From a virus, in the IMG/VR virus record IMGVR_UViG_3300012203_000003, positions 1 to 38,318 of that record: a stretch of DNA of 38,318 bases; one strand, 5' to 3'. The notes beneath the pieces are model-generated. The model ran no database searches, was not told the origin of the DNA, and worked only from the letters and a program-made list of their open reading frames with translations. Positions 1 through 38,318 of the stretch are shown here, one piece after another; within the stretch, counting starts at the first letter, position 1, and each line of letters begins with the position of its first letter. A program made the position numbers and the translations under genes.

Positions 1-78
1 CGACTTGTTTATGTTAATGCTTCACACGTCAACGAACTTTATAAGCCAGTAAACAGGCCGGTAAGGATTGAGCTATGA
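1..78 (+). CDS. metallophosphoesterase, C-terminal fragment (continues from 38273 end)
   Basis: This is the last 25 codons of the calcineurin-like phosphoesterase that is complete at 37605-38273. It is cut only because the window opens inside it. Its TGA stop (76-78) overlaps the ATG of the zinc-ribbon gene at 75 in an ATGA junction, so the two are translationally coupled. Confidence 0.9.
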   Translation, partial: RLVYVNASHVNELYKPVNRPVRIEL

Positions 79-123
79 AAGAAAAGTGCGAAAAGTGTAA
101 TTCAATTCTAGAGCTCTGCCCAG
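1..123. repeat. terminal direct repeat, left copy
   Basis: These 123 bases are identical to 38196-38318. The repeat begins inside the metallophosphoesterase gene and ends inside the zinc-ribbon gene, with both reading frames intact. This is what a closed circle or a circularly permuted phage genome looks like after assembly. A true short terminal repeat would be expected to lie outside genes. The unique length is 38,195 bp. Confidence 0.95.
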
Positions 124-473
124 CAGACTTGCCATATCACGAAGAACACTGGAGCTGCCCTAACTGCGACTCGACTTATAATATTGTTGAGGAAAATTTA
201 AACAAACCAAACTATATGTACAACCTAGAAGAATTAATAACAACTTTTCAAAAGAACTCAATTTTAGCTAGGGAAGAAAATAACAAGGCGATCAACTTAT
301 TCAAAGAAAACTCTCCAGGAGAGCCACTCCCTGAATGGTTTACTAGAGAATTCTGCATAAACAAAGCTTTATCTGCCATGTGTCAGGAAATCTTAGATCT
401 GAAGAAAAGTCTAATGACCAATAAAACTAAATCAAAGGTCGATAGTTCTGAGGATATTCCCTCGGATCCTTGA
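75..473 (+). CDS. zinc-ribbon protein of unknown function, last gene of the accessory operon
   Basis: The protein has 132 residues. Two CxxC knuckles near the N-terminus (C5/C8 and C28/C31, the second in CPNC) form a likely zinc ribbon. The rest is a charged, mostly helical tail rich in Lys, Asn and Glu. The start overlaps the stop of the upstream phosphoesterase (ATGA). The last 47 bases overlap, tail to tail, the end of the terminase large subunit gene on the other strand. Zinc ribbons in short phage proteins often bind nucleic acid or other proteins, but nothing here names a target. It is the distal gene of the plus-strand operon that starts at 35234. Confidence 0.8.
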   Translation: MKEKCEKCNSILELCPADLPYHEEHWSCPNCDSTYNIVEENLNKPNYMYNLEELITTFQKNSILAREENNKAINLFKENSPGEPLPEWFTREFCINKALSAMCQEILDLKKSLMTNKTKSKVDSSEDIPSDP

Positions 474-1731
474 AGATTTCGGGTAGTTCATCTCCACCAC
501 CATAAGCCTCAGCTTTAATGCGCTCGAGTTCGTTAATGCCCATGCTTTTGAGAGGTTTGGCGAACAGATGCGTGAATATCGCATACCTTAACGAGTCAAG
601 GGCATGGTCATTCTCTTTCTTAGGTTTATCAATGCCAGTCATCAAACTCTTAGAATCCCAGACATAGGACTGGAATTCCTTAATGAGGTTATCGCATTTG
701 CGACAGATCTTGAGCGTCCCGTTGTTTAAGAGATCTCCCACTTTGCGAATTCCATCAATAACCTCATTCTCGGCCTCGAAGATGTTCGCAATTCCCTGCC
801 TTTGGCATTCGACCTTAAAGCTAGCAGCGCTCGGATCAACATAAATAGCTTTGATTGGCCTATCTTGTGTAAACTTCTTTAAGTCGGAGGCGTACTCACT
901 GTCCGTCTTTTGCCTTTGATGAATCTTCGAATCGAAGTAATACTCATCTTCAACCCAGATATTAGGGTGTTTATTAGTGTTAACACCAACCAAAGTGAAA
1001 GCACAAGGGTTAGTAGTCCCATAGTCAACACCGACGATGTAATATTGAGGGTTGTTTGCCGCATAGTCGATAACATGGTATTTCGGGTCGAAGAAGTCAT
1101 AGATCGCTCCCTCCGCTTGAACCCATTTGCCTTCAATAAATCTTTGATACCATAAACCACGATATTGTCTCCTAAGATATTCTTTTTCATCCTCGGTGAG
1201 CTGAGGATTGTCATCAAGGGTGAATTGCCAAGACCGAACATCCGGGTTGCCGTCTAAGTAATCCTTTTTGAGCCAATGATACGGAGAATCCGGATTTGTA
1301 GTAGCAAATATTTTAGCACCACCCATAGCACAACGGCTAATAAGCATCTTAAAAACCGATTCAGGAATAATCGTAGCCTCATCAACATATGCCCCTGCAA
1401 ATGTAGGTCCTCGTATCTTAGATTCAGCACGCTCATCATCTGCGCCAATAATATGTACAGTTTTGCCATAGATATGTAACTCTCTCTTTCCTGAATAATG
1501 TTTAGCATCTAATCCTACCATAAGCTCAAGTTGGGGAAAAGTATTGCGTTTGAAGGCGTCGTAGGTTTTACAAATTAGGGCATATTCGCCTTGCGGGCCC
1601 TTCATGAGCTCCTTAACAAAGCGCCATAGGCTAATGAATGTCTTTCCTGAGCGAACAGCACCTTCCCAGATATTAATCCGAGCGTCCGATTCTTGATAGG
1701 ATTTGATCTGCTTGTCGCTAAATAGTTTCAT
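427..1731 (-). CDS. terL: terminase large subunit (packaging ATPase-nuclease)
   Basis: This is the DNA-packaging motor: the N-terminal ATPase drives DNA into the procapsid through the portal and the C-terminal nuclease cuts the concatemer. Visible motifs are Walker A GAVRSGKT (residues 24-31), Walker B VDEA (116-119), the coupling motif TTNPD (144-148), and an RNase H-fold nuclease with acidic residues at D236 (VDYGTT), D299 (VDPS) and D375/D379 (NDHALDS). Its 434 residues are normal for PBSX/P22-type large terminases. No clear Shine-Dalgarno precedes the ATG. A small GGCTA/TAGCC hairpin lies in the 58-nt gap upstream. It is the last gene of the leftward run starting with the candidate small terminase, and its 3' end overlaps a plus-strand gene. 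Confidence 0.95.
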   Translation of the reverse strand: MKLFSDKQIKSYQESDARINIWEGAVRSGKTFISLWRFVKELMKGPQGEYALICKTYDAFKRNTFPQLELMVGLDAKHYSGKRELHIYGKTVHIIGADDERAESKIRGPTFAGAYVDEATIIPESVFKMLISRCAMGGAKIFATTNPDSPYHWLKKDYLDGNPDVRSWQFTLDDNPQLTEDEKEYLRRQYRGLWYQRFIEGKWVQAEGAIYDFFDPKYHVIDYAANNPQYYIVGVDYGTTNPCAFTLVGVNTNKHPNIWVEDEYYFDSKIHQRQKTDSEYASDLKKFTQDRPIKAIYVDPSAASFKVECQRQGIANIFEAENEVIDGIRKVGDLLNNGTLKICRKCDNLIKEFQSYVWDSKSLMTGIDKPKKENDHALDSLRYAIFTHLFAKPLKSMGINELERIKAEAYGGGDELPEIFKDPREYPQNYRPLI

Positions 1732-1789
1732 AATTTAAAGAGGGCTACGGGGATTAGCCGCGCCCTAAGTCCAATGTACTCTTGGCACA

Positions 1790-2002
1790 TTAGAAAAGAT
1801 ATTTAGTTTTATCTAACTCCCATCCATCAACCGTTCGATCTAAATGCAATATAGCACTACAATGAATACACATAGATTCCTGTAAACGCGAACCATTGGG
1901 AAAGATCTTAAAATAAGTAGCTCGATTGGATTTTTCTTCCCAATCAGTAATATCGCAGAGTCTACATCGGGGATATAATGGCTTGGGATCATATTCATTC
2001 AT
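1790..2002 (-). CDS. small zinc-binding protein (two CxxC)
   Basis: The protein has 70 residues with CRLC near residue 13 and CIHC near residue 45, a spacing typical of a zinc ribbon. A GW near the C-terminus resembles the Cys protein at 2227-2529: both share the order CxxC, W-x-EK, CxxC or a similar Cys pair, then a W with acidic residues. The two may be diverged paralogues. It overlaps the upstream gene by 8 nt, so it is co-translated in the small-gene run between the terminase subunits. Function unknown. Confidence 0.75.
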   Translation of the reverse strand: MNEYDPKPLYPRCRLCDITDWEEKSNRATYFKIFPNGSRLQESMCIHCSAILHLDRTVDGWELDKTKYLF

Positions 2003-2243
2003 TAAAAGATATCCTTGCTTTCCAACCTACTGACCCAGGAAAGTCGGTATTTCCGTCCTTAAAAGGAGAGCGAATTATTATCTCCTCCTCCTCAATTTTA
2101 AATCTTTTTGAAGTAAAACCAGCAAGAACCCGTTTTTTTAATATCTCTACAACTTCTTGCACAACGGGGTCATCCTTAGAGGGGATAAAATTACAATCTG
2201 GGAAGTGTGTCCAGTCGCCATACCAATCATCCATCCGATTCAT
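1995..2243 (-). CDS. hypothetical protein, 82 aa
   Basis: Not recognised. It is acidic and basic in patches, with a run of Glu/Ile around residues 50-56. It overlaps both neighbours (17 nt with the upstream gene, 8 nt with the downstream gene), which is the pattern of this whole operon and the best argument that it is real. Confidence 0.65.
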   Translation of the reverse strand: MNRMDDWYGDWTHFPDCNFIPSKDDPVVQEVVEILKKRVLAGFTSKRFKIEEEEIIIRSPFKDGNTDFPGSVGWKARISFNE

Positions 2244-2529
2244 AAAGTCCTTTCTCGGGTAAACAAGGAAGAGAAGTCCAACATATTATATATATTTCCT
2301 CAGAAGTTTCGTCTTTAACCCATCTTTTAGATTCTCGATCATATTTACCCAAACAATATCCAAAATCTCCATAACAAATTACAACCTTATCAAAAGGAAA
2401 AGGATGAAGCAGATCCTTTTCGATCCAGTTATTTACATGACTGCATCTATAACAAAAGGGATGTTTGATTAGGTTCAAGTCATAATCATTGTTGGGATAT
2501 TCTCTCTTATCACCATCAAGCAGATTCAT
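2227..2529 (-). CDS. Cys-rich hypothetical protein, 100 aa
   Basis: Not recognised by family. It contains CYRC near residue 26 followed by WIEK, and single cysteines further on (CYG, YCLG, ICW, LPC) that could complete a zinc site. It starts 10 nt after the DUF551-like gene and overlaps the next gene. It looks like a relative of the 70-aa protein at 1790-2002. Confidence 0.7.
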   Translation of the reverse strand: MNLLDGDKREYPNNDYDLNLIKHPFCYRCSHVNNWIEKDLLHPFPFDKVVICYGDFGYCLGKYDRESKRWVKDETSEEIYIICWTSLPCLPEKGLYESDG

Positions 2530-2539
2530 TCATAACTCC

Positions 2540-2737
2540 TTATCCATTTGCTAGCCACCCCAATATATCATCCAATTCATAAACTCTTCCAACTAACTTA
2601 CCCCATTTGTCAAACTCGACAAACCATCGTGTGGGTGCGGAATATACCGCCTCAATCGTCTGAGAGTCTTTGGTTCTAATCCAACACTTCTGCTCATTTT
2701 CGGGCTTTTGCTTGTTGATATCAATCCAATGAATCAT
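2540..2737 (-). CDS. DUF551-like small protein
   Basis: A 65-residue protein that opens with a W-x-x-x-x-x-x-P pattern (HWIDINKQKP) and continues as alternating beta strands with conserved tryptophans. This is the layout of the short phage DUF551 family, whose role is unknown. Its start codon shares a base with the upstream stop (TAATG). Two further DUF551 proteins sit in the plus-strand operon at 37081-37615, so the genome may hold three copies. Confidence 0.65.
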   Translation of the reverse strand: MIHWIDINKQKPENEQKCWIRTKDSQTIEAVYSAPTRWFVEFDKWGKLVGRVYELDDILGWLANG

Positions 2738-2865
2738 TAGTTATGCGGCTTTTTGAATTCGAGAGCCATATGTTTCCAATGAATAAGTTCTTTCTCAAGC
2801 TCTTTAATTCGCTCCTGGCAGAAGTTACAGCCTAGCTTCTCAAACCACTTTCTTATTAGCTTCAT
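2737..2865 (-). CDS. hypothetical protein, 42 aa, one CxxC
   Basis: A short reading frame with a basic helical stretch, one CNFC motif and a heptad-like second half. The ATG (2865-2863) overlaps the stop of the upstream gene by ATGA, and its stop overlaps the next ATG by TAATG. The double coupling supports translation. A single CxxC could bind zinc only as a dimer. Confidence 0.6.
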   Translation of the reverse strand: MKLIRKWFEKLGCNFCQERIKELEKELIHWKHMALEFKKPHN

Positions 2866-3056
2866 TTTTCTTCCTCTTGAATGATATGTATCTTACACTC
2901 ATTTATCTCATCTATAATCTCATCAAACTCATTCCGAAGAACAATATATCTCATATTGATAATACTCAGTTCCATTTGGAGTTCCGCAATCTTTTGATTA
3001 GCTCTCATTAGCCCTTCCTCACGAGTACGCAAAAGTTCTCTAGGCACTAGATCCAT
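2862..3056 (-). CDS. coiled-coil small protein, 64 aa
   Basis: The protein has heptad-like spacing of Leu/Ile/Met with many Glu and Arg from about residue 8 to 60, so a coiled coil is likely. It overlaps the upstream gene by 17 nt and is coupled to the downstream gene by ATGA. Function unknown. Confidence 0.65.
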   Translation of the reverse strand: MDLVPRELLRTREEGLMRANQKIAELQMELSIINMRYIVLRNEFDEIIDEINECKIHIIQEEEK

Positions 3057-3207
3057 TAAGCCTCTTAAGTTCTTGATTAGCCTTGCGAAGACGATTGATC
3101 TCTTTTAGAAGAGGATCTTTGCTACGAATAGTTTCAGCCCAATTAGTTCGAAGCTCTTCGATCTGCAGCTCCATTAGCTGCATTCGAACCTTATCAAACT
3201 CTTCCAT
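3040..3207 (-). CDS. coiled-coil small protein, 55 aa
   Basis: Starts two bases after the upstream stop codon (TAG at 3210-3208, ATG at 3207-3205), with GAGG just before. It is strongly helical and Glu/Lys/Arg/Leu rich, in heptad order, like its downstream neighbour. The two may interact or be diverged copies. Function unknown. Confidence 0.6.
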   Translation of the reverse strand: MEEFDKVRMQLMELQIEELRTNWAETIRSKDPLLKEINRLRKANQELKRLNGSSA

Positions 3208-3444
3208 CTAAGCCTCGATTGTTTGAGTCTCTTGTATGGCCTCAGGAATGACCTCTTGTGCTTGAACGAAGGTAATCTTAGCTGTATTGACCAAGACCTC
3301 GCCAAACTTCAAAATACAGGGATCCTTGAGCAGTTCCCCATAATGATTAAGTGCAGCATCTCTTGATTCAAAGTCTTCGAGTAAGACTGCATTGAATTGA
3401 TCGATATGAATAATGATTTTAAATTGTGTCATCTTGTTCCTCAT
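3208..3444 (-). CDS. hypothetical protein, 78 aa
   Basis: An alpha/beta pattern: a beta strand (MTQFKIIIHI), a helix around residues 30-45 and a second strand. The adjacent upstream protein has the same outline (strand KRFNVTFCF, helix, strand with a central IIIN), so the two look like an ancient tandem duplication. It overlaps the upstream gene by 26 nt. Confidence 0.65.
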   Translation of the reverse strand: MRNKMTQFKIIIHIDQFNAVLLEDFESRDAALNHYGELLKDPCILKFGEVLVNTAKITFVQAQEVIPEAIQETQTIEA

Positions 3445-3652
3445 TTATTTTTGATATTTCCCAGACTTCAATAGATTGTAGAAGCCTGAGGTTAATAATA
3501 ATGCTGTTAAAGTCGGCAAGTTGCCAGGGCGATGAAAATGTCTCCTTGATCCTAGAAATTGCTTCCTCTTTTGATTCCGCATCAATTTGAGTATGAATCT
3601 CGCTATTGCCAAAGCAAAAGGTAACGTTAAATCTCTTGAGTTTTCTTTCCAT
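3419..3652 (-). CDS. hypothetical protein, 77 aa, possible paralogue of its downstream neighbour
   Basis: It begins with a strand-forming segment, then an acidic helix (ESKEEAISRIKETF) and a hydrophobic strand, parallel to the 78-aa product at 3208-3444. It overlaps the candidate small terminase gene by 26 nt. Function unknown. Confidence 0.65.
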   Translation of the reverse strand: MERKLKRFNVTFCFGNSEIHTQIDAESKEEAISRIKETFSSPWQLADFNSIIINLRLLQSIEVWEISKINEEQDDTI

Positions 3653-4058
3653 CAGACTTATCTAATATATTGAGGAATTTTTCCACAAGTGTTTCGTTAG
3701 ATTGTTTATTTGAATGATCTTCTTTATCCCATCCGAATTTATTGCGCATTAGCATTTGAAGAGATGCTGTGTTGGCGTCTTTATTTGCTCCCCTCGCACT
3801 GTCTTCAACTACTTGTTCCCAAATCTGGTAGCCAGATGATTTGGCTCTTTCTATTTGTAAGGGGTTGAAAACAGAAGGGTCTTCTTTTATATAAGTATCC
3901 ATAGTTTGCCAAGTAACTGTAAGGTCATCCTTCTCAAACCACCAAGATTTTTTAGATTTGCCTTTTGCCATGTGTGCTAAATAAGAATCAAAAGCTTCTC
4001 TCTTTAATTCATCAGTAGTGAGTTTTTTAGCTAATTTGTTGCCTTTCATGAATGTCAT
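3627..4058 (-). CDS. terS: candidate terminase small subunit
   Basis: A 143-residue, largely helical, basic protein. The segment KSWWFEKDD followed by an ITW-like stretch and, at the end, MLMRNKFGW with charged residues, resembles P22-type small terminases, whose C-terminal part often reads MKNRFGW. The small subunit binds the packaging site and regulates the large subunit. Position supports this: first gene of the leftward run that ends with terL. Two in-frame ATGs are possible (4058 and 4049) and neither has a good ribosome site. A candidate promoter lies just upstream (4115-4086). Confidence 0.65.
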   Translation of the reverse strand: MTFMKGNKLAKKLTTDELKREAFDSYLAHMAKGKSKKSWWFEKDDLTVTWQTMDTYIKEDPSVFNPLQIERAKSSGYQIWEQVVEDSARGANKDANTASLQMLMRNKFGWDKEDHSNKQSNETLVEKFLNILDKSDGKKTQEI

Positions 4059-4085
4059 AGAACTACTTTAATCCTTTAGTTCCAA

Positions 4086-4115
4086 TCTTTACCAGTAAAA
4101 TAATTTTTATGTCTA
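4086..4115 (-). promoter_or_regulatory. candidate leftward promoter of the terminase operon
   Basis: Read on the minus strand: TAGACA (4115-4110), an 18-bp gap, then a weak TAAAGA (4091-4086). The -35 lies in a CACTAGACA element also found at the -35 of the repressor promoter (6690-6685). The -10 is poor, so the call rests mainly on position and the shared element. Confidence 0.35.
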
Positions 4116-4152
4116 GTGTAAATTCATTAAAGTTCTATACTGATCGGAATAT

Positions 4153-4296
4153 ATGGACAAAAAATCGATAAATTACGCAAATTCTCTTAAGCAGGTCAGA
4201 TTGATAGCAATCACAAGCGTTTTGAGTGTGCTATTGCTATGTGCTATTGAATCGCCAAATGTTCAAAAACATGAGCTGCTAAACAAAAAAGGATAG
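4153..4296 (+). CDS. single-pass membrane peptide, 47 aa
   Basis: The ATG at 4153 opens a 47-codon frame with a basic start, a hydrophobic segment of about 16 residues (LIAITSVLSVLLLCAI, residues 17-32) and a polar tail. It is an inner-membrane anchor or a poor lipoprotein signal, since LLLC lacks the small residue normally before Cys. GGA lies before the ATG, and a TATACT box at 4136-4141 could serve as -10, leaving a very short leader. Its stop is one base before the GTG of the next gene. Function unknown. Confidence 0.5.
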   Translation: MDKKSINYANSLKQVRLIAITSVLSVLLLCAIESPNVQKHELLNKKG

Positions 4297-4297
4297 A

Positions 4298-4567
4298 GTG
4301 GACGGACCAGAAATAAGTCATTATGATCTCGCAGATTTAGCGTTTACGAGGGAAATTTATAACAAATTTGATGCCATTGTGCGAGAAAATGGCGATGAGA
4401 GGTTTTCAGAGTCTATGTTAGCTACGCTTTGGTTAATGAGCGGTATGATTGTAGCAGATTTAAAGTCCCGTGGGTTGGCTTTCGAACCCAATTTGGATCA
4501 TTATTTTAACTCCATAGCAATAAGAGTATTTGGCTTGGAGCCCCATAAAGAACCTAAAAAAGAGTAA
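4298..4567 (+). CDS. hypothetical protein, 89 aa, GTG start
   Basis: Starts with GTG at 4298, preceded by AAGGA at the right distance and separated by one base from the membrane peptide, so the two form a small two-gene unit. The product is helical and acidic, with a moderately hydrophobic centre (LWLMSGMIVADL). Not recognised. The unit is isolated on the plus strand between two leftward operons. Confidence 0.65.
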   Translation: MDGPEISHYDLADLAFTREIYNKFDAIVRENGDERFSESMLATLWLMSGMIVADLKSRGLAFEPNLDHYFNSIAIRVFGLEPHKEPKKE

Positions 4568-4609
4568 AGTCCCAATCCCAAATCATCTTGATAAATGTTA
4601 AAAATCCCA

Positions 4610-4837
4610 TTATGCCCTCTTTCCGTTATCTAATAGAGTATTATAAGCCCTAACCTTATCTTCTTCGCTAGAGTCTCTATCTTCTAGTGTACGTTCTGCT
4701 TGTCTATTTTCTTGATCTCTTTCTTTCATGAGTTCTATGTAAAGCTCCTCACTCGATGGTATGTGTATATCCACCAGTCTAGCAAATACAAATGTTGTTG
4801 ATAATAGTGTAAAAATAATCGTCGATTTCTTTTTCAT
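4610..4837 (-). CDS. secreted small protein with signal peptide
   Basis: The protein has 75 residues. A lysine-rich start, a hydrophobic core (IIFTLLSTTFVF) and a likely cleavage after VFA form a classic signal peptide. The mature part is short, acidic and helical (Glu/Arg rich), suggesting a periplasmic coiled peptide. The ribosome site GCCGGG lies in a 6-bp inverted repeat (TCCCGG at 4841-4846 with CCGGGA at 4890-4895) that could hide it. Last gene of the leftward control operon. Function unknown. Confidence 0.65.
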   Translation of the reverse strand: MKKKSTIIFTLLSTTFVFARLVDIHIPSSEELYIELMKERDQENRQAERTLEDRDSSEEDKVRAYNTLLDNGKRA

Positions 4838-4904
4838 AAATCCCGGCCATATGTAATTTCAATTTTTCCCATGGTAATTAAAATGATGACCGGGAGGATT
4901 TATT

Positions 4905-5063
4905 TCAAGTGGATTGAAGCAGATCCGATAAAAGGTTTAGCTGCTTAAGCTCAATATTGTCAACCAGAGTCTGAATTTCATAACTAAAAAGCGAGTCTCC
5001 ATAGGTTAATAGCAATAAAGCAGCAAGCGAAAGTTCGGGATCAAGTTTAGCTTTTAGCGGCAT
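4905..5063 (-). CDS. hypothetical protein, 52 aa
   Basis: The ATG at 5063 lies inside the end of the IS630-type HTH gene (17-nt overlap in another frame). The product is Leu-rich and helical, with no signal or Cys. The overlap style matches the rest of the operon. The ribosome site is weak. Confidence 0.5.
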   Translation of the reverse strand: MPLKAKLDPELSLAALLLLTYGDSLFSYEIQTLVDNIELKQLNLLSDLLQST

Positions 5064-5493
5064 AAAGTCTTAGAGTAAGTGAAATAGTCGGAGGAGAAAC
5101 ATTAATATTTTTTTTATTCTTAAGTAGATTGGCAATTTCTATCAGCGAAAGTTTTTTATCAGCATGGGGTATTTTTTTCTTTACATCTTGTATCGCATTA
5201 TATAATTTGCGAGTTGATTTAATTGGACGTCCTATTCTTTTAAGATCATATATACAGTCTATTCCTCTCTTTAAATAGTTTTCTTTAATTAGCAATACCC
5301 CAGAAGCGGTGATTTTTAAATCTTTAGCAATTTCTTCATAGGTTCTTTCGTTGTTGTTATTTTTATCTAAAGCTAAAATTACTTTGGCGCGTCTCACGGA
5401 TCTTTTATCTTGGGGTCTTTCATTAACCAGTTTTTCTAATGTTTCCCTATTTTGATTAGAAAGATATACCTTCTTTGCTGAATAACTGGCCAT
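5047..5493 (-). CDS. IS630-type helix-turn-helix DNA-binding protein without a transposase domain
   Basis: A 148-residue protein resembling only the N-terminal DNA-binding half of IS630/Tc1-family transposases. Residues about 10-55 give the first helical unit (RRAKVILAL, then YEEIAKDLKITASGVLLIKENYLKRGI). IGRPIK (residues about 88-93) corresponds to the GRP hinge of that family, and a second helix-turn-helix follows (SLIEIANLLK, SPPTISLTLR). No DDE catalytic domain follows and no inverted repeats flank the gene. It sits six bases after another small gene in the repressor operon. I infer a domesticated regulator; a packaging-site binder is an alternative. Confidence 0.7.
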   Translation of the reverse strand: MASYSAKKVYLSNQNRETLEKLVNERPQDKRSVRRAKVILALDKNNNNERTYEEIAKDLKITASGVLLIKENYLKRGIDCIYDLKRIGRPIKSTRKLYNAIQDVKKKIPHADKKLSLIEIANLLKNKKNINVSPPTISLTLRLYAAKS

Positions 5494-5499
5494 TTCTAA

Positions 5500-5652
5500 T
5501 TACCAAGTTGCCGGTTCATCATCTTTATCACCTTTTGATCCTTTAATGGATTGTGTCAATTCTTGAATCGCTTTCGTCAAATCTTTAAGACCGAAAGAAA
5601 TGTACTTAATATTTTCTTCAAGTGTATAAACTTTCTTAGGTTGTTCGCTCAT
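5500..5652 (-). CDS. hypothetical protein, 50 aa
   Basis: The ATG at 5652 has an excellent GGAGG seven bases upstream, and the frame ends six bases before the next gene. The product is helical (LEENIKYISFGLKDLTKAIQ) with a charged tail ending in TW. Function unknown. The gap upstream (5653-5791) contains a weak AAGGAAA/TTTCCTT hairpin (5737-5761). Confidence 0.7.
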   Translation of the reverse strand: MSEQPKKVYTLEENIKYISFGLKDLTKAIQELTQSIKGSKGDKDDEPATW

Positions 5653-5791
5653 TTACCCTCCAAGGTCTGATAATAGCTAGTATGTTGTGCAGTTTCGCTG
5701 CTTTTAGTAGTATTTAAATATTTAATACAATTTGTTAAGGAAAAAACTCAAGAATTTCCTTGGTTTGTTAAGTTGCCTAATAGTATATTCT

Positions 5792-5992
5792 TTAAAAGTC
5801 ATCGTCCTCAAAATTTTGATATAGCTCTCTATCTGTAAAAGGCCTTACCCAAATGTTTATAATCTGATCGTTCAATATAATCTGCGTAGGCTCAAGAGCC
5901 TCTTCCTGGAGTCGCGTTATTTCTTTAGGGTTTAGAGCCAGATCTAAAAATATCTCGTCATCGACCTGTTCGTGTATTTTTCTCATCTTCAA
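5792..5992 (-). CDS. hypothetical protein, 66 aa
   Basis: An acidic product overlapping the end of the RusA gene by 35 nt in another frame, with nothing recognisable. It ends in a cluster of acidic residues (FEDDDF). The overlap supports coupled translation with the resolvase. Confidence 0.6.
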   Translation of the reverse strand: MKMRKIHEQVDDEIFLDLALNPKEITRLQEEALEPTQIILNDQIINIWVRPFTDRELYQNFEDDDF

Positions 5993-6416
5993 AGGTTTGT
6001 TTGGTTTGATTTTCGATAGGGATGATTCGGATATAAGTTCCAGGTTTGGAAGAATAGATCTTTCGCGCGCGTATCTCTATAATTTGAGAATCGTCTTTAA
6101 ATACTAAATTGTTTAGTACATCGCTTACCAACTTGAGCATATTATCTACATCGGGCCTTTTCATATGATGAATAGCTCCATTAAGCATGGCGGCAGTTTT
6201 GCTTTTAGATGTTGCTTTTGGTATAGGCATCATGAATACAACATCCATTGCAACTGGGACAGTAAGAGGTTCTTCTCTAAATTGCGAACGTATTTGCCAT
6301 TTATACCCTTCTTTGAGTTTGGCGTTAGGGTCGTAAGTAATGCTTTTTCCTCCGCGTCTAACAGTACGGGCTCTCGCTTGTGGGATTGGATCCCCATAAA
6401 GATCTAATGAAATCAT
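5958..6416 (-). CDS. rusA: RusA-family Holliday junction resolvase
   Basis: A homodimeric endonuclease that cuts four-way junctions and so resolves branched recombination and replication intermediates before packaging. Residues 86-103 carry the hallmark RPDVDN followed by SDVLN, giving the acidic metal ligands D89, D91 and D99, and KDDSQI follows at 107-112. The length of 152 aa is a little above the usual 120-140 because of a charged tail. AGGAGGAGGT sits upstream of the ATG, the strongest ribosome site of the region. It lies directly after the repressor-like gene and acts in the same pathway as the ERF annealase and YqaJ exonuclease encoded on the other strand. Confidence 0.9.
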   Translation of the reverse strand: MISLDLYGDPIPQARARTVRRGGKSITYDPNAKLKEGYKWQIRSQFREEPLTVPVAMDVVFMMPIPKATSKSKTAAMLNGAIHHMKRPDVDNMLKLVSDVLNNLVFKDDSQIIEIRARKIYSSKPGTYIRIIPIENQTKQTFEDEKNTRTGR

Positions 6417-6456
6417 ATGTACCTCCTCCTCTAGATAAGAAACAGGTGAATTAATT

Positions 6457-6654
6457 TCAATCTATTAGATCAGAGAGTTTTAGAGCACCTTGCGTTTTCT
6501 CCTCAATTCTGCGTGCAATGAAAGGTTTCATAGGATGCCCACGAAGATATCGATGAAGGGAGAATCTTCCTATTTCACAAAGACGGCAGAAATCAATCTG
6601 CTTCAATTTGTGCTTTCGAAGATAAGTGTTGAGAGCGATTACTGTCTTTTGCAT
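6457..6654 (-). CDS. small helix-turn-helix regulator (Cro/CI-like)
   Basis: A 65-residue basic protein of Cro size. Residues about 16-46 fit a helix-turn-helix: KQIDFCRLCEIGRFSLHRYLRG, with the recognition helix around SLHRYL. No dimerisation or protease domain follows. The gene faces a rightward promoter across a 110-bp region with two inverted repeats, the arrangement of a phage repressor locus. Its own promoter (6690-6661) would start RNA within a base or two of the ATG, and no ribosome site exists, so the message is probably leaderless, as for lambda cI from pRM. It probably controls the early genes 6766 onward and perhaps itself. Confidence 0.75.
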   Translation of the reverse strand: MQKTVIALNTYLRKHKLKQIDFCRLCEIGRFSLHRYLRGHPMKPFIARRIEEKTQGALKLSDLID

Positions 6655-6660
6655 ATTACC

Positions 6661-6690
6661 ATCATAGAGGAAATGAATCTTTTTTGTCTA
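6661..6690 (-). promoter_or_regulatory. leftward promoter of the regulator gene, leaderless
   Basis: On the minus strand TAGACA (6690-6685), an 18-bp gap and TATGAT (6666-6661); each hexamer matches five of six consensus bases. The expected start point is about 6655-6654, at the A of the ATG. A GTCT-N4-AGAC inverted repeat (6686-6697) covers the -35. Confidence 0.6.
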
Positions 6691-6704
6691 GTGAGACGTT
6701 TTTC

Positions 6705-6734
6705 TTGTGATAAATGTCACAGTTTTGCTAGAAT
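6705..6734 (+). promoter_or_regulatory. rightward early promoter with operator TGTGA-N6-TCACA
   Basis: TTGTGA (6705-6710), an 18-bp gap and TAGAAT (6729-6734) drive the gene at 6766. The perfect inverted repeat TGTGA-TAAATG-TCACA (6706-6721) lies on the -35 and spacer, where a bound protein would block polymerase. The half-sites equal the CRP consensus, so the ligand could be the phage regulator or a host CRP/FNR-type protein. Confidence 0.6.
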
Positions 6735-6765
6735 GAAATCAGAAAGAAAACCCTGGGAGAGAAAA

Positions 6766-7056
6766 ATGAATAACTTAGAAAACGACAGAATTCAAGAAGC
6801 GTGTTGGGAAGATTTTATTGCACTGTATGATTGTTCAGAATCGTTTTCTGTTCTTGTTCAAGATGTTTTACATCCTTTTGAGGCATGGATAGATAAGGAA
6901 TATGGAAGATACGATGACAGTGCTTTAGAGAAATTATTTTATTCTTTATGGAGTTTTGATTCTGAGCTTTTATGCAAGGACAAAAGGGTTTGCATTGAGG
7001 CTTACATTTTATATAGAGATTCAATGAAGAAGTTGAATGAATTAACTGAAAAATAA
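6766..7056 (+). CDS. hypothetical early protein, 96 aa
   Basis: The start at 6766 is chosen because GGGAGA lies eight bases upstream and the operator-promoter ends at 6734; longer frames would run through the promoter. The product is acidic and helical, rich in Trp/Phe/Tyr and with three cysteines, and not recognised. It is the only gene between the early promoter and a GC-rich hairpin (7061-7080), so it appears to be the first product made. Small acidic early proteins of phages often bind host targets; here that is only inference. Confidence 0.7.
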   Translation: MNNLENDRIQEACWEDFIALYDCSESFSVLVQDVLHPFEAWIDKEYGRYDDSALEKLFYSLWSFDSELLCKDKRVCIEAYILYRDSMKKLNELTEK

Positions 7057-7060
7057 AAAA

Positions 7061-7080
7061 CCCCGTGTTACAGCACGGGG
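7061..7080. terminator. GC-rich hairpin after the early gene
   Basis: CCCCGTG and CACGGGG form a 7-bp stem with a TTACAG loop. The A-tract lies on the left side (7055-7060), so it has the form of an intrinsic terminator for leftward transcription. For rightward transcription it has no U-tract and may only pause. Confidence 0.65.
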
Positions 7081-7161
7081 TATACAACTAAGGTAATGTG
7101 GATGTGTTCCGGTTATAAGATTAGCTTTTCAAGCTTATTTTCTAAAAGAACTTTCTCCAGA

Positions 7162-7202
7162 TTGACCTTTAAGTTGCATCCAATGTAAAAAATATTTTTA
7201 CA
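7162..7202 (+). promoter_or_regulatory. candidate promoter of the recombination genes with an AT-rich palindrome
   Basis: TTGACC (7162-7167), a 16-bp gap and TGTAAA (7184-7189) precede the 31-aa and ERF genes. The -10 is the left arm of a near-palindrome TGTAAAAA-ATA-TTTTTACA (7184-7202) that reaches the ribosome site. It could be an operator, or a weak hairpin in the leader. Confidence 0.45.
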
Positions 7203-7213
7203 GGAGAACTAAT

Positions 7214-7309
7214 ATGATCGGTTACAGCCGTGATGATGCGTGGCCCAAAGAATGGGAAGACGAAGAAGAACCAAAGGAGATAGATTATGACAGAACAGAT
7301 GATGAGTGA
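7214..7309 (+). CDS. acidic micropeptide, 31 aa
   Basis: The ATG at 7214 has CAGGAG seven bases upstream. The frame runs 31 codons and ends inside the ERF gene (23-nt overlap). The product is strongly acidic (a WEDEEEPKE stretch). It may act as a coupled leader for ERF translation or as a small partner protein. Function unknown. Confidence 0.55.
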   Translation: MIGYSRDDAWPKEWEDEEEPKEIDYDRTDDE

Positions 7310-7931
7310 ACAAGTGGACAAGCTTTTTGCAGCCATCTGCAAAGCTCAAATGGAAATAAAGGTTGCTCCTAAGGACAGCAATAATCCATTTTTCAAAAGC
7401 AAATATGCCGATTTACAAACAGTATGGGAAACTGTGAAGGGTCCATTAAGTGCAAATGGTCTTTTTGTTGTACAGCCGTCTGTTCCAAATGGAGATCATA
7501 TGTCTTTGATTACCATTTTAGGTCATACAAGTGGTCAGTGGATTAAATGTATAACTCCCATGAATCTAAGGCCTACTAGAATGGATAAAAATGGGCAGAT
7601 ATATGAAACCCATCTTAGTGCTCAGGAAGTAGGGTCTTTGACTACATATTATAAGAGAATGGCCCTCTCTCAAATCACTGGTTGTTATGCTGGTGAAGCA
7701 GATGATGATGGAAATGAAGTGTCTGGCAAAAGAGTAAAAGAACTAATTAATGACGATCAGATTAAGCAATTGATCAAATCTATCGGGACTGATACAGAGG
7801 CTAAAGAGATTATCTTAAAGAGATTTAACGCGAAGGCATTTAGCGATATTCCTAAAGAGAACTTCGCAACGATGATGACCTGGTTAGAATCAAAAAAGGA
7901 GAAAGCTAATGGAAAAACAAGAGTGGCTTAG
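7287..7931 (+). CDS. erf: ERF-family single-strand annealing protein
   Basis: ERF proteins (P22 type) form rings on single-stranded DNA and anneal complementary strands, serving phage recombination and genome circularisation. Residues about 8-150 match the family: a helical start (LFAAICKAQMEIK), KDSNNPFFKSKYADLQTVWE, then PLSANGLFVVQ, a GHTSGQWI strand and the late GSLTTYYKRMALSQITG with a C-terminal acidic GEADDDGNE. The length of 214 aa is usual. AAAGGAG lies seven bases before the ATG. It overlaps the exonuclease gene by 23 nt, the classical annealase-exonuclease pair. Confidence 0.93.
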   Translation: MTEQMMSEQVDKLFAAICKAQMEIKVAPKDSNNPFFKSKYADLQTVWETVKGPLSANGLFVVQPSVPNGDHMSLITILGHTSGQWIKCITPMNLRPTRMDKNGQIYETHLSAQEVGSLTTYYKRMALSQITGCYAGEADDDGNEVSGKRVKELINDDQIKQLIKSIGTDTEAKEIILKRFNAKAFSDIPKENFATMMTWLESKKEKANGKTRVA

Positions 7932-8778
7932 GCAACGTAAGGTTGGATCCAGCGATGCTATCGTGATCATGGGATGTGCGCCAAGAGATTGGAAGATCAA
8001 TACCCCATACAAGCTTTGGAACCAGCGCATTAATGACACGCAAACTGAAACCAACTATGCGATGGAAAAAGGCAAATTCTATGAAGAGGAAGCCGTTCAG
8101 TGGGCAGAGGATCATTTAGGCGTTCTTCTTGAGCGTCAGAAGTCTGTGAACCATACAGACAATGACTTCATGACGGCTACATTGGATGCTGTATCTTATG
8201 ATGGGCTAGTAACTGTCGAAGTTAAGGTATCTGCCAATGTCAGATCTCAGCTTTTGAAAGGTGTGATTCCTTCAACGTATTATCCTCAATGCCAGCATCA
8301 GATGGAAGTACAGCAATCCAGAACTCATTTTCTGGTGGGATATGTTCCCGGAACAAATGGAGATCCTGGAGAAGGGGCTATCTTAGAAGTGAAAAGAGAT
8401 GACAAGTATATTGCAGAAATGGTCAAGAAAGAGAAGATTTGGTGGGATTGCCTAAAATCGTATACGCCACCAGAACTTACAGTTTGGGATTATGAGGAGC
8501 GTGAAGATGAGCTTTGGGAAAAAGCCGCTTTTGAGTTCCTTATGCTTGAAAAAGAACTAGACCAGTATGAAGTCATCAAAAAGAAGCGCGACGAGTTTAG
8601 GGAGCGTTTAATCGAGCTTGCTAACGGTCGTAATAGTCGAGGGTCGGGAGTTAAGCTGACTCAAACCTTTCCGAAAGGAAAAGTGAATTATGATGTAATC
8701 CCTGAACTTAAACTTGTGGATCTAGATAAATATCGATCAGCTCCTCAAGAAAGATGGACCATTTCAAAGTCAGGTTGA
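7909..8778 (+). CDS. YqaJ/lambda-type exonuclease
   Basis: A PD-(D/E)xK nuclease that resects double-stranded DNA to feed the annealase encoded just upstream. GSSDA (residues 13-17) is the characteristic N-terminal signature, followed by E60 in KFYEEEA and the active site D93 with E104-V-K106 (LDA then VEVKVS). PQCQHQMEVQ (around residues 126-135) is the helix typical of YqaJ members. At 289 aa it is of normal length, with a helical C-terminal extension. AAGGAG precedes the ATG inside the ERF gene, so expression is coupled. A strong terminator follows at 8848. With ERF and RusA it makes a complete recombination set. Confidence 0.93.
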   Translation: MEKQEWLRQRKVGSSDAIVIMGCAPRDWKINTPYKLWNQRINDTQTETNYAMEKGKFYEEEAVQWAEDHLGVLLERQKSVNHTDNDFMTATLDAVSYDGLVTVEVKVSANVRSQLLKGVIPSTYYPQCQHQMEVQQSRTHFLVGYVPGTNGDPGEGAILEVKRDDKYIAEMVKKEKIWWDCLKSYTPPELTVWDYEEREDELWEKAAFEFLMLEKELDQYEVIKKKRDEFRERLIELANGRNSRGSGVKLTQTFPKGKVNYDVIPELKLVDLDKYRSAPQERWTISKSG

Positions 8779-8847
8779 CTTAAAGTGTTCTGTTAAATAT
8801 CTTGGGAAATGAATAAATTCTCACCTAGTTTTCCATTTTTTAATTTT

Positions 8848-8875
8848 CCCCGCTTTCCTTGAAGCGGGGTTTTTT
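8848..8875 (+). terminator. intrinsic terminator of the recombination operon
   Basis: A perfect 8-bp stem, CCCCGCTT (8848-8855) with AAGCGGGG (8862-8869), a 6-nt loop and six T residues. The T-run reaches the stop codon of the leftward gene at 8874. Confidence 0.93.
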
Positions 8876-9092
8876 ATTTCTGTTTAGGCGGTCTTCCTCT
8901 TTTTCTCTTAATCGGAATGGTTTTAGGCTCATCGATCCCTTTAAGCTTCTTAATTACCCACTTAACTTCTTCAGCCATTCCTTTGATATTCGTGTTGATT
9001 TTGACAAGCTGTATCATTATAAAAAACAGGGAAATAACTAGAGAAATCGATCCAATCATACTGAAAATAGTTGCTATAATTTCTGGTTCCAT
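8874..9092 (-). CDS. membrane protein with a C-terminal AT-hook
   Basis: The ATG at 9092 is chosen because AAGGA lies at a good distance upstream; an upstream in-frame extension would cross the terminator. The 72-residue product has a hydrophobic segment (residues about 6-30, IATIFSMIGSISLVISLFFIMI), an amphipathic linker with KWVIKKLKGI, and a basic tail containing KRGRPPK, the R-G-R-P core of an AT-hook, which binds the minor groove of AT-rich DNA. One end would sit in the inner membrane and the cytoplasmic tail could hold DNA. It lies beside the presumed origin. A holin-like role is the alternative. Confidence 0.65.
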   Translation of the reverse strand: MEPEIIATIFSMIGSISLVISLFFIMIQLVKINTNIKGMAEEVKWVIKKLKGIDEPKTIPIKRKRGRPPKQK

Positions 9093-9133
9093 TTGGGAAT
9101 TCCTTTGGTGAAAGATGTAACAGTAGTAAATAT

Positions 9134-9165
9134 AAAGAAAAAAGGGAACCAGTTTCCTAGTTCCC
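9134..9165 (-). terminator. intrinsic terminator, leftward
   Basis: GGGAAC (9144-9149) and GTTCCC (9160-9165) form a 6-bp stem; read leftward it is followed by TTTTTTCTTT. No protein gene lies upstream of it on this strand back to the fibre genes, which implies a non-coding transcript ending here. Confidence 0.7.
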
Positions 9166-9175
9166 AAGGTTGAGT

Positions 9176-9192
9176 ATCACCTAGGAGGTGAT
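9176..9192. repeat. palindrome ATCACCT-AGG-AGGTGAT
   Basis: Two perfect 7-bp arms separated by AGG. The right arm with its spacer reads AGGAGGTGAT, a full match to the 16S anti-Shine-Dalgarno; the left arm equals the 16S tail motif ATCACCT. A following ATG has only four codons before a stop. It may be an operator or an RNA hairpin. Confidence 0.7.
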
Positions 9193-9505
9193 GATACCAT
9201 CTTAACACAATACGCATTTTGATGAACAAAAAAGAGAGGCGGTTGAGACCAGACTCCCAAAATATCCCGTAAAAAGTTGACGCTCCTTACTAGAGAAAAA
9301 TCCTAATCTACTGGAGAAAAGTTCACCGTTTTTGTAAGTTCTTGGGTTACGGCAGAGCTTTTAAGGAACGCTAGCCAAGCTTACGATCAAAGCGCCAGTT
9401 CGACCGTTTGGAGGTGGTGAGCCTCGTTAAGAAAAACATACTCCAAAAAGATTTATGTGGAAATAAAATTTAAACAATTATAGGCTGACGCTACAAAACG
9501 AAAGA

Positions 9506-9628
9506 GAGAGCCCCGACCAAGGTCCTCCCTCTTTTAACACTGAAAACGATGTTAGACGTAATCATAGCAAATCTGCAGATTAAATCAACAAGAAAGTGTT
9601 AAAAGAGAAGGTTGCAGGCGGGGCTCTC
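9506..9628. repeat. long two-part inverted repeat upstream of the replication gene, candidate origin
   Basis: The outer arms are a perfect 10 bp (9506-9515 with 9619-9628, GAGAGCCCCG and its complement). The inner arms are a perfect 13 bp (9529-9541 with 9595-9607, CTCTTTTAACACT and its complement). Internal loops of 13 and 11 nt lie between them, and a 12-bp palindrome AATCTGCAGATT (9570-9581) lies in the central loop. Either strand could extrude a large cruciform. It ends 18 bp before the initiator gene and encloses a leftward promoter. Candidate roles are replication origin or paired operators. Confidence 0.6.
9561..9588 (-). promoter_or_regulatory. leftward extended -10 promoter
   Basis: On the minus strand TTGATT (9588-9583), a 16-bp gap and TATGAT (9566-9561), preceded by TGC so that the -10 is of the extended type. 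The central palindrome 9570-9581 lies inside the spacer, which would let a bound protein control it. Confidence 0.55.
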
Positions 9629-9646
9629 CTAAAAAAAGAGGCTTAA

Positions 9647-10543
9647 ATGCGTATCCCAGCACCCAATTTTACTGCCACTCCAAACGATTTGTTTGATGAA
9701 TGGCTTCCACTATTAAGCCATGTAGAGCTTAAAGTTCTAATGACGATCATGAGAAAAACCTTTGGTTGGCATAAGATTCGAGATCGAATCAGCTTAAGCC
9801 AACTTGAAAAGATCACGGGATCAAAAAGATCGGCCATCATTAAGGCCGCTAAAAACCTTCAAAAGATGGGACTAATTTTTAAAGAAGTAGTCGGCGAAAA
9901 AGGTTTCGAAAATACTGTTTATGAACTTGTTGTCATAGAGGATTCAAATAATTTTACCCAGTCTCCTGGCGAGACCCCCCCCAGTCTTCCCAGAAGACCC
10001 ACAAAAGAAACTTTTCAAAATGTTTCTAAAGAAACTTATAAAGAAACTTCAAAAGGCAAAAAGAAGGAAAAAATAGACCTATCACCTAAAATCACCTTCA
10101 ATTCCTCAACTCGCAAGTTTGAAGGTATAACTCAAGAAGATATCGACACTTGGAGAAAAGCTCACCCATCGGTGAATGTGAATAAAGTAATTGATGAATG
10201 TGCTATCTGGGCGTTATCTAATCCAAGGGAGCATTATCGAAAATCGATCAATACTTATATGAAGAATACTGAGAAAAATCATACTACACCATATATTCCT
10301 AAAGACAAAAATGAAGTCGAGTTTTCCTTAGAAGATGTAAAAACCAATAAATCTTTAGCAGAAAAATGGGAATTGGAATATAGCAAAAAACGCATGCAAA
10401 ACTATGATATTCATGCAAAGCCATCAAATGTTTTATTTTTATTTCCAAACAATGTTTCCGAATCGTTAGAATTTAATCATCCAACTGAGGAGTTTAAGAA
10501 AAAATGTCAACAATACCTGAACAGATTAAAGATTCAACTTTAA
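9647..10543 (+). CDS. replication initiation protein (phage O-like)
   Basis: Residues about 14-98 form a winged helix-turn-helix: LSHVELKVLMTIMRKTFGWHK, then SLSQLEKITGSKRSAIIKAAKNLQKMGLI. This is the N-terminal origin-binding domain of phage replication proteins such as lambda O. A Pro/Ser/Thr/Lys-rich linker (about 107-145) leads to a helical C-terminal domain (DIDTWRKAHPSV, then WALSNPREHYRKSINTYMK), which in relatives recruits the host helicase. The length of 298 aa is usual. GAGG precedes the ATG. No helicase or loader is encoded nearby, so host DnaB and DnaC-type proteins are presumably used. The inverted repeat just upstream is the likely binding region, or sites lie within the gene as in lambda. 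Confidence 0.8.
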   Translation: MRIPAPNFTATPNDLFDEWLPLLSHVELKVLMTIMRKTFGWHKIRDRISLSQLEKITGSKRSAIIKAAKNLQKMGLIFKEVVGEKGFENTVYELVVIEDSNNFTQSPGETPPSLPRRPTKETFQNVSKETYKETSKGKKKEKIDLSPKITFNSSTRKFEGITQEDIDTWRKAHPSVNVNKVIDECAIWALSNPREHYRKSINTYMKNTEKNHTTPYIPKDKNEVEFSLEDVKTNKSLAEKWELEYSKKRMQNYDIHAKPSNVLFLFPNNVSESLEFNHPTEEFKKKCQQYLNRLKIQL

Positions 10544-10845
10544 AACACGAAGAAACTCTAAATAAAATAGGTTTTTCTATACATAGTATTAGAGTAGATG
10601 AAGACGAGAGAACTTTATATTTTGATATTGATCTTTATAGTGTTATTATTCACAATATTAGAGTAACAAAAGAAGGAGATTTTTACAAAATCGAATTACC
10701 GATAGGTATACATTCTCCCTGGTCTACCCCCATCCCTGTTATCACTTTTTATAATAACGATATTTGGTGCGCAATTGGTTATAGCATCAGGGGAAAAATA
10801 AGAGAAACGCCTTGGATAATTTCTTATTTTAGTGAACATGATTGA
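10504..10845 (+). CDS. hypothetical protein, 113 aa, faintly SpoVG-like
   Basis: It overlaps the initiator gene by 40 nt with GAGGAG ten bases before the ATG, so it is co-expressed. It is beta-rich. The stretch YSVIIHNIRVTKEGDFYKIELP recalls the core strand of SpoVG (VVHDIKV then GLFVAMPS), a small nucleic-acid binding protein, but the similarity is weak. An accessory role in replication is possible from position alone. Confidence 0.6.
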   Translation: MSTIPEQIKDSTLKHEETLNKIGFSIHSIRVDEDERTLYFDIDLYSVIIHNIRVTKEGDFYKIELPIGIHSPWSTPIPVITFYNNDIWCAIGYSIRGKIRETPWIISYFSEHD

Positions 10846-10887
10846 AATCGAATTAAATGTGCTAAAACACCAAGACCCTAGTGGATA

Positions 10888-10949
10888 TAGCCAAATTGAT
10901 TAATAGTCGATCCTGAGGCGTTTAAATTAGCAATGTGAGGATTTGGCTA
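10888..10949. repeat. TAGCCAAAT inverted repeat at the end of the fibre operon
   Basis: TAGCCAAAT (10888-10896) and ATTTGGCTA (10941-10949) are a perfect 9-bp inverted repeat with a 44-nt loop, spanning the stop codon of the last fibre gene. No T-run follows. It may protect or end the long leftward message, but is not a standard terminator. Confidence 0.45.
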
Positions 10950-11687
10950 ACCGAGAAGGAAACCAGAAAACCAGGTTAAACCAATTCCAGGGATTATAGA
11001 ACAGGTTTTAGTGCTGCCAGTGGCATATACATAAAATTTTACAGTATCATTAGCGGTTAGTTTTATCATTAAAGAATTGGAAACGGAGAATCCACCGCCT
11101 CCGATATCTTGTAAATTTCCTTTAATAACGGTAGTTGAATATATAGAAGCATTGACTATAAAACCAAAACCGGCAGCTGAATCTGCTGCTGTCATTCCAC
11201 TTAATAAAGCATTTCCCATAAAAATATAAACTCCAGTTACTGGAGCCGTAAATATGCCATTTGTATTGAAGTTGGAATTTGGATCATATTCTTCCGTTAA
11301 AGCAACATTTGTTCCTAAAATATAAACAGTGCCATCTCCAGTGACATTATTATCCCCTCCATTTAAATAAGCCCTAAATGACGGTTGAAGAGGAAGTAAT
11401 CTTCTGCCGGAAGTATCCATAACCCATGTATCATTCGTTCCAAGAACTGTTCCTTGAGATATTTTAAGCTTATCTGAATCGGAATTATCCAATCCCATTT
11501 CGAAATTTGTAACTCCAGAAACATTCCAGTTAATAGTTGGATCAGCGGCTGTACCCCCTCCGACTCTAATTATTTCACGGGCAGCTGAAGATGCAGTATT
11601 TGAAGGATTTGTAATGGTTAAAGTATTGGTGACACCAGAAATTGAGGCGCCAACTGTGTTATATATTCCATTATTTGAAGCGACCAT
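10947..11687 (-). CDS. tail-fibre-like protein with C-terminal C1q-like jelly roll
   Basis: A 246-residue protein. The N-terminal part is a Ser/Thr/Asn-rich beta region; the C-terminal 135 residues look like a C1q/TNF-type jelly roll, recognised by NNVTGDGTVYILG, GIFTAPVTGVYIF and an end of short strands closing in WFSGFLLG. Such trimeric heads sit on fibre tips and bind receptors. The 734-aa fibre protein at 15458 carries the same head (VTGDGTSYTLG, GVFTAPATGIYDL), so the two genes share a module. Last gene of the fibre operon. Confidence 0.7.
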   Translation of the reverse strand: MVASNNGIYNTVGASISGVTNTLTITNPSNTASSAAREIIRVGGGTAADPTINWNVSGVTNFEMGLDNSDSDKLKISQGTVLGTNDTWVMDTSGRRLLPLQPSFRAYLNGGDNNVTGDGTVYILGTNVALTEEYDPNSNFNTNGIFTAPVTGVYIFMGNALLSGMTAADSAAGFGFIVNASIYSTTVIKGNLQDIGGGGFSVSNSLMIKLTANDTVKFYVYATGSTKTCSIIPGIGLTWFSGFLLG

Positions 11688-11694
11688 AAATTCC

Positions 11695-12771
11695 TTAAGT
11701 TACAATAATATTTCCATTTGCATCTCTAATACGCCATGTAGTATTGGCAGTTATACAAACCATTTCAATACATGCGCTTGATTCAGATGATCCAACAGTT
11801 CCAGTAACGCCAACGGTTGAAGCTGAAGCTCCAAGAAGTATAGTTTGTCCAGCATTCTGTGTAAGAAGCCAACCTCCAGCGCCCTTCCCGACTATCACAA
11901 TTGTACTTCCAAGAACAGCTACCATAGGCAGAAGCAATTGAACTGGTGAACCATTATTGGTTATATAACCATGATCGACAACCATTTGGGTTGGACCCAC
12001 AATAGTAATCTCTGACCAGGCTATACCTCCTCCGGTAGAAGTAATTGTTACCGTAGATCCAGATGCAGAAGTAGAAGTTGATCCAGCACCGAGAATATTC
12101 AAATTATTTGCCGCAGGAGCAGCTGTTCCTACATCTGCTGTATATAGATTGGCTATTTTACCATTTAAAGAAATCGTAACAGTCGATCCAGCACCTGAAG
12201 TTGTGATTTGATTTGCTGTGCCAACAACATTAAGATTATTTGCTGCTGGCGTAGCTGAACCCGCATCTTCAGTAAATGTTGTAGGAACCGTAGCGCCTGC
12301 GGTAATAGTGATCGTATTACCTGCCCCTGAAGTTGTAATACCGCCAGTGCCAACAACATTGATGATATTAGCAGCGGCAGTGGCAGAGCCAACGCTTTCA
12401 TTGAATTGAAGAGGAACAGTAGAATCTAATGTAATAGTAAGGGTGTTAGTTCCTGGATTTCCAGTGACAGTAAGACTTGCGCCAGTAAGAAGCTTAATAT
12501 TATTGGCACCATCAGGTCCAACAGCTCCACCAACATCACCTGTAATCGTTAGGATTCCGGTCCCTGAAGTAGAAAATTGCACCCAAAGTCCTGATGTCGC
12601 AGTACGATCAATCATAATCCAAGCAGATTGGCCTTCAAAGATCCAGATATCGAAAATTTGAAAGTTCTTAAAATCTCCAGATGTAGGAGCGCGTTTTTGA
12701 TCTAACCATTTACGTACTGGAAAGCTGTTTGTCGCCGGATATGTAAGTGTACTTTTATCTACAAAAGGCAT
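11695..12771 (-). CDS. tail-fibre-like protein with about 43-residue beta repeats
   Basis: A 358-residue protein with a distinct N-terminal 60-residue domain that may bind the virion (YPATNSFPVRKWLDQKRAP, then WIFEGQSAWIMID). TGDVGGAVGPDGANNIKLL follows, and then three repeats of about 43 residues of the form F-x-E-x-x-GSAtPAANnLNVvGt, TTSGaGsTVTI (residues about 122-250). The C-terminus is a beta-rich tip ending TTWRIRDANGNIIVT. The repeats probably fold as a trimeric beta-helix shaft. Related repeats occur in the 263-aa and 734-aa proteins. Confidence 0.75.
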   Translation of the reverse strand: MPFVDKSTLTYPATNSFPVRKWLDQKRAPTSGDFKNFQIFDIWIFEGQSAWIMIDRTATSGLWVQFSTSGTGILTITGDVGGAVGPDGANNIKLLTGASLTVTGNPGTNTLTITLDSTVPLQFNESVGSATAAANIINVVGTGGITTSGAGNTITITAGATVPTTFTEDAGSATPAANNLNVVGTANQITTSGAGSTVTISLNGKIANLYTADVGTAAPAANNLNILGAGSTSTSASGSTVTITSTGGGIAWSEITIVGPTQMVVDHGYITNNGSPVQLLLPMVAVLGSTIVIVGKGAGGWLLTQNAGQTILLGASASTVGVTGTVGSSESSACIEMVCITANTTWRIRDANGNIIVT

Positions 12772-12780
12772 AATTCCTCT

Positions 12781-14307
12781 TTAAGCAAAATATGCTCCGG
12801 TTAATCTAATTGTAGTTGTATTACCAAAATTCGTATTATCAAGTTGTGCCGCTGATCCCGTACTGCCTTGAAATTCCCATATGGCAACAGAAGTAGAACT
12901 TGGACCTATTAAACCCGTACTAATAAAAGTAACAGAACCAACAGTAACATTCCCAAATGTTCCACTTAATGTTTGGTCGATACTTGCAGTAGAATTACTT
13001 GTTACTGGCAATCCTGTGATTGTTGCAACCCCAGTGGAACTTCCCTTAGCGCTTAATTGTAAATAAATATTTACGTATATAATCCTTCCAATTCGCGTAT
13101 AAAGTCCTGATTGAGTAGTATAAGTAAGGCCAGTAGATGCTCCACCAAATTTAACCGCAGGAGTAAACGTTCCTTCCTGATAGTGAGTCAGATTACTTTC
13201 ACCTGGGAAATTCAGAGATAAAGTTCCGGAGGCACCAGCTTGTATAGTTGTTGTAGAGGTTGTGTTAGTTGAGCCTATTGTTAGCCCTTTAACAGCTCCT
13301 CCAGTCCCTATTGAAATAGTTGTCGCGGAAGCATCCGTACTAATTCCCATAGCGCCCGTGCCAGAATTATGGGTTTGTGCCCCATTTGTAGAAGTTATAT
13401 TTAACGCTCCGCTTCCGCTTTGAACTGTAGTTGCTGACGTGCTATTCGTAGATCCTAGAGTAGTAGTCTTAACTGCTCCACCCGTTGCAATTGTTACTGT
13501 CGTAGCAGATGAATCATTTGAAATAGATAGAGCACCTGTTCCAGAATTGATCGTGAGAGTTCCATTTGTAGAAGTAACCGCTAAAGCCCCAGATCCGCTT
13601 TGTATAGTTGTTGCCGAGGTGGAATTTGTACTCCCTAGAGTAACTGTTTTAACCGCTCCCCCAGTCGCTAAACTGACTGTTGTAGCCGAAGCATCCGTTG
13701 AAAGGCCAAGTGCGCCTGTTCCTGAATTACCAGTCCAAGTACCATTGGTTGAAGTTAAGGCCAGAGATCCGCTCCCCGACTGAACAGTCGTTGAGGAGGT
13801 ACTATTAGTAGAACCTAAAGTAGTAGTTTTAACAGCAGCGCCGGTAGCTATTGTTACCGTTGTAGCTGAAGCATCAGTACTGATACTCATAGCACCCGTG
13901 CCAGAGTTATGAGTCTGGGCGCCATTAGTAGAGGTTATATTTAAGGCGCCTGATCCTGACTGAATAGTAGTAGCACTAGTAGAATTCGTAGATCCGAGTG
14001 TGGTAGTCTTAACTGCTGCTCCTGTTGCAATCGTAACTGTGGTTGCTGAAGCATCGCTAGATATTGATAAAGCTCCAGTTCCAGAATTAATTGTCAAGGT
14101 TCCATTTGTCGAGGTTACAGCTAATGCACCCGACCCGGATTGAAGAGTGGTGGCTGAAGTAGAATTCGTGCTTCCGATTGTTGTTGTATGGGCATTAGCA
14201 GACGTTCCGAAGCTAGCTCCGCCAGTACCGCAATTCACGGTAAAGGAAGCAGTTCCGGCACTATTGCCAACTACTACTGCTCCAACTGTTAAATTGTCAT
14301 ATGCCAT
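12781..14307 (-). CDS. tail-fibre-like protein with five 60-residue repeats
   Basis: A 508-residue protein made mostly of Ser, Thr, Gly, Ala and Asn. Residues 44-343 are five nearly perfect 60-residue units, each starting LGSTNSTSATT and ending in VKTTT, followed by a partial sixth. The C-terminal region from about 370 (YQEGTFTPAVKFGGAST, TYTTQSGLYTRIGRIIYV) is a domain found at the tips of many phage fibres. Units 1 and 4 match each other best, as do 2 and 5, so the array appears to have grown by a three-unit duplication. Repeat number is probably variable through recombination. Confidence 0.8.
   Translation of the reverse strand: MAYDNLTVGAVVVGNSAGTASFTVNCGTGGASFGTSANAHTTTIGSTNSTSATTLQSGSGALAVTSTNGTLTINSGTGALSISSDASATTVTIATGAAVKTTTLGSTNSTSATTIQSGSGALNITSTNGAQTHNSGTGAMSISTDASATTVTIATGAAVKTTTLGSTNSTSSTTVQSGSGSLALTSTNGTWTGNSGTGALGLSTDASATTVSLATGGAVKTVTLGSTNSTSATTIQSGSGALAVTSTNGTLTINSGTGALSISNDSSATTVTIATGGAVKTTTLGSTNSTSATTVQSGSGALNITSTNGAQTHNSGTGAMGISTDASATTISIGTGGAVKGLTIGSTNTTSTTTIQAGASGTLSLNFPGESNLTHYQEGTFTPAVKFGGASTGLTYTTQSGLYTRIGRIIYVNIYLQLSAKGSSTGVATITGLPVTSNSTASIDQTLSGTFGNVTVGSVTFISTGLIGPSSTSVAIWEFQGSTGSAAQLDNTNFGNTTTIRLTGAYFA
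13279..14178. repeat. five tandem 180-bp coding repeats
   Basis: This encodes the 60-residue units of the 508-aa fibre protein. The DNA copies have drifted at third positions, while the protein is kept. The A-B-C-A-B order of unit types shows a 540-bp higher-order period. Confidence 0.8.
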
Positions 14308-14312
14308 AATTT

Positions 14313-15104
14313 TTAAAATACCTGATAGTTTGTCCCGTCAAATAGAAGCGAGACAGCTTTATAATTCAATATAATGGTATAACTTAATGCCCCATCAAAA
14401 CCAATAGCACCACCTACTGAGGTGAGAGTAATAGTATTTGTAGCTGCGAATCCCCCAAAATCTTTAACAACAAAAATAGTTCCTGTTGCTGGAGCATTTG
14501 GGAATCTAAGCGTTATCGGAGCTACAGAACAATCAACGCCAAGATATTGATCTGCTGGAAGAACAACATATGGGGATGTATTTACATTCGTATAAGTGAA
14601 AGCAGAACCACCGGTATTACTTATAGTGATCGTTCCTGCACCATTAGAAATCCCGATACCAGCACCCGCTGTTAATGTGTTTAAAACAGGCGTGAGTCCT
14701 ATAGAGCCGATTAAAAGCTGTCCATTTGATGGATCTGCGGTCCAGGAAATTGTACCCGCGCTTCCTCCACCAATCGGTATACCAAATTGTGTTTGAGTTC
14801 CTAATTTAGCGGCAAGTGATGCAGGCGTTACTGCATTTATAATATCAGTTCCAGCTATAGCTTGAGCGTTTGAGGAAAGTGCTGTAACGCCAATTTGAGA
14901 AGTTGTTGCTTGTATTCCAAGAATGTTTATCTGATGAAGTGCAGCTGTGCCAACAGTAGTAATCCCCATTACAGTATTTGCAATGAGATTAAAATTATTC
15001 ATTGCGTCGGGGCTAATCGGTCCGCCGACATTTCCTGTTATGGTTTGGACTGATATTCCACTGCCGCCACCGCCAGGAGAGCTTAATGGACCACCCTGAG
15101 ACAT
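14313..15104 (-). CDS. tail-fibre-like protein, 263 aa
   Basis: Gly-rich N-terminus (SSPGGGGSG), then TGNVGGPISPDAMNNFNL, a motif shared with the 358-aa fibre protein. A middle region carries NAVTPASLAAKLGTQTQFG, a phrase common in phage fibre proteins. The C-terminal domain ends in a VSLLFDGTNYQVF strand typical of fibre tips. The start shares a base with the upstream stop (TAATG-like junction at 15104). Probably a short fibre or tip subunit. Confidence 0.75.
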   Translation of the reverse strand: MSQGGPLSSPGGGGSGISVQTITGNVGGPISPDAMNNFNLIANTVMGITTVGTAALHQINILGIQATTSQIGVTALSSNAQAIAGTDIINAVTPASLAAKLGTQTQFGIPIGGGSAGTISWTADPSNGQLLIGSIGLTPVLNTLTAGAGIGISNGAGTITISNTGGSAFTYTNVNTSPYVVLPADQYLGVDCSVAPITLRFPNAPATGTIFVVKDFGGFAATNTITLTSVGGAIGFDGALSYTIILNYKAVSLLFDGTNYQVF

Positions 15105-15448
15105 TAGACGCCCCCAGTTCCGCTCACTACCTCACACCAGACAGAGCCACTTGCAGGGGCTCCAGCTACTTGCTTAACATAAAATTGGGTTCCTACTGAT
15201 ACAAACAAACCATCATCTTGAATTCTGTTTGTAGAAAAGTCATATAAAACAAAGCTTGATGCAGCCAATCTAATATTATCACTTATTGCATCTAGAGAAA
15301 TGTATACTTCTACGTTTGAGGAATTAACAAATCTAACAATTCTTGCATGATCCGTTAAAGGAGTTCCAATGGCAGCATAAGTACCAGATATGCCACCGAA
15401 CGCAACCTCTCTAACAGGATCAAATTTTGCTCTTGTTCCGTATGCCAT
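15104..15448 (-). CDS. virion-associated protein, 114 aa, fibre operon
   Basis: A beta-rich protein without the repeats of its neighbours: VREVAFGGISGTYAAIG, then a sandwich-like series (ARIVRFVNSSNVEVYISLD, FVLYDFSTNR, GTQFYVKQV). Short proteins of this kind lie beside tail-fibre genes in many phages and may cap or connect fibres. Its function is inferred from place only. Confidence 0.6.
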   Translation of the reverse strand: MAYGTRAKFDPVREVAFGGISGTYAAIGTPLTDHARIVRFVNSSNVEVYISLDAISDNIRLAASSFVLYDFSTNRIQDDGLFVSVGTQFYVKQVAGAPASGSVWCEVVSGTGGV

Positions 15449-15457
15449 TTATTTCCC

Positions 15458-17662
15458 TTAAGCCTCTAATCTTCCTGAGAAGAATGTTGTTATAGTTGCG
15501 CCACCGAGAATATCTACAGTTGCTGCCGCTTCACCAGTTACTGCAATGGTGATGGTTGCAGTGTTAGTAGCCGTCATATCTGCAAGGACACTTAATGCTA
15601 CTGTTTCGTCTTGTGAACCTGCTGCTTTATTAAATACATATTGATAAGTGCGAGCCGTAGTTACAATATTCAATGTCCAAGTTGTGGCAATGGTAGCCCC
15701 TGTAGTTCTTACCTGAGCTCTAAGGTCATAAATACCGGTCGCAGGAGCAGTAAATACTCCTGAAGTCGTAGCATTAGTTCCTCTGTCGAATATTTTTGTG
15801 AACGCAGCGCCTGTACCTAATGTGTATGAAGTACCATCCCCTGTTACGTTAACTACTGTTGCAGCATACGAGAGCAAGAAGCATGGGTTAGTTGTAGCAA
15901 GAATGTTACCAACAAGTGTAATGTTCCCAGAGCCAGAATTAATTGTAGTAGCTGATGTAGTGTTTGTGGATCCAAGAGTTACAGCATTAGCGCCTGCGCC
16001 AGTAGCAAGAGCAATAGTTTTACCGCCAGTAGAGTTGGCAATATTAATTGTCTGAGCACCTGTTCCTCCAAAGACCGTTGCAGTTCCAGTGTTAGCTCCA
16101 GTACCGCCTATGTTCAAAGTACCTGATGTTATTGAAGGCGCTAGAGTTACTGTTCCTGTTGCAGCACCATCTATACTTAAGTTACCTGTACCATAAGCAA
16201 TCGTTGTAGCTGATGTAGTGTTTGTGGATCCAAGAGTTACAGTTTTTGCAGCAGCTCCTGTTCCGATAAGCAATGTTGTAGCTGAAGCATCAGTACTGAT
16301 ACTCATAGCCCCAACACCAGAGTTGATACCTAATGTACCCCCTGTTGAAGTTACAGCAAGCGCCCCTGATCCTGATTGAACTGTTGTTGATGAAGTAGTA
16401 TTTGTAGATCCCAATGTTACGGCATTTACACCTGCACCATTAGCAATTGCTACTGTTTTACCACCCGTTCCTGTGGCTAAGTTCAATGTTTGAGTACCTG
16501 AAGTAGCATTCCCTGATAGGATATTAACTGTAGAGTTCGCAGCTGAAGCACCGCTCGATATGTTGACTATTTGAGCAGATGTAACAACTCCTGTTCCGAT
16601 AGATATAGTATTGCCTGAAACGCCATTTCCAATATTTAAGGTCTTAGCGCCGCCGTTATTACCGATTGCTATGATCTGAGCCGCTGTTGAGGGAGCAAGG
16701 ACAAATAATCCTGTTTGAGCTCCTGAACCACCGATTGTAATAGTTCCTGTTATCATTGCATCACCAATTACAACGGATCCCGCAGTTTGCGTATTTCCAA
16801 TCGCAATTACGTTAGCACCTGTACCACCAATATTGATGGTTTTAACAACGGCTGCTCCTGTACCAATATTAATAGTAGTCGCTGAGGCATCTGTGCTTAT
16901 TCCAATAGTTCCTGTTCCGGAATTGATTGTGATCGCACCTGTTGTAGTGAATGAAAAGCCACCAGATCCCGCTTGAATAGTCGTAGTTGAGGTGGTGTTT
17001 GTAGATCCAACTGTAACTGTTTTAGCGCCCGCGCCAGTACCAACGTTTACGGCGTTAGCTGTTGCATCAGCACTGATGTTCATCGCTCCAGTACCGGATG
17101 CTAGGGACATTGCAGAGTTAGTAGAAACTAGAGAAGTACCACCGGAACCAGAAGTAATCGTTACAGAAGTAGCGCCAGTTGCATTACCAAATGTATTGAT
17201 ACTTGCGCCAGTTGTAGCGAGAGTCGTAGCTCCAACAGATGTTAACGTTGTACCGGCTTGTAAGGTTGTAGTAGTGGCTAATGAACCAGGAGTTGTAATT
17301 GCAGCAGGTAAGCTAAGAGTAATCGATCCAACGCCTGCAGTTGAAGTGATCTGGCTACCAGTTCCGGCAATTTGAATGTTATTGGCAACAGGGCTAACAA
17401 CAGTATTTCCTGTATCTGTTAGTGTATTTAAAGGTCCGCCTGTTCCGGCACTAATTAATGACCAAGTAGCTACTCCAGCTGCAACGTTATCGAGAATATA
17501 ACTAGCCGAACCATTTGTATCGACCCAGATTTGTCCTAAACCAAATCCCACATCTCTAGTTGTAGGTGCTCTATTTGCTACAACAGGAGCATCTTGATAT
17601 GCAGTGAAATTAGGCTGGGGAGTTCCTGAAAGTGCATTTCTTTGTGTTTTTTTGGCTGGCAT
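15458..17662 (-). CDS. major tail-fibre protein, repeat-rich, C1q-like head
   Basis: A 734-residue protein and the first gene of the fibre operon. The N-terminal 60 residues (after a basic start, PNFTAYQDAPVVANRAPTT and GQIWVDTNG) form a region often seen at virion-bound ends of fibre proteins. Residues about 150-590 are irregular Ser/Thr/Gly/Ala repeats based on GSTNTTSATT and STDASATT, related to the 60-residue units of the 508-aa protein. The C-terminal 135 residues are a C1q-like jelly roll (VTGDGTSYTLG, GVFTAPATGIYDL, ending FFSGRLEA). A clear promoter precedes it and GAGG lies before the ATG. Confidence 0.8.
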   Translation of the reverse strand: MPAKKTQRNALSGTPQPNFTAYQDAPVVANRAPTTRDVGFGLGQIWVDTNGSASYILDNVAAGVATWSLISAGTGGPLNTLTDTGNTVVSPVANNIQIAGTGSQITSTAGVGSITLSLPAAITTPGSLATTTTLQAGTTLTSVGATTLATTGASINTFGNATGATSVTITSGSGGTSLVSTNSAMSLASGTGAMNISADATANAVNVGTGAGAKTVTVGSTNTTSTTTIQAGSGGFSFTTTGAITINSGTGTIGISTDASATTINIGTGAAVVKTINIGGTGANVIAIGNTQTAGSVVIGDAMITGTITIGGSGAQTGLFVLAPSTAAQIIAIGNNGGAKTLNIGNGVSGNTISIGTGVVTSAQIVNISSGASAANSTVNILSGNATSGTQTLNLATGTGGKTVAIANGAGVNAVTLGSTNTTSSTTVQSGSGALAVTSTGGTLGINSGVGAMSISTDASATTLLIGTGAAAKTVTLGSTNTTSATTIAYGTGNLSIDGAATGTVTLAPSITSGTLNIGGTGANTGTATVFGGTGAQTINIANSTGGKTIALATGAGANAVTLGSTNTTSATTINSGSGNITLVGNILATTNPCFLLSYAATVVNVTGDGTSYTLGTGAAFTKIFDRGTNATTSGVFTAPATGIYDLRAQVRTTGATIATTWTLNIVTTARTYQYVFNKAAGSQDETVALSVLADMTATNTATITIAVTGEAAATVDILGGATITTFFSGRLEA
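15948..15984. repeat. exact 37-bp repeat, copy 1
   Basis: Identical to 16206-16242, 258 bp away, within the 734-aa fibre gene; encodes a GSTNTTSATT block. Recombination between the copies would delete 86 codons in frame. Confidence 0.85.
16206..16242. repeat. exact 37-bp repeat, copy 2
   Basis: Second copy of the repeat at 15948-15984. The identity extends through third codon positions, unlike most repeats here, so this pair is recent or kept alike by gene conversion. Confidence 0.85.
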
Positions 17663-17694
17663 GGATCCTCTTAGGGGTGTAAAATCTTTTCTTT

Positions 17695-17723
17695 AAAATA
17701 TGTTAAAGGGAATGGAATGTCAA
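17695..17723 (-). promoter_or_regulatory. promoter of the fibre operon
   Basis: On the minus strand TTGACA (17723-17718), a 17-bp gap and TATTTT (17700-17695). RNA would begin near 17688, leaving a leader of about 25 nt with GAGG before the ATG at 17662. Best sigma-70-type match in the window. Confidence 0.75.
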
Positions 17724-17774
17724 AAAAAGATTACGACTTATGTTAAATAGGCAAGTGATGTAATATAGTGCTAA

Positions 17775-17978
17775 ATGATGGAAAAGAAATATTGGACAAT
17801 CACTCAATTCTGTACTTATTATCGATGGCCGACTTCAGCCGGAATGAGACATAGATTTGCATCACGTAAAACAAATGGATATGATTCGGCTTTCTTAAGA
17901 GATGGGATAAGAATTATAATCGACGTTGAAAGATTCTGGGAAATATTGAGAGAGAAACAGGTTAAGAAGGAGGAATGA
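17775..17978 (+). CDS. small helix-turn-helix (excisionase/AlpA-like) protein
   Basis: A 67-residue protein. WTITQFCTYYRWPTSAGMRHRF followed by SAFLRDGIRIIIDVERFWEIL resembles MerR-like winged helix proteins of the excisionase/AlpA group, where the helix pair reads the site and a beta wing ends in a helix carrying a conserved W. No integrase is present, so a transcriptional role is more likely than excision. No good ribosome site precedes the ATG; a TAATAT box at 17761-17766 would give a nearly leaderless message. It heads a plus-strand island of membrane peptides. Confidence 0.65.
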   Translation: MMEKKYWTITQFCTYYRWPTSAGMRHRFASRKTNGYDSAFLRDGIRIIIDVERFWEILREKQVKKEE

Positions 17979-17979
17979 T

Positions 17980-18066
17980 ATGCTTAACTATATTTTTTAT
18001 GGTGCAGTTGCGATTTTATTAATTTCTGGAATTTATTGGAGTTTTCCGCATGGCAAAAAAAATTAA
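17980..18066 (+). CDS. membrane micropeptide, 28 aa
   Basis: The ATG at 17980 lies one base after the upstream stop codon, with a strong AAGGAGGA ribosome site. The product is one hydrophobic helix (YIFYGAVAILLISGIYW) with a short basic end. It overlaps the next gene by 17 nt. This is the size and shape of tiny phage membrane proteins, including some holins and holin modulators. Confidence 0.55.
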   Translation: MLNYIFYGAVAILLISGIYWSFPHGKKN

Positions 18067-18241
18067 AGAAATAAATTTCGAAAAAATAACCATACTTTTG
18101 ACATGCACAGCGATTTTAATATCATTTTGGCAAACTCAAATAAGTATAATTAAAGACCAATCTGATATAAAAGAACGGGTGAAGTCCCTAGAAGTAATAA
18201 TAAAAATAAAAAGTGAGAATAATAAAAATGGAAAAGACTAA
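18050..18241 (+). CDS. membrane-anchored coiled-coil protein, 63 aa (spanin- or holin-like)
   Basis: A basic start, a membrane helix (residues about 13-28, ITILLTCTAILISFWQ) and a coiled tail (DQSDIKERVKSLEVIIKIK). GGAG lies eight bases before the ATG. A type II anchor with a periplasmic coil fits an inner-membrane spanin or a small holin, but no partner or endolysin confirms it. Confidence 0.6.
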   Translation: MAKKIKEINFEKITILLTCTAILISFWQTQISIIKDQSDIKERVKSLEVIIKIKSENNKNGKD

Positions 18242-18434
18242 AGAAGAAAGATTTGAAAATATATCTGGGAATATATGTTTAATTGTAGTTCTAGGAATTG
18301 TTTGTTGGCTAGGGTTTTATGTCGTTAGAAATGTTTTTAATGCGTTCTCGTGTGAAATAGAAGCTAGTTATTCATCTTGTTTATATCATATACAAGATCT
18401 TTTTAGTATAATATTTAAAGGGACAAGGGCATAA
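18228..18434 (+). CDS. membrane protein, 68 aa
   Basis: The ATG at 18228 is preferred over an upstream GTG at 18213; GTGAG lies upstream. One clear hydrophobic segment (residues about 16-36, ICLIVVLGIVCWLGFYVV), then a region with two cysteines and a second moderately hydrophobic helix (LYHIQDLFSIIF). It overlaps the 63-aa gene. With its neighbours it makes a cassette of three small membrane proteins, the best lysis candidate in the genome. Confidence 0.6.
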   Translation: MEKTKEERFENISGNICLIVVLGIVCWLGFYVVRNVFNAFSCEIEASYSSCLYHIQDLFSIIFKGTRA

Positions 18435-18448
18435 AAATGTTAACTATA

Positions 18449-19756
18449 TTAGGAGTTGCCGGACTCTTCCTCGTCATTTCTTGGTTTGACTTTTGATTTA
18501 TCAAATTCTCTTTGAAAAATAGAAAATATCTTTAGAGATTCTGGGATCTTATTGCTATTAATCGATTTAAGCATCTGATTGGAAAGATTTTGTAACCTGG
18601 GATTTGTTAAAAGAGAATTAGCTACGTTTCTTCCGACAATCGTTCCCAAAATCTTTTTAATAAAACCAATGTTGCCTGTTGCAATTGATGCCATTAAACC
18701 GAAAGTTTTTCCGGCATCTAAAAAATCATCCAATTGTCTGGGGCTGAGAAGCTTACCAACCTTGGCTTTTTTAGCATAAAATTCATTAAGTTGATTAAAT
18801 TCCGTTGCTAATTCTGGACTAATATCTTGTAAACCTTTTTGAAGAGGAGCTTTCAATTTATTAAGGACTGCCCTCCCCCCTTCTTGACCCTTTACTGTCG
18901 AATTTATGTCTTGCCAAAAGTCTACAATATCATTAAACCCCATTCTGCTATTTTCGAAGTCTTTTACATCATCTCCTAACAACCTTTTAAATCTTGGTCT
19001 AATTGAATTTAATGTTTTATCAAATTCATCTAAAAAAGATTGCATTTTCTCTCTAGGTAAATATGCCTTTGAATCTTTGGCTCGAATTTTTAAATCTTCA
19101 AACCCCTGGCCAATTTTTTCTCCAGCTCCTTTTAAAGTTTCTGCAGTTGATTCTTTTTTCGATGCAAATTTTCCAAGTTTTCTTAATTTTTTTTCAGATT
19201 GTAAAAGAGGAGTAATCTCTTTATCTGAAAGGCCCTTTCGTCTCAAGAACTCTACTGATTTTTCTTGAGCTTTTGATGGTGATAATTTAGATGATAATTT
19301 CGGACTCATAAAGGCCGATAATTCTGCTAAAGATTGTAGGCCTTCTGGAGCGCCCAATTCTTCAGCTATTTGACCACCTAAAGCTCCAAGTCCAGTACGC
19401 ACACCTTTTGCGACTATTCCTTCTCCGCCTCCAGCTGCTTGAATAGCTAATCTTCCGGCTCTCTCCAGCCCTTTTTCCAAAGGCTTATTAAGTGTTGGGA
19501 ATGATTTTTCAATCATTTTCGTTTTTTTATCTGAAGGAACAATCAAATTTGCAATATTTTCAGGGGAAATCGGATTCAATTCTTTAGAACCCTTGATTAA
19601 ACCCTTTAAAGGGGCATTTATCAATGATCTTTTTCGTGAAGTGGGTTCCTTAGGAGGTATTATTTCAAATCCTGGAGGAAGGGGAGGATATGAAGAGCTT
19701 TTAGATTCTAATTCAAATCCTTCAGGTAAAGGCGGCAAATCTATCCTATCTTCCAT
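18449..19756 (-). CDS. candidate internal virion (DNA-ejection) protein, 435 aa
   Basis: A Lys-rich helical protein. The N-terminus carries two copies of PPLPxGFE (residues about 8-15 and 24-31); an LPxGF motif recurs at the start of many large phage internal proteins. A hydrophobic Gly-rich stretch around 360-385 (FGLMASIATGNIGFIKKILGTIVG) could insert into membrane. It follows the hub and two other Ala/Gln-rich proteins, as P22 genes 7, 20 and 16 follow the tail genes. Its start overlaps the previous gene. The assignment is by composition and order, not by a catalytic motif. Confidence 0.6.
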   Translation of the reverse strand: MEDRIDLPPLPEGFELESKSSSYPPLPPGFEIIPPKEPTSRKRSLINAPLKGLIKGSKELNPISPENIANLIVPSDKKTKMIEKSFPTLNKPLEKGLERAGRLAIQAAGGGEGIVAKGVRTGLGALGGQIAEELGAPEGLQSLAELSAFMSPKLSSKLSPSKAQEKSVEFLRRKGLSDKEITPLLQSEKKLRKLGKFASKKESTAETLKGAGEKIGQGFEDLKIRAKDSKAYLPREKMQSFLDEFDKTLNSIRPRFKRLLGDDVKDFENSRMGFNDIVDFWQDINSTVKGQEGGRAVLNKLKAPLQKGLQDISPELATEFNQLNEFYAKKAKVGKLLSPRQLDDFLDAGKTFGLMASIATGNIGFIKKILGTIVGRNVANSLLTNPRLQNLSNQMLKSINSNKIPESLKIFSIFQREFDKSKVKPRNDEEESGNS

Positions 19757-20787
19757 TTACCATCCTTTAAAATTAACCTTTGTCCAGTTTGAGGATTTAC
19801 AGCAGTTGGTAATTTGCTTTCCGACTTTTTCTCTCCCTTTCCTGCTTTTATTAAATTTGAATCCTCAAATTTATCTTCTAGTTCTTTTTCTTTTTTCTGA
19901 GCAAAAGGCTTTAATTGCTGCTGAACTAATCTTCCGATATTGCCAGGAGGAGGGAGTCCATTTTCTCTATAATAATCTTCTAATTGATCTGTGATTCGTA
20001 TTTTTTCTTCTTCCAAATCTACCTGATTTTTATAGAATTCAAGCAAAGCTTCATTAGCTTCATTTGATTTACCCACATCAAAAACAGCATTTTTTAAGAT
20101 CTTCTCAAGAAATTGATTCGGTCTTCCAACGGCGGATTGCAAATCGGCAAGGAAAAAGTTCTTAGCAGCAGCATTAAATACCGCCCCTTCTGGAGATGCA
20201 AATCCTTGTATACCTGTCATATTGGCTAAATTATCTCTAGAGAAAAAGCCTAAATCGCGATTTTGTAATGCTTCTTCTGCAGAACCTAAAGAACTACGAG
20301 CTCGTTGGACAGCATCACGCTTTTCATTGATTTGATCTAAAAACTTTTCAGATCTTTTAATTTCAGACTTTTTATATGGAGCCTGTTCAGCTAGACGCAT
20401 TTTTTCTTCGGATTGAGCCGCTCTTCCAATATTTGGATCTGCTGAGCTGAGCGCAATTCTTTGTTGAGGAGTAAGAGCCGCTCCTTGTGAGCCTGCACTT
20501 ATTGGGCCTTGTTCTAGACCTTGTTGATTTAAGGGATTTGCATTTTGACCAGAAGGATTTAAAATTTGCTGAATTAAAGCATTTTTCTGTTGTTGTTTAA
20601 GTAATGGTCCTACAATTGCTGGATCGAGATCAGCATAAGCAGTTGGTAAACCGGCTTTCTCGAAAGTTTTTCTTTTTCTATAACTTTCTATTTGTTGAGA
20701 AAGACCTTGAGAAGCACCAACTCCTAAAGCTCGGCCTAATTCCTGAGAAAATGTTGGGTTTCCTGGTAAATAATCTACTTCCGGCAT
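19741..20787 (-). CDS. candidate internal virion (DNA-ejection) protein, 348 aa
   Basis: A helical protein with a Gln-rich middle (LLKQQQKNALIQQIL) and long charged helices from about residue 125 to 320; no membrane segment. The C-terminus carries VNPQTGQRLILKDGKWKIG, a short beta tail resembling the TGQ-x-W ends seen in phage structural proteins. Sits between two other ejection-protein candidates with 9-nt and overlapping spacings. Confidence 0.6.
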   Translation of the reverse strand: MPEVDYLPGNPTFSQELGRALGVGASQGLSQQIESYRKRKTFEKAGLPTAYADLDPAIVGPLLKQQQKNALIQQILNPSGQNANPLNQQGLEQGPISAGSQGAALTPQQRIALSSADPNIGRAAQSEEKMRLAEQAPYKKSEIKRSEKFLDQINEKRDAVQRARSSLGSAEEALQNRDLGFFSRDNLANMTGIQGFASPEGAVFNAAAKNFFLADLQSAVGRPNQFLEKILKNAVFDVGKSNEANEALLEFYKNQVDLEEEKIRITDQLEDYYRENGLPPPGNIGRLVQQQLKPFAQKKEKELEDKFEDSNLIKAGKGEKKSESKLPTAVNPQTGQRLILKDGKWKIG

Positions 20788-20795
20788 AATTTATC

Positions 20796-21338
20796 CTATA
20801 ACATTAGTAAAAGAGGTAACAATTGCATTAACATTTGAGATCCTCCGAGAATTCCTTCTTGCAATCCGGATTTTTGTTTTGGAACAAATCCTTGCGTTTT
20901 TATCCCCAAAAGTTGCTGAAGATTAGTAAATGGTTGTTGAGAATATCCCAATGCTTGAGGAACTGCGCCCATTTGAAGTCCTCCACGAAGAGCCCCTAAT
21001 CTTTCAGTGAGATCGGCTCCAGCTCCCCCAAGGGCCTGTTGGAAAGCCGAAGAAGATTGAGCTCCTGAACCAAGACCTGAAAATCTTTCTGCAATACCAG
21101 GAATAATTTGTTCATTAAATTGTCGCATTAAAGGAGCTTCAAATTGGGAAGTGTCACCACCTAATATTTTTTGAAGATAATTTTCACCAGATTGAAATAA
21201 TGGATTTTGCTGGATATTCCCTGATTGTCCGTTCATTGAACCAAGAAGTTGATGAAGAAGGCCTGATTGCTGTGGATTTAATGTAGAAAAAGAACTATAA
21301 CCTTTTGGTTTTTTGCCCATCATTGGGGACATTGACAT
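20796..21338 (-). CDS. candidate internal virion protein, 180 aa
   Basis: Gln/Gly/Leu rich. The segment FEAPLMRQFNEQIIPGIAERFSGLG followed by SSSAFQQALGGAGADLTERL is a pattern I associate with small phage DNA-transfer proteins, in which the central helical pair is conserved. A hydrophobic end (MLMQLLPLLLML) could contact membrane. AAAGGTAGG is the ribosome site, the same string as before the tail adaptor gene at 26487. Confidence 0.65.
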   Translation of the reverse strand: MSMSPMMGKKPKGYSSFSTLNPQQSGLLHQLLGSMNGQSGNIQQNPLFQSGENYLQKILGGDTSQFEAPLMRQFNEQIIPGIAERFSGLGSGAQSSSAFQQALGGAGADLTERLGALRGGLQMGAVPQALGYSQQPFTNLQQLLGIKTQGFVPKQKSGLQEGILGGSQMLMQLLPLLLML

Positions 21339-21388
21339 AAATACCTACCTTTTGCCTGATACTATCAAATATTTATTTTAGTATATAG

Positions 21389-21901
21389 CTAGTTTTTGAG
21401 GAATTCGAGTACTATCGCACCTAAAGTGATAGCAGGAGCTCCGCCACCTTTCGTAATCACAATATTCGTAGGAGTCACATCGATCTGTATTTGATTCGCA
21501 ATAGCCGTAGCCGATACATAAGGAATTGGAAAGAAATTAATTCCATTAGTCGCTGCTCCATAGATATGAGTGCATAGGACAATCCCTGTAATTCCGTGAG
21601 CAAAATTTAGTGAAGCATCACTAAAATAAAATATCTTTCTAAAAGTCTGTCTTTTCGTTTGAGGATCTGTGGCTGTTGCCCATTGTTCTCCAGCTACAAC
21701 CTCGACTAAATCAAAAGTTCCAATTTGTTTATCATTAAGTCTTCTTGCAATATCGGAATAAACAAAAGTTAGGACTTCTCTAAAGCCCTCTTGATCGGCA
21801 GGAAAATATTGGGTTGTAGGAAGATAAATAGCATTAGTATTAATTGGGCCAAATGTCAAAAGATACTTCCATATGTTAATCGGCCACCATTTGACATCCA
21901 T
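21389..21901 (-). CDS. tail-associated protein, 170 aa
   Basis: REVLTFVYSDIARRLNDKQIGTFDLVEVVAGEQW, then RKIFYFSDAS and FAHGITG, is a conserved layout of a phage protein encoded next to tail or fibre genes: helical start, IG-x-(Y/F)-D strand, then an (R/K)K-x-x-x-F strand and HGI. It is likely a trimeric adaptor or fibre-joining protein. It overlaps the hub gene by 46 nt. The exact role is not known to me. Confidence 0.7.
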   Translation of the reverse strand: MDVKWWPINIWKYLLTFGPINTNAIYLPTTQYFPADQEGFREVLTFVYSDIARRLNDKQIGTFDLVEVVAGEQWATATDPQTKRQTFRKIFYFSDASLNFAHGITGIVLCTHIYGAATNGINFFPIPYVSATAIANQIQIDVTPTNIVITKGGGAPAITLGAIVLEFLKN

Positions 21902-23874
21902 AGCATCATAGCATGAATAGTAACATCGGCATTTGAAATAGCTGGATCAAACATCTGTTCATCATCAAAAGTAAGTTCCAGTTGAGCAAATTGACCAATA
22001 ACTGAAAAATAAGTCCTTATCCAGACCTTACTTGAGAAATTAGACTGCGGAACAACTGCGTCTTGTTCAATAGTCGTATCATCGTTTTCATCTAAAAATA
22101 CGCGACAAGTAAATGCAAGATCATCATCAGTTTCAACAAAAAAATCCACATTCTGAAGACGCATTTGATCGCCTTGTTTCAAAAATGGATTGAATCTCTT
22201 AGTCTCAATAATAAAATTATTTTTTACTTTTATAAAACCACCAGAACCATAAACTCCAAATGTTGTAGTATCAACATTTATAAAATTACCATTTATATCA
22301 AGCGTTTGAATGATAAATGTATTTGCTGTAATTGGTTTAGAAACTCTATAAATATTCCCATTTAATTGCGTCATACCAACGACTTGGTCGATGATAATTA
22401 TAGTTCCTTCAATGAGATTATGATTAACCGAAGTGATGACACCTGGATTGGCATTCGTTGCGCCGGTAATAGTGAGAGAAAAGTCATTAATAATTGGACC
22501 GCGATTAATATTAGTGAAAACAAATCCCTGCTGATTTCCTGCAACGATTAGAGGGTAATCGCTTTGAAATTGACCTGAATTCCAAAGATCTGGAGTTTCT
22601 TGCCATTGTTGAGGTAAATTAGCCCAAGTTGTATCCGCAAAAGGTTGGAATGTTCCAAAACATGTGAGTGAATCATTAAAGAAGGCATATGATCCATCTA
22701 AATAATTATAAATTAGGACTCTATTAGGAAATATTGGGTTTTGATCAGCACTTGGGAATGTCCAATAGACTAATTGCTGTGTGAAATCTCGAATGCCATA
22801 TACGCGCTTGACACCATCATTTCCGTTGTGGATGTTGAAAACTTCATCAGGAATAATCTGATCTATTCTTTTCACGCCTGTTGAATCACAGGTCATAATA
22901 CCATAATTTCCTACACCAATAATCCCTGCATCAAAAGGTATCATTGAAAAGGTACTTTCAACGCCTAACTCAACATTTATCCTTTCCCAAATAAACGGGA
23001 GAAGCTCGTTTCCAGTATAGCGCAGTTGCCAAGTTGAGCGTTCAAAAAAGACGATTAATGTATCTTTGAAAAATTGAGCTGAAATAATTTCTTCGGATGT
23101 TGGAGCATCTATAAATCCTCCCTTTCCGGCTACATCACTTCTCCAAGCATTAGCTTGAAAAAAGGCAGGATCCTGACCAGCAGGAACAGCCCCTGCCACA
23201 TAATATGGCGTACCATTTTGAGACCAACGAGCGCGTTGTCTAAATATAGTTGATATCCCAAAGGCCGATCCTTCAGTTGTGTTTAGCATTACAAGTCTAT
23301 TTCGATAGGCTATAATTAATAAAGACCCCATTAGGAAATTGGCACCATCGACCTGAGGAAGGAAATTAAACCATTGGATCCCATCATAAAATCGAATTCC
23401 ATCGCCTAAAGCAGGATTTGTAGCTACTGGATTGTTCTGAAATCCTAAAATATTATTTGTTGCCCAAAATGCACTTAAATAATTTTCAGTCCAAAAAAAA
23501 TCAGAATTTGTCCCTGTCCAAGAAAATGGAGCTGCATTGCCTGGAAGATTAAAGCTAATATCTATAAATGAACTTGATGAATTAGAGAATGAATTAGCTT
23601 TCCTTGTATCAAATCCAATTAATTGTTCTTCATTGATTGCTGTTAATTCACGAGTTCTTAAACCCATTACGGGTAGATTATTAAATGTAGCAGCCATTCC
23701 TATGCCAGTAACTAAACGACCTAATTGGGTATAGCCTCTTCGTCGTTGAATTCGCCCTCTAAATAGATAACAATCCTCTAAATTAGGAAATGCATCCTCT
23801 GGCAAAAGCCAAGGTTCCATGTCGCGTTCGACACCAACTCGCATATTTGCAATTAAAAAAGGCTGAGCCGTCAT
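21856..23874 (-). CDS. tail hub/stabilisation protein (P22 gp10-like) with an inserted FCCH-like module
   Basis: A 672-residue protein. The N-terminus (NMRVGVERDMEPWLLPEDAFPNLEDCY then GRIQRRRGYTQLGRL) is typical of podovirus tail hub proteins, which plug the portal-adaptor channel. A beta-propeller-like series of strands follows. Residues about 460-550 hold a small beta module (TNANPGVITSVNHNLIEG, then VVGMTQLNGNIYRV and TANTFIIQTLD) like the FCCH domain described in ubiquitin E1 enzymes and also annotated in phages; the same module recurs in two head-region proteins. The ATG shares bases with the upstream stop (TAATG). Confidence 0.75.
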   Translation of the reverse strand: MTAQPFLIANMRVGVERDMEPWLLPEDAFPNLEDCYLFRGRIQRRRGYTQLGRLVTGIGMAATFNNLPVMGLRTRELTAINEEQLIGFDTRKANSFSNSSSSFIDISFNLPGNAAPFSWTGTNSDFFWTENYLSAFWATNNILGFQNNPVATNPALGDGIRFYDGIQWFNFLPQVDGANFLMGSLLIIAYRNRLVMLNTTEGSAFGISTIFRQRARWSQNGTPYYVAGAVPAGQDPAFFQANAWRSDVAGKGGFIDAPTSEEIISAQFFKDTLIVFFERSTWQLRYTGNELLPFIWERINVELGVESTFSMIPFDAGIIGVGNYGIMTCDSTGVKRIDQIIPDEVFNIHNGNDGVKRVYGIRDFTQQLVYWTFPSADQNPIFPNRVLIYNYLDGSYAFFNDSLTCFGTFQPFADTTWANLPQQWQETPDLWNSGQFQSDYPLIVAGNQQGFVFTNINRGPIINDFSLTITGATNANPGVITSVNHNLIEGTIIIIDQVVGMTQLNGNIYRVSKPITANTFIIQTLDINGNFINVDTTTFGVYGSGGFIKVKNNFIIETKRFNPFLKQGDQMRLQNVDFFVETDDDLAFTCRVFLDENDDTTIEQDAVVPQSNFSSKVWIRTYFSVIGQFAQLELTFDDEQMFDPAISNADVTIHAMMLWMSNGGRLTYGSIF

Positions 23875-24437
23875 TAATTTCCTATTGCAAAATAAAAGTA
23901 AGTTAAATTACTCGCTGGAGTGGCTCCTCTAAATGCGGTAAAACCACCTGTTGTAATCGTCCCAACATTTATACCCGCTTCATTTCCAGAATTACTAGAT
24001 GTTTGAGTTAAAACAATTGAATGTACTCCGCCAACGAAAGTTCCGATAAATACAACTGCTTGAGATGTAACACCCCCAGCCATATTAAATTGTCCCCATT
24101 TCAAAATGACTCCTCCTGGAAGAAAAGTGGTACCATTGGGGCCAACAATATTAGGCGTGCCATTTGTCATTTGCACGACCGTTCCAGCATCGCGCCTGAA
24201 AAATAATTCAGTTTGAGTAGCTACTTTTGTATAAATAGTACCTTCAGTCGCTGCACCGGCAGGATCTCCGGCTTGATTTGGCATTTCAACAAATTTATGT
24301 TTTCCAGCACCAGCAGCATTGAAATCAATATGATTTACATCAAAACTTGTGCCAATGGCCGTAAAGTTATTTAATATATCCCCTTGGCTTACCGAGATTA
24401 AATCAGTTGATTTTGGAATCGTTGGTTGGAATGTCAT
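23874..24437 (-). CDS. tail-fibre/needle-type protein with gp53-like C-terminus
   Basis: A 187-residue protein. The first 90 residues are an attachment region (DILNNFTAIGTSFDVNHIDFN, GAATEGTIYTKVATQTELFFRRD). From about 105, PGGVILKWGQFNMAGG to the terminal YFYFAIGN is the C-terminal domain found on many phage receptor-binding fibres, where the last residues usually read AIG(Y/N). It lies between the adaptor and the hub, as a fibre subunit attached to the tail stub would. GAGG precedes the ATG, and a divergent promoter region lies upstream. Confidence 0.8.
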   Translation of the reverse strand: MTFQPTIPKSTDLISVSQGDILNNFTAIGTSFDVNHIDFNAAGAGKHKFVEMPNQAGDPAGAATEGTIYTKVATQTELFFRRDAGTVVQMTNGTPNIVGPNGTTFLPGGVILKWGQFNMAGGVTSQAVVFIGTFVGGVHSIVLTQTSSNSGNEAGINVGTITTGGFTAFRGATPASNLTYFYFAIGN

Positions 24438-24470
24438 AAGGCCTCAAATAGATTTTATTACTTTTACCCT

Positions 24471-24499
24471 TATATAGCATGTGCTATATTAGATGGAAA
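24471..24499. promoter_or_regulatory. overlapping divergent promoters on a palindrome
   Basis: ATATAGCA-TG-TGCTATAT (24472-24489) is a perfect palindrome with 8-bp arms. Each arm supplies an extended -10: TGC-TATATT (24482-24490) for the plus-strand gene at 24512 and TGC-TATATA (24479-24471 on the minus strand) for the gene at 24437. Candidate -35 boxes are TTTACC (24463-24468, plus) and TTTCCA (24499-24494, minus). Only one direction could be bound at a time. Confidence 0.55.
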
Positions 24500-24511
24500 G
24501 GGGAGGTTTAT

Positions 24512-24913
24512 ATGAATACTAATGAAATTAGAATTGGCAGAGTATTTGCCATGATCGGAGTAATTTTGGTTGCAGTTTTATGTGCATGGTTCGCAAATAT
24601 AGGGTTGAAGATTTATGGTGTATGGCACCAAAAAAAGGAAGGTGAGGCGGAACTAGCTCGAGCTGAATCTAATAGAAGAATTAAAACCCTAGAAGCAAAA
24701 GCCGCTGAAGAAAGCGCAAAACATCTAGCTGAAGCCGAAATTATCAGAGCCAGGGGAGTAGCGGCTGCTAACCAAATTATTGGAGATTCATTGAAAGGAA
24801 ATGAAAGTTATTTAAGGTATTTATGGATCCAGGGTCTTCAGTCTGAGAAGAACCAGGTAATTTATGTTCCAACAGAGGGTAATCTTCCAATATTAGAAGC
24901 GGGAAAAAGATGA
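24512..24913 (+). CDS. membrane-anchored stomatin/prohibitin-tail protein
   Basis: The start at 24512 is chosen because GGGGAGG lies six bases upstream. The 133-residue product has one membrane helix (residues about 9-30, VFAMIGVILVAVLCAWFANIG), an Ala/Glu/Arg coiled coil (about 38-85, EAELARAESNRRIKTLEAKAAEE) and a tail with AEAEIIRARGVAAANQII and VIYVPTEGNLPILEAGKR. The tail is that of SPFH-family (stomatin/prohibitin) proteins, but the SPFH domain itself is missing. SPFH tails drive oligomerisation at the inner membrane. It may interfere with host FtsH-HflKC or prohibitin complexes (inference). First gene of a plus-strand island. Confidence 0.7.
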   Translation: MNTNEIRIGRVFAMIGVILVAVLCAWFANIGLKIYGVWHQKKEGEAELARAESNRRIKTLEAKAAEESAKHLAEAEIIRARGVAAANQIIGDSLKGNESYLRYLWIQGLQSEKNQVIYVPTEGNLPILEAGKR

Positions 24914-25164
24914 GTAAAAAACTTCGATTCTTCTCAACGTATTTCCAATGTCCTTCATGCTGGATTGATTTTAAAGACACGAATAGCAGATATTTTCCTC
25001 AATATTTTACCGAGAATGAGGAGCGTTTATGTGATTTTTGCGAGAAAAAACCCACTGAATACCAAGTTTTAAAACGACAAATCGAATATTTACATGATAT
25101 GCCGCCACTATATCTTTCTTATTTTTTGCAAAACCTTGTAAAACACCTAGAATTAAAGGAATAA
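24910..25164 (+). CDS. zinc-ribbon protein, 84 aa
   Basis: CPSC (residues 14-17) and CDFC (42-45) make a likely zinc site; a helical second half follows. The ATG overlaps the stop of the upstream gene (ATGA). Function unknown; it resembles in design the zinc proteins at 75 and 35544. Confidence 0.7.
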   Translation: MSKKLRFFSTYFQCPSCWIDFKDTNSRYFPQYFTENEERLCDFCEKKPTEYQVLKRQIEYLHDMPPLYLSYFLQNLVKHLELKE

Positions 25165-25165
25165 C

Positions 25166-25330
25166 ATGGATGAAAAAATTACCCTTGAGCAATTAGCATC
25201 TGCCCTTGCTAAAGCTTCAACCATATGCGCACCAGATGAATATCAAAGAAGACAAAACGAATTGTCGAGGATTACTGCAAGTTATTTACTCAATGAGTAT
25301 TATGATGTGATGGAAGCTAATGATGAATAG
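25166..25330 (+). CDS. hypothetical protein, 54 aa
   Basis: The ATG at 25166 follows the upstream stop codon by one base, with AAAGGA in front. The product is helical and acidic (LEQLASALAKASTI, YQRRQNELSRI). Its stop codon ends at the base before the tRNA gene, so the tRNA is presumably processed from this message. Confidence 0.65.
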   Translation: MDEKITLEQLASALAKASTICAPDEYQRRQNELSRITASYLLNEYYDVMEANDE

Positions 25331-25403
25331 GCTTGTGTAGCTCAATTGGTAGAGCATTCGACTTGTAATCGAACGGTTGAGGGTTCAATTCCTTTCGCAA
25401 GCA
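25331..25403 (+). tRNA. tRNA-Thr (anticodon UGU)
   Basis: A complete 73-base cloverleaf: acceptor GCTTGTG with CGCAAGC, D arm GCTC/GAGC, anticodon stem TTCGA/TCGAA with loop CTTGTAA (anticodon TGT), T arm GAGGG/CCTTT with loop TTCAATT, discriminator A. The 3' CCA is not encoded. It reads ACA and, if U34 is unmodified, other ACN codons. It is packed between a plus-strand stop codon (no gap) and the end of the minus-strand tail adaptor gene (one base). The fibre genes are unusually rich in threonine, which may explain why it is kept. Confidence 0.95.
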
Positions 25404-25404
25404 A

Positions 25405-26487
25405 TTAAATATTCCCAAAAAGATTGCCAAAAGGAAAACCAACACCATTATTTTGTTCATCATAAATCGTTGAAGTTCTCTCGGAAGTTTGTTGAACTAT
25501 CGTTCTTCTCAAAGCGAGTCTCATATATTCATCGAAAATCGGTCGATATTTTTGATAATTCTCGAAATCGGCATTATCTTCAAATATCTTCAATGAAGCT
25601 CCAAGGCTAAGCATTTGCCACCATTCGAGAAGTTGAGGATTATCTGTAGAATTTATCAAAGCGGTTGGATATTTATAGGCCTCAAAAGAAACTGTATATG
25701 TCTGATCTGGAATTGGATAAACATAGATCTGATCTTGAAAGAACATGACACATTGAGGTCGAGAGGCAACATAAGGAGTATATTGAACATTAATTGGATT
25801 ACCAACCGGTATTACTCCTGTAAATCCTAGAGCATTTATACTTATAGCCCCTGTAATATAATTGATACTTCCTCTTGTATTTGCCGGAAGAGTTGATATG
25901 TCTGAAGGAGCAAATAGATTTCCTTGACCATCATCTACGAGGGTAAATGTTGGCGAAATTCCAGAAGTTACATTAGGGGCGCCTTCTGCCGATATTATCA
26001 CATTCCAATTTAGAAATTTTGCTGCAATATCTGTTGCTATTGAGCTAGAAAAGGCGCCGGGAGGATTAGGTTTAAATCCTTGGATAATCGGAAGATTTGT
26101 TAAGAATTGACCGGTATATGTTAGACCAGATCCATTGGTTCCATCTCCTGTATAAACTTGTTGTTGCACGAATTGAATTTCAGAGTTATTTCTAAAGAAA
26201 TTCTGTCGGCTTTGAGTCATATAACATTGATATCCACCAATAAATACAGGAGGCATAGTAGTAAGATAAGTATCAGTCGGAAGATCATATACAGGAACAT
26301 TTGCTTGAGTTGTAAATTGGTAGTTATATCTTAAGCTTTCCATTTTGATATGTTCGGACATATCCCAAAGATAGAAAGTATTTATATATTGATCGATTTC
26401 TGCATCACTGATTTGGGAAACTGAGGGACGTCCAGTAATTCTTCTGATTTTAGTCCGGATAGTGGTTAAATTTGTGTTAACAGACAT
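25405..26487 (-). CDS. tail adaptor protein (P22 gp4-like)
   Basis: A 360-residue protein. The N-terminus TIRTKIRRITGRPSVSQISDAEIDQYINTFYLWDMSEH is the signature of portal-to-tail adaptors in short-tailed phages (an integer-helix start, then D-x-x-I-x-x-Y-I-N). A beta-rich middle (TYLTTMPPVFIGGYQCYMTQSR, then VQQQVYTGDG) and a helical end (LLEWWQMLSLGASLKIFEDNAD) follow. It would form a dodecameric ring under the portal. AAAGGTAGG precedes the ATG. Last gene of the head block. Confidence 0.75.
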   Translation of the reverse strand: MSVNTNLTTIRTKIRRITGRPSVSQISDAEIDQYINTFYLWDMSEHIKMESLRYNYQFTTQANVPVYDLPTDTYLTTMPPVFIGGYQCYMTQSRQNFFRNNSEIQFVQQQVYTGDGTNGSGLTYTGQFLTNLPIIQGFKPNPPGAFSSSIATDIAAKFLNWNVIISAEGAPNVTSGISPTFTLVDDGQGNLFAPSDISTLPANTRGSINYITGAISINALGFTGVIPVGNPINVQYTPYVASRPQCVMFFQDQIYVYPIPDQTYTVSFEAYKYPTALINSTDNPQLLEWWQMLSLGASLKIFEDNADFENYQKYRPIFDEYMRLALRRTIVQQTSERTSTIYDEQNNGVGFPFGNLFGNI

Positions 26488-26548
26488 ATGCCTACCTTTT
26501 ACCTCACAAATATCACAAAATCTATGTAAGGTAAATAATTATTTTGAC

Positions 26549-26893
26549 TTAAGTCTCTGGTATTATATTTCGATTGTTTACGACGCTCTCAGCAAGAGTG
26601 TTTGAAACCTCGCCAACTGGTATGACCTGTGGGCTCTGTGAGGCCGAAATAATGGCAAATGCGTCGAAATTTCTTGTATCGACGTCTATTTCAAAAGTTG
26701 TGGGTGTTAGAACTCTGATTTCATAGATATTTCCATTAACCTGAGTCATCCCAAACTTTACTGGAAAGTAAAAACGCACAAAGAGCCCGCTATCATAGCC
26801 ATGATCTTGAGTTGTAGTAACAACACCGGGGTTTGTGCGAGAGATATTTGAAACTGTTTGTCTATTAGGGACAAAGAAGTTGGCTATACTCAT
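26549..26893 (-). CDS. small structural protein made of one FCCH-like module
   Basis: A 114-residue protein consisting almost wholly of the module found inside the hub and in the 325-aa protein: SRTNPGVVTTTQDHGYDSGLFVRF, KFGMTQVNGNIYEIRV, TPTTFEIDVDTRNFDAF. The C-terminal VIPVGEVSNTLAESV also matches the VVPVGEAAINSVSQP end of the 325-aa protein, so the two share a larger region. Probably a head- or tail-decorating or joining protein. Confidence 0.65.
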   Translation of the reverse strand: MSIANFFVPNRQTVSNISRTNPGVVTTTQDHGYDSGLFVRFYFPVKFGMTQVNGNIYEIRVLTPTTFEIDVDTRNFDAFAIISASQSPQVIPVGEVSNTLAESVVNNRNIIPET

Positions 26894-27357
26894 CCTACGT
26901 TGAACTCCATAGACTCGAAACCATAACGTCTTATGTATTTAGCGCTACTATTTAGAGGAACATATGTAGGGCCTAAACCATCAACATATCTATCTTGACT
27001 AGGAGGTAAAATGTCATTTTCTGATTTGAAACCATGTACTGGATAAGCACAGGAATTGATCTTTCCATTTAAAGCCTCTGCACAAGCATCCACTCCATTT
27101 AAGTGTCTTGCCACATATAAAGGGATCTCATAAACGCCTTCATCTGCCATCCATTTGTCAAACATGGGGACTTCCTTATATTTTCTAATTTGGATTCGGC
27201 ATAAAGATCCAGGATTTTCGAAACATCTAAATCGTCCTTTAACTAGTTTTATCTCCTCTTCAATAAGCTTTTGAAGACGATCTTTACTCGATTTCGGGGC
27301 CTCGAGAACAATAGATTTCTCAGCGGTGACCGAATCGGCTATATTTAATTTTACCAT
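26890..27357 (-). CDS. head-region structural protein, 155 aa
   Basis: A basic helical start, then VKGRFRCFENPGSLCRIQIRKYKEVPMFDKWMADEGVYEIPLYVARHLNG, a block conserved in short-tailed phages just downstream of the capsid gene; the C-terminal part ends RRYGFESMEFNV. Its role is not established. Its stop overlaps the start of the next gene (ATGA). Upstream of it lies a hairpin that may damp transcription from the capsid genes. Confidence 0.7.
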   Translation of the reverse strand: MVKLNIADSVTAEKSIVLEAPKSSKDRLQKLIEEEIKLVKGRFRCFENPGSLCRIQIRKYKEVPMFDKWMADEGVYEIPLYVARHLNGVDACAEALNGKINSCAYPVHGFKSENDILPPSQDRYVDGLGPTYVPLNSSAKYIRRYGFESMEFNVG

Positions 27358-27378
27358 ATACTTCCTTTGTTAAATTAA

Positions 27379-27422
27379 AGAGGGAGCGGCCGGGAAGTCC
27401 CAACCCTTTAAAAACTCCCCCT
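27379..27422 (-). terminator. hairpin between capsid-region and downstream genes
   Basis: On the minus strand AGGGGGAG (27422-27415) pairs with CTCCCTCT (27386-27379) with one G-U pair, enclosing a small GGGA/TCCC hairpin, and is followed by TTAATTT. Probably a partial terminator or a processing site that lets the capsid be made in excess. Confidence 0.5.
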
Positions 27423-27429
27423 AAAGTAA

Positions 27430-28407
27430 TTAAATACTTTGGTTTTTATAAGCAAACCACTGATACAATTTGCCAGTTGTCTGGACAGTTGTACCAACCT
27501 GAATGCCTGTAAATGATACGTTATCGGTAGCATCATCAAGTAAATTACCAAATGGCTGAGATACGCTATTAATAGCAGCTTCTCCAACTGGAACTACTTG
27601 AGCAAATGTCACGCCACCAGCTGCAATAGCAGAAGTTGGGAATGCAAATGCTGTGAAACCAGTACTATTAATATTAACAGTAATCGAGTTAGTTGTTGTA
27701 TTAATAGCTGTAATAACTCCCAATAAATTGTTCATTTCAACCATACCAAATACAGCCGGAACGATAATTCGTACATCTTGTCCAACGGTGAATCCGTGCA
27801 CTACAGACATAATGATTACCGCGCTTGCAGCTTGGCTAATTGATGTAATATAACGATTTCTTGGGTAGAATCTAGAGTCGAAAGGTATTCTTCTCCAGAA
27901 TCCAGCCGTTGCAGCAGCACCAGGCGCTACCATATAAGCTAAGTTAAAGCTTGTATTGGCCACAATTGTATCAATTGTAAAGTCAAGACCAGCGATATTT
28001 AGCTGACCAGTTGTCCCATATACACGTACGATGTCAAGGTTATTCAGACCTGAAGTACTTGCAGTTGAAACTACTGGAGGAGTAGCGTTTGTGATACCCG
28101 TAATAGCAACAGCTGCGCTAGGAGTTTGATCTCCACTATCTGCAAGGAAGGTGAATCCACCTGTAGTTGTAGTAGTTTCGATCGCAACTGTAGCAGCTCC
28201 GTTTGTTTTTAAGTTATAATATGCCGACCCAGCAGCCATTGAAGATGTACCTTGAGCTCTCATTACTGGAGTCGAGGCAGCAGCTGATCCGATATCAGTA
28301 ATGTTAATCATTCTGAATTCGGAGTAACCACTTGGGAGGGCTATGTTTAGTAAATTCCCATCTGAAGTGAATGTACCTGTTAATAGACCATGTATTGCTG
28401 TACTCAT
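27430..28407 (-). CDS. capsid-associated structural protein, 325 aa, two FCCH-like modules
   Basis: A beta-rich Ser/Thr/Ala/Gly protein directly downstream of the major capsid gene. After an N-terminal domain (LTGTFTSDGNLLNIALPSGY), two FCCH-like modules follow: NATPPVVSTASTSGLNNLDIVRV with TSFNLAYM (about 110-165) and VHGFTVGQDVRIIVPAVFGMVEMNN with NSITVNINSTGFTAF (about 200-260). The VPVGEAAINSVSQPFGN region is shared with the 114-aa protein. Place and composition suggest a capsid decoration or head fibre protein. Confidence 0.65.
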   Translation of the reverse strand: MSTAIHGLLTGTFTSDGNLLNIALPSGYSEFRMINITDIGSAAASTPVMRAQGTSSMAAGSAYYNLKTNGAATVAIETTTTTGGFTFLADSGDQTPSAAVAITGITNATPPVVSTASTSGLNNLDIVRVYGTTGQLNIAGLDFTIDTIVANTSFNLAYMVAPGAAATAGFWRRIPFDSRFYPRNRYITSISQAASAVIIMSVVHGFTVGQDVRIIVPAVFGMVEMNNLLGVITAINTTTNSITVNINSTGFTAFAFPTSAIAAGGVTFAQVVPVGEAAINSVSQPFGNLLDDATDNVSFTGIQVGTTVQTTGKLYQWFAYKNQSI

Positions 28408-28417
28408 TTTATCCTCC

Positions 28418-29365
28418 TTATCCTAATGTGCATCTAAGGTTAAACACCCATTGATCATTCAGAATTCGTGGCACTTCCGCGAATTTATAACCAACTGACG
28501 CATTCAGAGCTAAAGGTCCATCATAAATAGGCGGACGATAGATGAAAGATGCACTATAACCATCTTGTTCAACAGCAGCGAATGCTTCGCGTCCTGTGAC
28601 GAAAATGTTATAGACCGTGTTTCCAAGTAACGATGCATTTGGAGTAGTAGAACCAATGCTAGATAATAAGAATCTAACGTTAGCAACTGTTCCCCATTCA
28701 GCATCGAGAGTAGATTGTTGGTTCGGATAGTTCCATTTTTGGATAAATCCAGAAACGTTATCTAACTGACCAATCATATCTGTATGGCCAAGACCAAAAT
28801 ACGCATCACGTACTGGCGCTGTACCAAATCTATTCTCTCCTTCGATACCTGTTAAGAAGCTATAAGCATTATTACCGCGTAGCGTTCTAACTACAGTATC
28901 CACGTCGGAACGTGTGATTTCTGTTGGGTTATCCCCGTTAGTACCGCCTACTGCGTTTATAAAGCTAGCTGTTGATGCGAGCATATCTCTCATCAACTGG
29001 TCTTCTGTCTGTCTTAAAGACACACCAAGACGCTGAGCGGCTTCGTTAAGAACAGGATCTTGGTTCTGTAGTGTTACTTGCTCATTAAGGAGCACGTAAG
29101 TACCATAGAAATCCATCTTAGCATCGATATTGATCGCTGTTAAGTTTTGTGGAGGAGGTGTAACTCCTGTATTTCCCAAAGGAACTGGAGCAGTGGCAAG
29201 TGGATTGTACCGTCTCATACGAAGAGTAGTACCACCATTTCTTGGCATTGCTTTCAGATCTGCTGGGATCTTGTGAATCATGTACGGAACTGGCACAGAT
29301 AGCAGTTTAAAACTAAACGACTGCTGGACTGGTGCTGGAAGCGTACTTGTCGTTGTAATTGACAT
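28418..29365 (-). CDS. major capsid protein (N4 gp56 family)
   Basis: A 315-residue HK97-fold capsid subunit. N4 gp56-family features are LRMRRYNPL (about 48-56), a strand-rich loop (NIDAKMDFYGTYVLLNEQV), the spine helix with DPVLNEAAQRLGVSLRQTEDQLMRDML, and later VRDAYFGLGHTDMIGQLDNV and YNIFVTGREAFAAVEQDGY. It lies downstream of the scaffold gene and upstream of the 325-aa protein, the usual order. AGGAAA precedes the ATG. The combination with a P22-like portal is seen in several podovirus groups. Confidence 0.85.
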   Translation of the reverse strand: MSITTTSTLPAPVQQSFSFKLLSVPVPYMIHKIPADLKAMPRNGGTTLRMRRYNPLATAPVPLGNTGVTPPPQNLTAINIDAKMDFYGTYVLLNEQVTLQNQDPVLNEAAQRLGVSLRQTEDQLMRDMLASTASFINAVGGTNGDNPTEITRSDVDTVVRTLRGNNAYSFLTGIEGENRFGTAPVRDAYFGLGHTDMIGQLDNVSGFIQKWNYPNQQSTLDAEWGTVANVRFLLSSIGSTTPNASLLGNTVYNIFVTGREAFAAVEQDGYSASFIYRPPIYDGPLALNASVGYKFAEVPRILNDQWVFNLRCTLG

Positions 29366-29389
29366 AGCAATTTCCTATTGTTATGCCTC

Positions 29390-30109
29390 TTAAGCGCCCT
29401 TTCTTATTTCCTGCATTTCTTTCCACATCTGAGCTTTTAACTCAGGTGTAAGACCATTCTCGAATTGATGGACCTGACCTATTGCGCTCGTCTTTCCGAC
29501 AGATTGCACAGAGACGGGTTTCTTTGCGTTTTCTAAAGCCTTCTTTTTGTCTTTATTCATTGGCTCGTCTCTTTGTGGTACGAATGTTTTAATGTACTCA
29601 TAGGCAAGTTCCGATTGTTGAAACGGATCATCTGCAAACTTAAGCAAGGATTTGGCTAATTGAGGCTTTGTTTCTTTTAATAACTCAATATTTTCCTTAG
29701 TAACTGTGGACATGAAGTCTGGGTATTTATGTTGCAATCTTTCATCTACAGTGGAGGCATCTCGCTCTTTAATAACCTGTTCTGCCGCCTGTCTAGCAAA
29801 TTTAGTCGCGAGCCTTTTGGCCTGTGCAACTGATAGGATGTCATCATCCGCTAGCTTGGCAAACTCATCTTCTTCTTGAGGTTGCGCCTTTTTATGTAGA
29901 GAAGAGAATTGATCTTTCAATTCCGCAATCTCACGTTCCTTTTCTCGCATATGCCTTCGCATTTCTGCCCAGTTATATTCAGCGTCATTTCTTTGACGAC
30001 GCTGCTCTGGGGTTTCTTGCGACTGCTCCTGCGACTCAGTAGATTCTTGCGACTCAGCGACAGCCACTGAAGTTTCCACCTCTACGCTCTTGTTTTCCTC
30101 TTCTGACAT
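29390..30109 (-). CDS. scaffolding protein
   Basis: A 239-residue, highly charged helical protein. The first 45 residues are acidic and Gln/Ser-rich; coiled-coil helices run about 45-75 (WAEMRRHMREKEREIAELKDQ) and 90-125; the C-terminus is basic (KDKKKALENAKKP, then WKEMQEIRKG), where scaffolds bind the capsid. It lies immediately before the capsid gene. AAGGAAA is the ribosome site, and a perfect hairpin (30121-30135) sits just upstream, within the leader. Confidence 0.8.
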   Translation of the reverse strand: MSEEENKSVEVETSVAVAESQESTESQEQSQETPEQRRQRNDAEYNWAEMRRHMREKEREIAELKDQFSSLHKKAQPQEEDEFAKLADDDILSVAQAKRLATKFARQAAEQVIKERDASTVDERLQHKYPDFMSTVTKENIELLKETKPQLAKSLLKFADDPFQQSELAYEYIKTFVPQRDEPMNKDKKKALENAKKPVSVQSVGKTSAIGQVHQFENGLTPELKAQMWKEMQEIRKGA

Positions 30110-30120
30110 TACTTTTCCTT

Positions 30121-30135
30121 GGGTTTGCGAAACCC
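30121..30135. promoter_or_regulatory. leader hairpin before the scaffold ribosome site
   Basis: GGGTTT-GCG-AAACCC is a perfect 6-bp stem with a 3-nt loop, ending a few bases before the AAGGAAA site of the scaffold gene. As RNA it could control translation or shield the 5' end. Confidence 0.5.
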
Positions 30136-30150
30136 TGTTACGCCTTTGAC

Positions 30151-30188
30151 TTAGTTGACGCGTTTACGACCGCTACGATGACAACTAA
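30151..30188. repeat. TTAGTTG/CAACTAA inverted repeat
   Basis: Perfect 7-bp arms, 24 bp apart, in the 192-bp region between the divergent scaffold gene and beta-barrel gene. Possible operator pair. I could not place convincing promoter hexamers in this gap. Confidence 0.45.
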
Positions 30189-30301
30189 ATAATTTACTTG
30201 ATAACAGAGAAACGACAATAGAGTCAAAAAATATTTTTAGGGTATACAGAAAAAGCCATGATCTAGTTAAATTTTAATTATCTTCAACTAAGGAGAAAAA
30301 C

Positions 30302-31000
30302 ATGAAGAATGCAATTTTATCATTATTATTGGGTGTAGCAGCTGTATCGTTACAGGCCCATGACAGCATAGAGGACGCCTCTTTGCTTGCTATCGCAGAA
30401 CCATATGGGTTCGTTCCACAACATCATGAAATAAAACCACAATTCCGAGTGTTAAGACATAATGAAAATAATTACAAATACACAAAAGTAATTGGTGGTA
30501 TAGAATATAAATACTTCCAAGCAGAAGGTCCTAACTTTAATGCATTTATGGGATATTCACACACAGATCATAAGACCTATTTTGCAGCAGACTGGGATTT
30601 GAGCTATATTTTCAATTACTCAGATTATATTAACATCTATCCTATAGTGGGATTTGGCAATTCATCCCATTTTTCTTCAAGAAACAATGGAAGTGACTAC
30701 CATATTTTTTGCTCTAAGTTTAATGGAGGAGTTGGATCCACATTTTTCTTTAGCGATTTAATAAGCGCAGATGTAAGTCTTCATTATTTTAAAGATATAA
30801 GCTCAACAGTAATTCTCTATAAAGGGAATGATTTCTGGGGAAAGCGTTACCACTCACCCTATGGATTAAGGGCCGCAATGGAATTAAAATTTCCGAATGT
30901 AATGTCAAAAGACATCGTTGTGGGTGGATTTTATGCCCAAACCATTAAAGATGCTTATAAAGAATATGGGTTAAATATAGCAGTGGTGTTTGCGTTTTAA
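30302..31000 (+). CDS. outer-membrane beta-barrel protein with signal peptide
   Basis: The protein has 232 residues. The signal peptide (MKNAILSLLLGVAAVSLQA, probable cut after QAH or LQA) is followed by alternating aromatic strands (IGGIEYKYFQ, FNAFMGYSH, TYFAADWDLSYIF, ADVSLHYF, LRAAMELKF, DIVVGGFYAQ) and a terminal phenylalanine in IAVVFAF, as required by the outer-membrane assembly machinery. I count 8-10 strands. AAGGAG lies nine bases before the ATG. In phages such cargo is usually a lysogenic-conversion or superinfection-exclusion factor that masks or replaces a receptor. That role is inferred. Confidence 0.75.
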   Translation: MKNAILSLLLGVAAVSLQAHDSIEDASLLAIAEPYGFVPQHHEIKPQFRVLRHNENNYKYTKVIGGIEYKYFQAEGPNFNAFMGYSHTDHKTYFAADWDLSYIFNYSDYINIYPIVGFGNSSHFSSRNNGSDYHIFCSKFNGGVGSTFFFSDLISADVSLHYFKDISSTVILYKGNDFWGKRYHSPYGLRAAMELKFPNVMSKDIVVGGFYAQTIKDAYKEYGLNIAVVFAF

Positions 31001-31305
31001 TGAAAAAAATAGCAATATTAACACTAATTACCTCCATGTTAATAGCAGAAGTCCCGAGCGCCGGAAGACCTAATCTCGGCGCTTTTGACGAAGTGAATAC
31101 CCAGCTGTTGCAAAATATAGAAAATCACTTACAAGGAATTAGCTTAGAAATAAGAAATCTGCTCAAACTTCAGGATGAGATAGAGATTCCATCTTTCGAA
31201 GCGGATAATTTTGAAAAATTACGTTTAGAAATAAATTGCATAAATACAAGACTTGATTATCTTATATGGCTATTGGACCACTCATTGATAGAGGGTGATT
31301 ACTAA
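31000..31305 (+). CDS. secreted coiled protein, partner of the beta-barrel gene
   Basis: The ATG shares its A with the upstream stop (TAATG). A signal peptide (MKKIAILTLITSMLIAEVPSAG, cut near PSA) leads to an acidic, Leu-rich helical mature protein of about 80 residues (VNTQLLQNIENHLQGISLEIRNLLKL). Probably periplasmic. The pairing with the beta-barrel suggests a joint envelope function. It ends overlapping by 4 nt the convergent gene at 31302. Confidence 0.7.
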   Translation: MKKIAILTLITSMLIAEVPSAGRPNLGAFDEVNTQLLQNIENHLQGISLEIRNLLKLQDEIEIPSFEADNFEKLRLEINCINTRLDYLIWLLDHSLIEGDY

Positions 31306-31784
31306 ATTATAGAGCCTTTAAAGCAATCGGATATCCATTTATATAGCATCGGGTCATATAGAGTAGGGTTTTTCACAATGCTGATGCAATCTTGAATACC
31401 AGGAATGGTCCATTTAAGACTAAGTTTATCAGTTCTTTTGTCAAACTCATATAAGATCTTACAATGATTCGGATATTGAGCTACCATGTCTAGGGCTTCA
31501 GGAGCTGTTTCGCGTGCTACAAACCAATTGCGGACAACGTTTTGTGCCCACATTTCTTTATTTGAGAGCACAAATATATGAAATTTGTCCTTATATTTAT
31601 GCTCATTAGAATTAATCGTATCCTCTATTTCTTGATTGAACTTGAGAGCATATTCATCGAGAATTTCTTCTACTGAGGTGCTCGATTGATCTGTACGATT
31701 CAAAATATCATGAACGGCCTGACCTACACGAGCGCCTTTCATCCCAAAACGATTATATGAATATTTCTTATCCGTTGCGTCCAT
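31302..31784 (-). CDS. hypothetical protein, 160 aa
   Basis: Not recognised. It is soluble, charged and Trp-rich, with a helical N-terminal half (VEEILDEYALKFNQEIEDTI) and a mixed C-terminal half. Last gene of the portal block; overlaps the upstream 55-aa gene by 17 nt. No catalytic motif of a lysozyme, amidase or peptidase is visible. Confidence 0.7.
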   Translation of the reverse strand: MDATDKKYSYNRFGMKGARVGQAVHDILNRTDQSSTSVEEILDEYALKFNQEIEDTINSNEHKYKDKFHIFVLSNKEMWAQNVVRNWFVARETAPEALDMVAQYPNHCKILYEFDKRTDKLSLKWTIPGIQDCISIVKNPTLYDPMLYKWISDCFKGSII

Positions 31785-31935
31785 CGAACTCTTTCATTAT
31801 TTCTTCAATATCGACTTTTGTCTTAGGTAATTCAATGATAGTTGGAATATCGTTTTTACTAGCCTTATAGTGATATGCCATACACCCAAAAAATACTAAT
31901 GGGAGAAATAGGAATGAAGACATTTTCCAGCTCAT
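31768..31935 (-). CDS. membrane peptide, 55 aa, possible lipoprotein
   Basis: AAGGAAG lies before the ATG at 31935, which overlaps the upstream stop (ATGA). N-terminal hydrophobic helix SSFLFLPLVFFGCMAY; the Cys after FFG could be a lipidation site, though the -3 residue is not ideal. Polar acidic tail. Could be an outer-membrane spanin subunit, but there is no Pro-rich tail. Confidence 0.6.
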   Translation of the reverse strand: MSWKMSSFLFLPLVFFGCMAYHYKASKNDIPTIIELPKTKVDIEEIMKEFDGRNG

Positions 31936-32102
31936 TTTTTCTTCCTTGCCATCTTTTCAGAGGCTTCAAGTTTCTTGTCTAGTTTCTTATCGGCTTTTAA
32001 CAAAGAATTCATTCCTTTGTCCATTTTCTTCTTAACGTCTTTAATTTTCCTATCCATACAACTACATCCTTCCCATTCAATCATTTCGGGGTTAATAAGC
32101 AT
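31932..32102 (-). CDS. Lys-rich small phage protein, start uncertain
   Basis: A 56-residue frame from the ATG at 32102 (or 41 residues from 32057, which has the better ribosome site GAAGGA). Residues 1-15 contain PEM and CSC. In the same frame, upstream of any usual start codon, comes CPDWDFM, so the full motif C-P-x-W-D-F-M...P-E-M...C-x-C is split by the start. From memory this motif appears whole in small proteins of other phages. The rest is almost all Lys/Asp/Met helices (KKMDKGMNSLLKADKKLDKK). Confidence 0.6.
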   Translation of the reverse strand: MLINPEMIEWEGCSCMDRKIKDVKKKMDKGMNSLLKADKKLDKKLEASEKMARKKK

Positions 32103-32128
32103 AAAATCCCAATCAGGACATTCATGCT

Positions 32129-32320
32129 CTATTTCTTCTTTCCTTTTCGAGCTTCTGATAATGCTATAGCTATTGCCTGCTTTGGATTGGTAACTTCAGG
32201 TCCTTTTTTAGAGCCCGAATGAAGTTTTCCACCTTTAAATTCCTTCATTACTTTTTCCACCTTTGCCTTACCAGCTGATGATTTAATCGATTTCGGCCTT
32301 GGAGCCATTTTTCTTTTCAT
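32129..32320 (-). CDS. DUF6496-type small basic protein
   Basis: A 63-residue protein. KVEKVMKEFKGGKLHSGSKKGPEVTNPKQAIAIALSEARKGKK carries the consensus of DUF6496 (V-M-x-E-(F/Y)-K-x-G-x-L-H-S-G-S then N-x-K-Q-A-I-A-I-A-x-S-E-A). It is found in many phages of diderm hosts; function unknown, probably nucleic-acid binding from its charge. ATGs at 32320 and 32308 are both possible. Confidence 0.8.
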   Translation of the reverse strand: MKRKMAPRPKSIKSSAGKAKVEKVMKEFKGGKLHSGSKKGPEVTNPKQAIAIALSEARKGKKK

Positions 32321-32363
32321 AAGTCCTTAAGTTTCTTTCTTTTGCCTGGCGTCAGGAAAATGA

Positions 32364-32495
32364 TCAATGTTGCAAATATGGTCCACTTGGCTTTTCTTTA
32401 ATATTAGCCTTAGACTTAGGAACCTTTACGCCCTGGTTCTTAAGTACATTTTTGGCAATATTTTGAGCTTTTCCGGGAGGTCTTAACATTACCAT
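32364..32495 (-). CDS. basic small protein, 43 aa
   Basis: The start at 32495 is chosen because GGGG precedes it and the upstream gene stops one base earlier; longer versions are shadows of that gene. The product is Lys-rich (LRPPGKAQNIAKNVLKNQG). Function unknown. Confidence 0.55.
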   Translation of the reverse strand: MVMLRPPGKAQNIAKNVLKNQGVKVPKSKANIKEKPSGPYLQH

Positions 32496-32496
32496 A

Positions 32497-32775
32497 TTAC
32501 CCCGGTCTGACTTTGCTATTATTCTCATGAATATCAGATACTTCAATAATGCCAGTAGCAAAACTATTAACAATCCCATCTCTATAGGAATGCTCCTTAG
32601 TAAATGTCATTAGCTTAGGGCTGGAAGGCATATTAGCAAATTCCCCATGACCCATAGGACCTTCAGGCTCTTTTTGAACAGCGAAGTCATAGTTAGCATT
32701 CCTGTCTTTTTGGCCCACAGTTCTACCACGTAAAATCGTGGGATCAGGAGCTCTATCACCGCTTTTCTTAGCCAT
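32497..32775 (-). CDS. small protein with FANMP motif, 92 aa
   Basis: Contains GHGEFANMPSSPKLMTFTKE, matching GKGQFANMPQDVYMGQYPK in the gene just upstream; the two are tandem paralogues of a short phage family encoded near the portal. Polar and probably partly disordered. It may be a minor virion or assembly protein. Confidence 0.7.
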   Translation of the reverse strand: MAKKSGDRAPDPTILRGRTVGQKDRNANYDFAVQKEPEGPMGHGEFANMPSSPKLMTFTKEHSYRDGIVNSFATGIIEVSDIHENNSKVRPG

Positions 32776-32781
32776 ATAATC

Positions 32782-32985
32782 CTAATGTTGCTGAGATTTG
32801 TATTTACTTCTTTTGCCTTCGCTTTTTGCAACGCAACCATCAATTTCACTCATTGTGTCATCGATGCCTTCATTCATTGGAAGTTTAACTTTTGGATATT
32901 GACCCATATAAACATCTTGAGGCATGTTAGCGAATTGGCCTTTGCCGATTCCTTCTTCATGACCTTCTATTCTTGCCTTTGACAT
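32782..32985 (-). CDS. small protein with FANMP motif, 67 aa
   Basis: The protein starts with a charged helix (IEGHEEGIGKGQFANMP) followed by DVYMGQYPKVKLP. AAGGAGA gives a strong ribosome site. It is the first small gene after the portal and a paralogue of the 92-aa product at 32497. Confidence 0.7.
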   Translation of the reverse strand: MSKARIEGHEEGIGKGQFANMPQDVYMGQYPKVKLPMNEGIDDTMSEIDGCVAKSEGKRSKYKSQQH

Positions 32986-33046
32986 ACTTGTCTCCTTATT
33001 TTGGCTTTTTTCTTACCATACACGATTTGTGTAAATATGTTAAAAT

Positions 33047-35104
33047 TTATTTTGAAACCCGCTTCTTAGTTACTGGTTTACTTAACGTTTTCTGAGTAGC
33101 GACTTCGGCTTCTTGTCGACTGTCTTCTTGGATGGCTTTGAGGATCTCGATGCTTTTAGCGATATGATCGAGGTTAATGCCCTGAAGCTCTTTAACAGCC
33201 CTAACGCGATCAAGTGCACCAGCGTCGCGGTCTCTCTGTGCTTCGGCGATTCTTTCGACGGCAAGCGCCTGGTTTTCTTGGACACGGGACGCTCTTTCGA
33301 AGCCGAGGCCCTCGTTTGCCATTGCTTTTGCTTTGAGGTCTTCAATTTGGGCTTGGAGGACTTGGATTTGGACTTGTTGTTGCTGCTCGGCTTGTTTAGC
33401 TTGCTGCTCTTCTTGTTGACTGATTGCATCAATGAGTTCCTTCTTGTTTTGTAATGTTGAGTTTTCAATGAGAAGATTGGTAGGCACAGGTACGCCAAGT
33501 TCTCTCATTTGAAGAAGCTGCTGCATTTGCAATTGCTTCTGAGTTGCTGTGTTTAAACCATCTTCTATGCTCGCATCATATTTTCCAAAAGCTCTGTTAT
33601 AGAATTGTTCAGTAGGTTCTTGGTTAATGATTCTTCGCACTTTTCCAGGAGTCCAGTTCTGCTGCATAAGACGAATAGAAAGGTTCCCAAGGAGTTTTTG
33701 TGATCTATCAAGGTTATCAAATAATCCTCTAAGAGTTGTAAGACCAGCCCCTTGTCTAAGCATAGATAGAACGCCCGCCTTATCATCTACAGCAGATCCC
33801 AAGAGCTCCTCATTCACCCCTGATATCTCCTGAATTTCTCGCCCAAGTAACTCAGAGAGTTGTATCATTGAAGGAGGGATTTGGGGAGCTTGAATCGGGA
33901 CAACATCTGTAATTTGAGCAGTAGCCTTTAAGGCTAAACTTCTACCCTGACCTTGTAAGAATGCATCTTTAGGGTTAACTAGAGCATCTTCTTTAAAGAT
34001 AACACCCGAATTGATCTGGGATTCTAAGATATCTAACTCAATAACTTTTCGACGATTATATAGATACTGAGCATCACGCAAGCCCCGAACAACGCCCTGG
34101 ACACGCCAGGGAAAGCTGGGGATCTGCGGTTCATAGTAGCCCCAAACAGGAACAAAAGGATATTCATCAATGCCAAGAGGATTTGGTCCATGATACATCA
34201 CCTTACCTTGTACAGATATTGCTAGTTTTACTGAGGGAATCTCATGATCGAGCAGAACAATTTGCGGATAAATACGGAGGAATTCTTGGAGATCATCTGG
34301 ATTTCCCTTCCATTCAATTGATTCACCTGTTTGAGAATCGACGAGCATTTTCTGCCGCCGAGAGTCCATGTACCAGAACTCATCATATATGAGAAGATCT
34401 TGCATCCCGTAGTTGTACGACTCGGGCATAAATTGAAACTTGCCATCGCGATTACCCCATCCTCTGAAGTTCTTAATCTCATCATCTCTTCCAGGAAGCA
34501 AGCTTAATACTTGCTGTCTAGAGAGATATTTCCTTGTCCAGATGTCATTACAATCTGACAAGTCCATTTTTTTAAAGTAAGGATCAATCAAATAACCGTT
34601 GTACGCAACATTGTCAACCTTAATATCACCATTGACTGGATCGTTACGATAATCCATCCAAATGCTCATAAGGTTCATTCCGCCGATTAAAGCGCCTTTG
34701 AATGCATCGGAAATAGTATGGAGAATGTCGCCTGTTTGATTGGCATGAAATAAAAGCTTAGTGAACTGATCAGCAGTTTGGTCATCGCTAGATTCAACTG
34801 GAACACAAATAGTAGACTTTCGATGCTCTCGCTGGTAACCATCAATCATATTTACTACGCGGCGAATGCGATTGAAGTTGAATTGTCTTCGACGAAAGGC
34901 CGGCACATTACCGTAAATATCATTCCAAAGAGTCTGATCACCCGCATGAAAACGGTGATCGATATCTGCCTCAGACCAGAAACTCTGGTTAATCGTTATG
35001 TTTTTAGCATATGTATGATCCATGCGTTTGAGAATCGAATGATCATTGTCGATATAATAGCTATCCGAAAGTTGGGGGAATAGGGTCAAAGTATACCTTG
35101 TCAA
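33047..35104 (-). CDS. portal protein (P22-like)
   Basis: A 685-residue protein, the dodecameric vertex through which DNA is packaged and ejected. DIDHRFHAGDQTLWNDIYG, NRIRRVVNMIDGYQREHRKS and the wing-stem region with GGMNLMSIWMDY are typical of P22-like portals; P22 gp1 has 725 residues. The last 130 residues are a Gln/Ala/Glu coiled coil matching the long barrel of that family. The frame opens with TTG at 35104 and has no clear ribosome site; the ATG at 35023 (MDHTYAKN) is an alternative. First gene of the leftward block. Confidence 0.85.
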   Translation of the reverse strand: MTRYTLTLFPQLSDSYYIDNDHSILKRMDHTYAKNITINQSFWSEADIDHRFHAGDQTLWNDIYGNVPAFRRRQFNFNRIRRVVNMIDGYQREHRKSTICVPVESSDDQTADQFTKLLFHANQTGDILHTISDAFKGALIGGMNLMSIWMDYRNDPVNGDIKVDNVAYNGYLIDPYFKKMDLSDCNDIWTRKYLSRQQVLSLLPGRDDEIKNFRGWGNRDGKFQFMPESYNYGMQDLLIYDEFWYMDSRRQKMLVDSQTGESIEWKGNPDDLQEFLRIYPQIVLLDHEIPSVKLAISVQGKVMYHGPNPLGIDEYPFVPVWGYYEPQIPSFPWRVQGVVRGLRDAQYLYNRRKVIELDILESQINSGVIFKEDALVNPKDAFLQGQGRSLALKATAQITDVVPIQAPQIPPSMIQLSELLGREIQEISGVNEELLGSAVDDKAGVLSMLRQGAGLTTLRGLFDNLDRSQKLLGNLSIRLMQQNWTPGKVRRIINQEPTEQFYNRAFGKYDASIEDGLNTATQKQLQMQQLLQMRELGVPVPTNLLIENSTLQNKKELIDAISQQEEQQAKQAEQQQQVQIQVLQAQIEDLKAKAMANEGLGFERASRVQENQALAVERIAEAQRDRDAGALDRVRAVKELQGINLDHIAKSIEILKAIQEDSRQEAEVATQKTLSKPVTKKRVSK

Positions 35105-35151
35105 ATATTTTCTTTACACTACCTTTTTTCTCTTTTCTTTTCAAAGGTCTT

Positions 35152-35186
35152 TAATCTTGTCAAGATTAGAAGCGCGCTTGTATTAT
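35152..35186 (+). promoter_or_regulatory. promoter of the plus-strand accessory operon with operator
   Basis: TTGTCA (35157-35162), an 18-bp gap and TATTAT (35181-35186). The -35 is embedded in the perfect palindrome TAATCTTG-T-CAAGATTA (35152-35168), and a second palindrome AAGCGCGCTT (35170-35179) fills the spacer. A repressor bound there would silence the operon from 35234 and perhaps affect the divergent portal gene. A TATAAA at 35209-35214 is a weaker alternative -10. Confidence 0.65.
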
Positions 35187-35233
35187 ACGAAAGCTTTGAG
35201 AGCGCGTATAAAATCAGAGAAAAAAGAGGCAAA

Positions 35234-35563
35234 ATGAATACTTATGAAGCTTATTGTAGTTTACAAGGCCAAGGGAATTTTATTAGAGTCGAGACAAAAG
35301 ATGAAGGAATATGTTTTATATTTCGAACAGAAGAAACTGTTTATAAAAAGTCTAGATATTATAAAGTAAAATTACAGGATGTACAAAAGCTAGTTTATTT
35401 TCCTGAAAACATAACCGATTTTGATAGCTATCAAATAGATTATGTATGCATAGGTGAATTTACAAGCAACACAACTTTTCTACCGATGCGCGAAAAAGAA
35501 GTTCTTAAAGAGTTGCTTGAATATTGGGAGAAGAACAAAAAAAATGAAGACCAAAATCCCTAA
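35234..35563 (+). CDS. hypothetical protein, 109 aa, first gene of the accessory operon
   Basis: GAGG precedes the ATG. The product is a beta-rich start followed by a charged helical end (EKEVLKELLEYWEKNKKNED). Not recognised. It overlaps the next gene by 20 nt. Confidence 0.7.
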   Translation: MNTYEAYCSLQGQGNFIRVETKDEGICFIFRTEETVYKKSRYYKVKLQDVQKLVYFPENITDFDSYQIDYVCIGEFTSNTTFLPMREKEVLKELLEYWEKNKKNEDQNP

Positions 35564-35753
35564 GATATCGAAAGAATCCTACGCTAAGATACCAAAATGT
35601 CCTGAATGCAATCAACTTTGCGATAGGATGGAAAAATATGATTGCAAGTTCTGCAAAAACTGTAATATTTGGCTAGAAAAGAAATGTTCTGATCCGGACT
35701 GCCAGTTCTGCCCTTGCCGACCTGAAAAACCTCTTAACAATAATCCCCCTTAG
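35544..35753 (+). CDS. Cys-rich zinc-binding protein, 69 aa
   Basis: The start at 35544 is preferred: the longer frame is a shadow of the upstream gene. Nine cysteines in 50 residues (CPECNQLC, CKFCKNC, CSDPDCQFCPC) suggest a two-zinc treble or cross-braced fold. Basic N-terminus, Pro-rich end. Possible nucleic-acid binder; not recognised further. Confidence 0.65.
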   Translation: MKTKIPKISKESYAKIPKCPECNQLCDRMEKYDCKFCKNCNIWLEKKCSDPDCQFCPCRPEKPLNNNPP

Positions 35754-35786
35754 ACTTAAGATTAGATGTCTAAAGGGAGCAGTATT

Positions 35787-35951
35787 ATGATTCAATTAGA
35801 CTTTTTTGAAAAAAACGAAACCAGAATATTATTAGAAGAAATTAGAAAGGTGCGTGATTCATCAGAAAGAGTGCGCAAGAGTGTATTTAAAAGAATCTCA
35901 GAGTTTGAGAAGATGTTAAGAGATATAGAACAGATTAAGAAGGTTGGATGA
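35787..35951 (+). CDS. small coiled-coil protein, 54 aa
   Basis: The start at 35787 is chosen over 35766 because GGGAG lies eight bases before it. IQLDFFEKNET, then EIRKVRDSSERVRKSVFKRISEFEKMLRDIE matches a small phage family whose members begin with a DFF-like motif and continue with V-R-x-S-x-(D/E)-(K/R)-V-R-K. Function unknown. Confidence 0.7.
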   Translation: MIQLDFFEKNETRILLEEIRKVRDSSERVRKSVFKRISEFEKMLRDIEQIKKVG

Positions 35952-36304
35952 TCAACTGGGAATTACAAACAACTGGTAATCTTTTATGCAGAATAGGAAA
36001 TGAGGGATTCGTCTCATATCAACCTCGAAATCCCGAGAGAGAAGAGCCAGAAACCGCTCTTTATTGTGAAGAATCTGATAAACTTTATATTCTCCTTGGA
36101 GACTGGAGAAATGACTATGAAAAAGTTATTCCTCAAGGATATAAAGAATGCTATGAATTATATCTAAAGAATATCGAGTTTCAAAGCCCTTTAAGTGATG
36201 ATGCCAAAATTGATACTTCTAATTTAGATAATTGTATTTACCACTTACAGTCTATCTGTACAACTATTGATTTTATGCTAAAACAGGACGAAAATGACAG
36301 TTAA
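35948..36304 (+). CDS. hypothetical protein, 118 aa
   Basis: The ATG overlaps the upstream stop (ATGA). An acidic, mixed alpha/beta protein with many Tyr and Glu (GYKECYELYLKN). Not recognised. It overlaps the next gene by 11 nt. Confidence 0.7.
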   Translation: MINWELQTTGNLLCRIGNEGFVSYQPRNPEREEPETALYCEESDKLYILLGDWRNDYEKVIPQGYKECYELYLKNIEFQSPLSDDAKIDTSNLDNCIYHLQSICTTIDFMLKQDENDS

Positions 36305-36494
36305 CATATCACTTCCTTCAAACAACATTCATTATTCAGGCTATCAACAGATCCCTGATAGGGTTAGAATCACAGATTTTCAGTTGCAAGCAAATTATTA
36401 TAAGCGGTTTTATATGACAATGTCCCATATTCAAGCAAATATGGGATTATATGCAGCGTTTAGAAGAGCAATTGAAATGCAGGAGAATCTATGA
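36294..36494 (+). CDS. hypothetical protein, 66 aa, paralogue of the gene at 36739
   Basis: The N-terminal half (MTVNISLPSNNIHYSGYQQI) aligns without gaps to MTIKCFLSAKNIDYSGCNQL of the gene at 36739, sharing N-I-x-Y-S-G-x-x-Q. The second half is helical. Coupled to the next gene by ATGA. Confidence 0.7.
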   Translation: MTVNISLPSNNIHYSGYQQIPDRVRITDFQLQANYYKRFYMTMSHIQANMGLYAAFRRAIEMQENL

Positions 36495-36742
36495 AATCAT
36501 CTTATAAGTATATATTTTTTGCTATAACTTTACTCTTCTCAGGACTACAAGCCGATATTCCACATAAACAATGGAAAGAACCATTTAGTCAGGAAAGCCA
36601 TGAAGACGTACAGCGCTGGATAAGCGAACTTATGCTAAAATTCTATTATGCTTATCATGATAATAATGTTGAAGAAATGAAAAGATTAAGCGAGCAGATT
36701 CAGAATCTGATTCATTTAGAGTTTGAGGCAAATCAGAAATGA
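36491..36742 (+). CDS. secreted small protein, 83 aa
   Basis: The signal peptide (KSSYKYIFFAITLLFSGLQA, cut near LQA-D) is followed by a helical acidic mature part (DVQRWISELMLKFYYAYHDNN, then EEMKRLSEQIQNLI). Likely periplasmic. It lies between two paralogous cytoplasmic genes and is joined to both by ATGA overlaps, so all three are made together. Confidence 0.7.
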   Translation: MKSSYKYIFFAITLLFSGLQADIPHKQWKEPFSQESHEDVQRWISELMLKFYYAYHDNNVEEMKRLSEQIQNLIHLEFEANQK

Positions 36743-36945
36743 CGATTAAATGCTTTTTATCTGCGAAAAACATCGATTATTCAGGTTGTAATCAATTATC
36801 ATCTTATATTGAAATTAAAGATAATTGTCTAATGCTTCATTGCTATGATAAATTTAACGATGACTTAATACAATTTTTAAATATACATAAAATTACCGGC
36901 GTTAAAGATAGAGTTGGGATCTGGTATCTTTATGCGAAGAAATAA
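36739..36945 (+). CDS. hypothetical protein, 68 aa, paralogue of the gene at 36294
   Basis: Shares the N-I-x-Y-S-G-x-x-Q segment with the 66-aa protein two genes upstream; beta-rich with YIEIKDNCLMLHCYDKF. The C-terminus has a strand, VGIWYLYAK. Starts by ATGA overlap. Confidence 0.7.
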   Translation: MTIKCFLSAKNIDYSGCNQLSSYIEIKDNCLMLHCYDKFNDDLIQFLNIHKITGVKDRVGIWYLYAKK

Positions 36946-37080
36946 TACGAATCTTAACCCATTGGTTGGGGCTTGGCAATTGGATCTGGTGGACTTAGCG
37001 TATCTAAGACCCTTATGTCGCCATAATAAGACCAAGTGTTTGGCTAGCAAAGCGGGGTTCGAATCCTCAAGGAGTCAATT
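36946..37080 (+). other. 135-bp intergenic stretch with two hairpins and a T-arm-like motif
   Basis: CTTAG-CGTAT-CTAAG and TTATG-TCGC-CATAA hairpins are followed by CGGGG-TTCGAAT-CCTCA, which resembles a tRNA T arm. No acceptor, D or anticodon arm fits. It may be a decayed tRNA, a processed leader or an attachment-type fragment. AAGGAG near its end serves the next gene. Confidence 0.35.
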
Positions 37081-37419
37081 ATGGAAGAAAACAATTTCCC
37101 TATGTTAGGTACCCTATTAGGTGCCTATCATGAAGAAATAAAAACAATAACTATCGGTGAACCAAAGCCAACGTTAAAGCGAACTTTGGAATGGATAAGC
37201 GTTAAAGATCGGTTGCCAGAACCATTTGTTGATGTCCTAGTTTCAGCTAGAGATACAATGGGGTTGACTTATAAAATTGGAGAACAATATTGTGCTATAG
37301 ATCGATTTTGTATTTGGACCGATGGCGAACCACCATCATTTCGAACATCCCGCTTTGACTATGGAATCGTTAATCATTGGATGCCGCTGCCCGAGATTCC
37401 TAATGTTTGTATGGATTAG
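37081..37419 (+). CDS. DUF551 family protein, 112 aa
   Basis: LEWISVKDRLPEPFVDVLVSARD (from about residue 36) and the closing NHWMPLPEIP are the hallmarks of DUF551, a short beta-rich family common in phages and unassigned in function. A 35-residue leader precedes the domain. AAGGAG lies before the ATG. It overlaps the next gene, a second copy of the domain, by 17 nt. Confidence 0.85.
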   Translation: MEENNFPMLGTLLGAYHEEIKTITIGEPKPTLKRTLEWISVKDRLPEPFVDVLVSARDTMGLTYKIGEQYCAIDRFCIWTDGEPPSFRTSRFDYGIVNHWMPLPEIPNVCMD

Positions 37420-37615
37420 AGTTCAGGATCAACTGCCCCCTAAAGAACTTCCTGTTTTAGTATCTGATATAAAATATCCTCATATAGATTTTATACGAAT
37501 TGGATTTTACGATCCAAGCGTTGGAACTCCTTCAGGATGGAGAAGCGAAGGATATAGTAATATTTCTGTAAGCCATTGGATGCCTTTACCGGAGTCACCG
37601 AAAGATGATAATTGA
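37403..37615 (+). CDS. DUF551 family protein, second tandem copy, 70 aa
   Basis: The start at 37403 is chosen because the domain begins at once (WIRVQDQLPPKELPVLVSD); the longer frame is a shadow of the first copy. It ends with SHWMPLPESP, the family motif. Only the bare domain is present. It overlaps the phosphoesterase gene by 11 nt. Confidence 0.8.
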   Translation: MFVWIRVQDQLPPKELPVLVSDIKYPHIDFIRIGFYDPSVGTPSGWRSEGYSNISVSHWMPLPESPKDDN

Positions 37616-38273
37616 TTGCATAGCAGATCTCCATGGGTTTTATCCCGAACTTGAAGGAGGCGATCTTCTTTTTGTAGCTGGGGATTTGACAGGAAATGAT
37701 TCCTTTGATCAATGGGATGAATTTTTCAATTGGCTTGATCTGGCATCTGATAAATATAACCGGATTTGTGTTATCGCCGGGAATCATGATAATGCTTTAA
37801 TTATGAGTTCAAATCGATTCAGATATTTAAGACGAGAAGAATGCGTTTCATATCTAGAAGATTCAGGCGCAGAATTCCAAGGCTTCAAGATTTGGGGTTC
37901 TCCTTGGACAAAAACCTTCGAAGGAATGAATCCTCATTGTAAGGCTTTTACTTGTGACACCGAAGAGGAATTAGCTGAGAAGTGGGCTCTAATACCAGAC
38001 GATGTCGATATCCTTATCACTCATGCTCCCTTATTCGGAATTCTTGATGAAGTTAAAGATTATTACTCCAGAAATATTATAAACACCGGATCTCAATCAC
38101 TTTCTAAAAGAATTACCGAACTAAAAAATATTAAGCTTCATATATTTGGTCACATTCACGAAAATGGTGGAATATGGAAGGCGAATTTGAATCGTCGACT
38201 TGTTTATGTTAATGCTTCACACGTCAACGAACTTTATAAGCCAGTAAACAGGCCGGTAAGGATTGAGCTATGA
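37605..38273 (+). CDS. calcineurin-like metallophosphoesterase
   Basis: The 222-residue product has all five metal motifs: D8-x-H10 (IADLHG), G-D27 (VAGDLT), G-N60-H61-D62, H139 (ITHAP) and G-H182-x-H184 (FGHIHE). The compact layout resembles the small cytosolic MPPED/UPF0046 group, which hydrolyse phosphodiesters such as cyclic nucleotides. In phages such enzymes may remove host signalling nucleotides or act on DNA or RNA ends; the substrate cannot be read here. It overlaps both neighbours and ends within the terminal repeat. Confidence 0.9.
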   Translation: MIIDCIADLHGFYPELEGGDLLFVAGDLTGNDSFDQWDEFFNWLDLASDKYNRICVIAGNHDNALIMSSNRFRYLRREECVSYLEDSGAEFQGFKIWGSPWTKTFEGMNPHCKAFTCDTEEELAEKWALIPDDVDILITHAPLFGILDEVKDYYSRNIINTGSQSLSKRITELKNIKLHIFGHIHENGGIWKANLNRRLVYVNASHVNELYKPVNRPVRIEL

Positions 38274-38318
38274 AAGAAAAGTGCGAAAAGTGTAATTCAA
38301 TTCTAGAGCTCTGCCCAG
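38196..38318. repeat. terminal direct repeat, right copy
   Basis: Identical to bases 1-123; closes the circle. Confidence 0.95.
38270..38318 (+). CDS. zinc-ribbon protein, N-terminal fragment (same gene as 75-473)
   Basis: The first 16 codons of the zinc-ribbon gene, cut by the window edge; the full gene is at 75-473. The ATG overlaps the phosphoesterase stop. Confidence 0.9.
   Translation, partial: MKEKCEKCNSILELCP

Follow-up and report, generated by a model that had tools for sequence, protein, structure and literature searches.

The window, by which we mean the whole stretch of DNA analyzed here, is an entire virus record of 38,318 bases. Between positions 9093 and 9646, where inspection of the open reading frames gives no convincing protein frame, lies a locus whose neighbors include Erf, YqaJ and an O-like replication initiator. 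The features on which the discussion below depends are listed in order of position.

8848-8869, plus strand: rightward terminator after the YqaJ gene.
8874-9092, minus strand: small gene with a KRGRPPK tail; adjoins the cassette and is not part of it.
9134-9165, minus strand: second distal leftward terminator, a hairpin and T-run.
9228-9258, minus strand: distal leftward terminator at a position common to L003, L004 and L010; weak hairpin (-7.8 kcal/mol), then TTTTTT.
9259-9490, no strand assigned: conserved block upstream of the leader, with a CTTGGGTTACGGC..GCTAGCCAAG dyad and the sense-promoter region; no RNA structure above shuffles.
9458-9486, plus strand: putative sense promoter TGGAAA-17-TAGGCT; conserved TGTGGAAATAAA at 9456-9467.
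9491-9554, minus strand: predicted antisense RNA, short form of about 60 nt, with a 5' tail, a hairpin complementary to the left arm (about 9535-9503) and then a U-run.
9506-9541, plus strand: left arm; outer part 9506-9515 GAGAGCCCCG, inner part 9529-9541 CTCTTTTAACACT.
9561-9588, minus strand: antisense promoter; -35 TTGATT (9588-9583), 16-nt spacer, extended -10 TGC-TATGAT, predicted start about 9554.
9595-9628, plus strand: right arm; inner part 9595-9607 AGTGTTAAAAGAG, outer part 9619-9628 CGGGGCTCTC.
9636-9641, plus strand: initiator Shine-Dalgarno AAGAGG; predicted unpaired 0.81 in the free leader and 0.32 with the 5' half bound.
9647-10543, plus strand: the target gene, a replication initiator with a lambda O-like N-terminal domain (PHROG replication initiation O-like, 7.7e-21; Pfam Phage_rep_O, 4.3e-12).

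Relatives for comparison were reached through the upstream YqaJ exonuclease gene (L003 and L004, 72% in YqaJ; L010, 66%) or, for the more distant L019 (37% in YqaJ), through a tail gene; a second clade comprises L030-L032 and L099. A noncoding gap of about 430-520 bases occupies the equivalent place in L003, L004 and L010, whose loci can all be aligned with that of the window, and nucleotide matches to the window over about 9340-9609 are found in L003 (E 5e-12) and L004 (E 4e-21). The initial annotation had called 9093-9646 noncoding, naming a conserved protein frame in related phages as what would speak against this; such a frame was looked for by comparing the window's gap with those of four relatives, and none common to them was found. 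Its flanking genes, the small leftward KRGRPPK-tailed gene and the phage O-like initiator, were also correctly read. It had further described the stretch as the only long gap in the genome, which it is not: 17663-18448 likewise contains no ORF longer than 75 aa.

In searches of the locus in the window, L003, L004, L010, L019, L030, L032, L033, L099 and L117, every Rfam family stayed below its gathering score, and the best of these subthreshold matches were terminator hairpins. The locus contains no perfect DnaA box, with DnaA-box counts in the window at chance. No near relatives were found among named phages, nor any host prophages in genome contigs when sought via YqaJ or the tail protein, and no ParA, integrase or repressor gene, which would point to a plasmid-like or temperate lifestyle, was seen among the proteins scanned, a subset of the ORFs. 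The phage genome also carries a tRNA-Thr (TGT) gene at 25331-25403.

Genes corresponding to the KRGRPPK gene, with its AT-hook-like tail, occupy this position in L003, L004 and, in a longer form of 170 aa, L019; for the small 72-aa gene itself, there were no relatives by scan and no family match. It is missing in L010, where the locus lies directly between the YqaJ terminator and the initiator, an arrangement indicating that the locus belongs with the initiator. Given the rightward terminator after YqaJ, the initiator probably needs a promoter of its own. Downstream, a tail-region protein encoded at 10947-11687, with a weak C1q-like C-terminus (below the Pfam cut-off), is kept near the initiator in relatives.

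Central to the locus is a long inverted repeat (9506-9541 / 9595-9628), overlooked in the initial annotation, whose 53-nt loop contains the leftward promoter. Pairing is complete both in the inner arms (13/13 pairs, 9529-9541 with 9595-9607) and in the outer arms (10/10, 9506-9515 with 9619-9628), and GCTCT (9623-9627), in the 3' part of the right arm, doubles as an anti-Shine-Dalgarno. The letters of the inner arms differ among the window and its relatives (CTCTTTTAACACT, CTCTAACGACTT, CTCTAACGAC and CCCCTAACTCG), while each arm pairs perfectly with its own complement. When the inner arms are aligned on TAAC/GTTA, both sides have changed in 6 of 11 comparable pairs, and in register every one of the 46 cells is paired, as against 12-21 of 34-42 when the arms are slid by 1-3. 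Likewise, the duplex of left with right arm averages -37.4 kcal/mol within a phage and -21.1 kcal/mol across phages. Since leftward transcription would begin past the right arm, only a rightward RNA, the initiator leader, can contain the two arms at once. The 5' half of this leader is complementary to an antisense RNA started at about 9554.

A single promoter match would say little here, with 9 consensus matches in the 3-kb region against 6.8 expected. What raises the leftward promoter above chance is recurrence in the same loop: an extended -10 promoter with 16-nt spacing stands at the equivalent position in the window, L003, L004, L010 and L019, that is, in 5/5 loops where 0.0043 per loop would be expected from the promoter density of AT-rich loci. 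This is the promoter that had been proposed at 9588-9561, now with counterparts in four relatives. As far as the sequences tell, an opposite-strand promoter within the initiator leader, one of the features by which the functional class of antisense-controlled leaders is recognized, thus appears in all five loci. It is clear in the window's clade and L019 only; for the second clade (L030-L032, L099) an antisense promoter is plausible, if not clear by sequence.

Fold prediction gives the leader two mutually exclusive states, with the left and right arms paired (open) or with the left arm occupied by antisense RNA (closed). In the free leader, the minimum-energy fold sets the left arm on the right arm in 8/8 phages examined; once the antisense-complementary part is made unavailable (a part chosen by hand for L019 and the second clade), the right arm is predicted to pair with the Shine-Dalgarno instead. 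Predicted openness of the Shine-Dalgarno then goes from 0.52 to 0.00 in L003, 0.68 to 0.00 in L004, 0.63 to 0.34 in L010, 0.96 to 0.03 in L019, 0.38 to 0.01 in L030 and 0.51 to 0.17 in L031, with little change in L032 (0.23 to 0.17); the window's own Shine-Dalgarno hairpin is modest, leaving 0.32 open after binding. Blocking the loop as a control left openness unaltered, while shuffling the left part gave approximately the bound openness, with the free value reached in 2, 0, 0 and 1 of 100 shuffles. The same test was applied, as a positive control, to a leader already described as antisense-controlled, that of repC on the Rhizobium plasmid p42d, where openness went from 0.55 to 0.05. In these models, then, the loci display a further feature of the functional class, mutually exclusive leader pairings that open or close initiator expression. 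Since the closing hairpin is not followed by a T-run, the predicted effect is a block of translation.

The length of the antisense RNA may vary among the phages. In L010 and L004, six T follow the left-arm hairpin in the leftward reading, predicting an RNA of about 55-65 nt; in the window and L003 the U-run directly after this hairpin is weak (CGTTTTG, TCTTATTTG), so that read-through could extend the RNA to about 325 nt (to 9228) or about 420 nt (to 9134). A hairpin that would terminate the antisense RNA is clear by sequence in L010, L004, L030, L032, L099 and L033, and leftward terminator hairpins lie at or just beyond the left arm in L030, L031, L032, L099 and L033. The terminator-like hairpin of L019 comes ahead of the left arm, and a short antisense form there would therefore cover the loop only. 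The terminator at 9228-9258 would end the read-through form of about 325 nt.

Terminator matches in the 3-kb region number 4 against 2.2 expected. The hairpin and T-run that the initial annotation had placed at 9165-9134 are present, but they do not serve well as the frame of the RNA, having a counterpart in L004 only, whereas the shared-position terminator lies at about 9258-9228 and a nearer hairpin at 9535-9500. A long structured leftward RNA was considered and rejected: 9134-9554 gives z -1.94, but the block 9259-9490 alone is unstructured in the window, folding no better than shuffled sequence (z +1.06), so that the free-standing RNA of about 0.4 kb first proposed is not supported. What survives of that reading is a noncoding RNA, read leftward from a promoter of its own, with a probable regulatory role in connection with replication; the suggested roles as primer or decoy find no support.

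On the opposite strand, TGTGGAAATAAA and TAGG[CA]T are conserved 17-18 nt apart in the window, L003, L004 and L010. This putative sense promoter, a weak match to the sigma-70 consensus, would give the initiator a predicted leader of about 155 nt in the window and 152-156 nt across four close relatives, and it would account for part of the patchy conservation of the 9259-9490 block. Only L010's leftward strand of the block beats shuffles (z -3.1), and the consensus structure has 14 pairs, of which two have double changes, one of those in the terminator. The cassette is retained without the block in L019 and the second clade. The four close relatives also share a conserved imperfect dyad, CTTGGGTTACGGC..GCTAGCCAAG (CTTGGG..CCAAG, about 9343-9398), upstream of the putative sense promoter; candidate roles for it are an origin, a regulator site or an RNA hairpin.

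Beneath the conserved leader, the initiator genes are diverse. Each is assigned by score to a family of phage replication initiation proteins or helicase loaders, and BLAST finds no similarity between the initiators of the window and L003 or between those of L003 and L004; the window and L010 initiators have mainly the C-terminal part in common (51% over the aligned part). Judged by these comparisons, the control element is conserved while the gene beneath it is exchanged. L002 shares the initiator N-terminus and is without the locus. The window (9647-10543) and L010 (6397-7284) initiators have about 150 C-terminal aa in common under different N-termini (Phage_rep_O and HTH_36, respectively), which, on domain assignments, is a case of domain exchange in phage initiators.

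To what extent this arrangement recurs was addressed by a scan of every retrieved locus with GC of 0.46 or less, limited to genes encoding 150 aa or more (385 genes, 28 flagged as initiators) and scoring an upstream segment for its ability to pair with the Shine-Dalgarno and also with an upstream arm. Ten of the top 11 among the 385 are initiators (L030, L019, L032, L099, L010, window, L033, L117, L004 and L003), and a cut-off of 30 is passed by 10/28 initiators and 6/357 other genes (Fisher p 4.6e-9, a value that overstates the number of independent cases because some scanned loci are mutually related). The signature was formulated after some loci had been viewed, so for those the scan is not independent; L099, L033 and L117 were viewed shortly before it. 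The initiator of L005 ranks 17th, counted as a non-initiator through a duplicate. In these models, it looks as if the same switch stands before unrelated initiator genes in about ten other phages. L099, L033, L117 and L030-L032 are further Erf/YqaJ phages with the left-arm, right-arm and Shine-Dalgarno arrangement before diverse initiators, and long inverted repeats lie ahead of the initiators in L036, L029 and L035.

Antisense copy-number switches are textbook plasmid biology. In the staphylococcal plasmid pSK41 (RepA_N family), the antisense RNA, RNAI, measures about 83 nt and can pair with the rep leader some 100 nt ahead of the start; its binding is proposed to induce a stem-loop hiding the ribosome-binding site, and in pPR9 the control region is 99% identical while the initiator below it has received an HTH_36 N-terminus of phage type (PMC5703833). 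The likeness to this pair, drawn by description, lies in antisense logic together with initiator exchange: here too, unrelated initiators share the cassette, and that of L010 carries HTH_36. pSK41 differs in its initiator and, as far as known, its hosts, whereas the present loci belong to tailed-phage genomes. In pT181, RNAI and the repC pre-emptor involve mutually exclusive leader pairings under antisense RNA control (PMC5703833), as is predicted here, but that system acts mainly by premature termination, and the phage closing hairpin has no terminator tail.

The RepE RNA of repABC plasmids (p42d, pTiR10) is an antisense RNA of about 50 nt between repB and repC; the free leader forms a large stem-loop with the Shine-Dalgarno open, and the bound leader refolds (PMC6090056, PMC3155836). 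The p42d repC leader behaves alike in our fold test, although its refolded form is described as a terminator, unlike the phage hairpin without a T-run. At the locus, the curated covariance-model score for ctRNA_p42d was not reached and no ctRNA family appeared even at E up to 10 (window, L019, L010), nor do repB and repC flank it as in a repABC operon, the window's neighbors being Erf, YqaJ and the O-like initiator. As no Rfam family reached its gathering score, the cassette would work like pSK41, RepE and pT181 but would not be a member of a named family.

We therefore read the locus, on comparative and computational grounds and with a probability of about 0.77, as a cassette that controls the phage replication initiator through a counter-transcribed (antisense) RNA, acting as a brake on initiator synthesis. 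A rightward promoter near 9458-9486 would produce initiator mRNA with a leader of about 155 nt, in which the left arm (9506-9541) would pair with the right arm (9595-9628), leaving the Shine-Dalgarno (9636-9641) open and the initiator made. From the leftward promoter in the loop, transcription starting at about 9554 would yield an antisense RNA able to pair with the left arm; once bound there, it would free the right arm to pair with the Shine-Dalgarno, and initiator synthesis would stop. With more genome copies there would be more antisense RNA, hence a copy-number brake on replication. What computation directly yields is a pair of arms whose complementarity is phage specific, an antisense promoter that is conserved, folds that exclude each other and enrichment before initiators; we infer the existence of both transcripts, the sense promoter, the antisense length and the negative effect on initiator synthesis.

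The leftward promoter just upstream of an O-like initiator could also be a convergent promoter like pO of lambda, interfering with transcription, its RNA unimportant or acting elsewhere, as oop does on cII. In lambda, oop is a short leftward RNA starting immediately upstream of an O-type initiator gene. There, pO reduces transcription from pR and influences replication, and oop RNA is reported to have no action on the O-P mRNA (PMC3985674). The target of oop is cII, and no cII homologue was seen upstream of the locus, where the neighbor is the KRGRPPK gene in opposite orientation. We consider this account unlikely, as it leaves the covarying inverted repeat, the Shine-Dalgarno switch and the enrichment before initiators unexplained.

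Alternatively, the inverted repeat might be a DNA element, either an operator bound by the initiator for autorepression or part of a replication origin, given that the dyad adjoins the initiator gene and that several phages and plasmids have their origin near or inside that gene. If a protein bound there, the sequence should stay constant wherever the initiator is of one type, yet the arms differ even between L003 and L030, whose initiators are 37% identical, and complementarity alone is kept; moreover, predicted Shine-Dalgarno openness depends on the arm. We regard this reading as very unlikely. We also think it very unlikely that the product is a free-standing phage RNA of 320-420 nt (regulator, decoy or replication primer) running from 9554 to 9228 or 9134. 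Such an RNA would fit the leftward terminators that all four close relatives have at matching distal positions, the conserved upstream block and its structured leftward strand in L010, and RNA-based prophage origins exist in mycobacteriophages (PMC7157519). Against it stand the window block, which folds no better than shuffles and has a weak consensus structure, the retention of the cassette without the block in L019 and the second clade, and the lack of any Rfam match.

We found no description, in the open-access papers searched, of an antisense switch of this kind on the O-like initiators of tailed phages. If the locus is an antisense control cassette, it would show concretely how early phage replication can be braked at the level of RNA, and how a control element can persist while the controlled protein is replaced. 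More tentatively, it may be a portable copy-control cassette of pSK41/RepE type in a widespread tailed-phage group, kept while the initiator is exchanged; because the arms are phage specific, such a cassette would also set which related phages can co-replicate in one cell, in the manner of incompatibility groups. The switch would also offer a test for RNA-based interference between phages, and further phage genomes can be searched for its combined left-arm, right-arm and Shine-Dalgarno signature.
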